Assembly: GCA_021818985.1 (NCBI GenBank) | Contig: JAKASO010000006.1 | Span: forward strand, 1-64,000 | Origin: a bacterium | GTDB taxonomy: Bacteria; SZUA-79; Acidulodesulfobacterales; Acidulodesulfobacteraceae | Direction: 5' to 3' | Length of the DNA stretch: 64,000 bases | Shown here: piece by piece, positions 1-64,000 of the stretch | Numbering within the stretch: the first letter of the stretch is position 1 | Layout of the letters: every line of letters starts with the position of its first letter | Notes under the pieces: model-generated | What the model saw: only the letters and a program-made list of their open reading frames with translations | Told to the model about the DNA's origin: nothing | Database searches by the model: none | Position numbers and translations under genes: made by a program

Positions 1-29
1 TACAAACATCGCCGTAAAATCTCTTCCTT

Positions 30-86
30 CGGAACCTTGCGGTTAGCGAAGGAGCGGATATAAGGCGCAAGGGTTTTTCTGTTCCG
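30..86 (+). other. Bulged hairpin, possibly the end of an upstream transcript
   Basis: Bases 30-41 (CGGAACCTTGCG) can pair with CGCAAG at 66-71 and GTTCCG at 81-86, leaving a T-rich bulge at 72-80 and a loop at 42-65. An alternative fold pairs AACCTTGCG with CGCAAGGGTT, directly followed by a short T run, as in a weak terminator. The gene it would belong to lies left of the window. No coding sequence is seen in bases 1-184. Confidence 0.3.
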
Positions 87-184
87 GCAATACGATGGTG
101 TTCTATATTAGTAAAGATTAATAAAGCAGAAATGTTTGCGGTGAAAAAATTGATATAAAATTTTGTATATGATACAATTTTTCC

Positions 185-889
185 ATGATATTTTCTAAAG
201 CCGATACTCATATCCATTCGAGTTACAGCGATGGGTTAAGCTCTCCGGAGGAAATAGTGGAGGCTGCCTCAGGGAAGCTTCGTGTAATTGCCGTTACGGA
301 TCACAACAGGATAAAAGGTGCTTTTAAAGCAAAAGAGTATGCTTTAAAGCATGATTATCTTGGAGTGGATGTGATAATAGGAGAGGAAATCTCGACCAAA
401 AACGGTCATATCGTAGGCTTATTTTTAGAAAAAAAGATACTTCCGGGTAAAAGCGCCGTTAACACAATTAATGAAATTCATAATCAGGGAGGGATTGCAA
501 TTGCTGCCCACCCGTATTATATCGTTTCTTACTCTGAAAAGGGTTATAAACCTATAAGAAAGCTTTTGAATATATTGGATTTCGATGCAATAGAAGTCAT
601 TAGCAATTCAAGCTCTTTTGCTATTTTGCCCAATGCTCTTGCCTCTTTTGCCAATGTTTCTGTCGGACTTCCTTCTTTGGGCGTCAGCGATGCCCATACA
701 AAAGAATTTATAGGAAAAGGTTTTACTAGGTTTGCAGGAGTATCCGCAGTTGATTTTAAAAAACAGATCAAGGAAAAAAAGATCACCGCACATTTTAACC
801 GCTATTCTCTTTCCGAGTTAAAAATCCAAACCGTACAAGCATTTAAATTGTTTTATCTATATTTTTCCGGCAGTAAAAACGAGGTATAA
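185..889 (+). CDS. PHP-domain metal-dependent phosphoesterase
   Basis: A 234-residue PHP-family protein. The N-terminal motif DTHIHSSYSDG (residues 7-17) provides the first metal-binding histidines and aspartate. TDHN near residue 39, GEEIST near 66, IAAHPYY near 107 and GVSDAH near 167 are the further metal-site motifs expected in this fold. The family hydrolyses phosphoesters, for example of nucleotides or histidinol phosphate; the substrate of this member cannot be read from sequence. It is a stand-alone PHP domain without a polymerase or GHKL partner. The gene appears monocistronic, with about 250 bases to the next gene, and has no strong ribosome binding site ahead of its ATG. Confidence 0.8.
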   Translation: MIFSKADTHIHSSYSDGLSSPEEIVEAASGKLRVIAVTDHNRIKGAFKAKEYALKHDYLGVDVIIGEEISTKNGHIVGLFLEKKILPGKSAVNTINEIHNQGGIAIAAHPYYIVSYSEKGYKPIRKLLNILDFDAIEVISNSSSFAILPNALASFANVSVGLPSLGVSDAHTKEFIGKGFTRFAGVSAVDFKKQIKEKKITAHFNRYSLSELKIQTVQAFKLFYLYFSGSKNEV

Positions 890-1142
890 TTTTCCTACTC
901 ATAGAATTTAGCCGCCTTTAAGGGCACTATTATTTACTTGGTTTAATTTTTATCATTAACTGTTTATCCGCAAGGAGGATTAAAACTTTTTATTGATTTA
1001 GCATTTAATATTTAATATGATTAAAATAAAATGCCTTATCTTTATAAAACATAATTAAAACATAATTATGGTTCGGCTTTTAGAGTTTCGATGTCAAAAG
1101 TTTAATTAAGCATTAATTAAGCGTTATGGAGAAAATAATAAA

Positions 1143-2600
1143 ATGTCGAGGGTTGCGATTTTAGGTGCTGGGGTTTCGGGTCATACGGCTGCAAGCTTTC
1201 TAAAAAAATTTTTAGGCAAAAAACACGAGGTCGTTGTTATATCGCCAAACGGCAAATGGAATTGGATTCCGTCTAATATTTGGGTTGGCGTGGGTGCGAA
1301 GCAACCCGAAGATGTTACATTCGAACTTGCCCCAGTATATAAGAAAGCAGGAATCGAATTTAAACAGGCGAAGGCTCTTGGCATATATCCGGAAGGCGAC
1401 TTGCAAAACAATAAACCTTTCGTAAGCGTCGAATACACGAATGAAGAAAAGACAGGCGTTGCAGAAAAGGTTTATTACGATTATTTAATAAATGCAACCG
1501 GGCCAAAACTTAATTTTGCCGCAACCGAAGGTCTAGGTCCCGATAAAAACTCTTTATCTGTCTGCACGGTATCCCATGCAACACAAACCTGCGGCGAACT
1601 TAAAAAAATGATTCAAGATATGAAAAAGGGGAAAGAAAAAAGATTCGTGATAGGTACGGGGCACGGGATGGCTACATGTCAGGGCGCTGCATTCGAATAC
1701 ATGATGAATGTAAATGAAACATTAGTAAAAGCGGGGGTAAGAGATAAAGCAAAACTTACATGGATTTCCAATGAATTTGAAATGGGTGATTTTGGAATGG
1801 GCGGAATAAGTATTAAAAGAGGGGGCTATATTACAAGCAGCAAAATTTTTACGGAATCTTTATTTGCCGAAAAAGAAATCTCATGGATAACTAAAGCGCA
1901 CATCGTAAAAGTAGAACCGGAAAAAATTCACTATGAAACATTAAACGGCGATTTTAAAGAACTTGATTTCGACTTTGCCATGCTGCTTCCTCCTTTCACC
2001 GGTGCAGGTTTAAAAGCTTACGACAAAAAAGGCGAAGATATTACCTCAAGCCTGTTTGCTCCAAACGGCTTTATGAAAGTGGATGCCAACTACGCTACAA
2101 AGCCTTACGAAGAGTGGAAATCCGAGGATTGGCCTAAAACACTGCAAAACCAGATTTATAAAAATATATTTGCGATAGGTATTGCTTTTGCGCCTCCTCA
2201 TGCTATAAGCAAACCTATGAAAAGCCCTAACGGCACCCCGATATTTCCGGCTCCTCCCAGAACAGGAACGCCTTCCGCTATGATGGGCAAAACCGTTGCG
2301 CTCAGTATAGCTGGCATGATCAAAAAAGGGGACGACAAACCTGTTTACACTGCCTCTATGGCTGAAAAGGGGGCTCCTTGCTTTGTATCTATAGGAACTG
2401 GATTTTTTTCGGGAATGGCTGCATCTATGGCGGTGTACCCCGTGGTTCCAGATTTTAAACGTTTTCCCGATTACGGAAGAAACATCAGTTTGACATTTGG
2501 CGAGGTCGGACTGGCGGGACACTGGATAAAAACTATGCTTCATTATATGTTTTTATATAAGGCAAAATTAAAACCGGGATGGTTTTTTATACCTGAATAA
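1143..2600 (+). CDS. Sulfide:quinone oxidoreductase-like FAD flavoprotein
   Basis: A 485-residue two-dinucleotide-fold flavoprotein. The N-terminus carries the FAD-binding GAGVSG motif at residues 8-13, a second nucleotide-binding segment GTGHGMATCQG lies near 171-181, and the conserved C-terminal FAD segment NIFAIGIAFAPP lies near 341-352. Cysteines 141, 150, 179 and 413 are candidates for the redox pair that attacks sulfide. The C-terminus (about 440-485) is rich in aromatic and hydrophobic residues, suiting monotopic membrane attachment near the quinone pool. At 485 residues it is longer than classical SQRs of about 430, so it may belong to a divergent SQR type or another quinone-linked flavoprotein. 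The role would be oxidation of sulfide to polysulfide with electrons to quinone. A small gene follows 70 bases downstream. Confidence 0.7.
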   Translation: MSRVAILGAGVSGHTAASFLKKFLGKKHEVVVISPNGKWNWIPSNIWVGVGAKQPEDVTFELAPVYKKAGIEFKQAKALGIYPEGDLQNNKPFVSVEYTNEEKTGVAEKVYYDYLINATGPKLNFAATEGLGPDKNSLSVCTVSHATQTCGELKKMIQDMKKGKEKRFVIGTGHGMATCQGAAFEYMMNVNETLVKAGVRDKAKLTWISNEFEMGDFGMGGISIKRGGYITSSKIFTESLFAEKEISWITKAHIVKVEPEKIHYETLNGDFKELDFDFAMLLPPFTGAGLKAYDKKGEDITSSLFAPNGFMKVDANYATKPYEEWKSEDWPKTLQNQIYKNIFAIGIAFAPPHAISKPMKSPNGTPIFPAPPRTGTPSAMMGKTVALSIAGMIKKGDDKPVYTASMAEKGAPCFVSIGTGFFSGMAASMAVYPVVPDFKRFPDYGRNISLTFGEVGLAGHWIKTMLHYMFLYKAKLKPGWFFIPE

Positions 2601-2670
2601 AAATTTAAAATTTATTTAATAATCTAATAAGAATTAAATAAGAATTAAAAAGGAAGGTGAAAATATAAAA

Positions 2671-2835
2671 ATGGAAAATAGCCAAAAGTCGTATGAACAG
2701 GAATATTTCTCACCAAAACCCACTAAATTTACAAAATTCTTAAGGAGATTTTTCATTTGGCAGATAATAAGATTTATTGTTATAAATGTGAAGATGACCG
2801 CAATGCTATTAAAATCGCACGCTGGTCATTCATAA
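2671..2835 (+). CDS. Small basic membrane-associated protein downstream of the SQR-like gene
   Basis: A 54-residue ORF with an ATG and a good ribosome binding site (AAGGAAGG, about 10 bases upstream). The product has a charged N-terminus, then a Lys/Arg-flanked hydrophobic segment around residues 22-45 (FLRRFFIWQIIRF start) and a histidine-containing tail (KSHAGHS). It lies between the SQR-like stop and a hairpin terminator, so it is probably co-transcribed with the flavoprotein and could help anchor it at the membrane. I do not recognise a named family with certainty. An alternative 64-residue reading frame (2757-2951, TTG start with its own AGGAG) overlaps it in another frame and encodes a hydrophobic peptide with one CxxC; only one of the two is likely to be real. 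Confidence 0.5.
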   Translation: MENSQKSYEQEYFSPKPTKFTKFLRRFFIWQIIRFIVINVKMTAMLLKSHAGHS

Positions 2836-2958
2836 ACATACTAAACTTAAGCCTTATTGCCGTTTTTATATTTTTGCCGCAGCTCTTTAAGATAACATTA
2901 TTGGCCGTTTATAGCTTTTTCTACCCCCTTATCGAAAATAATCCGGTATAATTTTCGT

Positions 2959-3015
2959 AAGCGGATAACCTCCTTAATTAGCGTTATTGATGTTATCCGC
3001 TTGTTTTTTATTTTT
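2959..3015 (+). terminator. Rho-independent terminator after the SQR unit
   Basis: A perfect 11-base stem, AAGCGGATAAC (2959-2969) with GTTATCCGCTT (2992-3002), separated by a 22-base loop and followed at once by GTTTTTTATTTTT. It ends the SQR/small-protein transcript and insulates the kdp locus. Confidence 0.75.
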
Positions 3016-3017
3016 AG

Positions 3018-3096
3018 TTAAGAAATAGACATTTTAAAAGATAATGACAGTTTTAATTAAGAAATAGACAAAATGAAAATTATTTTACAATAGACA
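3018..3096 (+). repeat. Direct repeats in the kdp upstream region
   Basis: The 14-mer TTAAGAAATAGACA occurs at 3018-3031 and again at 3057-3070, a 39-base period. A shorter third copy of its core (AATAGACA) lies at 3089-3096. They fall between the terminator and kdpF, where an operator for the K+ uptake operon would be expected. No KdpE-type response regulator gene is present in the window to assign to them. Confidence 0.45.
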
Positions 3097-3176
3097 TTGT
3101 AATAATTAATAGCATAAGATATATTTAATCATTTGGTTTAATGTTCACAATTCCAATTTAAAAGGAATAAAATAAA

Positions 3177-3263
3177 ATGATCGAGAACATTCTGCTTCTG
3201 ATTGTTTCTATAATTGTATTTGTATATCTGATTTACGTGCTTTTATATCCGGATAAATTTTAA
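3177..3263 (+). CDS. kdpF: KdpF, small subunit of the K+-transporting ATPase
   Basis: A 28-residue peptide consisting of one transmembrane helix followed by the family-typical ending LLYPDKF, which matches the (L)xxPEKF/PDKF terminus of KdpF. An AAAGGAA ribosome binding site lies 9 bases before the ATG. KdpF stabilises the KdpABC complex in the membrane. Its position ahead of kdpA supports the call. Confidence 0.85.
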   Translation: MIENILLLIVSIIVFVYLIYVLLYPDKF

Positions 3264-3387
3264 TAACGAGAGATATATTTTTAAAATGCATCAATATCTC
3301 TCTCTCCCCATAAAAAAAGGGGGTTACGGAGATAATTATTTTCTGATGCGCGAATTAGAACAACAACTAAATTAAGAGAATAAAATA

Positions 3388-3474
3388 ATGGTTTATTTTA
3401 TCGTAGGTTTAATATCTATCGGTATTTTTTACTGGCTATTAGTATTTTTTGTCGATTATATAGATAAAATATAA
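3388..3474 (+). CDS. Second small membrane peptide of the kdp operon
   Basis: A 28-residue ORF (MVYFIVGL start, FFVDYIDKI end) forming a single transmembrane helix with a charged tail, preceded by AAGAG. It lies between kdpF and kdpA. Kdp operons of several proteobacteria carry an additional short membrane ORF near kdpF ending in a Y-x-x-x-[CD]-[DE]-[RK]-[LI]-like tail, and this peptide resembles that pattern (from memory, not searched). Its function is not known to me. Confidence 0.5.
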   Translation: MVYFIVGLISIGIFYWLLVFFVDYIDKI

Positions 3475-3533
3475 GAATAAATGGTCTTTATTAATAACCG
3501 GCAATAAGAAAATAGGGAAAGAGGGAGCGATTT

Positions 3534-5258
3534 ATGACCGTTACCGGTATTTTTCAAATGATAATCGTGCTTTCGATTATGGTTATTGCGGCTATTCCGC
3601 TAAGTAGATACCTCGCTCATGTTTTTAATGGAGAGAAGACTTTTTTTGACTGGTTATTCGACCCGGTTGAGGATTTAACGTTTAAGTTCTTGAATGTAAA
3701 TAAAGAAGAAGAGACAGACTGGGTTAAGTATTTAAAGACCGGTCTAATTATCAACTTTTTAATGCTGATAATAGTCTATTTTATTTTAAAATTTCAAAAC
3801 TATTTGCCTTTTAATCAGATGCACTATAAAGGACTTTCATGGGACCTTGATTTTAACACCGCGATAAGCTTTATAACCAATACGAACTGGCAAAATTATG
3901 GCGGGGAAGAAGCTTTATCCAATTTTTCTCAAATGGCTTTAGTCTTTCTGCAGTTTACCTCTGCTGCAACAGGACTTGTGTTTGCCGTCGCTTTCATAAG
4001 GGGGCTTGTGAGGCAGGAAGCAAAACATGTAGGGAATTTTTATCTAGATTATATCAAAAGCATTTACAGGCTTTTTATTCCTTTGGCTGTAATATTTGCA
4101 ATAATTATGCTTTCGCAGGGTGCTCCGCAGACATTGACAATGCAAAAAAAGGTTACCAACATGACGGGGGTAAAGCAGACGCTTTCTGTCGGACCGGTTG
4201 CGTCCATGGTATCCATAGAAAATATCGGCACTAACGGGGGCGGTTTTTACGATGCAAATGCCGCCCAGCCGTATGAAAATCCTAATCCTTTTACTAACGC
4301 TTTAATTATCTTTATGATGGGAACGATCCCGATAGCGCTCTTTTTTATGTATGGGATAATGATTGGGAACAAAAAACATGCATGGACGCTGTTCGCGGTA
4401 GCCATGTCGCTTCTTCTCGTTTGTCTTGTCGTAGTTTATTCGCAGGAGGCACACGGCAACCCGTTTCTTGGCGGATTGGGCGTCAATATACAAGCGGGCA
4501 AGAACAATCCCGGCGGAAATATGGAAGGCAAGCAAGAACACATCGGCATTGCGCAAAGCTCGCTTTTTGCCGTTTCTACGACTGCATTTACCACTGGTAA
4601 TGTTGACAGCGCCCACGACAGTTTTATGCCCCTTTCTGGCATGATTCTTATAAGCGAAATGATGCTTAATCTTATATTCGGTGGTAAAGGGGTCGGACTT
4701 CTAAATATGCTTACCATGGTGATAATCGGGGTGTTTATTGCCGGGCTTATGGTTGGGCGGACACCGGAATTTCTTGGAAAAAAAATAGAGGCAAAAGAGG
4801 TTAAACTTGCAACTCTTGCAATGTTTGCGCATGCCTTTATAATCCTTGTGCCTTTTGCAATAGCAATAGCGATACCGGCCGGACTTGCGGGCATATTTAA
4901 TCCGGGACCGCATGGATTGAGCGAAGTTTTATATGCATATACCTCAACTGTCGCAAACAACGGGTCGGCATTTGCGGGGCTTAACGGCAATACGTTTTTT
5001 TATAATATTTCACTTGGACTTACGATATTTTTTGGAAGATATATTCCGATAATATGTCAGGTTGCAATAGCAGGGTCTTTAATTAAAAAGAAAAGCGTTC
5101 CAGAATCGGCAGGTACTTTTCCGGCTTACGGTCCTTTGTTCTATGCTGTTGTAATGGGAACTATACTCCTTGTCGGAGCGTTAACGTTTTTTCCGGCGCT
5201 GGCACTTGGACCTGTTGCGGAGCATTTTGCGATGGTGAAAGGACATCTGTTTTATTAG
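3534..5258 (+). CDS. kdpA: KdpA, K+-binding channel-like subunit of the Kdp ATPase
   Basis: A 574-residue polytopic membrane protein of the usual KdpA length, with about ten hydrophobic helices. The four pore-loop regions that build the selectivity filter are visible: TSAATGL near residue 144, ENIGTNGGGFYDANAA near 228, TTGNVDSAHDSFMPL near 355 and TVANNGSAFAG near 467. It is the K+-selective subunit of the high-affinity ATP-driven uptake pump KdpFABC in the inner membrane. The start ATG is preceded by a clear AGGGAG site. kdpC follows 53 bases downstream, giving the unusual order A-C-B. Confidence 0.95.
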   Translation: MTVTGIFQMIIVLSIMVIAAIPLSRYLAHVFNGEKTFFDWLFDPVEDLTFKFLNVNKEEETDWVKYLKTGLIINFLMLIIVYFILKFQNYLPFNQMHYKGLSWDLDFNTAISFITNTNWQNYGGEEALSNFSQMALVFLQFTSAATGLVFAVAFIRGLVRQEAKHVGNFYLDYIKSIYRLFIPLAVIFAIIMLSQGAPQTLTMQKKVTNMTGVKQTLSVGPVASMVSIENIGTNGGGFYDANAAQPYENPNPFTNALIIFMMGTIPIALFFMYGIMIGNKKHAWTLFAVAMSLLLVCLVVVYSQEAHGNPFLGGLGVNIQAGKNNPGGNMEGKQEHIGIAQSSLFAVSTTAFTTGNVDSAHDSFMPLSGMILISEMMLNLIFGGKGVGLLNMLTMVIIGVFIAGLMVGRTPEFLGKKIEAKEVKLATLAMFAHAFIILVPFAIAIAIPAGLAGIFNPGPHGLSEVLYAYTSTVANNGSAFAGLNGNTFFYNISLGLTIFFGRYIPIICQVAIAGSLIKKKSVPESAGTFPAYGPLFYAVVMGTILLVGALTFFPALALGPVAEHFAMVKGHLFY

Positions 5259-5311
5259 GTCTGTCAGGTTCTATTAAGTTTATTAGAATTTATTAAAAAA
5301 GGTTTATTTTT

Positions 5312-5935
5312 ATGATAAAAGAATTAATAAAAATGATAAAATTAACACTTTTATTATATGTTATATGTTCGCTTGCATATACTTTTTTTATATGGGGCAT
5401 CGGTAAAATAGCCTTTCCGTTTCAAGCCGGCGGCAGTATTGTGCATAGAAATTCAAAGCTAATCGGATCATTTCTGATAGGTGAGAAATTTATATCGCCT
5501 TATCTTTTTAACGGCAGGCCGTCGTATGCTGCTAAAGGCTATAACGGAACGAGGTCGAGTGGTTCGAATTATGCTCCGACCAACGGAAAATATATAAGCC
5601 GTGAAAAAAAGTTAATAAATAAATTTTTAGAGGAAAACCCGGCTGTTAAAAAAGGGCAGATTCCAGTTGATATAATAACCGGTTCTGGTTCTGGTCTCGG
5701 ATCTTATATATCTGTTGCCGCGGCATTAATTCAAGTGCCCAGAATATCCTTACTCACCGGCATGTCTAAAAGCAAGCTGGACGGTCTTGTAAAAAAAACC
5801 GTCTCGGGAAGGCAGTTCGGTATTTTTGGAACTCCCGGGGTTAATACGGTCAGATTAAACTTAAAATTAGCCGCTATGCTTAAAAAGAAAAATAATAAAC
5901 TGTTTAAAAAAGTTTTTCGGGGATTAACAGCTTAG
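5312..5935 (+). CDS. kdpC: KdpC, accessory subunit of the Kdp ATPase
   Basis: A 207-residue protein with one N-terminal membrane helix (about residues 9-35) and a soluble domain. Family hallmarks are SKLIGSFLIG near 47, YFNGRPS-like LFNGRPSY near 65, DIITGSGSGLGSYIS near 118 and the QVPRISLLTGMSK segment near 139. The canonical GSGLDPHIS motif reads GSGLGSYIS here, a modest divergence. KdpC is thought to help couple ATP binding in KdpB to transport. It precedes kdpB instead of following it, and a 173-base gap separates the two. Confidence 0.9.
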   Translation: MIKELIKMIKLTLLLYVICSLAYTFFIWGIGKIAFPFQAGGSIVHRNSKLIGSFLIGEKFISPYLFNGRPSYAAKGYNGTRSSGSNYAPTNGKYISREKKLINKFLEENPAVKKGQIPVDIITGSGSGLGSYISVAAALIQVPRISLLTGMSKSKLDGLVKKTVSGRQFGIFGTPGVNTVRLNLKLAAMLKKKNNKLFKKVFRGLTA

Positions 5936-6108
5936 TTTTCATTGAAAGAAAGAAAATTGAAAGAGGGAAATTTGAAATAAGGCAATAGAAGTTTATGGCA
6001 AAAAAAGTAGTTCTAATTTTCATTAAAATTTTATTAAAATTAAAAATTATTATAACGGGAAAGGAAATAACAGAATAGATTGCTATAGTCTAAGGTTCAA
6101 TAAACAAA

Positions 6109-8157
6109 ATGTCTCAAAAATCTTATTATGTCTCAGCATTTAATAAAAAGATAATATTGTCGGCTGTCCGCGATTCTTTTAAAAAGTTAAATCCAAAAAT
6201 ATTGGTAAAAAATCCGGTGATGTTTGTTGTTGAGATCGGCGCGACCGTTACGATCATTCTTTTGATCAAAAACCTGTTTTTTCACAACTTTAAATTTATT
6301 TTTTTTACTTTTCAAATTACTATCTGGTTATGGTTTACCGTATTATTTGCCAATTTTGCCGAAAGTATTTCCGAAGGCAGAGGCAAGGCGCAAGCCGATA
6401 GTTTGAGGAAAACGAAAACCGAAGTTATCGCAAGACTGCTAAAAGTAAACGGGACAGAGGAAAAGATAAAGGCTTCGATGTTAAGAAAAGGGGATGTCGT
6501 AATAGCGGAAACAGGAGATACAATACCGGCCGACGGTGAAATTATAGAAGGAATAGCATCGGTGGATGAATCCGCAATTACCGGAGAATCTGCTCCTGTT
6601 ATAAGGGAAAGCGGCGGGGATAGAAGCGCGGTAACGGGAGGAACTAAAGTTTTATCGGATAAGATTCTAATCAGAATAACATCGAATCCCGGCGAGGGTT
6701 TTATAGATAAAATGATATCGCTCGTCGAAGGTGCATCGCGCCAGAAAACGCCGAACGAAATCGCTTTAAATATTTTACTTGTCATACTAACCGCCTTATT
6801 TCTGGTGGTCGTTGTTACAATAGAACCGATGGCAGGATATTTTCATGGCTATATATCTCCGGTAATACTTGTGGCGCTACTTGTGTGCCTTATTCCCACC
6901 ACTATAGGCGCCTTGCTTTCGGCTATCGGAATTTCTGGAATGGACAGGCTTGTTAAGCATAACGTAATTGCAATGTCCGGTAAAGCTGTTGAAGCTGCCG
7001 GCGATGTCAATACGCTTTTACTCGATAAAACCGGAACTTTGACGTTAGGCAATAGAATGGCTGTTAATTTTATTCCGGCTAAAGGAGTTGATGTAAAAGA
7101 GCTTGCAAATTATGCCCAGCTTTCTTCTTTAAGCGATGAAACGCCTGAGGGCAGATCCATCGTTGCCCTTGCCAAAGAATACGGCTTAAGGGGAAGGCAT
7201 ATTGATGAAAAGAATATTCAATTTACCCCTTTTTCCGCTATAACAAGGATGAGCGGAGTGGATATATTAGATAAAAAGGAATCTATAAGAAAAGGGGCTG
7301 TCGAAGCGGTGGCACAATTTGCAGAACAAAATAACGGGACTGTTGATAAAGATATCATAGAAAAGGCTGCAGTAATTTCGAAACAGGGGGGTACACCGCT
7401 TGCTGTTGCTATTAACGATAGGATACTTGGAATCATCCATTTAAAAGACGTTGTTAAGGGCGGTATTAAAGAGCGAATCAAAAGTTTAAGAAAGATAGGG
7501 ATTAAAACCATAATGATAACCGGCGATAATCCATTAACCGCAAAAGCCATAGCGGATGAAGCCGGAGTTGACGAGTTTGTCGCCGAGGCGACCCCAGAAA
7601 CAAAAATGTCCATTATTGAGAAGGAGCAGGCATTGGGAAAATTAATCGCAATGACTGGGGATGGGACGAATGATGCTCCGGCACTTGCGCAGGCCGATGT
7701 CGGTGTGGCCATGAATACCGGAACCATGCCTGCAAAAGAGGCAGGGAATATGATAGACCTTGATTCCAATCCGACTAAATTGATTGAAATAGTTGAAATA
7801 GGCAAACAGCTTTTGATAACCCGCGGTTCATTAACGACATTTTCCATTGCCAATGATGTTGCAAAATATTTTGCTATAATACCCGCCATGTTTGCGCCTG
7901 TTATTCCATGGCTTGCGCCGCTTAATATTATGGGACTGTCGTCTCCACAGTCGGCTATACTTTCAGCCGTAATATTCAATGCGATAATAATTATTATACT
8001 TATCCCTATTGCCTTGCGCGGGGTTAAGTACAGGCCTGCTTCAGCATCGTCAATTTTAACGAAAAATCTTCTTATTTATGGCGTCGGGGGAATCATAGCG
8101 CCGTTTATAGGGATAAAAATCATTGATGTTATTATAACTTATCTGCATTTGGTTTAA
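6109..8157 (+). CDS. kdpB: KdpB, catalytic P-type ATPase subunit
   Basis: A 682-residue P-type ATPase of the KdpB subfamily. Visible signatures are the actuator TGES (residues 158-161, including the serine used for inhibitory phosphorylation in E. coli), the phosphorylated Asp306 in DKTGTLT, the nucleotide-binding region, and [24 protein letters not shown] near 520-545. Hydrophobic helices flank these domains. It powers K+ uptake through KdpA. The ATG lacks a strong ribosome binding site and follows a 173-base A/T-rich gap after kdpC, so it may be expressed from a separate promoter or by weak read-through. Confidence 0.95.
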
Positions 8158-8650
8158 TTTTAATTTAATTCTACCGCCTCGAAGTCCTAAAAATCCTTTT
8201 CCATACTATATCTATTATATCTACTATATCTATATGATGTAGATACCATGTTATATTTATAAAATATAAATGACAAAATATAAATGACATAAAATATAAA
8301 TGCTGGATTCCGGCATGGTCATCGAGTAAATATTACTATCCTGCCTATAAAATAGGCATATATTGTTAATAAATTCATTCTGATTAATTTATAGACATAC
8401 ATATTTATATTGGTGATATATATAATATTTAATAAAATCAATAACTTTCAAATATGGCATTTTAATTGCATTAAACTTAAATAAAATTAAATAAAATAAT
8501 TTCTAAAAAAATAAATTCTAAATTTTTATGTTTTTATATTTCATAGATATTCTCTTAAAGAGTAAAGAAAAATGTTTTAACAAATTTAAAAGCATGTTTA
8601 AAAACATTGGGTTCGTAATATTTATACCAAATATTATACCGGGAGATATT
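8158..8650. other. AT-rich intergenic region between kdpB and the barrel protein gene
   Basis: About 490 bases without a convincing gene. It holds three direct copies of AAAATATAAATG (starts 8261, 8275, 8291) and a small palindrome GCCTAT-AAA-ATAGGC at 8343-8357, which has no T run after it and might be an operator. The 41 codons upstream of 8651 are open in the frame of the barrel gene but read as non-secretory leader, and a better start exists at 8651. No clear promoter is evident against the A/T background. Confidence 0.4.
8261..8302. repeat. Three short direct repeats
   Basis: AAAATATAAATG is repeated at 8261-8272, 8275-8286 and 8291-8302, the first two followed by AC. Unit spacing is 14 and 16 bases. 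They may be regulatory for the downstream outer-membrane gene or just low-complexity expansion in an A/T-rich spacer. Confidence 0.35.
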
Positions 8651-10051
8651 ATGAATTTTAATTATTTAAAGTTAAAAAAATTAAAGCCCTTTTTATTAGC
8701 CGTGATCTTTACGGCATTTTTATTATGTCCTTATTTTTTCGCATTAAAATCTTATGCTGACAGCCCATCATCTCCAGGTTTACAGACGCGGATAAAAAGC
8801 CTTGAAATTAAATTAAAGAATCTTTCTAATGAAATTAAAGCCTTAAAAAAGGCAAAGAAAAAAAGTTCAAATTCTTATTTTTCAAATATTCAGCTGCTTG
8901 GCACTTTGGTAGCGTCTTATACCTACAACTTTGCGCAACCTCATGCTTATAGTGCTAATTATGGCGATAACTGGCAATCTGACGGCTTTGCGCTCAATCA
9001 GGCTGATGTTACTATAAGAAGATCGCCTGGTAGCGCATCTTACCCTTACGGCGTCGGTTTTCATATATCTTTTGATGCCGGTCAAAATATCCAGTTTTAT
9101 GAGGCGTATTACGGCAACCCGTCTTATTTTACCACGCCGTTTTATCAGAGAAGACCTTTTGATGTAAGGCAGGCATATATAAATATAAACTTACCCGTCG
9201 GAAACGGGTTAGATATTCACATCGGTAAAGAAAAGAGTCTATTAGGCTGGGAAAGTTTTAATATGACAAGAAACTGGAATGACACGTATTCTTTATTGGA
9301 TAACGCCGAACCTTCGACATATACGGGAATATTTTTTACATATAACTTTATTCCAAGTCTGCAAACGACCCTTGGTGTAGCAAATTCGCAAAATACCGTT
9401 GTGCCGGTAGATAATCTTCCGACGATCGAATTTAACGCGACATATACTCCGTTAAGCGTTATTACATTTAACGGCGGTTTTGTTTACGGGGCGAACAGCT
9501 ATGTTGTTACCGGCAACAATACAATATATCAAGATAATATAAATAAAGGTTTTTATAGTTATATAAATGCGGTATATAGCCCCACACCCGACTGGTCATT
9601 CGTATTAGAACGCGATGCAGGTTTAAACGGTGGATTAAATCAAAACATATTAAATTCTAATGGGATAACCCCGGACCAAGTCGCATATCCTTCACCGCTT
9701 GTATTATCCACCATTTCAACTTATGATAAAGGTTATTTTAACGGAACGTCTTTTTATATTCACCATCAGCATAATTATTCAATCGGTCAGATTGCCGAGA
9801 CATTAAGAAGCACTTTTGCGGTTGATTCTAACGGTTTATTTGAGCCGAGCGTAATTCCTGGACATTCATATACGTTTGTTGATGCTACTTTAACATTAGC
9901 TTACACTCCCTCATATAAGATGTTTAAGAATGTGCAATTCAGGTTAGAATTAGAAAATCAAAGGGCAAACCACTCTATCTACCCCGCCGGGACAAACAGC
10001 TTTCACAGGTCACAAAATACAATCAACTTTGCCGTGTTATACACTTTTTAA
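8651..10051 (+). CDS. Outer-membrane beta-barrel (porin-like) protein
   Basis: A 466-residue secreted protein. The start at 8651 is chosen because GGGAG lies 7 bases ahead and the product then opens with a standard signal peptide (KKLKPF, hydrophobic stretch, cleavage after about SYA). A short lysine-rich coiled coil (about residues 45-75) precedes the barrel, as in porins with a periplasmic coiled-coil segment. The rest alternates aromatic and polar residues in many short strands and ends with the C-terminal phenylalanine (VLYTF) recognised by the BAM machinery. The family resembles outer-membrane proteins of the BBP2/DUF1597 type. Substrate unknown. It lies between kdpB and the KdpD-like gene, but a link to K+ uptake is only positional. 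Confidence 0.75.
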   Translation: MNFNYLKLKKLKPFLLAVIFTAFLLCPYFFALKSYADSPSSPGLQTRIKSLEIKLKNLSNEIKALKKAKKKSSNSYFSNIQLLGTLVASYTYNFAQPHAYSANYGDNWQSDGFALNQADVTIRRSPGSASYPYGVGFHISFDAGQNIQFYEAYYGNPSYFTTPFYQRRPFDVRQAYININLPVGNGLDIHIGKEKSLLGWESFNMTRNWNDTYSLLDNAEPSTYTGIFFTYNFIPSLQTTLGVANSQNTVVPVDNLPTIEFNATYTPLSVITFNGGFVYGANSYVVTGNNTIYQDNINKGFYSYINAVYSPTPDWSFVLERDAGLNGGLNQNILNSNGITPDQVAYPSPLVLSTISTYDKGYFNGTSFYIHHQHNYSIGQIAETLRSTFAVDSNGLFEPSVIPGHSYTFVDATLTLAYTPSYKMFKNVQFRLELENQRANHSIYPAGTNSFHRSQNTINFAVLYTF

Positions 10052-10425
10052 AATTAAAACTTTTAAATTTTAAAAAAATAAACGGCAAAAAGCTAAGTTA
10101 TTTACATATTTTGTGCAACAACCCCAAAATAAAGATGGAATTTTCATATTATTCTTTATCCTTTATCTTTATCTTTTATCTCTCCTTTATAATTAAATAA
10201 TTAATTCTAAACTTTGGATTTGGGACAACTCAATTAAAGATAAAGACAAGATAGGAGATGAAATATATTATAATATTATGATAAAATAATAATATAATAT
10301 AATAAATAGTATGGAAATCCGTATAGCGTAGCGCCGTATAGCGCCTATATAGCTTCCATATACCTTACTTACTATATAACTTATAAAGATAAATAATTTT
10401 TAAAGTAAATAGGGGCATAATCTCT
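10052..10425. other. Intergenic region with an imperfect inverted repeat
   Basis: About 370 A/T-rich bases without a gene. TATGGAA at 10311-10317 and TTCCATA at 10356-10362 form an inverted repeat. Between them the unit CGTATAGCG occurs, with a near-repeat CCGTATAGCGC. The segment stands out by its GC-containing core in otherwise very A/T-rich DNA and sits about 65 bases ahead of the KdpD-like start, so it could be a leader structure or operator. No terminator is apparent after the barrel gene. Confidence 0.35.
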
Positions 10426-11592
10426 TTGAAAATAGAAGACAACAGACCATCTGCGAAGTCAATCCTTAATAAAATAAAATATTCTTCCAGCGATACAAAT
10501 ATATTCAGGGTATATCTCGGGGCGGCGCCAGGTACCGGTAAAACTTATATGATGCTTGAAGATGGGAATTATCTGTATGATCACGGCATAGACGTTGCGG
10601 TAGGTTTTGTTGAAACCCATGGAAGAAAGGAAACTGCGGATAAAATAGGAAAGCTTGAAATAGTCCAGAGAAAAAAGATTTATTACAAAGGGGCTGAATT
10701 TGAAGAACTTGATGCCGATGCCGTTATTGCAAGGCATCCCAACATTGCTTTAATAGACGAGCTTGCCCATAATAATATTCCAGGTTCTAAAAATCTAAAA
10801 AGGTATCAGGATACTATTGAAATATATAAAGCCGGCATCAATGTTTTTACCACATTAAATATATTTCATCTTAATTCCATTGCGGAAAAGGTGGAATCGG
10901 AACTCGGGATAAAAGTAAGCGAAAGGGTTCCGGATTATATATTAAATTATATTACTGAGATTATAAATGTTGATATTCCCGCAGGCGAACTGATTAAAAG
11001 GTTGAAATCCGGCAAAATCTATGCCTCCGATAAGATCGTACTTGCCCTTGAGAACTTCTTTAAACTTGAAAATCTCCTTGTTCTTAGAGAACTATCCTTA
11101 AGAACTATAGCTGACGACTTGAGTGTAAAATCAAGCGAGATAGGAAACCCCGAAGAAAAATTAGAATTAAAATCAAATGAAAGGGTTCTCGTCCTGATTA
11201 GCTCTAATCCCGATTCTGCAAGACTTGTCAGGATAGGTTCGAAATTGGCAGGGAGGCTTAATTTAAATCTTTTTGTTTTGCATATAAATTTAAAAAACAG
11301 GAATAAAACTAAAAGTGAAAATTATGATCAGAATCTTTCAAAGAATATTTCCGTGGCCGAAAATTTCGGCGCAGCCGTGTTCAGTTTTCAAGCGGACGAT
11401 GTTGCAGCAGGAGTTATTGATTTTGTAAAAACCAATAATATTTCCCATATCGTTATTGGCGCCACTAATGAAAAAAACGGTTTTATGAGAGCATTTTTTC
11501 ACAAAAGCATTGTAAATAAGCTTATTGATGCCTTGCCGGAGGTCTCGTTCCATGTCGTTCCAACAACATCCGCCAAAAAACAAACGAAATAG
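10426..11592 (+). CDS. Stand-alone KdpD sensor region (ATP-binding plus Usp domain), no kinase
   Basis: A 388-residue protein matching only the cytoplasmic N-terminal half of the KdpD sensor kinase. Walker A is at residues 32-40 (GAAPGTGKT), Walker B at Asp110-Glu111 (LIDELAHNN), and a universal-stress-protein-like domain runs from about 250 to 380. Full KdpD proteins are about 900 residues, with four membrane helices, a GAF domain and a histidine kinase, all missing here. The ORF closes with a normal stop and no kinase remnant is seen downstream. Short KdpD proteins are known in some bacteria, so this may be functional and not a broken gene. TTG start, with AGGGG about 10 bases upstream. No KdpE is present nearby. 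Confidence 0.85.
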   Translation: MKIEDNRPSAKSILNKIKYSSSDTNIFRVYLGAAPGTGKTYMMLEDGNYLYDHGIDVAVGFVETHGRKETADKIGKLEIVQRKKIYYKGAEFEELDADAVIARHPNIALIDELAHNNIPGSKNLKRYQDTIEIYKAGINVFTTLNIFHLNSIAEKVESELGIKVSERVPDYILNYITEIINVDIPAGELIKRLKSGKIYASDKIVLALENFFKLENLLVLRELSLRTIADDLSVKSSEIGNPEEKLELKSNERVLVLISSNPDSARLVRIGSKLAGRLNLNLFVLHINLKNRNKTKSENYDQNLSKNISVAENFGAAVFSFQADDVAAGVIDFVKTNNISHIVIGATNEKNGFMRAFFHKSIVNKLIDALPEVSFHVVPTTSAKKQTK

Positions 11593-11729
11593 ATTAAAAT
11601 TAAAATATAGTTGTATACATTGAATATAGTATTTATATGGTATTTATGCACTGTTGGTGTTAATTGAAAATTTTCTTGCGGCAACTTTGAGTATTATTTG
11701 GTTATTTGTAGGTATTCTGCGAGGTCAAA

Positions 11730-14399
11730 TTGACTGAAAAGAAGGGTAAGAATTATTACGATAAACTGCAAAATATAAACGGGGTCATAAAGGGGGTTGT
11801 TTATCAAAATGAAGGCAGCGGGTTTTCAATACTTAAAATTTTTGCCAATGGAAGGTCGCTTATTGCATCTGGTAATTTCTTCGATATGGCTGTGATGGAT
11901 TCTAAAATTAAACTTACGGGGAAATTTGTTTATCATAAAAAGTATGGCTACCAATTTAATTTTACTGATTATGAAGTTTCCCTTGCCACAACAAAAACCG
12001 CAATCATAGACTATCTTTCATCAAGTATTTTTAAAGGTATAGGAAAAGCCCTTGCAAACGCAATATACGATAAATTTAAAGAAGAAACCTTAAATATAAT
12101 GGATAATGTCCCTGAAAAGCTCAGAGATGTCAGGGGCATAGGCGATGTTAAAATGGATGTCATTCTTGAAGGCGTACGCTCAAGCGTTGCTTTGCGTAAG
12201 TCTATTATATTTTTTAAACCGTATCAGTTTACCGATTATCAAATCAAGGCTATTTATGATACATTTAAGGACAGGTCAATAAAAATAGCGCGGGAAAACC
12301 CTTATACTTTTACTGAAATAAAGGGTGTCGGTTTTAAAAAGGCTGATGTCATGGCTGAGAAATTAGGAGTTTCAAGAGACGATCCAAACAGGATTAAAGA
12401 AGCTGTAAAGTATTTGATAAGTGAAATATGCGCAGATAAAGGACATACCTTCGTATATTTTAAGGATATTAAAAACGGTATAAAAGATATCATACAGGAA
12501 AAGGAGATAGATGATGAGACTTTAAAAAAATATATTTTGGCTCTTTCGTCTGAAAAGAAAATCATAATGGAATTGGCATCATCGGCATTGCCTTCTGCAC
12601 CGATATCTTCTTCTGCGCCGATATCGCCGGCTTTGTATCCGCCCTTAAGTAATAATGTTATTCCTCTAAATATTGCTTTTTCTTCGGAAAATGCTGATTT
12701 AAATGAACTATCCGATGCCGGTATTAATGATATTAATATGCTTAAAATATATCTTCCCCCTTTTTACTATTCTGAGTTAAGGATCGCAAAGGAACTTAAA
12801 AGGTTGTGGGAAAGCAAGAAGGAGAAAACGCCGCCGGATGATAAAGAAATAGAAGCCGGCATAGCGCTTACGGAAGAACAAAAAAAGGCCGTTTTAAATG
12901 CTTTAAAGTATAAGATATCTATTATTTCCGGCGGTCCTGGAACCGGAAAATCAACGATAATAAAAGTTATATGCGATATGTACCCCGATAAAAACATCGC
13001 TCTTACTTCTCTTTCAGGAAAGGCTGCCCAGAGGCTTGCAGATATAATATACGGTAGAAATGGAAATAAAGATATTAATTTACGCCATATCTCCACCATA
13101 CATAGGCTATTAAAGGCGACGATAAACAGGGAAACAAGGGAATCGTATTTTACATATAACGAAAATAACAGATTACCTTATGATCTTATAATAGTGGATG
13201 AGATGAGCATGGTTGATGTGATAATATTTTCCAACCTTCTGAAGGCATTAAATGATGAGGCGAGGCTTGTGCTCGTTGGCGATGTTAACCAGCTTCCTTC
13301 TGTTAATCCGGGGGATGTCTTAAGAGATCTGATATATTCTGACAGAAATAAGCCGGCCGTAGCCGGCATAATTTTTCCCGTTACCTTTTTGACTAAGGTT
13401 TTCAGGCAAAATGAAGGGGGTTTAATAAATATTAACGCCCATAATTTATTAAATAATAAAAAATTTAGTACTTATTATGATAACTATAAGGATAAGAAAA
13501 GGGCAAGCGAATTTATTATTAAATACAAAAAGGACTATGATGAAAAAGAAACAGGCAAAGTGGCTCTTTTAAATGATTTTGTTGATTTTGTGAAGCGCAT
13601 AAAATTAAAAAGATTGAATTCAGGTAATTACGATGTCGAACGGTCCGAAATTTCCGATTCCAGTGAGAGGGGAAAGATAATATTAGAGGCTGAACCCCCG
13701 TGGAAGAAAAACTATTTCAATGATATACAGGTATTGACCCCTGTAAAAAGGGGCGATCTGGGATATTTTAAACTAAACGAGATATTGCAGGATATTTTTA
13801 ACCCTGTTAATCCCGTTAGACAAGTTGATCAAGGCGATACTTATAATCTGCTTAGAAACTCTGCGGAGAGAATTTATTCAGAGTCCGATGTTTTTATATG
13901 CAACGGCATTCAGTTCAGGATTAACGACCGTGTTATTCAGAAAAAAAATAATTACGATCTCGATGTTTTTAACGGCGATTCCGGTTATATAACAAAAATT
14001 GACTATACAAATAAGACTTTAAGTGTCGGCTTCCTAAATTTTTCTTATGTAAGTTCAAAAGATGAAATAAACAAAAGTGAAATATTAAGTAAAGACAGCG
14101 TCAAGACAATAGAATATAATTTTCTGGATGTATATGACAATTTGTCGCTTGCTTATGCGCTATCCATCCATAAATCGCAGGGAAGCGAATTTGATAATGT
14201 AATAATTATTTTTCATCAATCGCATTATATGATGCTTAAAAAAGATCTTTTATATACAGCAATAACAAGGGGTAAAAAAAATGTCGTTATCTTCGGAACA
14301 TATAAGGCATTTTCTATCGCAGCCCATTCAGAAGAAGAAATAAGGAATTCGGGGTTAAACGAAAGGCTTAAGGAAGTTTTTAAAGATTATAAAGCATAA
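11730..14399 (+). CDS. recD2: RecD2-type ATP-dependent DNA helicase
   Basis: An 889-residue superfamily 1B helicase. The N-terminal region (about residues 1-290) has the OB-like and helix-hairpin-helix repeats of RecD2 (GIGKALANAIYDKF near 104, RGIGDVK near 135, GVGFKKAD near 200). The motor follows with Walker A GGPGTGKST near 404, Walker B DEMSMVD near 491, motif III VGDVNQLPS near 517 and the C-terminal HKSQGSEFDNV near 826. A Ser/Pro/Ala-rich linker (about 285-305) separates the halves. RecD2 unwinds DNA 5'-3' independently of RecBC and helps genome maintenance. The start is a TTG after GAGG. The protein has a long low-homology insertion at about 570-660. Confidence 0.88.
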   Translation: MTEKKGKNYYDKLQNINGVIKGVVYQNEGSGFSILKIFANGRSLIASGNFFDMAVMDSKIKLTGKFVYHKKYGYQFNFTDYEVSLATTKTAIIDYLSSSIFKGIGKALANAIYDKFKEETLNIMDNVPEKLRDVRGIGDVKMDVILEGVRSSVALRKSIIFFKPYQFTDYQIKAIYDTFKDRSIKIARENPYTFTEIKGVGFKKADVMAEKLGVSRDDPNRIKEAVKYLISEICADKGHTFVYFKDIKNGIKDIIQEKEIDDETLKKYILALSSEKKIIMELASSALPSAPISSSAPISPALYPPLSNNVIPLNIAFSSENADLNELSDAGINDINMLKIYLPPFYYSELRIAKELKRLWESKKEKTPPDDKEIEAGIALTEEQKKAVLNALKYKISIISGGPGTGKSTIIKVICDMYPDKNIALTSLSGKAAQRLADIIYGRNGNKDINLRHISTIHRLLKATINRETRESYFTYNENNRLPYDLIIVDEMSMVDVIIFSNLLKALNDEARLVLVGDVNQLPSVNPGDVLRDLIYSDRNKPAVAGIIFPVTFLTKVFRQNEGGLININAHNLLNNKKFSTYYDNYKDKKRASEFIIKYKKDYDEKETGKVALLNDFVDFVKRIKLKRLNSGNYDVERSEISDSSERGKIILEAEPPWKKNYFNDIQVLTPVKRGDLGYFKLNEILQDIFNPVNPVRQVDQGDTYNLLRNSAERIYSESDVFICNGIQFRINDRVIQKKNNYDLDVFNGDSGYITKIDYTNKTLSVGFLNFSYVSSKDEINKSEILSKDSVKTIEYNFLDVYDNLSLAYALSIHKSQGSEFDNVIIIFHQSHYMMLKKDLLYTAITRGKKNVVIFGTYKAFSIAAHSEEEIRNSGLNERLKEVFKDYKA

Positions 14400-14437
14400 A
14401 TAAAGGAAGGGATTACTGTATTTTACGCTGGATTTTT

Positions 14438-14460
14438 TTGGCAAACTTTGCTTTTGCCAA
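14438..14460. other. Perfect 8-base hairpin next to the tRNA
   Basis: TTGGCAAA (14438-14445) pairs with TTTGCCAA (14453-14460) around a 7-base loop. It lies between the convergent helicase gene and tRNA-Ser. The T run is on the 5' side on the + strand, so neither direction has a canonical terminator, though it may mark the 3' end of either transcript. Confidence 0.35.
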
Positions 14461-14470
14461 CTATACCAAC

Positions 14471-14566
14471 TGGCGGAGAGAGAGGGATTCGAACCCTCGG
14501 TACATCTTTTATGGACGTACATTCGCTTAGCAGGCGAACGCCTTCGACCAACTCGGCCATCTCTCC
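14471..14566 (-). tRNA. tRNA-Ser(GCU)
   Basis: Read on the minus strand, the sequence begins GGAGAGATGGCCGAG and ends GAGGGTTCGAATCCCTC, then TCTCTCC, discriminator G and an encoded CCA (14471-14473). The acceptor stem GGAGAGA/TCTCTCC is perfect. The anticodon loop CTGCTAA gives anticodon GCU (14529-14531 on the + strand). A long variable arm (TACGTCC...GATGTA) is typical of serine tRNAs. Length 96 nt including CCA. Confidence 0.97.
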
Positions 14567-14588
14567 ATAATAGTTAATGGTTAATGTA

Positions 14589-14616
14589 ATTATAACAAAA
14601 AAAATTAAAAAAACAA
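14589..14616 (-). promoter_or_regulatory. Probable promoter of tRNA-Ser
   Basis: On the minus strand TTGTTT (14616-14611) and TATAAT (14594-14589) are separated by 16 bases. The tRNA begins 22 bases beyond the -10 element, leaving a leader of about 15 bases. The background is A/T-rich, so chance matches are possible. Confidence 0.4.
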
Positions 14617-14774
14617 AAGAATTTTGTTACTTTAATTCTTGTATAATATCGCACATTTCTTTATACAAATACTTTTATACAAAGATTAAGATAAATACCT
14701 TGCCGGAAATAAAAAAGGCGGCCATATTATAATTTAGTATTAATAAAAAGAGAGGGAAGATTTTAAAGAAATTT

Positions 14775-16004
14775 TTACAGGAAGATCGTATCTTCTTTGT
14801 AGCCGGTTTTAAGAAAAAGAAGCATATAATCTTTAACGTGGCGCGTGATTAAGAAATTGTTTTTAACATGTTCTTTGCCGTTTTTTCCTAAATTAGCGGC
14901 ATACCCGGGGTTTTGAAGAAGCTGTTTTACATAAAATGCCGTTCCTTCGATTGTTCTTGAAAGAAGACCGGAATATTTGTGCGTTATTTGAAGCGGTATT
15001 CCTCCGACTGCCGAAGCGACGACGGGTTTCCCTTTCCATAAGCTTTCCGATACGGTAAGGCCGAAACCTTCTTTTAACGATTTTTGAACTATGACTGTGG
15101 ATGCTCTTTGGATAGCGTTTATTTCGATATTGCTGGTTGGGGGCAGATTTAAGATATGAATATCTTTGTCCCCATTTGCCTTTTCGATTACTTCCCGGTA
15201 AACTTGAGAGCTTTCGGGGTCGTCATTGGCAGTACCGCCGGCAAGGATAAGCTGACAGGCGATATATTTTTTCACAAGCCTGTAAACGTCAATAACGCCT
15301 AAAGGGTCTTTCAGCCTGTCAAATCTCGATATTTGGGTCATCGTCTTTTTTTCCGGGTCTATTCCAAATTTTTCAATAATATTTAATATTTCATCTTTTT
15401 CAAGTTCTTTATTTTTTTCCGATAGCGGATCAATTGAAGGAGATATTAAAACCTGAGGTATTTTAAGCTTTTTTGAGAAAAGCGGCGAAGAAAAAACGGA
15501 CATGTCATACATTTCTATAAATTTTTTAAGAAAATTAAGTATTTTAAGGTTTGCGGAACTAATGTCTATATGGCATCTCCATATAAATTTTTTTTCTTCC
15601 ATGCCGGGCATTTTTTTAGCTTTAATAAGTCCAATGGGCTGAGGATCGTGAATAAAAATTACATTGCCGTTTAAAACTATTTCTTTTAAGTTGTCATCGG
15701 TAATTTTAAGGAAGTGGTCTAATTCTTCATCAGAGATGCTTACATCTATACCATGAAGCGAATTATGAATCTTTTTTGTTATTTCAAAAAATTTCTCCCC
15801 CCCCTTTATAAGATCCCATCTTGCATCAACATTAAGTTCTTTTAGTAGCGGGATTATTCTACTTAGTATTTCTGCCACGCCGCCGCCGACTGACGTCGAA
15901 TTGATATTTTGGATAATCTTTCCTTCTAAATGCGCCGCAATAGTTCTAAGTTCGTTAATTGTTTCAGCACCGACTACTTCCGAATAATCGTTAATAGAAT
16001 TCAT
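14775..16004 (-). CDS. treT: Trehalose synthase TreT-like glycosyltransferase (GT4)
   Basis: A 409-residue GT-B glycosyltransferase. The N-terminal substrate domain contains NSTSVGGGVAEIL near residue 35, characteristic of TreT, and HDPQPIGLI near 118. The C-terminal domain holds SRFDRLKDP near 232 and the family-4 motif EGFGLTVSE near 320, with GKPVVAS just after. TreT makes trehalose from an NDP-glucose and glucose, reversibly. The gene begins 8 bases after the DUF5752 stop and forms a two-gene operon with it. Trehalose would serve as an osmoprotectant, and the neighbouring K+ uptake locus suits the same theme, which is inference. Confidence 0.8.
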   Translation of the reverse strand: MNSINDYSEVVGAETINELRTIAAHLEGKIIQNINSTSVGGGVAEILSRIIPLLKELNVDARWDLIKGGEKFFEITKKIHNSLHGIDVSISDEELDHFLKITDDNLKEIVLNGNVIFIHDPQPIGLIKAKKMPGMEEKKFIWRCHIDISSANLKILNFLKKFIEMYDMSVFSSPLFSKKLKIPQVLISPSIDPLSEKNKELEKDEILNIIEKFGIDPEKKTMTQISRFDRLKDPLGVIDVYRLVKKYIACQLILAGGTANDDPESSQVYREVIEKANGDKDIHILNLPPTSNIEINAIQRASTVIVQKSLKEGFGLTVSESLWKGKPVVASAVGGIPLQITHKYSGLLSRTIEGTAFYVKQLLQNPGYAANLGKNGKEHVKNNFLITRHVKDYMLLFLKTGYKEDTIFL

Positions 16005-16012
16005 TTTTTAAA

Positions 16013-16675
16013 TTATTTTTTGAAGTATTGTTCTATTAATTGGGTAACGGCATTTTTCAATTCATACATCGTATATGTATAAGGATCTATGTTGTCTATT
16101 TTAGCTGCAAGCTCAGGAAGATTAAGTTCGTTTGCTATCCACATCGAAAAATCATTCGTTCTCGTTTTTAATCTGAAAGAAGCCTCAAAAAAGTGAAAAT
16201 ATAACGAATAGACGCTTATATTTTTTAAAATATCCAGAAATTCCGAAAGGGAATAAGCATATTTTTCCGTATTAAGTATAAATGTAATAGCCTTCATAAA
16301 ATTAAACCTCGATTGGATATCCACGCGCTTTAAACCTTTGTTTTTTGCAAGAAACTTTTCAAGGCGTTTTATCATTTCACTCTTGAAATCATTGATATTT
16401 TCAAAGCTGTATAAATCAATGCTTGCTATTTCTTCTCCAAGCAGTTCTTCCCCAAGGATATTAGTGATCCAGAAAGCAAAATCGTTTGGCGGTGCAGGTG
16501 ATATATAGTGATGTTGAAGCAGGAAATGGTGTGTATGATAGTATATTATATTTTCATCGGCCGATTTAATGCCTTTAATGAGTTCCTTCAGGTTAAGGGC
16601 ATACATACCGGTAAGTTCCGGAAGGGTCAATTTTACAAAAAATTTAAAAGGATGCCTTGCGGTTCTGTCTTCCAT
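16013..16675 (-). CDS. DUF5752-family protein
   Basis: A 220-residue soluble protein with two similar halves, each containing a F-x-F(W)-x-x-x-E/N-L segment: FAFWITNILGEELL near residue 64 and FSMWIANELNLPELA near 177. The segments HTHHFLLQHHYISP near 44 and YFHFFEASFRLKTRTND near 158 also match each other in position, so the protein seems to be an internal duplication. The function is unknown to me. Proteins of this type are often found beside trehalose synthase or glycosyltransferase genes, and here it is first in a two-gene operon with treT, so an accessory or regulatory role in trehalose synthesis is the simplest guess. Confidence 0.65.
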   Translation of the reverse strand: MEDRTARHPFKFFVKLTLPELTGMYALNLKELIKGIKSADENIIYYHTHHFLLQHHYISPAPPNDFAFWITNILGEELLGEEIASIDLYSFENINDFKSEMIKRLEKFLAKNKGLKRVDIQSRFNFMKAITFILNTEKYAYSLSEFLDILKNISVYSLYFHFFEASFRLKTRTNDFSMWIANELNLPELAAKIDNIDPYTYTMYELKNAVTQLIEQYFKK

Positions 16676-16839
16676 CGAAATTTTATTTATTTATGCCATA
16701 TCTAAAGATCTGAAATAAATGGCTCCAAAAGGGAATATATTGGGGTTTTTTGTATTTTGCGTATTATTATATGCTATAAAATTTGCTAAAGTCAAATATA
16801 AATATTATTATACCCAAAATTGCTGCATAATTTTAAATT

Positions 16840-16868
16840 TTGAAAAGGTGGTATACTTATAATATAAA
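16840..16868 (+). promoter_or_regulatory. Candidate sigma70-type promoter
   Basis: TTGAAA (16840-16845) and TATAAA (16863-16868) are separated by 17 bases, pointing toward the zinc-ribbon gene at 17107. This would give a leader of about 230 bases containing a 14-codon ORF and a hairpin. The A/T-rich background limits confidence. Confidence 0.3.
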
Positions 16869-16985
16869 TATAAATATAATTGAGTTGTAATATTACGGTT
16901 GTTTGTTGCGGGCACTGTTTTAAATAGATTAGGCAGAAAAAAGCGGAGCAATAAATATCAATCCAATTTTATCGGAGGGTTATAT

Positions 16986-17030
16986 ATGCGCAAAAATAGT
17001 AAAGAAAATATTAAAAACATAAAAATATAA
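16986..17030 (+). CDS. Possible 14-residue leader peptide
   Basis: A 14-codon ORF (MRKNSKENIK start, rich in Lys, Asn and Ile) with an excellent ribosome binding site, GGAGGG at 16974-16979, six bases before the ATG. It ends just before a leader hairpin and 76 bases ahead of the zinc-ribbon gene. The good start signal is unusual for such a short frame, so it may be a translated leader affecting the hairpin, or chance. No known family. Confidence 0.3.
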   Translation: MRKNSKENIKNIKI

Positions 17031-17031
17031 A

Positions 17032-17098
17032 AACATATGTTCACAATATTATATATTATTACATAGTATAGCTATAGTATAGCGAACATTATATGGAG
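17032..17098 (+). promoter_or_regulatory. Leader hairpin directly ahead of a ribosome binding site (copy 1)
   Basis: ATGTTCAC (17037-17044) and GCGAACAT (17082-17089) form an inverted repeat with one mismatch. The right arm is followed at once by TATAT and the GGAGAGG ribosome binding site of the 17107 gene. The same arrangement (AACATAT-left arm, right arm-TATAT-RBS) recurs at 35034-35090, where the arms read ATATTCAC/GTGAATAT, so a G-C pair here is replaced by A-T there. This looks like a conserved cis-element acting on translation, or a dyad operator. Confidence 0.45.
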
Positions 17099-17106
17099 AG
17101 GTTGTT

Positions 17107-17619
17107 ATGATAAAGCGCGAATTTTCCAGAGTAAAGAGGCAGCAGGCTGATGACTTAACGGATCCTTATAAAACCGCCCTTGAATACAAGGAACTATCGG
17201 TTTGCAGGAGATGCCGCAGTATATATCATGATAAAAGATGGTCTATTGATGAGAAGCTTTATAAGTCTTTATTGAAAGATGCGGGGAAGGTTAATTATAC
17301 GCTTTGCCCCGCATGCCAAAAAATTCAAACCGGTTATGTGGAGGGCGTGGTTGAGCTTGAAGGCGATTTTTTGTTTAAACACAAAGAAGATATTCTTAAT
17401 TTAATTAACAATACGGAAAAAAGGGCAAATTATATAGATCCTCTTGAGAAGATTATCAAAATTGACATAGATGATCAAAATGAAAAGATAATCTTAACTA
17501 CGACAAGCGAAAATCTCGCCCAGAGGATTGGAAAAAATCTGGAAAAAGCATATAAAGGCAGCGTCGAATATTCTTTTTCGAAGGAAGACAGAATGGCAAG
17601 GGTTTACTGGGTTAGATAA
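17107..17619 (+). CDS. Zinc-ribbon protein, BCAM0308/NMD3-like
   Basis: A 170-residue protein with a two-knuckle zinc ribbon: CRRCRSIYHDKRW at residues 33-45 and CPACQKIQTGY near 68-78. The C-terminal half (about 100-170) is an alpha/beta domain with a segment like RNA-binding NMD3 N-terminal relatives. Related proteins are annotated BCAM0308 family and occur in stress-associated gene groups. The biochemical role is unknown. It is preceded by GGAGAGG and a leader hairpin, and a phosphoribosyltransferase gene follows 96 bases later. Confidence 0.65.
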   Translation: MIKREFSRVKRQQADDLTDPYKTALEYKELSVCRRCRSIYHDKRWSIDEKLYKSLLKDAGKVNYTLCPACQKIQTGYVEGVVELEGDFLFKHKEDILNLINNTEKRANYIDPLEKIIKIDIDDQNEKIILTTTSENLAQRIGKNLEKAYKGSVEYSFSKEDRMARVYWVR

Positions 17620-17715
17620 AACAAAACATTTTGCCTTCCGAAAAGACCGTATTTTGACGATAATGAAAAATATAAAAATATAATAAAATAAATAAGTTGC
17701 GAGAAATTAGCCGTT

Positions 17716-18363
17716 ATGTTTGCAAACAGGATGGAAGCGGGCAGGTTATTAGCCGAAAAATTATTGAAGTATAAAAAAGAAAAGCCAGTGGTTATTGGGC
17801 TTGTGCGAGGAGGCATTCCTGTAGCCTATGAGATTGCTAAGCTGCTTGAATCCCCTTTGGACGTTGCCCTCGTAAAAAAACTTGGCGCCCCGTTTCAGGA
17901 AGAACTGGCTATTGGAGCCATAGTTGACGGAAAAACTCCTCAGGTTTTTTTAAATGACGAGATTATAAGCCATATTGATATACCGAAAGAATATATCAAT
18001 AGGATTACCAAAGAAAAGCTTGAAGAGATCAGGTTAAGGGAAAAGATATACAGAAGGGGCGAAGACAGGGTGAGCGTTAGAGACAGGGTGGTTGTGGTTG
18101 TTGATGATGGCATAGCGACAGGGGCTTCAATGAAGGTGGTTTTAAAGGCATTAAGATTAGAAAAGCCGAAAAAAATAGTTGTTGCAGCTCCGGTTGCTCC
18201 TCCTGATACTATAAGCTTATTAGAACGGGATGCAGATGAAATTATCGTCCTTTTGACGCCCGGAGATTTTTATGCAGTAGGGGCGTTTTATAAAGACTTT
18301 AGCCAGACCAGTGATGAAGAAGTTATTTCGCTTCTTGGTAAAGTTAAATTAAAATCAAGTTGA
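17716..18363 (+). CDS. Phosphoribosyltransferase-domain protein
   Basis: A 215-residue type I phosphoribosyltransferase fold. The PRPP-binding signature VVVVVDDGIATGAS lies near residues 131-144, and the LVRGGIPVAYEIAK loop near 33-46 forms the pyrophosphate loop. The extended middle (KKLGAPFQEELAIGAI) is typical of a group of stand-alone PRTases of uncertain substrate often fused or next to stress proteins. The reaction would transfer a phosphoribosyl group to or from a base, but the base is not deducible. The ATG at 17716 has no strong ribosome binding site. Confidence 0.75.
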   Translation: MFANRMEAGRLLAEKLLKYKKEKPVVIGLVRGGIPVAYEIAKLLESPLDVALVKKLGAPFQEELAIGAIVDGKTPQVFLNDEIISHIDIPKEYINRITKEKLEEIRLREKIYRRGEDRVSVRDRVVVVVDDGIATGASMKVVLKALRLEKPKKIVVAAPVAPPDTISLLERDADEIIVLLTPGDFYAVGAFYKDFSQTSDEEVISLLGKVKLKSS

Positions 18364-18668
18364 TACGCACCCCTTAAACCCCTTAAATCTTTTTAAATAG
18401 CGGCAGGTCAAACTAAGCTGTTTTATTGCCCTCGTCTCGCCGGTTCTATTGCCGTTTAATTCTTATGGCAACAATAAGGGGAATTGCTTATTAATAATAA
18501 CCGTTAATAACCGGCTTCAACATTTTTGTTTAAAATATTTAGTTTATTTGTATTTGTTTGGTGGGAACTTTTGTGACTTATATCAATTTTAATCCAATGG
18601 CAAAGTGATAAACTTAAAATATGCAAAACGAAAAAATTATTTAACGAAAAATTGAGGCGATAATTAAA
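18364..18668. other. Regulatory gap ahead of the DUF59/heme-copper-like operon
   Basis: About 300 bases without a gene. It contains a CRP/FNR/HcpR-type operator at 18571-18588 and possible -10 hexamers (TAAACT at 18609-18614, TAAAAT at 18615-18620) downstream. The first part has scattered short repeats (AATAACCG-type) but no strong hairpin. Confidence 0.5.
18571..18588. promoter_or_regulatory. CRP/FNR/HcpR-type operator
   Basis: TTGTGA-cttata-TCAATT is a near-palindromic site with the TGTGA-N6-TCA(C/A) spacing of the CRP/FNR superfamily; the left half matches HcpR/CRP and the right half matches FNR. The centre lies about 32 bases before a TAAACT -10 hexamer, placing it close to -41.5, the usual position for class II activation. 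A second site with the same spacing is at 21671. Confidence 0.5.
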
Positions 18669-18974
18669 ATGGTCACGGAAAATGATATATTAGATAGGTT
18701 AAGAAATATAATTGATCCGGAACTTGAGGTCAACATAGTAGATTTGGGGCTTATATATAATATCAACATTAATCCCGAAGAACGCAGAGTTGATATTAAT
18801 ATGACTTTAACCGCGGAGGGCTGCCCATTGAGTAATGTCATAAAATTTGAGGTCGAAGAGGTGTTAAAGGGATTGGAAGGGATTGATGAAGCAACCGTCA
18901 ATATAGTCTGGCAGCCTAAATGGGATCAGTCTATGATAAAACTGGAAGCCTTAAAAAAACTTTCAAGGCATTGA
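18669..18974 (+). CDS. MIP18/DUF59-family metal-sulfur cluster assembly factor
   Basis: A 101-residue single-domain protein. The family core is clear: LRNIIDPELEVNIVDLGLIY near residues 11-30, MTLTAEGCPL near 47-56 with the conserved cysteine, and a closing VNIVWQPKWD near 77-86. Such proteins (SufT, PaaD relatives) help mature iron-sulfur proteins. Here it opens a two-gene unit with a heme-copper-like membrane protein (37-base gap) and carries an FNR/HcpR-like operator upstream, so it may repair or mature Fe-S proteins under nitrosative stress. That role is inference. Confidence 0.82.
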   Translation: MVTENDILDRLRNIIDPELEVNIVDLGLIYNININPEERRVDINMTLTAEGCPLSNVIKFEVEEVLKGLEGIDEATVNIVWQPKWDQSMIKLEALKKLSRH

Positions 18975-19011
18975 AATATATTAAATATATTTATTAAGGA
19001 AAGAAAATAAA

Positions 19012-20271
19012 ATGAGCGCTGCGAACACTACCGACAGCTCGATTAATATAGCATTAAGACATATTAAGACCGCGGCGGTCTTTTTACCTGTATTTTTTTA
19101 TCTGATGTTCATGGATGCAGGCAGTTTTCAGGCATATTTTTTTATGAATACCGTAATAATTTCCCTTACCCATGTATTTACTTTAGGTTTTATTCTGATG
19201 GTGATTATGGGGGCGTCATATATGCTTTTACCTGTTGCCCTTGGTGTTAAAATAGCATATGAAAAGCTTTTTTTTCCGGTATATTATGCTTTTACCGGTT
19301 CTTTAGTGATATTTGTTACGGGGATGCACTTTTTTAGTCCGGTATTCATCGCTTTAGGCGGATCGCTATTGTTTATATCCATCGGAACATATAATATCAA
19401 CATATTATTTAGCTTAAAAAAGGTTAAAAAATGGGATTATACGAGCCTTGCAATATTATTTGCCTATATATATCTTGCAATTGGGATTTTAATAGGATTA
19501 TACATGTCGCTTTTGTTCTATTTTAATATAGGGGGGCAATATATCTTCTATTTCCTGATAGATCATATTTACATAATGTTTATCGGCTTTGTTCTTATGC
19601 TTTTTACTGGGATTTTCTATCGCCTGCTGCCGATGTTTTATATGACGAAAACGCCCCCAAGATATCTATGGCTGACGGATTTTATTTTACTTAACGCCGG
19701 TGTTGCAGCCGTGATCCTGTCCTCTTTTTTTGCAAGGGGAGTTTTATTCGATGCTGGCTCCGCATTCCTCTGCACCGGTATACTGATATTTAGCGGTATA
19801 TTTTTTTATCTGATGGCTGCCAGAATAAAGAAAAAGCTTGATATAACCACTTTTTATCTTTATGCAGGGTTTTTTTATCTGATCTTAAGCGTTTTAGCAG
19901 GTATTTTAATATTGGGTCTTTTTTCCAGAACTATTACGCAAAATTACGGCATTTATTATTCTTTTGGATTTGTAGGGCTGTTCGGTTTTATTGGTATGGC
20001 GATAATAGGATTTTTGCATAAGATATTCCCCTTTTTGATCAGCTTAAAACAGTTTGAAAAGATGAAAAAAGGAGCTTATGCGGGGCTTTTCAGGAATATG
20101 CGCGAAAAGTATCTGCAGTTTGTTGATCTTATCTTATTTGTAACCGGCGTTCTGGCAGGTGCTTATTCCTTGCTGGAACTCGATATCATTTTAATAAAAA
20201 TTACAGCAGCCGTCCTCTTCTTTGCCTCCCTGCTTCTTTTCTTTAATCTTCTTTCTATGGAAAGAAAGTAA
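19012..20271 (+). CDS. Heme-copper-oxidase-subunit-I-like / NnrS-like membrane protein
   Basis: A 419-residue protein with about 12 hydrophobic helices. Single histidines sit inside helices (SLTHVFTLG near residue 45, IDHIYIMFIGF near 176, GFLHKIFPFL near 335), which suggests heme or metal ligation. It is shorter than a true oxidase subunit I (about 460-560 residues) and does not show the complete set of six ligand histidines, so it is more like the NnrS or cytochrome c oxidase subunit I-related proteins found next to DUF2249 and hemerythrin genes. A role in NO or oxygen stress at the membrane is the likely context. It ends 24 bases before the convergent DUF2249 gene. Confidence 0.6.
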   Translation: MSAANTTDSSINIALRHIKTAAVFLPVFFYLMFMDAGSFQAYFFMNTVIISLTHVFTLGFILMVIMGASYMLLPVALGVKIAYEKLFFPVYYAFTGSLVIFVTGMHFFSPVFIALGGSLLFISIGTYNINILFSLKKVKKWDYTSLAILFAYIYLAIGILIGLYMSLLFYFNIGGQYIFYFLIDHIYIMFIGFVLMLFTGIFYRLLPMFYMTKTPPRYLWLTDFILLNAGVAAVILSSFFARGVLFDAGSAFLCTGILIFSGIFFYLMAARIKKKLDITTFYLYAGFFYLILSVLAGILILGLFSRTITQNYGIYYSFGFVGLFGFIGMAIIGFLHKIFPFLISLKQFEKMKKGAYAGLFRNMREKYLQFVDLILFVTGVLAGAYSLLELDIILIKITAAVLFFASLLLFFNLLSMERK

Positions 20272-20295
20272 AAAAAGTAAATAAGGCCATTCTTT

Positions 20296-20859
20296 TTACT
20301 TCCATATCTTAATTGAGTATAGGTCGTTTTTGATTTCTTTCGTCAAAAATTTATAACCGGAATCCTTTAGTCTTGGATATAAGTGGATCGGCTTTCTTTC
20401 ATGGGTTATGGATAAAGCTTTTCTGTCCTCCATTGTTTCCAGTATTTCGAATATTTTAAGTAACGGCTGCGGAGGTTCCAATCCTCTTACGTCAAGTTTT
20501 ATTTCGCTGCAGTGGGCAAGTTTTTTTAAATCTTCGTCATTGAAATTATTCTCTTCATCCTGGTCTTGCGTGCCGTTTCTGGATTTTTTCTCGTATTGAG
20601 GCAAGTTTTTATCCCTGAAGAATAAAATTTCGAAGCCCGCGGATACATGTTTTGTAATATGTTCGAAACCCTTATTTTTTAACACCGAATATAAAGGAAA
20701 GGGCTCAAAACTATTTGTCAGTTCGAGTGCTTCATCTTCTTTTAAGGCGTTTATGGCGTCCATTATTTTCCCAAAGGGGTCAGCGCCATTTTTAATATCT
20801 TCCCTGACATCTAATTTTATTTTTTTTAATTCGTTAGTTTTTAGGTCAGTTTTTAGCAT
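20296..20859 (-). CDS. Tandem DUF2249-domain protein
   Basis: A 187-residue protein with two DUF2249 (TusA-like fold) domains. The first is at about residues 14-82 (LDVREDIKNGADPFGKIM) and the second at about 118-186 (LDVRGLEPPQPLLKIFE). Each has the LDVR-x-x-x-P-x-P-like start, the second being closest to consensus, and each ends with a short beta segment before an acidic linker. DUF2249 proteins usually accompany hemerythrin and NO-related genes. This one follows the hemerythrin gene by 124 bases on the same strand, within the putative FNR/HcpR-controlled cluster. Confidence 0.75.
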   Translation of the reverse strand: MLKTDLKTNELKKIKLDVREDIKNGADPFGKIMDAINALKEDEALELTNSFEPFPLYSVLKNKGFEHITKHVSAGFEILFFRDKNLPQYEKKSRNGTQDQDEENNFNDEDLKKLAHCSEIKLDVRGLEPPQPLLKIFEILETMEDRKALSITHERKPIHLYPRLKDSGYKFLTKEIKNDLYSIKIWK

Positions 20860-20896
20860 TTTTTATTTCTCCTTAATAATCTATGAATAATAATCC

Positions 20897-20957
20897 TATG
20901 GCAATTAATTTATTTATGTTTGGCAATTTATGTTGAATTTTTTTGTATGGCAATTTA
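20897..20957. repeat. Three copies of TGGCAATT in the hemerythrin-DUF2249 spacer
   Basis: TATGGCAATTAATTTA (from 20897), TTTGGCAATTTATG (from 20919) and TATGGCAATTTATC (from 20946) repeat the core TGGCAATT at 20898, 20921 and 20948, a spacing of 23 and 27 bases. The copies fill most of the 124-base gap. They might be a protein-binding array or a degenerated repeat. Confidence 0.4.
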
Positions 20958-20983
20958 TCGTTTTCATTGTTTTAAATCAGGTT

Positions 20984-21478
20984 TTATTTAATAGTTCTCA
21001 TCTTTTCCATTATCTCGTTTTTTTCGGCGCCTGTTAAGTGCATGTCCGCCATCATAAATAAGATATTATTCTCTTTATCTATGTGTTCGGATAAAAGGCC
21101 GATAAGAGATCTTCCGGAGGTTACCGCGATATTATGGTTGTTCTTGTCCGGATATTCAGAAATGGATAGTTTAAAATCCTTTGCGAGCCGCCTCGATTGT
21201 TCATGCTCTATTAACATTACATGTATTGGCCCCGTTTCTGATCCAATATAGTTTCCTAAAACAGGGAAAAGGGCATTTTCTTCTTTTTTAAAATGCACTT
21301 CCAAATCTTTATCTATGAAATTCGTAATTTCGGTTAGCTGACTTATTAAATTTTTACGCAATGAATCCGAAGTTGATTCCCCGATTTTTTTTAGGTAGCC
21401 GTCAAGATTATTTAAGACGCCTTTTACGACTTCGTGATCGCTTCTTAAAGCCTTTATAGGATCAAGTATGTCTTCCAT
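20984..21478 (-). CDS. Hemerythrin-domain protein
   Basis: A 164-residue four-helix protein. The di-iron ligands are visible as His15 (RSDHEVV), His62 and Glu66 (VHFKKEE), His86 or His92 (IHVMLIEHEQ), and His132 with Glu136 (HIDKE). The domain extends over almost the entire protein. Hemerythrins bind O2 or NO; Ric/YtfE-like members repair Fe-S clusters or detoxify NO. Co-localisation with DUF2249 and DUF59 supports a stress role. A CRP/FNR-type site at 21671-21684 lies about 190 bases upstream and a TAAAAT hexamer on the minus strand at 21649-21644 fits class II spacing. Confidence 0.88.
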   Translation of the reverse strand: MEDILDPIKALRSDHEVVKGVLNNLDGYLKKIGESTSDSLRKNLISQLTEITNFIDKDLEVHFKKEENALFPVLGNYIGSETGPIHVMLIEHEQSRRLAKDFKLSISEYPDKNNHNIAVTSGRSLIGLLSEHIDKENNILFMMADMHLTGAEKNEIMEKMRTIK

Positions 21479-21643
21479 AATAAATTACCCCGCCTCCCTT
21501 AATTTAGAATTATCGCCAGATACATTCAAAGTTTAAAATTTTATTTTATAAGATAATGATTAATAATTATTGATTATTGATGCAATTTTTTAATTTCAAG
21601 AGATTTAGATTTAATAATGTATTAATTATATATCTTAATTAAA

Positions 21644-21684
21644 ATTTTATCATATAAAAAATAAATAACAGTGATAAAAATCAC
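21644..21684 (-). promoter_or_regulatory. CRP/FNR/HcpR-type operator and hemerythrin promoter
   Basis: GTGA (21671-21674), N6, TCAC (21681-21684) is a perfect inverted repeat (GTGAtaaaaaTCAC). On the minus strand a TAAAAT hexamer (21649-21644) has its centre 31 bases from the site's centre, so the site would sit near -41 of the hemerythrin start. It also lies about 70 bases before the predicted start of the opposite gcvH-like transcript, a class I distance. The family (HcpR, FNR or DNR) cannot be decided from the sequence alone. Confidence 0.55.
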
Positions 21685-21712
21685 AAAGACAAAATTATTT
21701 ATTCAGGTATAA

Positions 21713-21741
21713 TTGACGATACCGGTTTTAGATGTTATACT
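21713..21741 (+). promoter_or_regulatory. Sigma70-type promoter of the GcvH-like operon
   Basis: TTGACG (21713-21718) and TATACT (21736-21741) are separated by exactly 17 bases and point to the gcvH-like gene 75 bases further on. This is one of the best promoter matches in the window. Confidence 0.6.
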
Positions 21742-21815
21742 CAAAAAAATGTTTTTGTTTTTGTATTTGCAATCTGTAAAAGAAAAGGCAAAGGCAAAGA
21801 GGAGGAGGAGACGGT

Positions 21816-22265
21816 ATGGCAGAAGTTCAAGGATGCGAGCTTCCCGAAGATATTTACTATGATATCGAAAAAGATACATGGGCGAAACCCTTAGGAGATA
21901 ACATTATAATGCTCGGCATGACCGATGTTGCCCAGACCCAGGCTGGCAAGATTCTCCATGTTACATTTAAGAAAATAGGCTCATTAGTTCAAAGAAGGGG
22001 AAATACCGCTACCATCGAAAGCGGAAAATGGGTTGGACCTATTCCATCCCCGGTTGCAGGCGAGATTGTCGAAGTAAACGAAGCCCTTTTAAAAGACCCC
22101 CTGCTTTTAAACATTTCTCCTTATAAAGACGCATGGGTAACAAAAGTCAAAGCTGCCAGTTTAGATGATCTTAAATATCTCGTTACAGGCAAAGAAGCGG
22201 TTGAAAAATACAGGGAAAAGATCATAAAACTGCAGATTCAATGTATGAGATGTTCAAATCAGTAA
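21816..22265 (+). CDS. GcvH-like lipoyl-carrier protein
   Basis: A 149-residue biotinyl/lipoyl-type carrier. The lipoylated lysine is Lys71 in IESGKWVGPIPSPVAGEIVEVN (shown in two parts: IESGKWVGPI and PSPVAGEIVEVN). The sequence around it differs from the glycine-cleavage ESVKA form. That ESGKW variant, the absence of gcvT and gcvP nearby, and the adjacent thioredoxin suggest a lipoyl carrier for another pathway, possibly one of the LbpA-type proteins of sulfur oxidation. The assignment to that pathway is inference. GAGGAGGAG gives a strong ribosome binding site. The C-terminus holds CMRC, close to the stop. Confidence 0.72.
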   Translation: MAEVQGCELPEDIYYDIEKDTWAKPLGDNIIMLGMTDVAQTQAGKILHVTFKKIGSLVQRRGNTATIESGKWVGPIPSPVAGEIVEVNEALLKDPLLLNISPYKDAWVTKVKAASLDDLKYLVTGKEAVEKYREKIIKLQIQCMRCSNQ

Positions 22266-22546
22266 AAATGCCGGAAGAACGTAGTGCTAAACCACAAATC
22301 AGACACAATGTTATTTTACTAGTATCAAAGTGGTGCGAAGAATGTGTTCCCGCTGATAAAGTCTGGAGAAAATTGTTAGAAGAACGAAGGGATTTTACAT
22401 ATAAATCTTTAGATGTTGCGGAAGCCGAAGGAAGAAGGCTTTCAATAGATCTGTACATTAGAAGCGTTCCTTCCACTATTATTGATGGAAAACTCTCTTA
22501 TGTGGGAATACCCTCCAAAGAAGATGCAGGCGCATTATTAAATTGA
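22241..22546 (+). CDS. Thioredoxin/glutaredoxin-like protein
   Basis: A 101-residue thioredoxin fold. The active site is WCEEC near residues 31-35, not WCGPC, so its redox potential would differ from standard thioredoxin. The cis-proline loop reads SVPSTII near 74-80. The gene overlaps the 3' end of the gcvH-like gene by 25 bases, suggesting translational coupling; in-frame ATGs at 22250 and 22268 are alternative starts and none has a clear ribosome binding site. Partner genes suggest reduction of a disulfide or lipoyl persulfide, which is a guess. Confidence 0.7.
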   Translation: MYEMFKSVKMPEERSAKPQIRHNVILLVSKWCEECVPADKVWRKLLEERRDFTYKSLDVAEAEGRRLSIDLYIRSVPSTIIDGKLSYVGIPSKEDAGALLN

Positions 22547-22649
22547 TATTAGTATTGATTTAGAAGTAAAGATTATAATAAGCCGGCTATAAAACATTGC
22601 ACAAAAAAATGGTATATTTATATAATTTACACGGCAATTTTCACCAAGT

Positions 22650-25600
22650 TTATCCGCAGTCGGAGTATCCGCAATCGAGACAAACTGTGCATCCTTCCAA
22701 ATGTTTAAGGTTAGATCCGGCACAGGAGGGACAGGCGCCCCTTTGTTGATTATTATAACTTTCTTTTTTGGCGGAATCCGGTGCTACCGGCGATAATCCC
22801 GCTTTATGTTTAACAGCCGGTTTTTTAACCGATTTGGCGGTTTTGGATGCTGACGTTACCAGCGCTATACCAGTGTCATCCGTTTCTGGCTTTAATGCGG
22901 AAGTTTCTTTAATGCTTTTTTCAAGCGCTTTTCCTATCGCATCCGCGCAGGAATATATTATATTATCGCCAAAGCCGTGAGGTATATTGCATCTTATTCC
23001 TTTTAGCTGATTTATTATTTCTTCGGCGCTTATTCCTGATCTAAGAGCAAGGCTTACCATTCTGCCGGTGGATTCTGTCTGACTTTGGGCACACCCGCCC
23101 GATTTTCCAATAGAATTAAAGATTTCAAACGGTTTTCCGTATTCGTCGTTATTGATTGTTACATACAAGGGTCCGCATCCGGTTATCATTTTTATGGTTA
23201 TACCGTGGATGATATCGGGCCTTTTTCTCGGTTCTATCGCTACGTGATTTTTTGATTCGGATGTGGTTAATACCTGCTGCCTTGAGCCGTCCCTGTAAAC
23301 GGTTATACCTTTAAGATTAAGCCTATAAGCCAGCATATATACCTCTTTAATATCTTCTTTAGCGGCAGAGTTCGGGAAATTAACAGTTTTACTAACCGCA
23401 TTGTCGGTATATTTTTGGAAGGCCGCTTGAGTTAAAACATGCCATTTGGGCGTTATATCATGAGAGGTAACGAAAATTTTACTCAAATATTCAAAAGTTT
23501 CCGGCGTTAAAAGCCCTTGAGGAAGGTTTTCATAATTGCCAAGATTGCCGTTCTTTACTATGTGGTTTATAAGTTTTTTGGAATAAATCCCTAATTTTTC
23601 AAGCGTCTTTTTAAAATTTTTGTCCGTTTCGGTCAGTGTTTGATTATCTAAGACATGTCTTTCATAAGCAAGGGCAAATAATGGTTCAATGCCGCTCGAT
23701 GCGCTTCCTATAATACTTATAGTGCCGGTGGGAGCTATGGTTGTGGTAGTAGCATTTCTCATTGTTTTATAGTCCTTCTCTTTCCAAATGGAGACGTTAA
23801 AATTTGGGAAGTTTCCACGCGATTTACCTAATTCCGCAGATTTTACCTTTGATTCTTCGTTTATGAATTGCATTATCTTTTCGGAAATACCCAATGCAGC
23901 TTCGCTGTTATAGGGTATCTCTAATTTTATAAGCGCATCCGCATACCCCATAACCCCCAGTCCAATTTTTCTGTTTGCAAGAGTCATCTGGCGTATTTTT
24001 TCGATTGGATAAAGGTTTTTATCGATGACGTTGTCTAAGAAATGAACAGCCGTATGGACCGTTTTTTTGAGTGCTTCGAAGTCTATAAGATCAAGGTAAT
24101 AAGGCAAGATGCCATCCGGCTTTTCATTAAGAAGTCTTTTTAACGCTTTTTTAAGATTAAGCCCGTTTCTTTTAATTTTATCTTCTTTTATAAATTTTCC
24201 TAAGTTAATAGACCCTAAATTACAGGATTCGTAAGCTACTAACGGCTGTTCGCCGCAATCCAATACCGGAAAACCATTTGCGATAAAAGTATAAGTTGAA
24301 GGTTCCGTTAAATCATAAACAGTTTCTTTTCCCGCATATTCAATCTTTTCAAGTATATCATAGAATTTTTCTTTATGAACAATTTGATTTTTAACGATAT
24401 TTTTTAAAATTTCTTGCTTATCTTTTTGCATAAAACCGATTTGCTCAAAAAATCTTAATTTAGATTCTCCAAAAATACCTATTTCATATAAAATTTCATC
24501 TGTATCGTAATATTTTTTATTGCTATGAGCCGTGGTGTATTTAAAAAATTTTTTTCTTGGTTTTCTGGAATAATTAATAATCGCACTTTTTATTCCAAGA
24601 TTAATCAACAGTATTTGGATATCTTTTAACAATTTTATGCTTTTAGATGATAAAACTATGGAAGTATTGTCCGCTTGTTTATGTTTTCTAATGGTTCCAC
24701 CGGAAGAAAATATCCCCTGTAAAAAACCGGTTACGGCTTCTTTTGTGGCGGTAAAAATAGTATAAGGAACCTCTTTTTCCCCAGCTTTTACAGGTTTTAT
24801 GCCTAGTTTTTTAAAAAAATCTGTAAAAAATTTGCTGTGATACGAAAGATGATAAACCATTTCCGACCTTTTAATTTCTTTTATATCTTTTCCGTACATG
24901 TTGTTTATAACAGGTTTTAAATATTGAAGAACATCCATATCGTTTTTTTCAAATGTAAATCCTACTCTTCCATTTTTTTGGTCCAAAATTAACCACCCGT
25001 CACCTGTAAGCCAGCCTAATACTTGTCCTAACTCTTTTGACCATTTATCGGGCAGGTTTAATTTGTAAGTTTTTTCATTTTTTCCGGGATAATTATTTTC
25101 CACTTTGAACGGAAGTTCGGATTTATTAGAAAAGCTGCCTATTCCGGATTGAATCAGAATTTCATTGCCGGCCGCAATGTCTTTTAGTTTTTTCCAGCCG
25201 TCCGTTGTTAAAAATCTATGGTCGTAGGTAGCTTTTATTTCATATCCGGATTTGGTTATAATTTTTGCAACATCTTTTTCTCCATTATTATAAACAGCGG
25301 TTATGGGATTTAAATGAACCCCGTTTTTATTTTCGCTTATATCAGGAGTATCAAAAACCAATTCGCCATTTACAACCTGTTTGCCTGCAATAACCCTGTT
25401 ATCTGTAAAAATTTTAACCCCGCCATTTTTATATTTATTATACATTTCGTCTATCCTTAACAGTCCATATTCGGTTGAGACATAGGAATCGCCGGTTATG
25501 CACGGATTAGTCGCTTCTATTTTTTCACCTAAAGGAACCGGATTAAGTTTATTTATCCTGTCAATGAAAATTATACCTGGTTCCCCGCTCGACCATGCCA

Positions 25601-26351
25601 TTTCAACTATGAGGTCGAAAACTTCCTTAGCGTTCAGGTATTTTACAATCTCATTGTTTCTTGGGTTGATAAGGGGATAATCTTCATTTTTTAAGACTTT
25701 TTTCATAAAGTCTTCAGTTAAAGCAACGGAGATGTTGAAATTATTGAGTTTGGTGGTATTTTTTTTTGAGGTGATAAATTCGATGATATCCGGATGGTCA
25801 ATGTTAAGTATTCCCATATTAGCCCCTCTTCTTGTGCCGCCCTGTTTAATTGCCTCCGTAGCGCTGTTAAATACCTGCATAAATGGAATTGGACCGCTTG
25901 AGACGCCTTTTGTCGAGTGCACGGCATCATTTTTTGGCCTGAGATTTGAAAACGAAAAGCCCGTTCCTCCGCCGCTTTGGTGAATAAGAGCTGTATTTTT
26001 GATAGTTTCAAAGATTGATGACATTGAATCTTCAATCGGAAGAACGAAACATGCCGAGAGCTGCTGCAGAGGTCTTCCTGCATTCATAAGCGTAGGCGAA
26101 TTTGGCAAGAAACGAAGGCTTGTCATTTCTTCAAAGAAAATAGAAGCAAGCTGTTTGCTCTCATTTTTATTTTTACCGTATAACAGGTCTGCTTCAGCAA
26201 TATTTTGTGCAACCCTTTCAAACATTCCTGTAATTGTTTCTACTGTTTCACCCTTTGCATTTTTGGCTAAATATCTTTTTTTTAAAACGGTTATGCCGTT
26301 TTGGGAAAAATTTTTTATAAGCGGATCCTTTTCGAGGTTTGTTGTTTTCAT
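22650..26351 (-). CDS. nrdJ: Cobalamin-dependent (class II) ribonucleotide reductase NrdJ, intein-containing
   Basis: The 1233-residue precursor equals about 818 residues of NrdJ after removal of a 415-residue intein. Catalytic features are LSACFVLP (Cys101, redox cysteine), HQSGGGTGFSFS near 124, and the thiyl-radical site formed by joining EATNP (279-283) to CGEQPL (699-704), followed by ESCNLGSINL. A C-terminal zinc-ribbon/redox tail contains CPSC, CTVC and CLDC motifs. The enzyme makes deoxyribonucleotides using adenosylcobalamin and needs no oxygen, consistent with an anaerobic or facultative host. The intein interrupts exactly before the radical cysteine. Two NrdR-like boxes lie about 50 bases upstream. 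Confidence 0.92.
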   Translation of the reverse strand: MKTTNLEKDPLIKNFSQNGITVLKKRYLAKNAKGETVETITGMFERVAQNIAEADLLYGKNKNESKQLASIFFEEMTSLRFLPNSPTLMNAGRPLQQLSACFVLPIEDSMSSIFETIKNTALIHQSGGGTGFSFSNLRPKNDAVHSTKGVSSGPIPFMQVFNSATEAIKQGGTRRGANMGILNIDHPDIIEFITSKKNTTKLNNFNISVALTEDFMKKVLKNEDYPLINPRNNEIVKYLNAKEVFDLIVEMAWSSGEPGIIFIDRINKLNPVPLGEKIEATNPCITGDSYVSTEYGLLRIDEMYNKYKNGGVKIFTDNRVIAGKQVVNGELVFDTPDISENKNGVHLNPITAVYNNGEKDVAKIITKSGYEIKATYDHRFLTTDGWKKLKDIAAGNEILIQSGIGSFSNKSELPFKVENNYPGKNEKTYKLNLPDKWSKELGQVLGWLTGDGWLILDQKNGRVGFTFEKNDMDVLQYLKPVINNMYGKDIKEIKRSEMVYHLSYHSKFFTDFFKKLGIKPVKAGEKEVPYTIFTATKEAVTGFLQGIFSSGGTIRKHKQADNTSIVLSSKSIKLLKDIQILLINLGIKSAIINYSRKPRKKFFKYTTAHSNKKYYDTDEILYEIGIFGESKLRFFEQIGFMQKDKQEILKNIVKNQIVHKEKFYDILEKIEYAGKETVYDLTEPSTYTFIANGFPVLDCGEQPLVAYESCNLGSINLGKFIKEDKIKRNGLNLKKALKRLLNEKPDGILPYYLDLIDFEALKKTVHTAVHFLDNVIDKNLYPIEKIRQMTLANRKIGLGVMGYADALIKLEIPYNSEAALGISEKIMQFINEESKVKSAELGKSRGNFPNFNVSIWKEKDYKTMRNATTTTIAPTGTISIIGSASSGIEPLFALAYERHVLDNQTLTETDKNFKKTLEKLGIYSKKLINHIVKNGNLGNYENLPQGLLTPETFEYLSKIFVTSHDITPKWHVLTQAAFQKYTDNAVSKTVNFPNSAAKEDIKEVYMLAYRLNLKGITVYRDGSRQQVLTTSESKNHVAIEPRKRPDIIHGITIKMITGCGPLYVTINNDEYGKPFEIFNSIGKSGGCAQSQTESTGRMVSLALRSGISAEEIINQLKGIRCNIPHGFGDNIIYSCADAIGKALEKSIKETSALKPETDDTGIALVTSASKTAKSVKKPAVKHKAGLSPVAPDSAKKESYNNQQRGACPSCAGSNLKHLEGCTVCLDCGYSDCG
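24258..25502 (-). mobile_element. Intein in nrdJ with a decayed LAGLIDADG endonuclease
   Basis: Intein residues 284-698 of the precursor (415 residues) begin with Cys284 (CITGDSYV), contain the block B TYDH (His378) and end with TFIANGFPVLD, followed by Cys699. The final residues are Leu-Asp, where inteins normally have His-Asn. A two-motif LAGLIDADG endonuclease lies inside: motif 1 LGWLTGDG (445-452) keeps its aspartate, but motif 2 reads LQGIFSSGG (544-552), with Gly551 where the catalytic aspartate should be. The nuclease is therefore probably dead, while splicing may still occur through the atypical end. The insertion point is the well-known active-site position of class II enzymes. Confidence 0.85.
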
Positions 26352-26395
26352 TTTTTTATCCTTATATAATAATATAAATATAATAACATAATAAT

Positions 26396-26441
26396 AACAA
26401 TATATAGAGTTATTTTAAATTTAACTACAATATATTGTAAT
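26396..26441. promoter_or_regulatory. Pair of NrdR-like boxes ahead of nrdJ
   Basis: AACAATATATAGAGTT (26396-26411) and TACAATATATTGTAAT (26426-26441) share the core CAATATAT[AT]G, spaced 30 bases apart, and match the general shape (a/t)C(a)NATAT(a)TTG(t) of NrdR boxes. NrdR sites usually come in pairs about three helical turns apart in front of ribonucleotide reductase genes. They lie 45-90 bases upstream of the nrdJ start on the minus strand. In A/T-rich DNA such matches can arise by chance, so confidence is moderate. Confidence 0.5.
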
Positions 26442-26596
26442 AATTTTTTATTGTCAAGCTATTTTTATTCTGATTTATCAATAATTATTGTAAACTATTA
26501 TAGAAATAAGCTATAATTCTATAATTAAAGATTAGTTAAATTAAAATAAAATCAAAATTAAATTAAATTTATTAAGAAAAGGTCGTTACATATATT

Positions 26597-26725
26597 ATGC
26601 ATTCATGGAGATGTATCGTTTGCGGCTATATTTACTACGGCGAAAAACTGCCTGCCGAATGTCCCGAGTGCGGTGCGGACAGCACTCAGTTTGAGATGCT
26701 TCCGGATGACGATATACGTGTTTAA
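26597..26725 (+). CDS. Mini-rubredoxin-like iron protein
   Basis: A 42-residue protein with the two metal-binding knuckles CIVCGYIYYG and CPECGADSTQFEML, identical in layout to the C-terminal rubredoxin domain of rubrerythrins. All four cysteines are present, so it should bind one iron or zinc. No ferritin-like domain is attached. It lies between the divergent nrdJ gene and the tol operon. Small electron carriers of this type commonly act in oxidative stress pathways of anaerobes. Confidence 0.75.
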   Translation: MHSWRCIVCGYIYYGEKLPAECPECGADSTQFEMLPDDDIRV

Positions 26726-26769
26726 CGTTTCTAATTTTGTCTTATGATAGATCTTACGATAGAATAGAT

Positions 26770-27483
26770 ATGATAGGTCATATAACATTACTATCTCATA
26801 TTTTAAGTACAAACATAGTAGTCAAGCTTGTTCTTTTGATACTGCTGTTCTTTTCCCTTACTTCCTGGGCGATAATTTTTTACAAATTTCGTTATCTTAA
26901 TAAGGCTAAAAAAGAAAATAAAGAATTTCTGGATATTTTCTGGGATTCAAAAAAACTTGATTATGTTTTTTCCGCTGCAAAAAGCTTTAATTACAGTCCG
27001 ATAGCATTTATGTTTAAAGCCGCATACAAAGAACTTGTAAATATCAAGAAATCTTCCGGCAATCCGCAAACGCGGCTTATTCCAGAAGAATATAATAATA
27101 ATAATGCGAAAGAGAATAATTTACATCCGATCGAGAGGGTATTGAAACAATCCCAGATAACTGCTATTGCCAAACTTGAAATGTCTTTGCCTTTTCTTGC
27201 CACGACCGGCTCTACATCGCCTTTTATAGGATTGTTCGGAACTGTATGGGGGATAATGACCTCTTTCGAAAGTATTCAGAAAGCAGGCACTGCGGGACTT
27301 GCGGTAGTTGCACCGGGTATAGCCGATTCCCTGATTGCTACCGCTGCCGGACTTTTTGCGGCGATCCCTGCTGTTATAGCCTATAATTATTATACTAATA
27401 AAGTGCGGGTTCTGGTTAACGAGACGGACGACTTTGCTTATGAGTTTATATCTATAGTTGAAAGACAGATATTAAAGAAATAA
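26770..27483 (+). CDS. tolQ: TolQ/ExbB-family proton-channel protein
   Basis: A 237-residue inner-membrane protein (ATG at 26770; an in-frame TTG at 26737 is less likely). It has one N-terminal membrane helix, a large cytoplasmic loop and two C-terminal helices. The signature segment ATTGSTSPFIGLFGTVWGI lies near residues 150-168 and PGIADSLIATAAGLFAAIPAV near 190-210. Together with the following TolR/ExbD protein it uses the proton motive force to energise a TolA/TonB partner across the periplasm. It starts the tol operon, with tolR 4 bases after its stop. Confidence 0.88.
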   Translation: MIGHITLLSHILSTNIVVKLVLLILLFFSLTSWAIIFYKFRYLNKAKKENKEFLDIFWDSKKLDYVFSAAKSFNYSPIAFMFKAAYKELVNIKKSSGNPQTRLIPEEYNNNNAKENNLHPIERVLKQSQITAIAKLEMSLPFLATTGSTSPFIGLFGTVWGIMTSFESIQKAGTAGLAVVAPGIADSLIATAAGLFAAIPAVIAYNYYTNKVRVLVNETDDFAYEFISIVERQILKK

Positions 27484-27487
27484 TATT

Positions 27488-27937
27488 ATGTTTATACCTA
27501 AAAATGAAAAGGATGACAAAAGCGCTTTTAGCTTCGGCTATAAATTTATGTCAGAAATAAATATAACCCCTTTTGTTGATGTAATGCTTGTTTTATTGGT
27601 TATTTTCATGGTTACCGCGCCAATACTTGTGCATGGAATAAAAGTTCACCTTCCTTCCGCCGCCGCCCATGCCATTAATGCCCCCAAAAGAACGATCGTT
27701 GTTTCCGTAACATCTTCAAAAGTGGTTTACATAAATACAATGAGGATAAGTCTTGCCAGTCTTACCAAAAAATTAACGGCTATATACAGATACAGGCATA
27801 ATAAACAGATATTTCTTAAAGCGGATTCATCAGTCCCTTATGGTTTCGTGATAAGGGTAATGGCGGCGGTCAAGGCGGCAGGTATTGGCAAGATCGGAAT
27901 AGTTACGTCTAATCCTAAATTCAAACTGATTAAGTAG
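27488..27937 (+). CDS. tolR: TolR/ExbD-family protein
   Basis: A 149-residue protein with one membrane helix at about residues 25-46 preceded by EINITPFVDVMLVLL, the conserved TolR/ExbD helix that carries the proton-path aspartate (Asp in FVDVML). The remainder is periplasmic. It is the stator partner of TolQ. The gene begins 4 bases after tolQ and 34 bases before the TonB/TolA-like gene. Confidence 0.9.
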   Translation: MFIPKNEKDDKSAFSFGYKFMSEINITPFVDVMLVLLVIFMVTAPILVHGIKVHLPSAAAHAINAPKRTIVVSVTSSKVVYINTMRISLASLTKKLTAIYRYRHNKQIFLKADSSVPYGFVIRVMAAVKAAGIGKIGIVTSNPKFKLIK

Positions 27938-27971
27938 TACTGATTTTAAATCTTGTTGCTTATTTAATTTA

Positions 27972-28778
27972 ATGATGTTTAATGAAAATTTGGCAAAGGC
28001 AAAAGGAATCGGGCCATATTATTTAATCTCTATTTTATTTCATATTGCTTTGATAACGGCGGTAATTTATTTTTCTCTTCGTTTTAAGCCGCAGATTCAA
28101 TCGTTAGGCTCTCGTGTAGTTGTCAGTATCGTAAGCCGTGTTCCCGGCCCTCCTGTTTCGGTGAAGTCTTTAATACGTCCACATCCTGCTCCGCCCGTAA
28201 AAAAAGTCGTTAAAAGAGTACCGACACCTCATCCTGTAATGCACAAAGCCGTAATCCCTGTTATAAAATCGCCATCTTCGATGGTATATCCTAAAAAGAT
28301 CCGTCCGAAGCAGACATCTCGTTTGCACGTTAAGCAGAAACCGATAAAATTTCAGCCGGCTCCTCTCGAAACTGTAAATCCTAATGTGTATGCAAGTTTG
28401 CATAACAAGATAACCCTAAATAATGCATACGGTAAAGTTCAGCAGTCTATAATTGCCGGCAATATTCATAAATTTCAGAGTTATAGCGGTAAATTACTTG
28501 CCATAATCGAATCGAATTTCAACATTCCATTGAAGAAATATTTACATTTCAAATCCGTTGTCGGTTTTCGGATCTCTAAGACTGGAAAGATATATGACAT
28601 AAGATTAATAAGACCTTCCGGAAGTGGTTATTTTGATTCCCAATCCATCGAGGCTGTTAAATCGTCAAGTCCGCTGCCTCCTCCTCCAAAGGGTTTTATG
28701 AGTTTTTTGAATTCTAAAAACGACGAACAGGGAGTTTTAGTAAATTTTAATCCTAAAGAAATTTTAAAAAACAGATAA
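27972..28778 (+). CDS. TonB/TolA-like periplasm-spanning protein
   Basis: A 268-residue protein with a cytoplasmic start, one membrane helix (about residues 17-37), a proline- and valine-rich stretch (about 57-125; PGPPVS and RPHPAPP) and a C-terminal TonB-like domain near 180-250 (FKSVVGFRISKTGKIYDIRLIRPSGS). Context between tolR and tolB argues for TolA function, although the short proline-rich spacer resembles TonB more than the long alpha-helical TolA of E. coli. It would transmit energy from TolQR to outer-membrane partners. Confidence 0.75.
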   Translation: MMFNENLAKAKGIGPYYLISILFHIALITAVIYFSLRFKPQIQSLGSRVVVSIVSRVPGPPVSVKSLIRPHPAPPVKKVVKRVPTPHPVMHKAVIPVIKSPSSMVYPKKIRPKQTSRLHVKQKPIKFQPAPLETVNPNVYASLHNKITLNNAYGKVQQSIIAGNIHKFQSYSGKLLAIIESNFNIPLKKYLHFKSVVGFRISKTGKIYDIRLIRPSGSGYFDSQSIEAVKSSSPLPPPPKGFMSFLNSKNDEQGVLVNFNPKEILKNR

Positions 28779-28925
28779 GTTTTAAGTTTAATACAGCCGG
28801 CAATATAGCCGTACCCAAGACGCTTTATCGAATAATATTTCAATAATAAATATAATAAATAATTTAAATATATAAAGAAATATATAAAGATAAAAATATA
28901 AATATATAAGAGGTAAAATAACAAA

Positions 28926-30278
28926 ATGAGCCGGTTTATCAGCGTATCATCATTATTATTTTTAATTTTATGCGCGTTTTTAAGCATTTTTTTAATTCTA
29001 CCAGCTAAAGCAAATGCCAAAATCTACATAAATATCTATCAGGCACAGATAAAAAAAATAAGGGTTGCGGTTCCGGATATTAAAAATCTTACAAAGTATA
29101 ACCAGCATTCATCTATAGCAGGCAAGTTTGCAAGAATAATCCGGCATGATCTATCGGTTATAGGGTATTTTCATATCGTAAATCCGGTTTCTTATCTCGA
29201 AGATCCGCAAACGGCTCCAATAAAAGTTTCTAAAGTTAACTTTTCCGACTGGAGCCTGTTAAATACTCAATATTTAATAAATGGGGAGTATAAAATAAAA
29301 AACGGGAAGATTAAAATTAAAGCCAACCTCATAAGCGTTTATTCCCAGAGGCTACTTTTAACCGAAACACTTAAAGGAGGCATTTCCAGTTACAGGTATC
29401 TTGCCAATAAGCTTGCCGACAATGTTTTGCAATTTCTTACAGGCGTTAAAGGTCCTTTTACTACAAAAGTATTTTTTGTGGGTGAAAAAAATGGGGTTAA
29501 GAATATATTTGCTATGGATTTCGGAGGGCACAGGGTTAAAAAAATCACCGATAATAGTTCTATAAATATATTTCCATATCCATCTCCCGATGGCAAAAAG
29601 GTCGCTTATATATCTTTTAAAGACGGCAATCCCGCCGTATTTATAAAAGATCTTAAAACCGGCAATACCGTTAAACTAAATCTTCCTGGTCCGGCGGATT
29701 ATGTTGCATGGTCTCCGACCGGGAAAAAGCTTGCTCTATCCTTAACCCCCAATCGTTACAGTACCGAAATATATACCGCAAATCCAAACGGCACAGGTTT
29801 AATAAGGTTGACCGATACGGATGGGATAAATATTTCTCCTTCATTTTCTCCTAACGGCAATAGGATAGCTTTTGTATCTAACATATCCGGCGGTCCTCAG
29901 ATATACATAATGAATTCGGACGGCAGCGACCAGCATAGAATTACCTTTAACGGCAGTTATTATAATACTAATCCGGCATGGTCACCCAACGGAAAAAAGA
30001 TTGTCTTTACATCTTTTATAAACGGGACACTCCAGGTATGCGTCATAAATCCCGACGGTTCCAGTGAAAGGCTGCTGACGGACACTCCGTACAGCGCGCA
30101 AGATCCTTCATGGACAAGGGGTTCAAAGATCATTTCATTTAATACCGAGATAGCGGGAAGACAAGAATTGTATTTGATAGACCTTAACGAAAGCGGAATG
30201 ATGCGTCTTATGCCGCATTTATTTCCGGAAATGCGCAATTATTCCAACCCCGTCTGGACGCTTAAATCGGTTTATTAA
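28926..30278 (+). CDS. tolB: TolB, periplasmic beta-propeller of the Tol system
   Basis: A 450-residue exported protein with a signal peptide (about residues 1-33, ending near AKA). The N-terminal domain (35-160) is followed by a WD40-like propeller with repeated F-S-P-x-G/D-K/R-I-A/V-F/Y motifs: YPSPDGKKVAYIS, WSPTGKKLALS, FSPNGNRIAFVS and WSPNGKKIVFTS. TolB connects the Tol complex with Pal and outer-membrane lipoproteins. No pal gene follows; 264 bases separate it from the CpoB-like lipoprotein gene. Confidence 0.92.
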   Translation: MSRFISVSSLLFLILCAFLSIFLILPAKANAKIYINIYQAQIKKIRVAVPDIKNLTKYNQHSSIAGKFARIIRHDLSVIGYFHIVNPVSYLEDPQTAPIKVSKVNFSDWSLLNTQYLINGEYKIKNGKIKIKANLISVYSQRLLLTETLKGGISSYRYLANKLADNVLQFLTGVKGPFTTKVFFVGEKNGVKNIFAMDFGGHRVKKITDNSSINIFPYPSPDGKKVAYISFKDGNPAVFIKDLKTGNTVKLNLPGPADYVAWSPTGKKLALSLTPNRYSTEIYTANPNGTGLIRLTDTDGINISPSFSPNGNRIAFVSNISGGPQIYIMNSDGSDQHRITFNGSYYNTNPAWSPNGKKIVFTSFINGTLQVCVINPDGSSERLLTDTPYSAQDPSWTRGSKIISFNTEIAGRQELYLIDLNESGMMRLMPHLFPEMRNYSNPVWTLKSVY

Positions 30279-30542
30279 GATACGTTGAAGATTAAGGTAA
30301 TTTGGGTAATTGGTTCACATTGATTTTATCCCGGCTTTATGTTATTGTCTTTTTAAGATACATAATTTAAAATATATAATATTATTAATAATTACAATAA
30401 TTATTTTATTATTGATATTATTATTGATAAATAATTATAAGATTTGCTTTTGTACGAAGGTTCGTTTCATATCCATAACTTATTAATAGTTTATTTTAAT
30501 AGTTTATTTTAATATCTTTAATACGAATACGGGGATTTTGTT

Positions 30543-31394
30543 ATGATATTTAATAACAATAAGAAATATGCGGGATTCATTTTTTTGGCTGTTTTATTAG
30601 TAATGGTTTTTTCTTTTTTACTTGCCGGATGCGCCGAAATGGAACCCGATACTATTCATCACCTTAAGATTTCGGTTAGAAAGCTGAATAAAAAAGTTGC
30701 AAGATTATCGCAGAACAGTTCCGCTATCCGGCAATTACAATTAAACCTTGCAAATCAGGGTGTTAAAATATCGGGCTTAAATTCCAAACTTAACGAACTT
30801 CTTGGGAAATATGAAGAAGTTTCTCATAATTTAAAATTACTTGAAAAAGAATTTAAGGATTATAGGTTATACGTGAATAAGAAACTTCTTGCATTATCAA
30901 AGGTGCAAGGAATACCGCCGGCAACACCACTACCCGCGCCCGCGATAAAATTAAAAAAACACGCTATTTCCAAAGTTCCGGCAAAAATAAGCAAAAAAAA
31001 ACTGGCCATGAATCGGGAGCTTAAAATGTACGCGGCAGCCGGGTCTTTATATAAAAAAGGATTTTATCCTAAAGCCGTGGATGCTTTTGACAAATTTTTA
31101 AGCAAATATCCGCAATCTAAATATACTCCGGATGCCGTCTATTTTAAGGCAGTTTCCAATTACAAGCTTAAGAAATATCCAGTTGCCATTTTAGAATTTC
31201 ATAAGTTTACAAGGCTTTATAAAAAAAATAAGCATGTTCCCATGGCTATATATTTACAAGGATTAGGGTTCTTAAAATTGTCCGATCCAAGCGATGCTTC
31301 TATTTTGTTCAGGCAGATCGTATCCAAGTATTCATCTTCCGATGCCGCCAAGCTTGCGAAAGCTGCCTTGCAAAAACTATCTAAAGCTAAATAG
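30543..31394 (+). CDS. CpoB/YbgF-like lipoprotein with TPR repeats
   Basis: A 283-residue lipoprotein: signal peptide ending in the lipobox LAGC, with Cys30 as lipidation site. A coiled coil (about residues 40-110) is followed by three TPR-like repeats from about 160 to 280 (AAGSLYKKGFYPKAVDAFDKF and AVSNYKLKKYPVAILEFHKF beginnings). This matches CpoB, the Tol-Pal accessory protein coordinating peptidoglycan synthesis with outer-membrane constriction, but E. coli CpoB is soluble while this one would be anchored. tsaD begins 11 bases later. Confidence 0.82.
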   Translation: MIFNNNKKYAGFIFLAVLLVMVFSFLLAGCAEMEPDTIHHLKISVRKLNKKVARLSQNSSAIRQLQLNLANQGVKISGLNSKLNELLGKYEEVSHNLKLLEKEFKDYRLYVNKKLLALSKVQGIPPATPLPAPAIKLKKHAISKVPAKISKKKLAMNRELKMYAAAGSLYKKGFYPKAVDAFDKFLSKYPQSKYTPDAVYFKAVSNYKLKKYPVAILEFHKFTRLYKKNKHVPMAIYLQGLGFLKLSDPSDASILFRQIVSKYSSSDAAKLAKAALQKLSKAK

Positions 31395-31405
31395 CCAAAT
31401 AGGCA

Positions 31406-32458
31406 ATGGAAGGTTCTTTAACCTGCACTCTTGCAATAGAATCCAGCTGTGATGATCTTTCCTGTGCGGTTCTCTCTAATGACGGAGCCGATGACGGAAA
31501 CGGGATCAAAATACTTTCAAATATTGTTTATTCTCAGGATTATATTCATAGCGCTTATGGAGGCGTTGTGCCGGAGCTGGCTTCAAGAAACCATATAAAG
31601 ACGTCTATTCCGGTTTTGCGTGCTGCTTTATCTAAAGCCGGCATAAAACTTAGAGATATTGATTTTATTTCGGCTACGGCGGGGCCAGGGCTTGCGGGAT
31701 CTTTACTTGTCGGTCTTATGACTGCCAAAACTTTATCTTATGCGCTAAAGAAACCTTTTGCCAGAATAAATCATATCGAGGGACATATATTTAGCCCGTT
31801 TTTAGAAACGCAAGAGGAATTTCCTTTTATAGCCCTTGTAATATCGGGGGGACATTCGCATATCTACATTGTTAAATCCCATACCAGCATATTGCTTTTA
31901 GGTAAAACAAGGGATGATGCCTGCGGAGAGGCTTTTGACAAGATATCGAATTATTTGAATTACGGCTATCCCGGGGGAAGGATTGTTGACGAAATGGCAG
32001 GAAAAGGGGATAAAAAAGCATTCAATTTCTCTCTTCCCATGAAACATTCCGGCAATCTTGACTTTAGCTTTAGCGGGCTTAAAACCCAGGCAATAAATAT
32101 CATAAATAAACTTGGAGGTCCAGGAAAATTAAAAGAGGAAACAGTTTATAATTTGTTTGCATCATACAGAGAAGCTATAGCTGGAATACTTTTAAAAAAA
32201 GTTCTCTCTGCCTGTAAAATAACCGGTGTAAAAACAATTGTAGTATCCGGAGGCGTTTCTGCCAATTCGCGTATAAGAAGCCTTTTTAACGAGATTTTGC
32301 CGGAAAATGGAATAAAACCTGTCTTTCCGTCTCAGGGACTTTCTACGGATAATGCGGCTATGATTGGTTATGTTGGCTTTTTTAAAGATAAGATAGATCC
32401 GGTTAAGGATAAAGAAGGGTTTTGTAATATAAATGCTGATCCGTCATGGGAATTATGA
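31406..32458 (+). CDS. tsaD: TsaD, tRNA threonylcarbamoyladenosine transferase subunit
   Basis: A 350-residue ASKHA protein of the TsaD/Kae1/YgjD family. The N-terminal AIESSCDDLSCAVL, the metal-binding NHIEGHIFSPF near residue 118-128, the SGGHSHIYIV loop near 148, and DDACGEAFDK near 171 are the family hallmarks. It transfers the threonylcarbamoyl group onto A37 of ANN-decoding tRNAs together with TsaB and TsaE, which are not in this window. rsmA follows 44 bases downstream. Confidence 0.95.
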   Translation: MEGSLTCTLAIESSCDDLSCAVLSNDGADDGNGIKILSNIVYSQDYIHSAYGGVVPELASRNHIKTSIPVLRAALSKAGIKLRDIDFISATAGPGLAGSLLVGLMTAKTLSYALKKPFARINHIEGHIFSPFLETQEEFPFIALVISGGHSHIYIVKSHTSILLLGKTRDDACGEAFDKISNYLNYGYPGGRIVDEMAGKGDKKAFNFSLPMKHSGNLDFSFSGLKTQAINIINKLGGPGKLKEETVYNLFASYREAIAGILLKKVLSACKITGVKTIVVSGGVSANSRIRSLFNEILPENGIKPVFPSQGLSTDNAAMIGYVGFFKDKIDPVKDKEGFCNINADPSWEL

Positions 32459-32502
32459 TGCGCAGATCATACCGGCAGGCAGCTTTAAAATAAATGAAAT
32501 AA

Positions 32503-33348
32503 ATGAAAAAAGTAAAATACGGGCAGAATTTTCTTGTAAATAAGGAAATAGCTCAAAAAATAGTTGATTCATGTAATTTTTCGGCCGGCGATAATATTCT
32601 TGAGATCGGTTCTGGAGAAGGCATTTTAACGGAATTAATAGGCGGCAAAACGAAGAGCCTTACCATTTTGGAGATAGATCCATTTTACATTTCTTATCTT
32701 AAAGGAAAATTGTCCATCGGCAAAAATTTATCTAAGGCCGGTATAAATAAAATAAATTTTGTAAACATAGACGCTCTGAAATTCGATTTTATTAATTTTG
32801 CCGGATCCTTAAACTCTAAGCTCAGGGTTATTTCAAACCTGCCGTATGAAATATCCAGCCCCATTATGGAAAAATTTATAAAAGAAAAGGGTGTTTTCAG
32901 CGACCTTACCCTTATGTTCCAGAAAGAGTTTGCGCAAAGGATCTCCGCTAAAGAAAATGATCCGCAAAGAGGCGCTTTAAGCGTAATTGTTCAGGCTAAT
33001 TTTGATACGAACTGCCTTTTTGACGTTTCTAAAACTGAATTTAATCCGATGCCGGATGTTGATTCTTCCGTACTGAGACTTATACCAAAACTTTCATCGG
33101 ATTGTGATCTTATATGGGCGCAGTCATCCCCCTTTTTTAACTATTTTGTTCATCAGATATTTAAGTTCAGAAGGAAAATGCTCAAAAATTCAATATATTC
33201 AAGTTTTTTAAGTATTCCTCCGGATGCGAAAGAAAAGGTATTTAAAGAAGCGGGGATAGACCTGGCAAGAAGACCGCAAACACTTAGCGTTACCGAATTT
33301 ATAATGGTTGCAAAAAGTTATAACGATTATCTTGGCATGAAGGTATAA
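32503..33348 (+). CDS. rsmA: RsmA/KsgA, 16S rRNA dimethyladenosine methyltransferase
   Basis: A 281-residue class I methyltransferase. Visible motifs are YGQNFLVNKEIAQKI near residue 5, the SAM-binding ILEIGSGEGILTE near 35, the catalytic NLPYEISSPI near 114 and the C-terminal FKFRRKML near 218. It dimethylates two adjacent adenines in the 3' end of 16S rRNA. ATG start; gene order tsaD-rsmA is compact. Confidence 0.95.
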   Translation: MKKVKYGQNFLVNKEIAQKIVDSCNFSAGDNILEIGSGEGILTELIGGKTKSLTILEIDPFYISYLKGKLSIGKNLSKAGINKINFVNIDALKFDFINFAGSLNSKLRVISNLPYEISSPIMEKFIKEKGVFSDLTLMFQKEFAQRISAKENDPQRGALSVIVQANFDTNCLFDVSKTEFNPMPDVDSSVLRLIPKLSSDCDLIWAQSSPFFNYFVHQIFKFRRKMLKNSIYSSFLSIPPDAKEKVFKEAGIDLARRPQTLSVTEFIMVAKSYNDYLGMKV

Positions 33349-33432
33349 GGTTTACGAAGCATATTTGAAATCTATAAAATAAGTAATTTTTTGCAAAAAG
33401 TAATAGAATTATTAAAAAAATGCAGGATTGAA

Positions 33433-34902
33433 ATGGAAAAGTATATAGTTGTCCTTGATCTCGGAACTACCGGCAACAGGGCTATCGTCTTTGACAGGAA
33501 GGGTCGCGTAACCGCCAAATCCTATTATGAATTTCCTCAAATATATCCAAAGCCCGGCTGGGTTGAAGAAAACCCGGTAGATATATTAAATACGGCTGTT
33601 AAAGCTTTAAACGATGTAATTATGCATGTTGGCGCCGAAAATATCCTGTCCATGGGCATTACAAATCAGAGAGAAACTGTGGTCCTGTGGAATAAAAATA
33701 CAGGGAAACCTGTATATAACGCTATAGTATGGCAATGCCGAAGGACGAAGCAGATGTGCGACGATCTTAGGCGGCACCGGGATTTTATTAAAAAAAAGAC
33801 TGGATTGTTTTTAGATCCGTATTTTTCAGCCACGAAAATTAAATGGCTCATTGATAATGTTTCAGGCGTTAAGGACGATATTAGAAAAGGGGATGTTATT
33901 TTTGGAACCGTAGATTCCTGGATTTTATGGAACTTAACGGCAAGAAAAGTCCATGCGACCGAAGTAACCAACGCTTCAAGAACACTTTTGTTGAATATAA
34001 AAACACTGAAATACGATCCTGATCTGCTCGATATTTTTGACATTCCAGACAATATCCTTCCTGAAGTGAAAAATAGCGATGCGCTCTTTGGTCTCACCGA
34101 TAAAAACATTACCGGTAAAGAAATACCGGTTACGGCTATTCTCGGTGACCAGCAGGCTTCCCTTTTTGCACATGGAGGGTTTAACACGGGTGTAATTAAA
34201 AATACCTACGGAACGGGGCTTTTTGTAATGACGCAATCCGGCGAGGAATTGATAGCTTCGGATAAATTAATTAGCACTGTGGCGTGGATGCTTAACGGCA
34301 GAACTTATTATGCTCTTGAAGGCGGTGTTTTTGCCGGTGGCGCAGTAATTCAGTGGTTGCGTGACGGGCTAAAACTAATAAAGTCGCCGGATGAAACAGC
34401 GTTAAGGGCTAATGTCGTTAAATCAAATGAAGGGGTATATTTTGTTCCCGCGCTTTCCGGTTTAGGAGCGCCATACTGGGATCCGGATGCAAGGGGTCTT
34501 ATTATCGGCATTACCGGGGGGACCACCGCAGATCATATAATCAGGGCGGCTTTAGAATCTATGTGCTATTCAACAAAGGATATCATATATGAATTTGAGT
34601 CATTAATGGGCTCAGGTCATAAATTAAGGGTTGACGGGAAGGCAAGCGAAAACGATTTTTTAATGCAATTTCAGGCCGATATTCTTAATATGACGGTCGA
34701 AAAGCCTGCCATAACGGAGATGACGGCTTACGGCGTTGCCGGTATGGCCGGTATTTCCGCAGGTTTCTGGACGATAGACGAGTTTTTGGACCTGCTTAAG
34801 ATAGAAAAAAACTATATTCCTTCTATTGATGAAAAAACGAGAGATAAATATTATAACCGCTGGCAAAAAGCCGTTAGAAGGGCTTTTAAGTGGACGAATT
34901 AG
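33433..34902 (+). CDS. glpK: Glycerol kinase
   Basis: A 489-residue FGGY-family carbohydrate kinase. The start at 33433 gives the typical beginning MEKYIVVLDLGTTGNRA and has AGGA 6 bases upstream; a TTG 42 bases earlier would add an atypical tail. Characteristic segments are GITNQRETVVLW near 75, WQCRRT near 100, the catalytic-region GDQQASLFAHG near 238, GTGLFVMTQSG near 260 and YFVPALSGLGAPYW near 336. It phosphorylates glycerol to glycerol-3-phosphate. Glycerol-3-phosphate dehydrogenase and facilitator genes are not next to it. Confidence 0.93.
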   Translation: MEKYIVVLDLGTTGNRAIVFDRKGRVTAKSYYEFPQIYPKPGWVEENPVDILNTAVKALNDVIMHVGAENILSMGITNQRETVVLWNKNTGKPVYNAIVWQCRRTKQMCDDLRRHRDFIKKKTGLFLDPYFSATKIKWLIDNVSGVKDDIRKGDVIFGTVDSWILWNLTARKVHATEVTNASRTLLLNIKTLKYDPDLLDIFDIPDNILPEVKNSDALFGLTDKNITGKEIPVTAILGDQQASLFAHGGFNTGVIKNTYGTGLFVMTQSGEELIASDKLISTVAWMLNGRTYYALEGGVFAGGAVIQWLRDGLKLIKSPDETALRANVVKSNEGVYFVPALSGLGAPYWDPDARGLIIGITGGTTADHIIRAALESMCYSTKDIIYEFESLMGSGHKLRVDGKASENDFLMQFQADILNMTVEKPAITEMTAYGVAGMAGISAGFWTIDEFLDLLKIEKNYIPSIDEKTRDKYYNRWQKAVRRAFKWTN

Positions 34903-35033
34903 CGCATGATACCAAAAATTACTGCCGGCAATTTTGGGCGATATATCCGTATTTATTTTTAAATAACAATAGTATATAATCTTATTCATATATTATATAG
35001 TAAATAAATTAATAATATTTTAACAAATTTAAA

Positions 35034-35090
35034 AACATATATTCACGATACTTATTTATATTTAATTTATGGTGAATATTATATCAGGGG
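35034..35090 (+). promoter_or_regulatory. Leader hairpin directly ahead of a ribosome binding site (copy 2)
   Basis: ATATTCAC (35039-35046) and GTGAATAT (35072-35079) form a perfect 8-base inverted repeat. The right arm is followed by TATAT and CAGGGGG, the ribosome binding site of the gene at 35096. It mirrors copy 1 at 17032-17098: same AACATAT flank on the left, same TATAT-RBS on the right, similar arm distance (about 35 bases), with a changed base pair in the arm. Confidence 0.45.
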
Positions 35091-35095
35091 GTAGA

Positions 35096-35458
35096 ATGGG
35101 TAAATTAATTCTGTTGATTTTAGCCGTCTTTTTTAGTATTAGCGCAGTATCTTCCACTGCATTTGCAGTGGGAAGTTTGTCTGGCAATGCGCCGGCGGCC
35201 ACGGCACTATTCCAATACAAAAAAGGTCTTGGGGCGATGCACGGAAAGTATTACTATACGGCGCTGCAGCATTTTCAAAAGGCCATTATAATAAATCCGC
35301 ATTTTGCGCGGGCTTGGGCACTTATGGGGGTAGCTCTGCATAAGCTCGGTTTTCCGTCTTTAGCAATAGTAAGTATGCAAAAAGCTATAAAATACAACCC
35401 TAAACTGTTATGGGCAAAAAATGATTTGAAACGGTATATTTCTTCTCCGCGCCGCTAA
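35096..35458 (+). CDS. Small exported TPR protein
   Basis: A 120-residue protein. The start at 35096 is preferred since GGGGG lies 6 bases upstream and it gives a regular signal peptide (MGKLILLILAVFF, cleavage near AFA). The mature part has two to three TPR units: KKGLGAMHGKYYYTALQHFQKA, then ARAWALMGVALHKLGFPSLA and MQKAIKYNP. It would act as a periplasmic interaction protein. Function otherwise unknown. It carries the leader hairpin (copy 2) and is followed at 11 bases by a nucleotidyltransferase gene. Confidence 0.7.
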   Translation: MGKLILLILAVFFSISAVSSTAFAVGSLSGNAPAATALFQYKKGLGAMHGKYYYTALQHFQKAIIINPHFARAWALMGVALHKLGFPSLAIVSMQKAIKYNPKLLWAKNDLKRYISSPRR

Positions 35459-35469
35459 TCCTCAAATAA

Positions 35470-36327
35470 ATGAAACGGGATTTCAGGGATTTTGTTCTTT
35501 CCGATGAATTTAGGAACATTTTAAATGCCAAAGAATTAAACCGTTTGGATATCGCTTTTATAGGGTTTTACGGTTCAAGAAATTACGGCATAAGCAGCGA
35601 TGGAAGCGACTATGATTTTTTCGCAGCCTATTATCCAGAGTTTAAGGATTTCTTTAATCATAAGTTTGAAAGGTTTTCCGAACTTACTGAAAGGTATGAT
35701 TACTTTATAACCCCGGTTCACGACTATGTGCATCATGCAATGAGGGGTAATGTTAAGTTTATAGAACCTTTGATGTGTTCGAGTATTTTTTTTATTGAAA
35801 AAGACGAAGAAGGAAAAATTAACATAACCGATTTTTCGAAGAGGCGCTTAAAATATTTTAACCTCCTTAAAAATTATATACTTAATAATTATGAAATAAA
35901 CTTTAATGCCGCTATTGGACTATCGAACAATAAAAAACTCAATATTGTTCAAAACAGGTACACTTCCGCCACTCTTTGCTATAAAGAGATATACGACTTT
36001 GACATTAAAGAAGCAATAAACTCTTTCAGAACGATGTATCTGATCGAAAACTACGTTAAAAATAGAAACTTCGATTTTATGGTCAAAGATAATTATGTGT
36101 ATAAAGATTTTGAAGCTTTTTTGACCGGAATAAAAAATAAAAAGATAAGTAAAGAAGATTTTTTAATCAGATACGAAGAAAAGATGAGTGGGCTTTTAAA
36201 ACTAAAAGACGAAGTTAAATTTAGGTCTTTAGAAGCAAAAAGTATTCTTTTATCGTTAAAAGAACAAATAAAAGAAAGCCTTATTGAAGAGTGTAAGTAT
36301 TTTGCATGCGGTTATAAGCCGGAATAA
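35470..36327 (+). CDS. Nucleotidyltransferase-fold protein (YcgL/RlaP-type)
   Basis: A 285-residue protein. The nucleotidyltransferase active-site pattern appears as GFYGSRNYGISSDGSDYDFFAAY near residues 32-54 (GS...SDxD metal ligands), matching the predicted DNA polymerase beta-like superfamily called YcgL/PF10127. Residues 115-280 form a helical region with charged stretches. The substrate is unknown. It is co-oriented with the TPR gene and 11 bases downstream of it. Confidence 0.65.
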   Translation: MKRDFRDFVLSDEFRNILNAKELNRLDIAFIGFYGSRNYGISSDGSDYDFFAAYYPEFKDFFNHKFERFSELTERYDYFITPVHDYVHHAMRGNVKFIEPLMCSSIFFIEKDEEGKINITDFSKRRLKYFNLLKNYILNNYEINFNAAIGLSNNKKLNIVQNRYTSATLCYKEIYDFDIKEAINSFRTMYLIENYVKNRNFDFMVKDNYVYKDFEAFLTGIKNKKISKEDFLIRYEEKMSGLLKLKDEVKFRSLEAKSILLSLKEQIKESLIEECKYFACGYKPE

Positions 36328-36401
36328 GAGCGGAGGGTGGTTAAAAATGTGCCGTCTGCTAAGGTTTACGGCGTTCGATGTTTGTCCAGTGCCTGCAAAT
36401 G

Positions 36402-37241
36402 TTATTCTGTCCGCACCAAAAATATATTGTCTATAAGCCTTACTCCTGACAATCTGACGGCTGAAAGAAGAATATCCCCGTTTTCTGTCGCCTTTTTTTC
36501 ATAAGCCAGTTCTTTATCCATAATCTTGACATAATCAATATGAAACCCGTTTTTTATTAGTTCTAAGGTTGTAAAAAGCGTCAATTTTTCTGCCGATATC
36601 TCTCCCGAATTAAATAAAGAGGCGGTATTGGACAATATTTTATAGAAATTGCAGGCGTGTTTCCTGTCTTTTTCATTTAGATACAGGTTCCTTGAACTTA
36701 GGGCAAGGCCGCCTGTATCCCTAACCGTCGGCACCGGCACTATTTTTATGTCAGGATAATAATCTTCCGCCATTTTTTTGATCATAATATACTGCTGGTA
36801 GTCTTTTAGCCCGAAAAAGGCAAAGCTGGGGTTTATTGCCGAAAAAAGCTTCATTATTATTGTAAGGACGCCCTGGAAATGTCCCGGCCTGAATAAACCG
36901 CAAAGGATGTTTGAAAGATAAGGATTAACGACGAACGTGGCGGTTTCGGCTGTTATATTTTCTAAAGGAATAAAAAGAATATCCGCTTTAAGCTCTTCCA
37001 AGAATTTTATATCCCCATCATTATCCCGTGGATATGTGTCGTAGTCTTCGCCTTTGCCGAACTGCAAAGGATTGACGTATATTGAAACTATCGCCTTTCC
37101 GTATTTTAAAGCTTCTTTTATAAGTGCTGCATGACCTTCATGAAGTTTGCCCATTGTCGGAATGAACGATATTTTTTCACCAGCTTTTTTTAACTCTTTG
37201 TTTAAAGCTTTAATCTCTTCAATTTTGTTGACAATTTTCAT
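36402..37241 (-). CDS. panC: Pantothenate synthetase PanC
   Basis: A 279-residue protein (start ATG at 37241, giving MKIVNKIEEI). The nucleotide-binding motif FIPTMGKLHEGHAALI lies near residues 26-41 with the HxGH signature, GKGEDYDTYPRD near 61, and DTGGLALSSRNLYL near 176. It condenses pantoate and beta-alanine, the latter being produced by the panD product two genes upstream. It is last in the minus-strand unit fxsA-panD-amidohydrolase-panC. Confidence 0.93.
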   Translation of the reverse strand: MKIVNKIEEIKALNKELKKAGEKISFIPTMGKLHEGHAALIKEALKYGKAIVSIYVNPLQFGKGEDYDTYPRDNDGDIKFLEELKADILFIPLENITAETATFVVNPYLSNILCGLFRPGHFQGVLTIIMKLFSAINPSFAFFGLKDYQQYIMIKKMAEDYYPDIKIVPVPTVRDTGGLALSSRNLYLNEKDRKHACNFYKILSNTASLFNSGEISAEKLTLFTTLELIKNGFHIDYVKIMDKELAYEKKATENGDILLSAVRLSGVRLIDNIFLVRTE

Positions 37242-37423
37242 TAAATTAATTGAACCGTCCAAATCTTGCGCATTTAAATAAAGCGCTTATGAACGCGGTC
37301 TGACCCCTCCTTCTTCTGATTTTCTAATTAATAAAATTTTTACCGTTATTACCGTAACCGTACCTAGTAGTTAGCCGAAGCATTTCAGTTTTGCACGCTT
37401 TTGAGCGTAGGGCAATCTATTGT

Positions 37424-38746
37424 TTAAAATTCTTTCCCGCCTGTTAAAACCTGCAAGATGTCATTATTGTCAAACGATAAAATGTTATCGTATATATTAT
37501 TTTCGCAAAGCATCAATCCCCGCGGTATTCTAAAAATAACAATATCCGCTAAAGCCCCTTTTTTTAAAGTTGCCGTAACCGGCGGCATATTTAATACTTT
37601 TGCGCCATTTACCGTGGCAATATGGAACAGTTCTCTTGCCGTTACATTGCGGTGGATTTTTTTTGCGTATTTTAATTCATCGAGCATACTTAAAGAACTG
37701 TTTGAATAAAGGCTGTCCGTTCCAAGCGATACGTTTATTCCATTATCTAAAAGCTTTCTTAAAGGGAGAACCCTTGATTTGAAAAAAGCGTTGCTCCTCG
37801 GGCAATGGATAACACTTACTCCCGATCTTTTTATAATTTCTATATCCTTACTGGCTATATAGTTGGCATGGATAATAGATGTCCGGGGAGTCAATATTCC
37901 GAGCGAATCTAAATATGCGATCGGGGAACGAAAGGTTTCAAAAGGTTTTGAAAATTTCCTTAAATTAAGGTTTGTCAATAGATTTTCTGAAATATCCCCT
38001 GTTCCTTGCGATATAAATTGGGTTTCTGCTTCGCTTTCGGAGGCATGGATCGTTATATCGAGCCGCCATTTTTTATTTTTCTTTACTATTTTTTTAAAAA
38101 GCTCTTTTGAAACCGAATAGACCGAGTGCGCCGAGATGCCGAAAGAAAATCCGCCGTAAGGGGCGGTCTTTAATTTTAATAAAAAGTTTTGCGCTTTTTC
38201 AAATTCTTCTATTTTTATATCGGATAAAGAAGGATCGAGCCCCCTGATTTCAATAAAACCCTTAATCCTTGGGATATGCGTAGACACTAACGCGCCGTTA
38301 AGCCCCCCTTGCGATATATATTGCATGCCGTCCTGATTGATAGATGCGGATGATAACGCATCGTTAAGGTTTTCAAGAGAAATTATATCGCATATTGAGG
38401 TAGTCCCCCCTGCGGTTAGTTCACGAAAAGCCTTTTTTCTTAAAATAGCCGTATTTTTCTTACCTGCGGCTTTTCTCAGTTCGATTAAAGAAAGCACCCA
38501 TTCGGAAAATATGCGGGGGGTATCGTTTTTTACTTCTATGGTAAGATCGGTATGGGTATGGGTATTGATAAAACCCGGAATTATCAGAAGGTCTTTACAG
38601 GCGCTGCCGTGTTCTTTATCAATAGAAAGTATTTTGCCGCTGGTTTTATCAATGAGCAAGCTTGCATTTTCTATAAAAGGTCCGGTATCGTTCGTTAAAA
38701 TATATCTTGCGCGGATTTTCTTCAGCCGGTTGTTATTTAACGACAT
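37424..38746 (-). CDS. Metal-dependent amidohydrolase (SAH/aminofutalosine deaminase-like)
   Basis: A 440-residue cytosine-deaminase-like hydrolase. The start at 38746 is inside panD's 3' end (14-base overlap). Metal ligands lie in NTHTHTDLT, in AHSVYSVS and HASESEAE and in GTDSLYSNSSLSMLDEL; the C-terminal beta domain closes with LKKGALADIVIFRIP. Related enzymes deaminate S-adenosylhomocysteine, guanine or 6-amino-6-deoxyfutalosine (menaquinone pathway, MqnX). The HTHTD form does not decide among these. It sits between panD and panC, an unusual place. Confidence 0.72.
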   Translation of the reverse strand: MSLNNNRLKKIRARYILTNDTGPFIENASLLIDKTSGKILSIDKEHGSACKDLLIIPGFINTHTHTDLTIEVKNDTPRIFSEWVLSLIELRKAAGKKNTAILRKKAFRELTAGGTTSICDIISLENLNDALSSASINQDGMQYISQGGLNGALVSTHIPRIKGFIEIRGLDPSLSDIKIEEFEKAQNFLLKLKTAPYGGFSFGISAHSVYSVSKELFKKIVKKNKKWRLDITIHASESEAETQFISQGTGDISENLLTNLNLRKFSKPFETFRSPIAYLDSLGILTPRTSIIHANYIASKDIEIIKRSGVSVIHCPRSNAFFKSRVLPLRKLLDNGINVSLGTDSLYSNSSLSMLDELKYAKKIHRNVTARELFHIATVNGAKVLNMPPVTATLKKGALADIVIFRIPRGLMLCENNIYDNILSFDNNDILQVLTGGKEF

Positions 38747-39092
38747 TGGAAATATGGTTTTTATCATCCACATAAACAATGGCCGGTTTTGCCGTACTTG
38801 CTTCTTTTTCATCAAAAAGCGCAAACGAAGCTATGATAATGACGTCATTTATCTGAACAAGACGCGAAGCGGCGCCGTTAACAATAATACTGCCCGAATT
38901 TTTAGGCGCTGGTATCGCATATGTTTCAAAACGTTTACCGTTGTTAATATTCCAGATATTAACCTTTTCATAAGGCAGAATATTTGCTTCTATCATTAGT
39001 TGCTCGTCTATCAAAACAGACCCTTCGTAATTGAGATTGGCATCTGTTATCCGAGCCCTGTGAATCTTGGATTTAAGTAAAAATTTTAGCAT
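38733..39092 (-). CDS. panD: Aspartate 1-decarboxylase PanD
   Basis: A 119-residue proenzyme. The self-cleavage site Gly24-Ser25 in NYEGSVLID generates the pyruvoyl group, and the active-site residues around FLLKSKIHRARITDANLNY and FETYAIPAPKNSGSIIVNGAASRLV are standard. The enzyme makes beta-alanine for pantothenate. The amidohydrolase gene overlaps its last codons. Confidence 0.95.
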   Translation of the reverse strand: MLKFLLKSKIHRARITDANLNYEGSVLIDEQLMIEANILPYEKVNIWNINNGKRFETYAIPAPKNSGSIIVNGAASRLVQINDVIIIASFALFDEKEASTAKPAIVYVDDKNHISNVVK

Positions 39093-39150
39093 AAGTCAGA
39101 ATATTATAAATATTAAGATGTTTTGAAATTTTTTGAAAGTTAAAAGACAA

Positions 39151-39564
39151 TTAAAAAACACCGGGATTGTTTTTGAAGCCGTAGATGATAAAATCTTTAA
39201 ATTGACTTTTAAGATATTTAAATATCCCATATAACATTAAGTAATTTAAATAAGGTATTAAAAATAAAATAGCAATACCGTCGGTAACAAAGCCGGGTAT
39301 AAGAAAAAAAAGTCCTGCAATGTAATAAGATATTATTTTGAGTAAGCTTTTTGATAGCGGCATCCCGTTTACGTAATCCGTTAAAGTGTTCTTGGACGCA
39401 TTTATCTTGACCCTCTTTGTTATTAAATAACCGGCTGCGCTAAACACAATCAGTAACAGCGCTGAATAAAAAAAGCCTATCCTGAATGAAACTTCCACAA
39501 ATACGAAAATTTCAATGAATAAATAAACTAATAGAGCCAAAAATATTTTAGGAAACACTCCCAT
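39151..39564 (-). CDS. fxsA: FxsA-like membrane protein
   Basis: A 137-residue polytopic protein with three to four hydrophobic helices; ATG at 39564 is chosen over a TTG 9 bases upstream. Family features are the IEIFVFVEVSFRIGF N-terminal segment and GLFFLIPGFVTDGIAILFLIP, the G-x-x-L-x-x-P-G-F-x-T-D signature near 88-104. FxsA was named for exclusion of phage T7 by F plasmid; its cellular role is unclear. It is the first gene of the panD-containing minus-strand unit, 58 bases before panD. Confidence 0.78.
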   Translation of the reverse strand: MGVFPKIFLALLVYLFIEIFVFVEVSFRIGFFYSALLLIVFSAAGYLITKRVKINASKNTLTDYVNGMPLSKSLLKIISYYIAGLFFLIPGFVTDGIAILFLIPYLNYLMLYGIFKYLKSQFKDFIIYGFKNNPGVF

Positions 39565-39731
39565 AATTAACAAATATTATATATATACTTTATTATTTAT
39601 ATATTATATATATATTTATAACAGATGTCAAAGTTTGCAGCAGACTCTAATTCCGGACGAACACGAAGAAAGGGAGGAGTGTTAATCCAGAAAATAAAAT
39701 TTCTACTAGCAATTTTAGGACTTTTTAATTA

Positions 39732-39762
39732 TTGACAATTTGGTTATTTTATGGAATATAAT
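39732..39762 (+). promoter_or_regulatory. Promoter of the DUF3365-HAMP gene
   Basis: A consensus -35 TTGACA at 39732-39737 is followed after 17 bases by AATATA (39755-39760) or after 19 bases by TATAAT (39757-39762). The gene begins 60 bases further. The perfect TTGACA makes it one of the better promoter candidates in the window. Confidence 0.5.
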
Positions 39763-39822
39763 AAGTATGTTTAATATGGTAACCTAAATTAATAAAAAGA
39801 TAAAAAGAATGGAGGGGCAGCT

Positions 39823-40743
39823 ATGTTTAAAAATCTTTCTTTAAAATGGAAATTTACTTTAATCATGCTTGTAGTTGGTTTTTTTGCCAACCTTACCGTG
39901 GCTATCGGCGCTTTATATTTTATCCAGGGTTTTAAGAAAAAAGAATTAATGCGTGAGGCAAACATTGTGCTGGTTGCCGAAAAAGCTGCCAGGGATTATA
40001 CCTCCCAGTCATTAAGGCCGGCTGTTTTGAAAGCGGTGCCTAAAAAATTTGTGATACAGGGAGAATCTGCAACATTTGTTGCTATGGGCATAGCTAAGAG
40101 AATAAGGAAGTTTCTGCCTGACTATATTTTTGCGGAACCCACTTTAAATCCATTAAACTTGGAAAACTTAGCAACCCCTTTTGAAAGAACTGTGATATCA
40201 AAATTTAAGGCCAATCCGCAGATCAAATCAATAACCGGTTTTCATAAGTCCTACTTTTACGTTATGAAACCTGTTATTGCGCAGAAGGGTTGTATGATAT
40301 GTCACGGAACCCTTAGCGAAATTCCTCCGAATATTAAAACCGCCCTTTTTACAAGATACGGCGATACCCCGGGTCATATTCACGGATTTAACTGGAAGGT
40401 CGGTCATGTTGTAGGCACTATTAGCGTTTTTGTGCCGACAAAATATATTAACGAAGCAGCTATTAAAAATACGATAATTATTGCCATCGCGATTTTTGGT
40501 TTGCCGTTCATAGCTCTTTTAATAGCGCTTTATTTTATAAACAAGGCTATCATAAAACCGATCCATAAAATGACGAATTTAGCCGAAGATGTATCTATGG
40601 GCAAATCCACAGCAGATTTTGATATTTCTTCTAATGATGAAATCGGCGCTCTTGCCAAATCATTTAATCGCCTTAAACGGAGCTATCTTAAAGCGATTGA
40701 AATGCTTACTCATAAAGGCAGTGATAAAGATAAAGAAAAATAA
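39823..40743 (+). CDS. Membrane heme-binding DUF3365 sensor with HAMP domain, no output domain
   Basis: A 306-residue protein: membrane helix at about residues 10-34, a periplasmic Tll0287-like (DUF3365) domain at 35-210 with the covalent heme motif Cys157-Met-Ile-Cys160-His161 (GCMICHGTLSEIP), a second membrane helix at about 215-240, and a HAMP domain at 241-295. The protein ends there, with neither kinase nor chemoreceptor nor cyclase domain. The heme would sense redox or gas state in the periplasm. It precedes the glycogen gene block by 119 bases, on the same strand, with its own promoter. The truncation after HAMP is real in this sequence, not a frameshift signal. Confidence 0.82.
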   Translation: MFKNLSLKWKFTLIMLVVGFFANLTVAIGALYFIQGFKKKELMREANIVLVAEKAARDYTSQSLRPAVLKAVPKKFVIQGESATFVAMGIAKRIRKFLPDYIFAEPTLNPLNLENLATPFERTVISKFKANPQIKSITGFHKSYFYVMKPVIAQKGCMICHGTLSEIPPNIKTALFTRYGDTPGHIHGFNWKVGHVVGTISVFVPTKYINEAAIKNTIIIAIAIFGLPFIALLIALYFINKAIIKPIHKMTNLAEDVSMGKSTADFDISSNDEIGALAKSFNRLKRSYLKAIEMLTHKGSDKDKEK

Positions 40744-40862
40744 CGGTTTAATATAATTGGCTTGAGATATTATATATAATAATTATATATAATATAATAT
40801 AAGGTTCAAGAAATATTTAATAATGGTAAAGAAGTAAAAAAAATAAAAGGAGGCGACTATTT

Positions 40863-41975
40863 TTGAGCAGCGATATCGTTATTATTTTAAGTGATAAGGT
40901 TAAAATCATTGCCAATTCAGAAAAGAAAAAGGCGGCGTTCTTAAAGATATCGGATAAAACAAAGCGCAAGGCAAGGATCGAATCCTTATATAAAAAGGCT
41001 AACGAAGATTCCAAGGAATTTAACAAAAGAAAACTTCTTGCTACATTTAATCCGGTTATTGGCGGTTTTATATCTTTAAACGGGGATATTTGCGGCTCTG
41101 ATAAAAATAATCTGATCAGCCTTGCCGGCGAATTTTTTAATTCGCTCGATAAATATTTTGGGATCAAAGTATTTAATTATATGCTTTACGATATCGATAA
41201 ATTTTCAAAATTTTTTCAATGGGAGGCGCTAAATTACAGTTTTTCCACTCATAAAGTAATCAGGGGCAATTATATTAAAAGCAGGGTTAAAGAATTAAAT
41301 GGGCTGGCAGAAAAAATATTTTCCAGATATGAAACGCATGGAGCCGGCATAAACTGGACTGTAAACGATATTGAAAGTGCAAGCGGACAAACCGCCGTTA
41401 AGAAAAAGATTACAGGAGAATCAGAGGAAGAGGTGCTTAAACCATTTAAACCGGATATTTGGCGCAATATCCAAACCGAGGTTAATCTTATATCTGCTGC
41501 ATGGAGTTTATTAAGTCCAAAAGGCATTACCCCGGTGCTTGAACCCGGTATGCCGGCAGAAGTCAATAATGCGAGCTGGATCAGAATCTATTTTCAAAAG
41601 CCGCAGGTTCGCCAGATAACATGGAGACTTAGGCACAATCCTGAAATGAAAAGTGTAAAGCCTCTTGTTAGGGTGTATGCTGATGAAACTATGTTATGGT
41701 ATGAGACTTTAAGCTTATTAACTGGAAGCAAATATATTATTTTTCCTGAAAAATTAGAGCTATCGAGGACATGGGCAGAGATAGGTTATATTACAGATTC
41801 CGGAGAATTCATTTTTGTTGCAAGAACGCCTGTATGGCCGCCTGACTGTTTGTTTAAACCGTCCCCAAATAAAAGCGCTCCGAGAAAAATACCAAAAAAA
41901 CTATCTTTAATGGGAGCAACTGAAAGCTTCAAAGCTGGAGGAATTATACCTGGAAGTTTACAGGGAAGCTTATAA
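40863..41975 (+). CDS. DUF4912-domain protein
   Basis: A 370-residue soluble protein starting at a TTG with AAGGAGG nine bases ahead. The DUF4912 domain is at about residues 235-335: SWIRIYFQKPQVRQITWRL, VRVYADETMLWYETL and AEIGYITDSGEFIFVART. The N-terminal 200 residues are lysine-rich and mostly helical. DUF4912 proteins commonly sit next to GH57 glucan branching enzyme genes, as here (87 bases upstream of one). The role is unknown; carbohydrate-binding or regulation of glucan metabolism are plausible. Confidence 0.7.
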   Translation: MSSDIVIILSDKVKIIANSEKKKAAFLKISDKTKRKARIESLYKKANEDSKEFNKRKLLATFNPVIGGFISLNGDICGSDKNNLISLAGEFFNSLDKYFGIKVFNYMLYDIDKFSKFFQWEALNYSFSTHKVIRGNYIKSRVKELNGLAEKIFSRYETHGAGINWTVNDIESASGQTAVKKKITGESEEEVLKPFKPDIWRNIQTEVNLISAAWSLLSPKGITPVLEPGMPAEVNNASWIRIYFQKPQVRQITWRLRHNPEMKSVKPLVRVYADETMLWYETLSLLTGSKYIIFPEKLELSRTWAEIGYITDSGEFIFVARTPVWPPDCLFKPSPNKSAPRKIPKKLSLMGATESFKAGGIIPGSLQGSL

Positions 41976-42062
41976 ATCAATTTCTTACAATTTCTGTTTC
42001 TTTGATTATAAAATATAAAATATTACGGATTATATGGATCATAAGAGATAAAGAGAGGTAAA

Positions 42063-43742
42063 GTGTATTTAATGGAAGCAAAAAAAGCAAAATGGGTCCC
42101 TGTCCTGCATTGCCATCTTCCATTCGTAAAACATCCGGAGATGGCCAAGTATCTTGAAGAAGAGTGGTATTTTGAGGCCGTATCCGAAACATATTTGCCG
42201 CTTTTGGAGGTTTTTGACGGGCTTGAAAGCGATAATGTAGATTATCATTTGACAATGTCATTAACGCCCACGCTTTTAAGTATGATGGCCGACGATTTTT
42301 TATCGGAAAGGCTGCAAAATTATATTAATGCCCGTTTAAAAGTGCTCGATGAGGAAGCATACAGAACCCAGGGAGACCCCGATTTTCATCCTGTTACCCT
42401 TTTTTACCGCAAAAGATTTCAGAGATGGGCGGATAAATTAAAAGATGGCGGCGGTAAATATGTTATAAACGAGTTTGTAAAGCATTATAAAAACGGACAT
42501 ATAGATATTATTACATCTGCTGCTACGCATGGTTTTTTAATTTTTATGGTGGGCGAACCTGAAGCGATAACAGCCCAGATAAAAGCTGGCATTGAGACCC
42601 ATGAGAAGCTTTTAGGGATAAAACCTTCAGGAATGTGGTTGCCGGAGTGCGGCTATACAAATGGTTTTGACGCCATTTTAAACAGGCAGGGATTGTTTTA
42701 TACCTTTTTGGACCAACACGGCATCGAAGCAGCTAACCCCGAACCGCCTAATGGATGTTTTTCTCCCATTGTTACACCCTTTGATGTTGTTGCATTTGGC
42801 AGAGATCCGGAGAGTTCGCGGCAAGTATGGTCGGCTCGTGAAGGATACCCGGGAACGCCTGTTTATAGGGAATTTTACAGGGACGTCGGCTTCGACCTTG
42901 ACCTTCCTCATTTAACGCCCCTTAAACACGGGAGCATAAAGACATTTACAGGTCTGAAATATTATGCGATAACCGGCGATGGAACGTATAAAGAAGCTTA
43001 TCGCCCCGGCGCTGCCAGAAGAATGGCGCATGAACATGCCGGACAGTTTGTCTATCACAGGGCGCTGCAGGGAGATTATCTTAAAGAAAAATTGGGTGAA
43101 TCTCCGGTGATCGTGTCCATGTATGATGCGGAGCTCTTCGGACACTGGTGGTTTGAAGGTCCATGGTGGTTAGAGGCTGTTTTCAGGCGAATGAACGAAA
43201 ACCCTTCCGTTGAAGCCGTTACGGCTAAAACTGTGGCAACTCAGACTATTACGGAATTAAACCAGGGCAATAAAGCAGGCGGTAAAAAGATTTGGAGAGC
43301 CCAGCCGTCTACTTCAACATGGGGAGGCGGCGGTTATTCCGAAGTATGGCTTAACGGAAAGAATGATGTGATCCAGCAATTTTTATCAGATATCGCGGCG
43401 GTACTTATTGATATTTGTAAAAACAGGTACAGTGAGGTAAAATATAAAAAAGTGTTGAACCAGTGCGCAAGAGAGCTTTTACTTGCCCAGTCAAGCGATT
43501 GGCCGTTTTTACTTTCTACCGGTCAGGCTGTTAGTTATGCAAAACGCAGGGTCAACGCACATCTTATAAGAGCGGAAAGATGCCTGTTGATGGCAATGGG
43601 AACTATACCTTTCGAAAAAAAATGGTTTGATGCTATTTCTTATAAAGATGATATATTTCCGTGGATTGATGCTTTGAGCCTGTATGGAAAAGATATATGT
43701 GAAAATGCCGGTATTGATGAAAATAAGGCGGTGGGGCATTAG
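42063..43742 (+). CDS. GH57 1,4-alpha-glucan branching enzyme
   Basis: A 559-residue GH57 enzyme. The five conserved regions are visible: HCHLPF near residue 16-21, GMWLPECGY with the nucleophile Glu195, YDAELFGHWW with the acid/base Asp355, and a C-terminal DUF1957 helical domain with SSDWPFL near 478. This pattern equals the archaeal/bacterial GH57 branching enzyme (TK1436 type), which introduces alpha-1,6 branches in glycogen. GTG at 42063 has a GAGAGG site 4 bases before it; an ATG at 42072 is the alternative start. It leads a block of three consecutive GH57 genes. Confidence 0.87.
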   Translation: MYLMEAKKAKWVPVLHCHLPFVKHPEMAKYLEEEWYFEAVSETYLPLLEVFDGLESDNVDYHLTMSLTPTLLSMMADDFLSERLQNYINARLKVLDEEAYRTQGDPDFHPVTLFYRKRFQRWADKLKDGGGKYVINEFVKHYKNGHIDIITSAATHGFLIFMVGEPEAITAQIKAGIETHEKLLGIKPSGMWLPECGYTNGFDAILNRQGLFYTFLDQHGIEAANPEPPNGCFSPIVTPFDVVAFGRDPESSRQVWSAREGYPGTPVYREFYRDVGFDLDLPHLTPLKHGSIKTFTGLKYYAITGDGTYKEAYRPGAARRMAHEHAGQFVYHRALQGDYLKEKLGESPVIVSMYDAELFGHWWFEGPWWLEAVFRRMNENPSVEAVTAKTVATQTITELNQGNKAGGKKIWRAQPSTSTWGGGGYSEVWLNGKNDVIQQFLSDIAAVLIDICKNRYSEVKYKKVLNQCARELLLAQSSDWPFLLSTGQAVSYAKRRVNAHLIRAERCLLMAMGTIPFEKKWFDAISYKDDIFPWIDALSLYGKDICENAGIDENKAVGH

Positions 43743-43757
43743 GGGATAAAGAAATAA

Positions 43758-45575
43758 ATGAATTTAGTACTATGGTGGCATATGCACCAGCCTGATTACA
43801 GAACGCCGGATGGGGATTTTATGCTTCCATGGGTTTATCTTCATGCCTTAAAAGACTATATTGATATGCCCTTAAATATTATGTCCGTTTCCGGCATGAA
43901 GGCAAATGTCAATATAACTCCGGTTTTGATTGATCAGTGGCAGGATTACAATTTAAAGATCGAACAAGCCCTTTCGGAATCCGATCGTAATAAATCCATA
44001 GAGTTATTGCCGAACCGCTTTTTAAAACCTTTATTAATGGATTCTTTCGATGTCGGCTGGCGCCGCTGGATGGCTAAGCATTACAGACAGTCTAATCCCG
44101 AAAGAATGATAGCAAGATTTGAGCACTATCAGAGCCTTGTCAATATTTCCTCCCAAAATTTTTCATTTAAATATCTTAACAATTCTTTTTACTCCGATCT
44201 TGCGGTGTGGTTTCATCTTGCATGGTGCGGCGAATGGATGAAAAAACACGATGATTTTATAAAATTTTTAATAAAAAAAGAGACCGCTTATACTCAAGAA
44301 GAAAAAAGGTCTTTTTTAAAAAGAATACTTAAGTGGCTTAAATACGGCTTAAGCCTTTACGGTCAGCCGGAGGTTAAAGGCGCTAACTTGCCTTTGTGGC
44401 CGCCTGAGTTTCCGTATCTGATCGAAAAAGAAACCTACCGCAAGCTTTTATCTAAAAATAAAGGCGAATATACCGTTACTCTTACGCCTTATTGTCATCC
44501 TATTTTACCCCTTCTTATTGACATACATTCTGGTGATATATCCGCCCAAATTTCTCAGGTCGAATATGAACCGCTTGATGTGGACGAATACCCAGAAGGA
44601 TTTAAAAGCGCTAAAAAACATATCGAAAGGCTTAAATATTACTGGTGGGAAGAAAACTGGGGGGAAGCTTATAATAATAACCTTCGAAACCCATTTTCAT
44701 TAGTAAAAGCAATCTGGCCAGCCGAAGGAGCAATTTCCGAAAAAACACTTGACATGTTCTCGGATGAAGGAATAGAAGTGTGCGCAAGCGGAGAAGAACT
44801 TCTTGCCATGTCTATGGGTGCAAATGTCCATGAATTTGTATCTTTTAAAGGTTGTGCGGTGATGCCGCTTTATCGCGTCTTTAGATGGAAAGAAACTCCC
44901 TTAAGGATTATCTTCAGGGATTCCGGTCTTTCCGATCTGATAGGTTTTACATATTCTAAATGGAGGGGCGACGATGCCGCAAACGATCTTGTAAACAAAC
45001 TTCATTCTATTGATGATTTTGATAAAGATGCCTGCGTAGCTATCATACTGGATGGAGAAAATGCATGGGAACACTATTATGAGAACGGTTTTTATTTTTT
45101 AAGGGATCTTTATAGTTTAATTTCGTCCTCTTCCAAGATCAATCCATTATCGGTAAAAGACATTGCTGTAACCGAAAATTGTATAAATCTTGATAATATA
45201 TATCCGGGTTCATGGGTTTACGGAAATCTTGCTATGTGGATCGGCGAAAAGCAGAAAAATGCCGCATGGATTTTGCTTGTAAATGCAAAAAAGATGTATA
45301 TAAAATGGGTTAAAATAGCCGATAACGATGAAAAGATACTAAAAGTCGAAGAACAGATGCTTAAATGCGAGGCTTCCGACTGGTTCTGGTGGCTTGGTCC
45401 GAATAATCCCTTATATATTCAATCTCAGATCGAAAAGGTGTTCAGAAAACACTTAAAAAATCTTTATATTATGATGGGGATAGAACCCCCCTCAGCGCTG
45501 GATAATTCTTTAGCAACGTCTGATTTAACTTTTGCCGAATTGGGGGGGGCCATGAAAAGAGGCAGGAAATCATAA
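43758..45575 (+). CDS. GH57 alpha-amylase-like glycoside hydrolase
   Basis: A 605-residue GH57 protein. MHQPDY near residue 9, the nucleophile Glu323 in AIWPAEGAISE and the acid Asp432 in ILDGENAWEHYYE correspond to conserved regions 1, 3 and 4. A helical C-terminus includes CEASDWFWWLG near 514. This subfamily acts on alpha-1,4 glucans (amylase, amylopullulanase or phosphorylase-like). The exact cleavage type cannot be told. It begins 15 bases after the branching enzyme and ends with its stop codon sharing a base with the next start. Confidence 0.82.
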   Translation: MNLVLWWHMHQPDYRTPDGDFMLPWVYLHALKDYIDMPLNIMSVSGMKANVNITPVLIDQWQDYNLKIEQALSESDRNKSIELLPNRFLKPLLMDSFDVGWRRWMAKHYRQSNPERMIARFEHYQSLVNISSQNFSFKYLNNSFYSDLAVWFHLAWCGEWMKKHDDFIKFLIKKETAYTQEEKRSFLKRILKWLKYGLSLYGQPEVKGANLPLWPPEFPYLIEKETYRKLLSKNKGEYTVTLTPYCHPILPLLIDIHSGDISAQISQVEYEPLDVDEYPEGFKSAKKHIERLKYYWWEENWGEAYNNNLRNPFSLVKAIWPAEGAISEKTLDMFSDEGIEVCASGEELLAMSMGANVHEFVSFKGCAVMPLYRVFRWKETPLRIIFRDSGLSDLIGFTYSKWRGDDAANDLVNKLHSIDDFDKDACVAIILDGENAWEHYYENGFYFLRDLYSLISSSSKINPLSVKDIAVTENCINLDNIYPGSWVYGNLAMWIGEKQKNAAWILLVNAKKMYIKWVKIADNDEKILKVEEQMLKCEASDWFWWLGPNNPLYIQSQIEKVFRKHLKNLYIMMGIEPPSALDNSLATSDLTFAELGGAMKRGRKS

Positions 45576-47629
45576 TGATCAATTTTTTACTGGGTTTTCA
45601 CTGTCATCAACCCGTGGGAAACTTTGAAAGCGTTTTTCAAGATATAAATGAAAAGTCATATCGTCCTCTTTTGAAGACAATGTCGCAATTTCCGGATTGT
45701 AAGTTTTGCTTGCATGTTTCCGGTATCCTTTTAGAATGGTGGAAGAAAAATGATCCGGGCCTCATCGACATTATTGCCGATGGCGTTCATAAAAGGAGCA
45801 TCGAGCTTTTGGGCGGCGGCTATTATGAACCGGTACTGGCATCTATTCCTTATCGCGACCGCATTAGCCAGCTAACTATGTTGAATAAGGCTCTTAAAAA
45901 ATATTTCGGGGTATATCCGAAAGGCGCATGGGTTACCGAAAGGATATGGCAGCCCGATCTTATTACGGCGTTATCCGAAGCCGGACTTAATTATGTTTTT
46001 CTCGACGATTTTCAATTTTTTCAAGCCGGCATCGGGAAAGACGAAATAGATAGTATCTTTATGACGGAATATAACGGAATATATCTCGATGTTTTTCCAA
46101 TACACGAACGTTTAAGATATAAGCTTCCGTTTGCTAACCCGGAGGAATCCGTTCATGAAGTCCGGTATATGGGAGAGAACTTACCCGTGCTTTCCGTAAT
46201 GGTAGATGACGGCGAAAAAATGGGTGGGTGGCCAGGCACATACGAGTGGGTGTATGGAAAAGACGGTCAACCTGGATGGCTGTTTAAGTTTTTAATGCTT
46301 ATGGAAGATAGGTCGAATAATATCAGGATGGAACTCCCATCGAAGTTATTACATATAATTAAAGAAAGAAAGCCCGTATATTTGCCTTTTTCAAGTTACA
46401 GAGAAATGGGGGAGTGGACGCTTCCGGTTAGTAAACGGCTTAAATATAATGCCGTAAAAGATAAAAGTCCAGATGCACCTTTATGTGGCGGGATATGGCA
46501 TAATTTTCTCATACGTTATCCGGAGGCAAACCTTATGCATAAAAGAATGCTTTATATTAGTAAAAGGCTTGAAAAACTTACCGGAGCGCAAAATTATAAA
46601 CGGGCGGAGCTGGAACTTCTTAAATCTCAGGCAAACGATGCGTACTGGCATGGTGTTTTTGGCGGGATTTATCTTCCGCATTTAAGGAGGGCGCTGCAAA
46701 AAGCCATGATAGCTTCGTCGGTTTATATTGATAAGATCGTAAAAATAAAGGGTGGCGGAATAATTGAAAAAACGGATTTTGATATTGATGGGGAGGAAGA
46801 ATATCAGTTGAGAAATAACTTCTGGCAAATTTTATATAAGCCTTCGACTATGGCGTTATTGGCATGGGATTACCTAAAGCCCGGCTTTCAACATGCGTTG
46901 GGCGACCTATTCTGCCTTCACGACGAATACGATATCGAAATACTGAAGAAAAAAATAAATGTCGAAAAAAATATTCAAGGCGTAAATAACGAAGAAAATA
47001 TTCCGCATACTATTCACAATGAGGTTGAACTGCCTTCGCGGCTGAGCGAGAAAATCCTTAAAACTTACAAAAGGCTTTTGCCGTCTTTTCAGATGCTATG
47101 GAACGAAAAGCCATTAAATTACAGTCTTAAATCCGTTAGAAAAAGAAAAAAAAATCTTATAATAAGCTCTTCCGGTTTTTTAGACGAAGGCGCCGTTGTT
47201 TCAATGGATCTTTTTATAAGTAAGACGCTGAATTATTTTTTTAAACTTGAAAGCAAAAATGCGGGAAGATTGGATATTTTTTTCAGATTTTGCCTGCCGG
47301 GAGGAGCGGGTCCCTCCACATATATAAAAATAGATAACCTCGATGTTTTTGGTCTTTCGGATGAAATTCCGGATAAATGGATCGAAAAAGAGATCATAAT
47401 CGCTGATTCTTACTGGGGATCATATTTAACATGTCTGATCGGTCCGATGATTTTATCCCCGTCTTTTGGTTACATTCCCGTAAATACCGTTTCTTTATCG
47501 GAAAGCGGTTATGAAAAGATCTTTCAGGGAGGAGAAATTAAGCTTTCGTGGGATATAAAAGAAGCAGGCATATACAAAATAGATCTTTCATGGCAAATAA
47601 AACAGTTTAAAATGGGTGGCGGAAGGTAA
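45575..47629 (+). CDS. GH57 4-alpha-glucanotransferase / alpha-amylase
   Basis: A 684-residue GH57 enzyme. The N-terminus FHCHQPVGNF, nucleophile Glu122 in AWVTERIWQPDLI and acid Asp211/Asp212 in MVDDGEKMGGWPG match the Thermococcus litoralis 4-alpha-glucanotransferase (residues 123 and 214 there). The C-terminal half (about 390-684) is a beta-rich DUF1926-like domain. It disproportionates malto-oligosaccharides in glycogen or starch turnover. It overlaps the previous gene by one base (TAATG) and abuts glgA without a gap, so the last genes are translationally coupled. Confidence 0.85.
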   Translation: MINFLLGFHCHQPVGNFESVFQDINEKSYRPLLKTMSQFPDCKFCLHVSGILLEWWKKNDPGLIDIIADGVHKRSIELLGGGYYEPVLASIPYRDRISQLTMLNKALKKYFGVYPKGAWVTERIWQPDLITALSEAGLNYVFLDDFQFFQAGIGKDEIDSIFMTEYNGIYLDVFPIHERLRYKLPFANPEESVHEVRYMGENLPVLSVMVDDGEKMGGWPGTYEWVYGKDGQPGWLFKFLMLMEDRSNNIRMELPSKLLHIIKERKPVYLPFSSYREMGEWTLPVSKRLKYNAVKDKSPDAPLCGGIWHNFLIRYPEANLMHKRMLYISKRLEKLTGAQNYKRAELELLKSQANDAYWHGVFGGIYLPHLRRALQKAMIASSVYIDKIVKIKGGGIIEKTDFDIDGEEEYQLRNNFWQILYKPSTMALLAWDYLKPGFQHALGDLFCLHDEYDIEILKKKINVEKNIQGVNNEENIPHTIHNEVELPSRLSEKILKTYKRLLPSFQMLWNEKPLNYSLKSVRKRKKNLIISSSGFLDEGAVVSMDLFISKTLNYFFKLESKNAGRLDIFFRFCLPGGAGPSTYIKIDNLDVFGLSDEIPDKWIEKEIIIADSYWGSYLTCLIGPMILSPSFGYIPVNTVSLSESGYEKIFQGGEIKLSWDIKEAGIYKIDLSWQIKQFKMGGGR

Positions 47630-49165
47630 ATGAAAAAGTTAAAAGACGATGTGTGGTTCGTGGCTGCCGAAATGGCTCCTTTAGTTAAGGTAGGGGGGCT
47701 TGGAGATGTGGTCGGCAGTCTTCCAAAGGAATTAATCAAATTCGGCATGAGCGTAAAGGTTGTTATTCCATCTTATAAGAGATTGCGTTTTTCAGATTTT
47801 ATACAATTAGAAGAGCTGCTTCCCCCGGGTAAGGTAATGTTTGGAGAGATACCGTTTGATTTCGGCATTAGAAAGGCAAGGACTAAAAGTGGTATTCCAC
47901 TCATTCTTGTAGAACAGGAGCATTTTTTTGGAAGGGACGATATATATGGTTCTCATGGTGGTGCCAGCGCATATAAAGATAATCTATGGAGATACTCACT
48001 TTTGGCGCACGCTTCGGTATATGCTATGAAAATGCTTGGAGCTCCGCGCATAGTTCATACTCACGATTGGTCTGGTGGCATCGTTCCCGCGGTTATCAGG
48101 CAAGTCTTTGGCGATGAGCCTAAGAGCCGTCCCGGGATCATTCTAACTATACATAATTTAGGCTATCAGGGGGTTTACCCCATAGACGATTTTTACGATA
48201 TAGGGATAGATTACAGGTTTAATTCGTCTTTGGCATACGAACATTTTGGGACTTTTAACGCTCTTAAAGGCGGTATGCTTTTGAGCGATGTGGTAACGAC
48301 CGTCAGCCCTACTTATGCGCGGGAGATTACCGGACAAGATATGGGTTTTGGTCTTGACGGGGAGTTAAGAAGAATTAGAGATAACGGCAGGCTTTATGGA
48401 ATATTGAATGGGATAGACGAAGAATACTGGGATCCGTCAACCGATAAATTTCTGCCGGAGAGATTAAAAGGCAAACCGAAAGTAAAAGGCAAGGAAACTT
48501 ATACTCTGCGCGATTACGGCAGGTGGAAAGAATTTAAGGAAAAGAATAAAACCGCCCTGTTTTCGGAAATTGGAGTTAAGCCGTCAAGTAACGGACAAGG
48601 AAGCCGTTTTCCTCTTCTGGGGGTCGTAAGCCGCTTAACGGAAGAAAAAGGAATAGATCTTTTTATTGATTCCCTGTTTAACTGGTGGGATTTTCCTTTT
48701 TGTGCGGTAATTCTTGGAAGTGGTAAGGACGTAATAGAAAAAAAGGCGGTTTACCTGTCAAATCAATTTAAAGACAGGGTTTATGTTAAAATTAACAGTT
48801 ATGATGAGGCATTTGCCCATAAAATATACGCTGCAAGCGATGTATTTGTTATGCCTTCGAGAACCGAGCCGTGCGGCCTTTCCCAGATGATATCAATGAG
48901 GTACGGCGACGTGGTTATTGCCGGCAATACGGGCGGCCTTCATGATACAATAAGCGATATTACCATAGATGAAGAAAAAGCAAACGGCATTCTTATAAAA
49001 CATATGGACATTAATGGTATCTTGTGGGCTATGCAAAAAATAAACAAACTTTTTCATAGCGGAGTTCATTGGAAGAGATTAGTTATAAATAGCGTTAATA
49101 AAGATTTTGACTGGAGTTTGCCGGCTTTAAAATATAAAGAATTATATGATAAAATTAAAAGCTAA
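47630..49165 (+). CDS. glgA: Glycogen synthase GlgA
   Basis: A 511-residue GT5 glycosyltransferase. The ADP(UDP)-glucose-binding KVGGLGDVVGSL lies at residues 20-31, VHTHDWSGGIVPAV near 141, SRLTEEKGID near 336 and the C-terminal EPCGLSQMISMRYG near 416. It elongates alpha-1,4 glucan chains and cooperates with the GH57 branching enzyme and glucanotransferase upstream. No glgC, glgP or GH13 glgB is in this window, so the nucleotide sugar donor supply lies elsewhere. It starts one base after the previous stop. Confidence 0.92.
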   Translation: MKKLKDDVWFVAAEMAPLVKVGGLGDVVGSLPKELIKFGMSVKVVIPSYKRLRFSDFIQLEELLPPGKVMFGEIPFDFGIRKARTKSGIPLILVEQEHFFGRDDIYGSHGGASAYKDNLWRYSLLAHASVYAMKMLGAPRIVHTHDWSGGIVPAVIRQVFGDEPKSRPGIILTIHNLGYQGVYPIDDFYDIGIDYRFNSSLAYEHFGTFNALKGGMLLSDVVTTVSPTYAREITGQDMGFGLDGELRRIRDNGRLYGILNGIDEEYWDPSTDKFLPERLKGKPKVKGKETYTLRDYGRWKEFKEKNKTALFSEIGVKPSSNGQGSRFPLLGVVSRLTEEKGIDLFIDSLFNWWDFPFCAVILGSGKDVIEKKAVYLSNQFKDRVYVKINSYDEAFAHKIYAASDVFVMPSRTEPCGLSQMISMRYGDVVIAGNTGGLHDTISDITIDEEKANGILIKHMDINGILWAMQKINKLFHSGVHWKRLVINSVNKDFDWSLPALKYKELYDKIKS

Positions 49166-49211
49166 AAACAAATATTTGTTTAGAAATACCGGAGGCCTTA
49201 ATTAATCTATT

Positions 49212-50642
49212 ATGAATTCTGCACTTCTTGCAAAAATCATTTCGATCTCCATTTCGAGCGTTGTTTTAATTATTTTATCATTAAAAAAGCCGAATTTAAG
49301 CGGTATTTTTGAAACCTTAAGTCTGTTCGGAATTTTTTTATTTGCCCTTTTTATCCCAATAAAAGACGGTCTTGCAATATTCGGAATGGTTTTTTCCATT
49401 ATTTTTTTTGTTGCATACCGTATTGCAAAAAGGGATATAGCACTGCCAAAGACCCCATTTAATTTGCCTATAATTATATATGTGTTTTTTGTCATTTTTT
49501 CCTTTCTTTTTACATACAGCTTAAAAAACAGCATAAATCAAGGCGGTGAAGTAGTTTACTTTTTTGTGTTCTTTTTCCTCGTTTCTGAACTTATGAGTTC
49601 TAAACCAAGAATTAAATTCATGCTATATACGTTTACCTTTTCCGTATCCGTTGCAATTATATATGGTTTTTTGCAAGGGTTCTTAATAAATGCGGCCCAT
49701 TCGGCCAACAGGGTGACCGGTCTTATAGGTAATTGGGACGGCTTTCCCGTTCAGGCATCTTACGGCATAATGCTTTTTCTGGCATTTTATATCCTTAGTT
49801 TTTCTGGTGTTAAACCTGCCGGTAAAACAGAAACTGCGCCTGCGGAGTACTTTTCCAAACTTAAAACCGGTAATTTTTTTGTGTTTTTAAGGTCAGCCGG
49901 TTTTTCATTGCTGATATTATTAGGGTTTGTTTCTATTATTTTTGCAAAATCAAGGTCTGCATGGATAGGACTTATTGCCGGAATTTTTACGATAATGTTC
50001 CTGAAATCTAAAAAGCTGTTTGTTTATACTCTAATAGCCGTTATTTTTATTAACGCTGCCAGTTTTTATACATCCGCAACATTTAGAAGCAGGGTTTTTG
50101 CGATGTTCAATCCAAAGGTATTGAATTGTGAGTCTGCAAGTCATGGCGATATCGAAAGCCATATTGCCCTGATCAAGTCCGCTGCAGCTGTATTTTTGCG
50201 TTTTCCGTTTACGGGCATCGGAGCAGGAGCTTTTTCTAGCTATTTTAATTCGCATAAAGATGTTCATTTTCCGTTTTATACAAACCGGAAAACAGGAAAG
50301 AAATACTACGATACTTATGACAACTGGCCCGAAAACGGGTATATGCAGACACTTTCGGAAACTGGGATTTTCAGTTTTATAGCGTTAATGTGGCTATTTT
50401 TTCTGGGCATAAAAGAGCCGTTTAGGTTATTTAAAAATTCTAAAGATAAATGGATAAGAAAAATCTCCGTAATGACTGCCGGTATAAGTTTAGTGTTTTA
50501 TGGTTCTTTTTTAGGAATTTCCAATATGTCTAACAACGAGCTTACAGATCTATGGCTTTTTTTCCTTGCTATATTTGCTTCTGCGGTAAATTTACAAAAG
50601 AAATATTCTTTGGAAACGGTAATAAATAGAGATGGCAAATAA
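49212..50642 (+). CDS. O-antigen ligase/polymerase-family membrane protein
   Basis: A 476-residue protein with about 11 membrane helices and a large periplasmic loop (about residues 290-390). The Wzy_C core with FAKSRSAWIGLIAG near 240-255 (catalytic arginine region of the WaaL/Wzy fold) and PENGYMQTLSETGIFSF near 375-391 is typical. It ligates or polymerises surface polysaccharide. The following sugar transferase gene (48 bases) suggests a surface-glycan pathway. The specific product is not deducible. Confidence 0.75.
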   Translation: MNSALLAKIISISISSVVLIILSLKKPNLSGIFETLSLFGIFLFALFIPIKDGLAIFGMVFSIIFFVAYRIAKRDIALPKTPFNLPIIIYVFFVIFSFLFTYSLKNSINQGGEVVYFFVFFFLVSELMSSKPRIKFMLYTFTFSVSVAIIYGFLQGFLINAAHSANRVTGLIGNWDGFPVQASYGIMLFLAFYILSFSGVKPAGKTETAPAEYFSKLKTGNFFVFLRSAGFSLLILLGFVSIIFAKSRSAWIGLIAGIFTIMFLKSKKLFVYTLIAVIFINAASFYTSATFRSRVFAMFNPKVLNCESASHGDIESHIALIKSAAAVFLRFPFTGIGAGAFSSYFNSHKDVHFPFYTNRKTGKKYYDTYDNWPENGYMQTLSETGIFSFIALMWLFFLGIKEPFRLFKNSKDKWIRKISVMTAGISLVFYGSFLGISNMSNNELTDLWLFFLAIFASAVNLQKKYSLETVINRDGK

Positions 50643-50690
50643 AACGTTTAAATGCTTTAAAGAATACAGCCGATTTTACTTTATGATATT

Positions 50691-52067
50691 ATGATATTGC
50701 AAAAAAGCAAAATATTAGCCCAATATCTTTATATATTGGATATATTTTTCATTATTTTAGCCTTTTTTGTTGCCTATCTCACCGGCAGGATACTTGACCC
50801 CCTTTTTTTAGGACACGGGCTTTATCGGATTAACGATTATTTATGGCTTATTTTTCCGGTAGCCGTTATATGGTATATCCTTCTTTATCTATTTGGCATG
50901 CATAGCAATATTTCTAATATAGGCATAAAAAAAGAGGCCGTAAAAAGCTTTGAACTCACGGCAATTGCTATAATTCTTATATACGGCATGTTATTCATGT
51001 TTAAAATCACATACATTTCAAGACTTTTTATAGGATATTTTGCGGTTTACGGCTTTTCATTTCTTATTGTTTCTAATTATATTGGAAGGAATCTTGCCAG
51101 GAGATTTAAGCGGCGCGGCTATTCCTACAGGACGATACTCATTGTAAGCGATGACGGAAATTCTGGGAGAATAGAAAAGACGATTAAGGCTAATGAATAT
51201 CTTGGGCTGAAAATTGCGGGCATAATGGAAAAAAATGGTATTGCCGATGTTCCCGATTTTGTCCTTAAAAACCCTGTTGACGAGGTGATATTTGATATTA
51301 ACGGCGAAGATATCAATAAAATTAAAGACCTGACCCTTCTTCTCGAAGAAGAGGGGATCACCGTGAAGATACTAACCGATATTATTCCGTTTAAATATTC
51401 AAAAATAGCATTTGAAAGGGTAGGCGATCTGCCAATGCTTTCTTTTTATACCGCTCCCGAAGACGAGGTTCTTTTGGTCGTAAAAAGATTTATGGATATT
51501 ATCGGTGCGACCATAGGTATCGTAATATTTTCAATTCCTGCGTTAATTATTGCAATTCTTATAAAAGCTTCGACTAAAGAGCCTGTTTTATATAAAAGTA
51601 AGAGGGTCGGTCTTCATGGACGGCTTTTTACGTTTTACAAGTTTACGACGATGGTCGAAAGTAGCAATGCATTGAGAGAAGAACTTATGAAAAAATATAG
51701 TTCAAGTGGGATAGAGTTGCGAATTAAAGATGATCCGAGGCTCACCTTTATAGGCAAAATATTAAGGAGGGCCAGCCTTAACGAGATACCACAGTTTTAC
51801 AATGTTCTAAGGGGCGATATGAGTCTTGTCGGTCCTCGTCCGCCTATGCCCGACGAGGTTGCAAAATATACATTAAGCCAGAGAAGAAGACTGTCAATGA
51901 AGCCCGGAATAACCTGTTTGTGGCAGGTAAGCGGCAGAAACGAATTAAGTTTTGAGGACAAGGTTGCTTTAGATCTTAAATATATTGATAACTGGTCTTT
52001 AAAACTTGATTTTATAATACTCCTTAAAACTATACCGGCTGTTGTATTTGCAAAAGGCGCCATGTAA
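50691..52067 (+). CDS. Polyprenyl glycosylphosphotransferase (WcaJ/UndPP-sugar transferase family)
   Basis: A 458-residue protein. Four membrane helices at about residues 10-135 with a nucleotide-binding-like domain (140-230) form the N-terminal CoA-binding-like half, and the catalytic bacterial sugar transferase domain runs from about 265 to the end: VKRFMDIIGATIGIV, YKSKRVGLHGRLFTFYKFTTM, DPRLTFIGKILRRASLNEIPQ, LVGPRPPMPDE and KPGITCLWQVSGRN. It transfers a sugar-1-phosphate to undecaprenyl phosphate, the first step of surface polysaccharide assembly. Confidence 0.88.
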   Translation: MILQKSKILAQYLYILDIFFIILAFFVAYLTGRILDPLFLGHGLYRINDYLWLIFPVAVIWYILLYLFGMHSNISNIGIKKEAVKSFELTAIAIILIYGMLFMFKITYISRLFIGYFAVYGFSFLIVSNYIGRNLARRFKRRGYSYRTILIVSDDGNSGRIEKTIKANEYLGLKIAGIMEKNGIADVPDFVLKNPVDEVIFDINGEDINKIKDLTLLLEEEGITVKILTDIIPFKYSKIAFERVGDLPMLSFYTAPEDEVLLVVKRFMDIIGATIGIVIFSIPALIIAILIKASTKEPVLYKSKRVGLHGRLFTFYKFTTMVESSNALREELMKKYSSSGIELRIKDDPRLTFIGKILRRASLNEIPQFYNVLRGDMSLVGPRPPMPDEVAKYTLSQRRRLSMKPGITCLWQVSGRNELSFEDKVALDLKYIDNWSLKLDFIILLKTIPAVVFAKGAM

Positions 52068-52325
52068 AAGTTTTTATTTACTTTTTTCGTTTTTTATACT
52101 AATATTATATTAAAATATTAAAAATCTATAACGCTTTTTGATTTAAAGAACGTTTTTCGCTTCTTTTTTTGTTTATTTATTTATTGTTCAATTTAAACTA
52201 ATCTCAACGATTCCTTAGTAAATATTTAATTTTAATCTATTAACTTAATTGACTTACTTATATTAGGCTACTTATGTTATCAAACAGGAATATTAGGCAA
52301 TATTAGTATTTAAGTGGGGGGAACT

Positions 52326-54251
52326 ATGGGGTTAAGCCTTACGAACAAAATTTTACAATCTCATCTTATAAAGGGTAATCTTATGCCTGGCGAAGAGATT
52401 GCCGTTAAAATTGATAGAACGCTAACGCAGGATGCTACCGGCACGATGGCATATCTTCAATTTGAGGCTATTGGAATACCAAAGGTTAAAACCGATCTTT
52501 CAGTCAGTTATATAGATCACAATACTCTTCAAACCGGTTTTGAAAATGCCGATGACCATAAATTTCTTCAAACGGTTGCCGCTAAATACGGCATACTTTA
52601 TTCAAAAGCCGGTAACGGCATCTGCCATCAGGTCAATTTAGAGAGGTTCGGAGTTCCGGGTAAGACGCTTCTCGGCTCAGACAGTCATACGCCGACGGCT
52701 GGAGGAGTGGCAATGATAGCCATAGGCGCAGGAGGTCTCGATGTTGCGGTTGCAATGGGAGGCGGATCCTTTTATATGCCGGCACCGAAGGTGATATTTG
52801 TCAGCCTTTCAGGAAAACTTCCGGAATGGGTTTCTGCGAAGGATATAATTCTGGAGCTTTTAAGAAGATTGACCGTTAAGGGTGGGGTGGGAAAGGTTTT
52901 TGAATACGGCGGCGAAGGGATTAGAAACCTTACTGTTCCGGAAAGAGCCGTTATTACTAATATGGGCGCCGAACTCGGAGCAACGACATCTATTTTTCCC
53001 AGTGACGAAAGAACCCTCGAGTTTTTAAAAGCTGAAGGCAGAGCGGACGATTACGCGCCTTTAAGTGCGGACGCGAATGCCGCATACGACGAAGTTATTG
53101 ATATAAATCTTTCAACTTTAGAACCGATGGTGGCAAAGCCCCATATGCCCGATAATGTTGTTAAAGTCAAAGATCTTAAAGATACCAAAGTTGATCAGGT
53201 AGCTATAGGCAGCTGTACGAATTCGTCTTATGCCGATTTAATGACCGTAGCCGCTGTGCTTAAAGGGAAAAAAGTTCATCCGGATGTAAGCCTTGTAATA
53301 TCACCCGGTTCAAAGCAGGTTTATGAAATGATAGCAAAAAACGGCGCTCTGGCAGAACTGATCTCTTCTGGAGCCAGAATTCTCGAAGCGACTTGCGGTC
53401 CCTGCATAGGTATGGGGCAGTCCCCAAAATCCGGGGCGGTTTCGTTAAGAACGTTTAACCGCAATTTTGAGGGTAGAAGCGGAACCAAAGATGCAGGTAT
53501 TTATCTTGTATCTCCGCAAACGGCAGCAGCTTCGGCTTTAACCGGAACGATTACGGATCCGAGAACGCTGGGCAAAGCACCTGAAATTAAAATGCCGGAA
53601 AAGTTCCATATTGACGATTCGATGATCCTTTCACCCTCGACCGATCCAGATGGCGTGTCAGTTTACAGGGGTCCAAATATTAAACCACTTCCTGTTAAAG
53701 AAAAACTTCCTGAAACTATCAGCGGAAAGGTACTTCTCAAAGTTGGCGATAATATTACTACGGATCATATAATGCCTGCCGGTTCAAAGATCCTTCCGCT
53801 TCGTTCTAATATTCCGGCTATATCAAAATATGTTTTTGAATCCGTGGATCCTGCTTTTTCTGAAAGGGCTTTAAAAGAAAAGGGCGGATTTATTGTCGGC
53901 GGCGAAAACTACGGACAGGGTTCAAGCAGGGAGCATGCCGCTTTAGCGCCGATGTATCTCGGGGTAAAGGCGGTGATCGCCAAATCGTTTGCAAGAATAC
54001 ATTTTGCAAATTTGATAAATTTTGGTATTCTTCCTTTAATATTCGATAACCCGGCCGATTATGATAAAATAGCGCAGGGCGATGTTCTTGAAGCTTCTGT
54101 TATCCTTAAAGAATTAAACGAAAAAAAACCATTAACCTTTATCAATAAGACAAAGAACGAGGAATACAAAATTAAATATAATTTGACCGATCGCCAGATT
54201 AAAATAATAAAAGAAGGCGGACTTCTTAATGAAACCAAAAATTATGCTTAA
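52326..54251 (+). CDS. acn: Aconitate hydratase
   Basis: A 641-residue aconitase-family protein; the ATG at 52326 is preferred because a G-rich site (GGGGGG) precedes it. The three cluster-binding cysteines lie in AIGSCTNSSY near 294 and in EATCGPCIGMGQ near 351-362. Substrate-loop segments LLGSDSHTPTAGG, SLRTFNRNFEGRSG and QGSSREHAA near 534 are present. It isomerises citrate and isocitrate. The 641-residue length is close to the short aconitases of anaerobic bacteria, less than the 890-residue IRP1-like form. Confidence 0.9.
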   Translation: MGLSLTNKILQSHLIKGNLMPGEEIAVKIDRTLTQDATGTMAYLQFEAIGIPKVKTDLSVSYIDHNTLQTGFENADDHKFLQTVAAKYGILYSKAGNGICHQVNLERFGVPGKTLLGSDSHTPTAGGVAMIAIGAGGLDVAVAMGGGSFYMPAPKVIFVSLSGKLPEWVSAKDIILELLRRLTVKGGVGKVFEYGGEGIRNLTVPERAVITNMGAELGATTSIFPSDERTLEFLKAEGRADDYAPLSADANAAYDEVIDINLSTLEPMVAKPHMPDNVVKVKDLKDTKVDQVAIGSCTNSSYADLMTVAAVLKGKKVHPDVSLVISPGSKQVYEMIAKNGALAELISSGARILEATCGPCIGMGQSPKSGAVSLRTFNRNFEGRSGTKDAGIYLVSPQTAAASALTGTITDPRTLGKAPEIKMPEKFHIDDSMILSPSTDPDGVSVYRGPNIKPLPVKEKLPETISGKVLLKVGDNITTDHIMPAGSKILPLRSNIPAISKYVFESVDPAFSERALKEKGGFIVGGENYGQGSSREHAALAPMYLGVKAVIAKSFARIHFANLINFGILPLIFDNPADYDKIAQGDVLEASVILKELNEKKPLTFINKTKNEEYKIKYNLTDRQIKIIKEGGLLNETKNYA

Positions 54252-54342
54252 ATATTATTTTTGGTTGTTCAAAGGCGAAGTCCGAACACAATCAAAAGCC
54301 CTAATTAACAAAAAGATCTTCTATTTTCTATTTTAAAATTTA

Positions 54343-55194
54343 ATGTTTTCGAACGAGTTTGACCTGAATATAAAAAAGGTTCTGATATCCTATAAAAAAG
54401 ATTTGGCGCTTGCATATAAGGCGACGGTGGAAATAGGGGATCTGATAAACAGCCGGAATATAGATACCGTTATCAGACCGAGCATGAACATTGCCCCTGC
54501 CGATCTTGAAAATGTGGGACTTGTGGTTGTTCTGGGCGGAGACGGAACTCTTTTAATAACGATTGGCAAGATGTTTCCGCTCGAAGTTCCAGTGATCGGA
54601 ATTGACTTCGGTAAGCTTGGATTTCTTGTAGAGATAGCCGATATTCAAAAATCAGCTGCAATTAAAGCATTTTTTGACGGTTCATTGGAATTTAGCCCAA
54701 GAATGGCTTTAGATGTTAAGGTGATTAGGAACGGTAAAAATATCGCCGGTTTTATCTCGCTTAACGAGGTTGTTATTGCAAGAGAAAAAAGCATACATGC
54801 AAGGGTGATAGACCTTAAGGTTTATTTTAACGATATATGGCTTATTGACCTGCCGGCAGACGGGCTTATTATAGCCACGCCTACTGGTTCGACGGCTTAT
54901 TCGTTATCTGCCGGAGGCCCTATCGTCCATACCGATCTTGATGCAATGGTTATTACTCCGATATGCCCCCATACCCTTACAAATAGGCCTGTTATAGTAA
55001 GTCCCGACGGAACCATTAAAGTCATAATACCTCCTCAGGCAAGAGAGATATTCATATCCGTTGACGGCCGCGACGGCATTAAACTTTTAGACGGCGACAA
55101 AATAATAATTAAAAAACACCCTTCCAAATTTTATCTTGCAATGTCTTCAGAGCTAAATTACTGGGATATATTAAGAACAAAGCTGAAATGGTAA
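54343..55194 (+). CDS. nadK: NAD kinase
   Basis: A 283-residue ATP-NAD kinase. The catalytic GGDGTLL lies near residue 66, NEVVIAR near 141, and the substrate-pocket TPTGSTAYSLSAGGPI near 183. ATG start. It phosphorylates NAD to NADP. The stop codon overlaps the recN start by 7 bases, the nadK-recN pairing being common in bacteria. Confidence 0.93.
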   Translation: MFSNEFDLNIKKVLISYKKDLALAYKATVEIGDLINSRNIDTVIRPSMNIAPADLENVGLVVVLGGDGTLLITIGKMFPLEVPVIGIDFGKLGFLVEIADIQKSAAIKAFFDGSLEFSPRMALDVKVIRNGKNIAGFISLNEVVIAREKSIHARVIDLKVYFNDIWLIDLPADGLIIATPTGSTAYSLSAGGPIVHTDLDAMVITPICPHTLTNRPVIVSPDGTIKVIIPPQAREIFISVDGRDGIKLLDGDKIIIKKHPSKFYLAMSSELNYWDILRTKLKW

Positions 55195-56885
55195 AAAGGC
55201 TTTATATTAAAAATTTTGCTACCGTTGAGCTTTTAACAATTGATTTTGGAGATAATCTGAACATACTTAGCGGCGAAACAGGAGCAGGTAAAAGCATTAT
55301 TATCGAATCTATAAATTTTTTATTCGGAAAAACTAAAGGCGTAGATATTATAAGAAGCGGCGAAGAGGAAGCATATATAAGCTGTCTTTTCTCTATCGAA
55401 GATCAAGAAGCAATGAACACTGTAAATAGCATTATCGCGGCGGGTGGTCTTACGCCCGAGGATGATGGGATTCTGATCAAAAGGGTTGTGAACATCGCGG
55501 GGAAAAGCAGGTATTTTATAAACAACGAACCTGCAAATAAGATTGTCATTGGGAAAATAAGTGAATATTTGGTGAACATTTTTGGTCAAAATGATAAAAA
55601 ATTTTTAATCTCGGAAGAAAGCCAACTTGCTCTTTTGGATGATTATGCCGGAAATAGCGAACTCCTGACAAAAATTAAGGAACTGTATAAAAATATAAAC
55701 AGGCTAAAGTCCGAAAAAATAGATCTGGAAAACAAGGCAAGTAATATTTCGAGACTAAAGACGATCAATTCATATATTATTACGGATGTCGAAAGATTAA
55801 GCATCGCTTCGGATAAAGACGAAGAAAATATCAAAGAGGAGCTGACGGTATTAGAAAATATCAATAAAATAAAAGAATATATTTTAACCGCAAAAGATCT
55901 TATAGATAACGAAGAGACCGGCGCCTTAAAAAATTTGAATTCTGTTATAACCGGTTTGGAGAAGCTTGGAGGTATAGACCGCTATTTTAAAGATTCCGAT
56001 GAACTGAAAAATGCCTGCAACGCAAAAATATTGCTTGAAGATATTTTAATATCGCTTGAAAAGCGCTCTTCCATCGAATTTGACGAAGAAAAATTGAACG
56101 CGTTAAAGACAAAGCTTGACCTGATAATATCCGTAGAAAGTAAATATAACTGCCGCAATCTTAAAGAACTTCTCGGCGCTTACGAACAAGCCAAGAACGA
56201 AATGGAAGGCATATCCGATTTAGATGAAAGGATAAAAGAGTTGTTGAAGCAGATAGAATATAAAATATCGGCTTACCTGAATATTGCCGCTCTATTAAAT
56301 AAAAAAAGGATTGAGTCGGCCCTCCGCCTTGAAAAGGCAATTTCCGGCGAACTTCTTTATCTGGGGATTAAACCGGTTTTTAGGATAGATATCGCCGAAC
56401 TTCTTTTTGAAAATGGGTTTTCCGATACCGGTCTTAACAGGTGTGCTTTTATATTTTCGGCAAACCCAGGGGAAAATCCTAAGCCTCTTTCCATGATTGC
56501 ATCAGGCGGAGAGCTTTCAAGACTTAGCCTGTGTATGCTTAAAGTCGTTAACTCCGAGAAGAACGCAGGTTCATTGATATTTGATGAAATTGATGCAGGC
56601 ATAGGCGGAGAAGTTGCCAATTATGTGGGGAATACATTAAAAAAAATATCGGAAAAAACTCAGGTTATCTGCATAACTCATCTTGCGCAGGTTGCTTCCT
56701 GTGCGCAGAAACATTTCTTGATCAGTAAGACTGTTAAAGGCGGCAGGACATTTACACTTGTGAAAGATTTAGATATAAAGGGAAGGATTTTGGAAATCGC
56801 AAGAATGCTTTCCGGAGACGAGACCACTGAAACTGCCGTGAACCACGCGAAAGAAATACTGCAAAGGAGAGGATTTATTGTATAA
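55188..56885 (+). CDS. recN: RecN, SMC-like DNA double-strand break repair ATPase
   Basis: A 565-residue SMC-family protein. Walker A GETGAGKSIIIES is near residue 30, a coiled-coil middle of about 155-380, signature SGGELSRLSLCMLK near 440 and Walker B LIFDEIDAGIGGEVA near 463. RecN gathers broken DNA ends. It starts inside the nadK stop (7-base overlap), and its own 3' end is overlapped by the following acetyltransferase by 8 bases. The three genes are likely one operon. Confidence 0.93.
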   Translation: MVKRLYIKNFATVELLTIDFGDNLNILSGETGAGKSIIIESINFLFGKTKGVDIIRSGEEEAYISCLFSIEDQEAMNTVNSIIAAGGLTPEDDGILIKRVVNIAGKSRYFINNEPANKIVIGKISEYLVNIFGQNDKKFLISEESQLALLDDYAGNSELLTKIKELYKNINRLKSEKIDLENKASNISRLKTINSYIITDVERLSIASDKDEENIKEELTVLENINKIKEYILTAKDLIDNEETGALKNLNSVITGLEKLGGIDRYFKDSDELKNACNAKILLEDILISLEKRSSIEFDEEKLNALKTKLDLIISVESKYNCRNLKELLGAYEQAKNEMEGISDLDERIKELLKQIEYKISAYLNIAALLNKKRIESALRLEKAISGELLYLGIKPVFRIDIAELLFENGFSDTGLNRCAFIFSANPGENPKPLSMIASGGELSRLSLCMLKVVNSEKNAGSLIFDEIDAGIGGEVANYVGNTLKKISEKTQVICITHLAQVASCAQKHFLISKTVKGGRTFTLVKDLDIKGRILEIARMLSGDETTETAVNHAKEILQRRGFIV

Positions 56886-57441
56886 TTCCGGAAAGGAACG
56901 GTTTGAAAAAAAGGGGACAGAACTTTATTATCCAACCAAGATCATAACCGAAGATGGAAAAGAAGTGATATTTAGAAAAGCCCTTATGTGCGATGTTAAA
57001 GGACTTTACGATCTTTTTTTCCTGTATTCAAAAGCAGGCGAGATGCTACCGAGGTCTATGAGCGATATATACGAACACTTAAGGGATTTTTACATAGCGG
57101 ATATTAAAATAAATGAAACTAAAGAAAAATACGAAGTTATAGGGGCATGCGCATTAACCATAGTATGGGAAAATCTGGCCGAGATACGTTCATTAGCCGT
57201 TAAAAAACCTTATACCAGAAAAAAAATAGGCACGGAACTTGTAAAAAAATGCATTATAGAAGCCAAATTCTTTAAAATCAAAAAGATTTTTGCGCTTACT
57301 TACAAACCGCAATTTTTTGCCGTCCACGGTTTTAAGATTGTAGAAAAGTCTGAACTCCCGCATAAAATATGGAAAAGCTGTATAGACTGCGTTAAATTTC
57401 CCGATTGCGATGAAACTGCCGTGATGATAGAACTTTCTTAG
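56878..57441 (+). CDS. Short N-acetylglutamate synthase-like GNAT acetyltransferase
   Basis: A 187-residue GNAT protein starting at a TTG with AGGAGAGG upstream, overlapping the recN stop. Core segments are ACALTIVWENLAEIRSLAV near residue 80-98, KKIGTELVKKCIIEAK near 106 and FFAVHGFKIVEKSELPHKIW near 141-160, ending with a CxxCxxFPxCDE-like cysteine cluster. This tail and layout match short ArgA-type N-acetylglutamate synthases, which feed arginine synthesis together with ArgJ further downstream. Biochemical proof is lacking for this member. Confidence 0.7.
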   Translation: MYNSGKERFEKKGTELYYPTKIITEDGKEVIFRKALMCDVKGLYDLFFLYSKAGEMLPRSMSDIYEHLRDFYIADIKINETKEKYEVIGACALTIVWENLAEIRSLAVKKPYTRKKIGTELVKKCIIEAKFFKIKKIFALTYKPQFFAVHGFKIVEKSELPHKIWKSCIDCVKFPDCDETAVMIELS

Positions 57442-57536
57442 TAGACAATCCATGTATTTTATGTTATAAATATGTTATAAATATATTATATTTATATATT
57501 TTATATATTTGTAAATAAATCAAGGAGGTATTAAAA

Positions 57537-57908
57537 ATGTTTGATATTTTTGGAGAAAGAAGCCTGCAAGACGAAATACGGCATATTTCTCCTGAAGAAG
57601 CCGTTCATATTATTGAAAAAGATACAAACAACGATGTTATTGTATTAGATGTCAGGGAACCTCACGAGTTTAATGGAAATAACGGTCATATAAAAGATGC
57701 CCAGCTTGTTCCGCTAAGGTTTTTACCATTAAAAGCTAAAGAGCTTGAACATCATAAAGATAAAAAAATAATTGTCGTGTGCTGTAGTGGTAGAAGAAGT
57801 TATACAGCCTCTTCAATACTCAAAAGGCACGGTTTTAAGAATATATATAATTTAAAAGGCGGAATGATCTTATGGAAAAAATTAGGCCTTAAGTCACACA
57901 GCGAATAA
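57537..57908 (+). CDS. Single-domain rhodanese-like sulfurtransferase
   Basis: A 123-residue rhodanese domain: VLDVREPHEFNGNNGHI near residue 38, the active-site loop VVCCSGRRSYTA near 81-92 with the reactive cysteine in CSGRRS, and LKGGMILWKK near 109. Strong AAGGAGG ribosome binding site. It would carry sulfane sulfur from a donor to an acceptor, which suits a sulfide-oxidising organism, but the partners are unknown. Confidence 0.88.
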   Translation: MFDIFGERSLQDEIRHISPEEAVHIIEKDTNNDVIVLDVREPHEFNGNNGHIKDAQLVPLRFLPLKAKELEHHKDKKIIVVCCSGRRSYTASSILKRHGFKNIYNLKGGMILWKKLGLKSHSE

Positions 57909-57941
57909 TTGACTTTTCGCCCATAAACTCCATAAATATAC

Positions 57942-58775
57942 ATGAATACAAAGGGTATGAATAAATTACGGCATAACGATTTTTATATTTTCGTGGTATC
58001 CGATTCTACCGGTGAAACTGCCGAAAAGGTAGCGAGGGCGGCTATTTCCCAGTTTTCGGTTTCCGATGTTCACTTAAAAAGATTTTTACAGGTTGATTCA
58101 GCCTTGAAGATAAGGGAGATAATTACCGAAGCCGCCCAGAAAAAAGCCATTGTCGTATTTACTTTGGTTAAGAACGAACTTAGGAATATAATGCTTGAGG
58201 AATCGAACAATTGCGGCGTCAGCAGTATTGATATAATCGGCCCTGTCCTTAATTCCATTTCAGCCATACTTCATAGCCAGCCGGAATATAAGCCCGGGCT
58301 TCTTCACAGAATAAACGACGAATATTTTAAAAGGGTGGATGCGCTGGAATTTGCCGTAAAGCATGATGACGGTCAAAGAATAGATGAAATAGCCGACACC
58401 GATGCTCTAGTGTTGGGAGTTTCGCGAACTTCCAAAACCCCTTTATGTTTATTTCTTGCTCAGAGGGGTTTTAAGGCTGCAAATATTCCAATAATAAACT
58501 CTCAAAAACTTGACGATATAGTTTATAACATTCCTAAGGAAAAGATATTTGGTCTGGTTTCCGATCCCTTTAGAGTTTCCAATTTAAGAAAAGAAAGGTT
58601 AAAGAGGATGGGCATACCATTTTCACCCGAATATACTTCTAAAGAAGCAATTCAGGAGGAGATCGAGCATTCCAGAAAGATATTCAATGAGATAGGAGCC
58701 CTCGTGATTGATGTTACGGATAAGTCTATCGAAGAAGTTGCGGCAGATATTATATCTCATATCAACAACAGATGA
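57942..58775 (+). CDS. ppsR: PEP synthase/PPDK regulatory protein (DUF299)
   Basis: A 277-residue kinase-phosphorylase of the DUF299 family. VVSDSTGETAEKVARAA near residue 19 and the P-loop-like LGVSRTSKTPLC near 157 are diagnostic. It reversibly phosphorylates PEP synthase or pyruvate phosphate dikinase. The target gene is not in the window. An in-frame ATG 15 bases downstream is an alternative start. Confidence 0.9.
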   Translation: MNTKGMNKLRHNDFYIFVVSDSTGETAEKVARAAISQFSVSDVHLKRFLQVDSALKIREIITEAAQKKAIVVFTLVKNELRNIMLEESNNCGVSSIDIIGPVLNSISAILHSQPEYKPGLLHRINDEYFKRVDALEFAVKHDDGQRIDEIADTDALVLGVSRTSKTPLCLFLAQRGFKAANIPIINSQKLDDIVYNIPKEKIFGLVSDPFRVSNLRKERLKRMGIPFSPEYTSKEAIQEEIEHSRKIFNEIGALVIDVTDKSIEEVAADIISHINNR

Positions 58776-58805
58776 ATACAAACGGATTAGAGGATCATTT
58801 ATTTA

Positions 58806-60161
58806 ATGGAATTTTCTGATGTAATATCCGTGATAGCCGGTTATTCGGCGAAAAATGGCGTAGAATACGAACTTTTTTTATTTAATGCAAGTATTTTAAA
58901 AATGGAAGCAGAAAATTCTGCTATTTCAAGTTATACAGAAGCGGTTTCAAGTGGATTTTCACTGCGGCTTAAAGATAAAAACAGGGTCAGCTTTTCTTAT
59001 TGTTCCGGTTTAGAAGAAGAAAAAGTAACCGATGCTTTTCATAGGGCTTTAGATCTCGTTAAAGTAATGGAAGAAAATAATGACATCGTTTTTTCCGATA
59101 GGACCGTAACTCCGAAAATGCTGGAAGTAGATGAGAATTCTTTGGGTATTTACAGCAATAAATTCTTTCTAATTGGTAGCGAGCTTAAAAAAAAGAGCCT
59201 TTTTGAAATGGAAGAGGCTGCCTATTCCTTTGATAAAAGGATATTTAAAGTAGATAAGCCGTCCTATTCCGAAGTTTTGCTTTCAAAAAGACTTTTAAAT
59301 TCAAATGGCGTTGATCTTTCGTCTAAAAAGACTCATTATGAAATATTTTTATCGGCTGCTTCGAAAAATAATGGCGAAAGCCAATCCGGATTTGATTTTG
59401 ACAACGTAGCCGATTTTAGCTCGCTTAAATTTAAGAAGGTTGCCATGAATGCTGCAAAAAAAGCTACAGACCTGCTTGGCGCCAGAATCATAAAAAGCGG
59501 CAAATATAAAGTCCTGTTCGATAATATTACATCTTCGGAGATTCTTTCGATATTAACGCAATCTTTTTATTCCAGCAACGTTTATAAAAAAAAGTCGCTG
59601 GTAAGTAACAAAGTAGGCAAAAAAATATTTTCGGATAAGATCGGCATAATAGACGACGGTCTTTTGTACGGCGGTTATGGAACCGATGCATACGACGCTG
59701 AAGGAGTAAAGACAGGCAAAAAGGTTTTATGTTCCAAAGGGATTATAAATTCATTCCTTTATGATAATGAATATGCCGATAAATTTAAGTCAAGGTCTAC
59801 CGGAAATTCGGTCAGACATTCCCATACGTTACCTCCTGAAGTAGGAGCTACCAATTTTTTTATCGAAAATGGCAAAGCAGATCTTTTCGATCTTTTTAAG
59901 CAGGCGGCGGACGGTTTGTATATTACCGAACTTATGGGTATCCATATGGCAAAGCCTTATACGGGTGAATTTTCACTCGGGGCTTCCGGATTTTACCTAA
60001 AAAACGGGGAGATCGTTTTTCCGGTGAAAGGGATTATTTTAAGCGGCAATCTCGTGGATCTTTTCAATAACGTAATAGAAATAGGCAATGACATCCGTTT
60101 TCTGGGCAATATCGGTTCTCCTTCTATTCTTTCCGAAAACATACAGGTATCCGGCGAATAA
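58806..60161 (+). CDS. pmbA: TldE/PmbA-family protein
   Basis: A 451-residue TldD/PmbA-like protein. It lacks a HExxxH motif, so it is the TldE/PmbA half of the TldD-TldE protease and not the catalytic one. The family segment KVLFDNITSSEILSIL near 238, RHSHTLPPEVGATNF near 339, and the C-terminal GEFSLGASGFYLKNGEIVFPVKGI near 389 are visible. A tldD partner is not in this window. The protein pair processes peptides such as antibiotic precursors. Confidence 0.85.
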   Translation: MEFSDVISVIAGYSAKNGVEYELFLFNASILKMEAENSAISSYTEAVSSGFSLRLKDKNRVSFSYCSGLEEEKVTDAFHRALDLVKVMEENNDIVFSDRTVTPKMLEVDENSLGIYSNKFFLIGSELKKKSLFEMEEAAYSFDKRIFKVDKPSYSEVLLSKRLLNSNGVDLSSKKTHYEIFLSAASKNNGESQSGFDFDNVADFSSLKFKKVAMNAAKKATDLLGARIIKSGKYKVLFDNITSSEILSILTQSFYSSNVYKKKSLVSNKVGKKIFSDKIGIIDDGLLYGGYGTDAYDAEGVKTGKKVLCSKGIINSFLYDNEYADKFKSRSTGNSVRHSHTLPPEVGATNFFIENGKADLFDLFKQAADGLYITELMGIHMAKPYTGEFSLGASGFYLKNGEIVFPVKGIILSGNLVDLFNNVIEIGNDIRFLGNIGSPSILSENIQVSGE

Positions 60162-60246
60162 TAATATAAATAAATATAATAATATAGAAATATAAAAAAT
60201 ATAAATAAAATAATATAAAATAATAATATAGAATAAAATAATATAT

Positions 60247-62850
60247 ATGGTAATGCAGATAGTTAAAAAAATATTTGGCAGCAGTAACCAGAGAGAACTT
60301 AAAAAATTAGAGCCTTTAGTTCAAAAAATAAATTCTCTTGAGCAAAAATACGCTGGGTTTACAGGTGATGAACTTAAAGGGATGACTTTTAAGTTTAAAG
60401 ATATGCTTAAAGGCATGTCCGAAGGTGATCAGGATAAAAAATTAGAGGAATTACTGCCCGATGCTTTTGCTATCGGCAGGGAAGCCGCCAAAAGGGTTTT
60501 GAAAATGCGGCCATTCGACGTTCAACTTATCGGAGGCATGGTTCTTCATCAAGGCAAGATAGCCGAGATGGCAACGGGCGAAGGAAAAACTTTGGTGGCC
60601 GTTCTGCCTGTTTATCTTAATAGTTTTAAAGGAAAGGGCGTTCATGTTATAACGGTTAACGATTACCTTGCCAGAAGGGATTCCGAATGGATGGGCGGAG
60701 TGTATAATCTCCTTGGCCTGTCCGTTGGCGTTATTACTAACGAAGTAAGCGACGAGGATAGAAAAAAGGCATACCTGTGCGATGTTACTTATGGAACTAA
60801 TAACGAATTTGGTTTTGATTACTTAAGGGATAATATGAAGTATTCTTTGGACGATTACGTTCAGAGATCATTGAATTATGCTATTGTGGACGAGGTGGAT
60901 TCCGTTCTCATAGATGAGGCAAGGACGCCCTTAATAATATCTGGCGAGGCCGAAGAAACTACCGAACTTTATTATAAAGCCGATAAGGCGGTTAGATTTC
61001 TACAAAAAGATGTTGATTTTACGATTGACGAGAAATTAAAAACGGCAATACTCACGGAATCTGGAATAGAACAAATCGAAAAGCTGTTGAATGTCAAAAA
61101 TCTTTACGATCCCCGCCATCTTGATATTCTGCATACCGCCAATCAAGCGCTTCGCGCCCATGCGTGTTATTTTAAAGACGTTGATTATGTCGTTAAAGAT
61201 AATGAGGTAGTCATAGTTGACGAATTTACCGGCAGGATAATGACAGGCAGGCGCTATGGGGAGGGCCTCCATCAGGCGTTAGAAGCGAAAGAACACTTAA
61301 GCGTAGAGGGTGAGAACCAGACGCTTGCCACGATCACGTTCCAGAATTTTTTTAGGATGTATGGAAAGCTTGCAGGCATGACAGGGACAGCCGATACTGA
61401 AGCCGAGGAATTTAAAAAAATCTATAATCTTGATGTTGTTATTATTCCAACAAATAAACCCTTAATCAGGAAGGCTTATCCTGATATGGTATTTGCTACT
61501 GAAGCAGAAAAGTTTGCGACTGTTGCTGACGAAATTTCGGAACTTTATAAAAAAGGGCAGCCTATTTTAATAGGAACAGTTTCGATTGAAAAATCGGAAA
61601 AGCTCAGCGCTTTACTAAAAAAACGCGGCATTTCCCATTCTGTTTTAAATGCCAAAAACCATGCAAAAGAGGCTCAAATAATTGCAAATGCCGGCCGGAA
61701 GAACTCGGTTACGATATCTACAAATATGGCAGGAAGAGGAACGGATATAGTTCTCGGCGAAGGGGTGACCGAACTTGGAGGTCTTCATGTTATTGGCACG
61801 GAACGCCATGAGGCAAGGCGCATAGACAATCAGTTAAAAGGAAGGTCAGGCAGGCAGGGAGATATCGGTTCTTCCAGATTTTATGTGTCTTTAGAAGACG
61901 ATCTTATGAGAATTTTTGGTTCCGAACGTCTTTCTCCTTTTTTGGAAAAGCTTGGGCTAAAGGATGGGCAGGCTATTGAGCATCGAATGATCTCCAAGGG
62001 AATTGAAAATGCCCAGAAAAAGGTTGAGGGACATAATTTCGATATAAGAAAGAATTTGATTGACTATGACAATATAATGAATAAACAGAGAGAAATAATT
62101 TATTCGTATAGAAGAAAAATCCTCCAGGCGAATGATATTTACGAAGAAATATTATATGACTTAAGATTCATTCTCGAAACTTATTTTGAAACGTATGTCC
62201 CGGTTAAATCCTATTCCGAAAACTGGGATATCGAGGGGCTTAAAGATATAATTAAAGTAAATCTTGGGATACCTGCCCTTAATCTTGATCTTAATCTCGG
62301 TAATGATAAAAACAATGCCAGCCCGAATCCAAAAAATATTGACAGAAACTCTTTTTTTGAAGAAGTATATTCTCAGGCTAAAGATAAGCTTGACAGCAAA
62401 CTTGCTGGATTTCCGAAAGAAGAAGCCCTTAATATTGAAAAGGCATTATATCTGCAATCCATTGATAATCTTTGGAAAGATGCGCTGACCTCTTTAGAGG
62501 CATTAAAAGAAGGAATCGGCCTAAGGGGATATGCGCAACAAAATCCATTAATAGAATATCAAAAAGAGGCTTACGATCTTTTTATCAATATGCAGACAAG
62601 GATGAAAGAAGAATTTATTAATGCCATTATGTCTGTACGGATAGAAGAAGAGGAATTCTCTGCCGAAGATATTTTTGCAGGGGCGGGTGTTGCGGCGGGC
62701 AATATGGTCATGAGCCATGGCAACCTGCTTTTAGAAGGTAGTCAAGAAAAGCAAAAACCGTTGGTCAAGCCGAAAAAGATTGGAAGAAACGAACAGTGTC
62801 CGTGCGGCAGCGGGAAAAAATATAAAAATTGTCACGGGAAAAACTTATGA
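60247..62850 (+). CDS. secA: SecA, preprotein translocase ATPase
   Basis: An 867-residue translocase ATPase. Walker A GEGKTLVAVLPVYL lies near residue 108, DEVDSVLIDEARTPLIISG near 212, and TNMAGRGTDIVLG near 497. GRSGRQGD follows near 530, and the C-terminal SEC-C zinc motif CPCGSGKKYKNCHG closes the protein. It drives export through SecYEG. The start may be at 60247 or at 60253 (in-frame ATG). The stop overlaps argJ by 4 bases. Confidence 0.97.
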   Translation: MVMQIVKKIFGSSNQRELKKLEPLVQKINSLEQKYAGFTGDELKGMTFKFKDMLKGMSEGDQDKKLEELLPDAFAIGREAAKRVLKMRPFDVQLIGGMVLHQGKIAEMATGEGKTLVAVLPVYLNSFKGKGVHVITVNDYLARRDSEWMGGVYNLLGLSVGVITNEVSDEDRKKAYLCDVTYGTNNEFGFDYLRDNMKYSLDDYVQRSLNYAIVDEVDSVLIDEARTPLIISGEAEETTELYYKADKAVRFLQKDVDFTIDEKLKTAILTESGIEQIEKLLNVKNLYDPRHLDILHTANQALRAHACYFKDVDYVVKDNEVVIVDEFTGRIMTGRRYGEGLHQALEAKEHLSVEGENQTLATITFQNFFRMYGKLAGMTGTADTEAEEFKKIYNLDVVIIPTNKPLIRKAYPDMVFATEAEKFATVADEISELYKKGQPILIGTVSIEKSEKLSALLKKRGISHSVLNAKNHAKEAQIIANAGRKNSVTISTNMAGRGTDIVLGEGVTELGGLHVIGTERHEARRIDNQLKGRSGRQGDIGSSRFYVSLEDDLMRIFGSERLSPFLEKLGLKDGQAIEHRMISKGIENAQKKVEGHNFDIRKNLIDYDNIMNKQREIIYSYRRKILQANDIYEEILYDLRFILETYFETYVPVKSYSENWDIEGLKDIIKVNLGIPALNLDLNLGNDKNNASPNPKNIDRNSFFEEVYSQAKDKLDSKLAGFPKEEALNIEKALYLQSIDNLWKDALTSLEALKEGIGLRGYAQQNPLIEYQKEAYDLFINMQTRMKEEFINAIMSVRIEEEEFSAEDIFAGAGVAAGNMVMSHGNLLLEGSQEKQKPLVKPKKIGRNEQCPCGSGKKYKNCHGKNL

Positions 62851-64000
62851 TTATGGGTAATTATTTCTTTTCCGGCGTGGCTTCCGGTTTGAAAAAAGAA
62901 GGACAGCCCGACCTTGGACTGATCTTTTCCAATGCCCCTTTAAGGGCAAGTACCGTTTTCACCAAAAATAAGATAAAAGCCGCACCTGTCTTAGTATCCA
63001 GATCGAATTCAAAAAATATAATTAAAGCCGTTGTGGTAAATTCAGGCAATGCAAATGCGTGCAACGGGCAAGAAGGAGTTGCCGATGCCAAAAAAGTTGT
63101 TTCGTTTGTGGCAAAAACCTTAAATATCCCTAAAAAAAGCATTTTAGTATGTTCCACCGGCGTCATAGGCAGTCGTCTTAACGTATCGGCGATCGAAAAT
63201 GCAATACCGGCATTAGTAAGATCTTTATCACAGGAAGGAGCAAGTGATTTTGCAAGGTCAATAATGACCACTGACACATTTCCAAAGATCGTTGTTAAGA
63301 ATATTTCAATAAATAGCGTGAAATATAATATATTAGGGATTGCCAAAGGCTCCGGCATGATCATGCCGAATATGGCTACAATGCTTGCCTTCATTCTTAC
63401 GGATTTACCTGTTAAAAAAACGGTTGCAGATCCGCTTTTCAAAAAATGCGTTGAGTTGTCTTTTAATTCCATTACTGTTGACGGTGCTACGTCCACCAAT
63501 GACACCGCCATTTTTCTTTATCCTGATATTCAGGAAAATGTTAAGTCTTCATCAGGCAGTCTCTCCGGAAAAGACGATTTTAACTTTAACGGCATTCTAA
63601 CGGATCGGGACACAGGTTACGATATATTGAAAGAATATTTATGTGAGGTCTGTTCCGACCTTGCAAGACTGATAATAGAGGATGGCGAAGGCGCAACTAA
63701 AATAGTCCAGGTAAGTGTATTAAATGCCTTTAATGAAAATGATGCTAAAACAGCCGCTTTTTGTGTGGCAAATTCCAATCTTGTTAAAACGGCGATAGCC
63801 GGAGAGGATATGAACTGGGGCAGAATAATGGCGGCGGTTGGAAACAGCAGGGCGCGGATAAAACCTAACGTGATTGATATTTATATTAATGGCGTTAAAA
63901 TAGTTGATAACTCTGTTGCTTCAATGGATATAACCGCTGAAACCGAAAAAAGGCTTATGTCCATGAAGGAGATCGTTATTAAAATAGATCTGAAGCTCGG
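62847..64000 (+). CDS. argJ: ArgJ, glutamate N-acetyltransferase (partial, runs off the window)
   Basis: The frame is open from the ATG at 62847 (ATGA overlap with secA) to the window end, 384 codons of the usual roughly 400. Family segments: SGVASGLKKEGQPDLGL at the N-terminus, MTTDTFPKI near 150, and the autocleavage region GSGMIMPNMATMLAF near 170-184, where the threonine becomes the new N-terminus of the beta chain. It cycles the acetyl group from N-acetylornithine to glutamate. The secA-argJ order is a known pattern. Confidence 0.9.
   Translation, partial: MIMGNYFFSGVASGLKKEGQPDLGLIFSNAPLRASTVFTKNKIKAAPVLVSRSNSKNIIKAVVVNSGNANACNGQEGVADAKKVVSFVAKTLNIPKKSILVCSTGVIGSRLNVSAIENAIPALVRSLSQEGASDFARSIMTTDTFPKIVVKNISINSVKYNILGIAKGSGMIMPNMATMLAFILTDLPVKKTVADPLFKKCVELSFNSITVDGATSTNDTAIFLYPDIQENVKSSSGSLSGKDDFNFNGILTDRDTGYDILKEYLCEVCSDLARLIIEDGEGATKIVQVSVLNAFNENDAKTAAFCVANSNLVKTAIAGEDMNWGRIMAAVGNSRARIKPNVIDIYINGVKIVDNSVASMDITAETEKRLMSMKEIVIKIDLKL

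Follow-up and report, generated by a model that had tools for sequence, protein, structure and literature searches.

An uncatalogued hairpin family just upstream of ribosome-binding sites in a clade of uncultivated bacteria

The 64,000-nucleotide stretch of DNA that we analyzed (the window) contains two members of a hairpin family that had not been catalogued before. In a single group of uncultivated bacteria, hairpins of this family precede at least 29 genes. The core of the family is ATRTTCAY, a loop of 9-42 nt, RTGARYAT and TATAnCnGGAG, followed by a start codon. The stem has 8 bp and is A/U-rich, and the first and last bases of the loop are conserved (RAUA..UAYA). A search of Rfam 15 found only a tRNA in the window (14474-14566) and no match at E <= 0.5 in nine leader loci. 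Judging from the sequences, we lean toward the view that these hairpins are specific to the clade and transcribed as part of 5' UTRs, and that each would serve as a cis-acting, general-purpose expression leader that is mobile between genes.

Both hairpins in the window are on the forward strand. Hairpin 1 (model match 17028-17100, E = 8.7e-10 in its own genome) has the left arm ATGTTCAC (17037-17044), an A/T-rich loop of 37 nt with some self-pairing (17045-17081), the right arm GCGAACAT (17082-17089), and the conserved flank TATAT plus the Shine-Dalgarno (SD) sequence GGAGAGG (17090-17101). The gene behind it encodes an NMD3-family zinc-ribbon protein of 170 aa (17107-17619; Pfam NMD3, E = 3.5e-9). 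Hairpin 2 (model match 35030-35090, E = 1.7e-9) has the left arm ATATTCAC (35039-35046), a loop of 25 nt (35047-35071), the right arm GTGAATAT (35072-35079), and the flank TATATC plus the SD sequence AGGGGG (35080-35091). It precedes the gene for an exported TPR protein of 120 aa (35096-35458; Pfam TPR_2, E = 4.8e-9), and the block TTTTAACAAATTTAAA upstream of it (35018-35033) is common to the glnB leader and others in the same genome. The mechanical ORF of the TPR gene takes as its start an in-frame ATG next to the right arm of hairpin 2 (35069); the start after the SD (35096, with a signal peptide) is likelier.

The initial annotation had described two hairpins, each followed by TATAT, a purine-rich ribosome binding site and an ATG, and we found this layout in both places (ATG at 17107 and 35096). 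It is beyond chance: when the window was simulated 300 times with an order-3 Markov model, strict matches averaged 0.00 and arm-only matches 0.01 per 64 kb, versus the 2 observed. The proposed pairing of the arms stood, except that the seventh pair of hairpin 1 is an A.C mismatch (TTCAC versus GCGAA), which had been missed. The loops, given as about 35 bases, are actually 37 and 25 nt and are among the longest in the family; most copies have 9-13 nt. The supposed conserved flank AACATAT turned out not to be general, and is replaced by TTAACAAAT in many copies. A weak third candidate on the forward strand (8599-8645; E of 0.08 and 1.4 with models R2 and R1) has differing arms (ATTGG .. CCAAAT) but the same upstream block, 85% identical to that of the glnB leader over 59 nt, and a ATATTATACCGGGAG flank; the gene behind it encodes a 466-aa exported protein.

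The source genome (1.62 Mb, 89 contigs) contains at least eight strong copies, six of them outside the window. A pattern search of this genome found two further copies and its reversed-pattern control found none. A covariance model (R1) built from seven hand-inspected copies recovered all seven plus an eighth, new copy with E <= 8e-7, and the next match had an E of 1.4; E-values for the eight copies ranged from 3e-11 to 8e-7. The eighth copy, which had no part in building R1, precedes the PII gene (glnB). Genes downstream of the eight copies encode the NMD3-family zinc ribbon, the TPR protein, a SAM methyltransferase, an exported DsrE-like protein (an assignment slightly below the Pfam cut-off), an old-yellow-enzyme (OYE)-type oxidoreductase, AmtB, DJ-1/PfpI and PII. 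There are two weaker candidates in this genome, one of which is the 8599-8645 site. The genome has two glnB-amtB pairs; the leader is before glnB in one and between glnB and amtB in the other (L016/L093, L040/L094).

Copies are also present in relatives. We compared 30 genomes of the phylum, all of one family, and found at least 34 strong copies in at least 10 of them (model R2, E < 1e-4), with 13 in a single genome, G015. Further copies in the genome and its relatives, which the initial annotation had said to look for, were thus found in both. These counts are lower bounds, because scoring covered the top 25-150 candidates of each genome, and the model E-values are rough. Among the candidates scored, most genomes of the clade have no copy or one. 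The strict pattern gave no true copies in the 30 relatives, only a GC-rich inverted repeat of G007. This is a separate dispersed repeat, ATATTCACCTGCGTCAAGGGC..GCAGGTGAATAT, in six copies (L020, L023-L027); its arms have ATATTCAC in common with the leader family and are otherwise GC-rich. A match before ftsZ in G031 (L048) was discarded as low complexity. In G001 (L154, C1:640150-640550) there is a perfect right half, GTGAACATTATACCAGGAG, with an unclear left arm, before the gene for an exported protein; it is a decayed or half copy.

The family appears to be restricted to this clade. Among the candidates scored in 212 genomes outside the phylum, none was a copy at E < 1e-4. The two matches below 0.01 (E of 3.6e-4 and 1.2e-3) are at about the rate expected by chance over 212 genomes, given that the E-values are rough. 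One of the two, before an rnfB-like gene in G202, contains the exact string GTGAATATTATACCAGGAG, and may be due to chance or rare transfer; the site (ATATTCACCTATAGTGAATATTATACCAGGAGGATGCTATG on contig C121, L165/L166) has a TnpB-like remnant and an IS transposase ahead of it. Across 84,980 species genomes, the exact pattern had seven matches, all in three metagenome-assembled genomes (HSP2.bin5, LSA5.bin79 and SKS5.bin53), and these appear to be our G008, G015 and G009, by identical coordinates or sequences. Judging from the sample names and gene content, the clade may be the acid-mine group Ca. Acidulodesulfobacterales (PMC6776010). Plasmids gave no match. Viral contigs gave three matches to one identical sequence, which is followed by neither a start codon nor an ORF inside 25 nt and has surroundings that are not leader-like, and we rejected these as chance.

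The hairpin has a fixed place and orientation relative to genes. Twenty-nine of the 34 strong copies are directly before an ORF on the same strand. The other five are three inner units of a tandem array, a copy at a contig end, and an orphan without a gene. None of the 29 gene-adjacent copies is antisense. The SD sequence follows the right arm by 6-8 nt in most copies. The downstream genes are unrelated, and include those for PII, AmtB, MerA, ExbB, DJ-1/PfpI, OYE and others.

Pairing in the stem is conserved by compensatory changes, both among copies and among orthologous leaders. Counts from alignment A4, itself fitted to the structure of the model, are inflated by related copies; across its 28 distinct rows, 97.8% of pair cells were standard and five pairs had changed on both sides. 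None of 500 shuffles reached the observed pairing values, and sliding the partner by 1-3 columns lowered pairing to 24-56%. RNAalifold, predicting freely from the same alignment, gave the same eight pairs, four of them compensated. Examples of paired arms are ATATTCAT..ATGAATAT, ATGTTTAC..GTAAACAT, ATGTTCGC..GCGAACAT and GTGTTCAT..ATGAACAT. We checked orthologous leaders for changes that would break the stem, and found that compensatory changes keep it. Arm changes in merA leaders are coupled (CAT/ATG in G017, CGC/GCG in G034 and CAT/GTG in G015), and exbB leaders have TTCG/CGAA in G001, G012, G017 and G031 versus TTCAT/GTGAA in G015. One pair is broken in the G004 merA leader (A.C), and the G035 merA hairpin appears degenerate.

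In most predicted folds the hairpin leaves the SD sequence free. This was so in 11 of 12 folds, two of which have marginal 2-bp pairing inside the SD; the minimum-energy fold of the OYE leader has a different structure in which the SD is paired. The stem alone is weak, about -5 to -12 kcal/mol in most copies, and several z-scores are ordinary.

Leaders of merA genes indicate where the hairpin lies relative to a promoter, and are the best sign that it is transcribed. A MerR-type promoter, with a near-perfect dyad between -35 and -10 boxes that are 19-20 bp apart (read by eye), precedes merA in G034, G014, G040, G005, G009, G015 and others. The G034 promoter is TTGACC-20-TAAAAT with the dyad ACCTTATACC AA GGTATAAGGT, and the hairpin starts about 29 nt downstream of the -10 box. 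With the promoter upstream of it, the hairpin should be in the G034 transcript. This promoter, with the bases that follow it, recurs before merA in G014, G040 and G005, where it runs into another leader without the hairpin, and so the hairpin and the promoter are separable. Because most genomes have at most one copy and many orthologous merA leaders lack the hairpin, it is non-essential for those genes. Across the loci before the mercuric-reductase-like gene (L101-L105, L107, L108, L110), the conserved promoter TTGACATTATACctaaGTATAAGGTGTACAAT occurs both with and without the hairpin. We rejected a reading of the MKKIKMNVKGMTCEHC gene as a copper ATPase; with HMA and pyridine nucleotide-disulphide oxidoreductase domains, its product is mercuric-reductase-like.

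Based on these results, we favor a general leader that would act in cis on the mRNA, after transcription. We do so because the downstream genes have no common theme, the loop is free in length, and the SD is free in 11 of 12 folds. The most likely mode of action is that the hairpin shields the leader from 5'-dependent decay and keeps the ribosome-binding site open, with the SD accessible.

The main rival is a translational operator or target: a single RNA-binding protein or small RNA would recognize the hairpin and the edges of its loop, and so control a post-transcriptional regulon. It is the main rival because the loop edges are conserved as well as the stem: most short-loop copies have RAUAMUUAYA. 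The SD is 6-8 nt from the hairpin, and the genes include those for PII/AmtB and for redox and detoxification proteins. However, the loops of 18-42 nt in the source genome conserve their edges alone, and the downstream genes lack a common theme and vary among genomes. We consider a shared bound regulator unlikely, though it deserves to be taken seriously.

A second alternative, which the initial annotation had offered beside a cis-acting translational element, is a DNA dyad operator for one transcription factor. In its favor are the symmetry of the arms (ATGTTCAC..GTGAACAT) and the near-constant spacer of 10 nt seen in most of the relatives' copies, and a symmetric DNA site is also expected to give coupled changes in its arms. 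However, the start-to-start distances of the arms in the source genome alone are 17, 17, 21, 26, 29, 33, 45 and 50 bp, without helical phasing; the arms vary inside one genome (TTCAC, TTCAT and TTTAC in G015); the distance to the SD is near-constant; and the G034 merA site is downstream of its MerR-type promoter. The mispairs bear on this as well. RNA from the gene strand tolerates G-U but not A-C, whereas a DNA dyad would show both equally. Confident copies had 16 G-U versus 3 A-C mispairs on the gene strand, and about 12 versus 3 after related copies were merged by eye (P = 0.018, from small counts of related copies). The excess of G-U therefore favors gene-strand RNA. Spacing and position make an operator less likely, and we regard it as quite improbable. 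Loops of 9-42 nt, the predominance of G-U mispairs and the position of the G034 merA hairpin downstream of a promoter all favor the transcribed-RNA option. The hairpin is most likely a transcribed 5'-UTR element and not an operator, and it may act on translation, as the initial annotation proposed.

Near-identical upstream regions are found before non-homologous genes. The amtB and pfpI leaders of the source genome are 92.7% identical over 96 bp. The leader of an isochorismatase gene in G008 matches the pfpI leader at 82% over 175 bp, across different genera, and the match ends at the SD; a G008 copy at a contig end, with its gene out of view, matches pfpI at 80% over 220 bp. Some copies thus sit in a unit of 110-220 bp that ends at the SD and is common to unrelated genes across genera. 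The order in the full unit is an SD-like AAGGAGG, a terminator-like CCGTCTTTCTTGCTTTT, an A/T-rich block ending in TTTAACAAAATTAATCAAATTAACAAAT, the hairpin, and TATACCAGGAG, such that an SD-like motif (GGAGG) is at both edges. A 146-bp search with the unit found mostly hairpin copies, along with some partial ones. The hairpin and the upstream block also occur apart: the methyltransferase copy is 44 nt behind the preceding gene, without the upstream block, and the upstream block is present in G009 (L148) with the hairpin missing. The amtB copy sits between glnB and amtB. Like the merA leaders, these three cases point to a hairpin that is probably transcribed.

The family seems to have been passed between genes as a complete leader, ready for use. 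Recombination would carry the hairpin between unrelated genes, with the copied unit ending at the SD, and the upstream A/T-rich block (probably a promoter) and the terminator-like segment would often travel with it. The SD-like edges, and the 112-bp tandem repeats of G015 that join at the SD-like motif, make recombination at SD sequences an attractive, if unproven, route. More tentatively, the hairpin and SD together may be a module that moves among genes and genera through recombination at ribosome binding sites, a portable post-transcriptional expression cassette independent of the promoter; we hold this stronger form to be possible, with more doubt than confidence. One tandem array in G015 (C20:39020-39401, L052/L087) has four tandem leader units at a spacing of about 112 bp before the gene for a 68-aa HMA-domain protein, and the three units farther from that gene have no gene of their own.

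A third alternative is a selfish, non-autonomous repeat of the MITE, REPIN or PATE type; its hairpin would be a signal for a transposase, and genes would tolerate it upstream. The sharp ends of the dispersed 110-220 bp units, the G015 arrays, the orphan copy without a gene and the SD-like GGAGG at both edges would all fit such an element. Against it, orientation and a nearly constant distance to the start codon are common to 29 of the 34 strong copies, and the stem has compensatory changes in orthologous leaders. Additionally, hairpins are found that lack the remainder of the unit (methyltransferase, merA), as is a block that lacks the hairpin (L148), and there were no copies in plasmids and no convincing ones in viral contigs. 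Orientation and conserved pairing make a purely selfish repeat less likely, and we give it little credence. We rejected two further readings: the arms are not a sigma-70 promoter (GTTCAC as -35, TATA.. as -10), with a distance that varies from 17 to 50 bp, nor integron attC sites (arms plus a variable middle), which have a GTTRRRY / RYYYAAC core that is absent here.

The transcribed leader that we favor resembles several known systems in part. Correia Repeat Enclosed Elements (CREE) of Neisseria are likewise short repeats dispersed before unrelated genes in one clade, can carry promoters, and have inverted repeats that form mRNA hairpins affecting the fate of the mRNA; one copy lies between a native promoter and its genes, like the G034 merA hairpin (PMC2649163). 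In CREE the inverted repeats are terminal, in an element of mostly 104-157 bp with an IS-like target duplication, and some copies disrupt genes (PMC2649163), whereas the hairpin described here is at the 3' end of its unit, always in the direction of the gene and fixed to the SD. We saw no sequence relation between CREE and this family. To our knowledge, REPINs have no fixed position relative to start codons. They are like the family in having two inverted short sequences with a variable spacer, forming hairpins in ssDNA or RNA and occurring in several copies per genome, and they are copied by RAYT transposases (PMC8049555).

Known mobile regulatory repeats carry promoters, or have hairpins at the ends of the element. 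Mobile promoters in prokaryotes were reportedly described by Matus-Garcia et al. (2012) and van Passel et al. (2014), both cited in PMC8049555. They are near-identical upstream regions of unrelated genes that spread by duplication or transfer, a feature in common with the present family, but the invariant part here is a base-paired leader beside the SD and the upstream block is optional. The mRNA-stabilizing 5' stem-loops of ompA, papA and aprE (cited in PMC3997798) are also short, upstream of an accessible SD and independent of the gene; they are individual leaders, whereas here a sequence family recurs before many genes. If our reading is true, signals for translation or mRNA stability, beyond promoters, are traded among unrelated genes. 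The merA leaders of sister genomes, with the same promoter and with or without the hairpin, are a natural comparison. For these organisms, known from metagenome assemblies, the sequence-defined family and its covariance model can be used on public metatranscriptomes.

G015 also contains a long array of an 8-bp unit, AATTAACA, broken by a run of N (L147, C37:11200-11900). A stretch resembling this unit, AATTAACAAAT, is in the upstream block of the leader.
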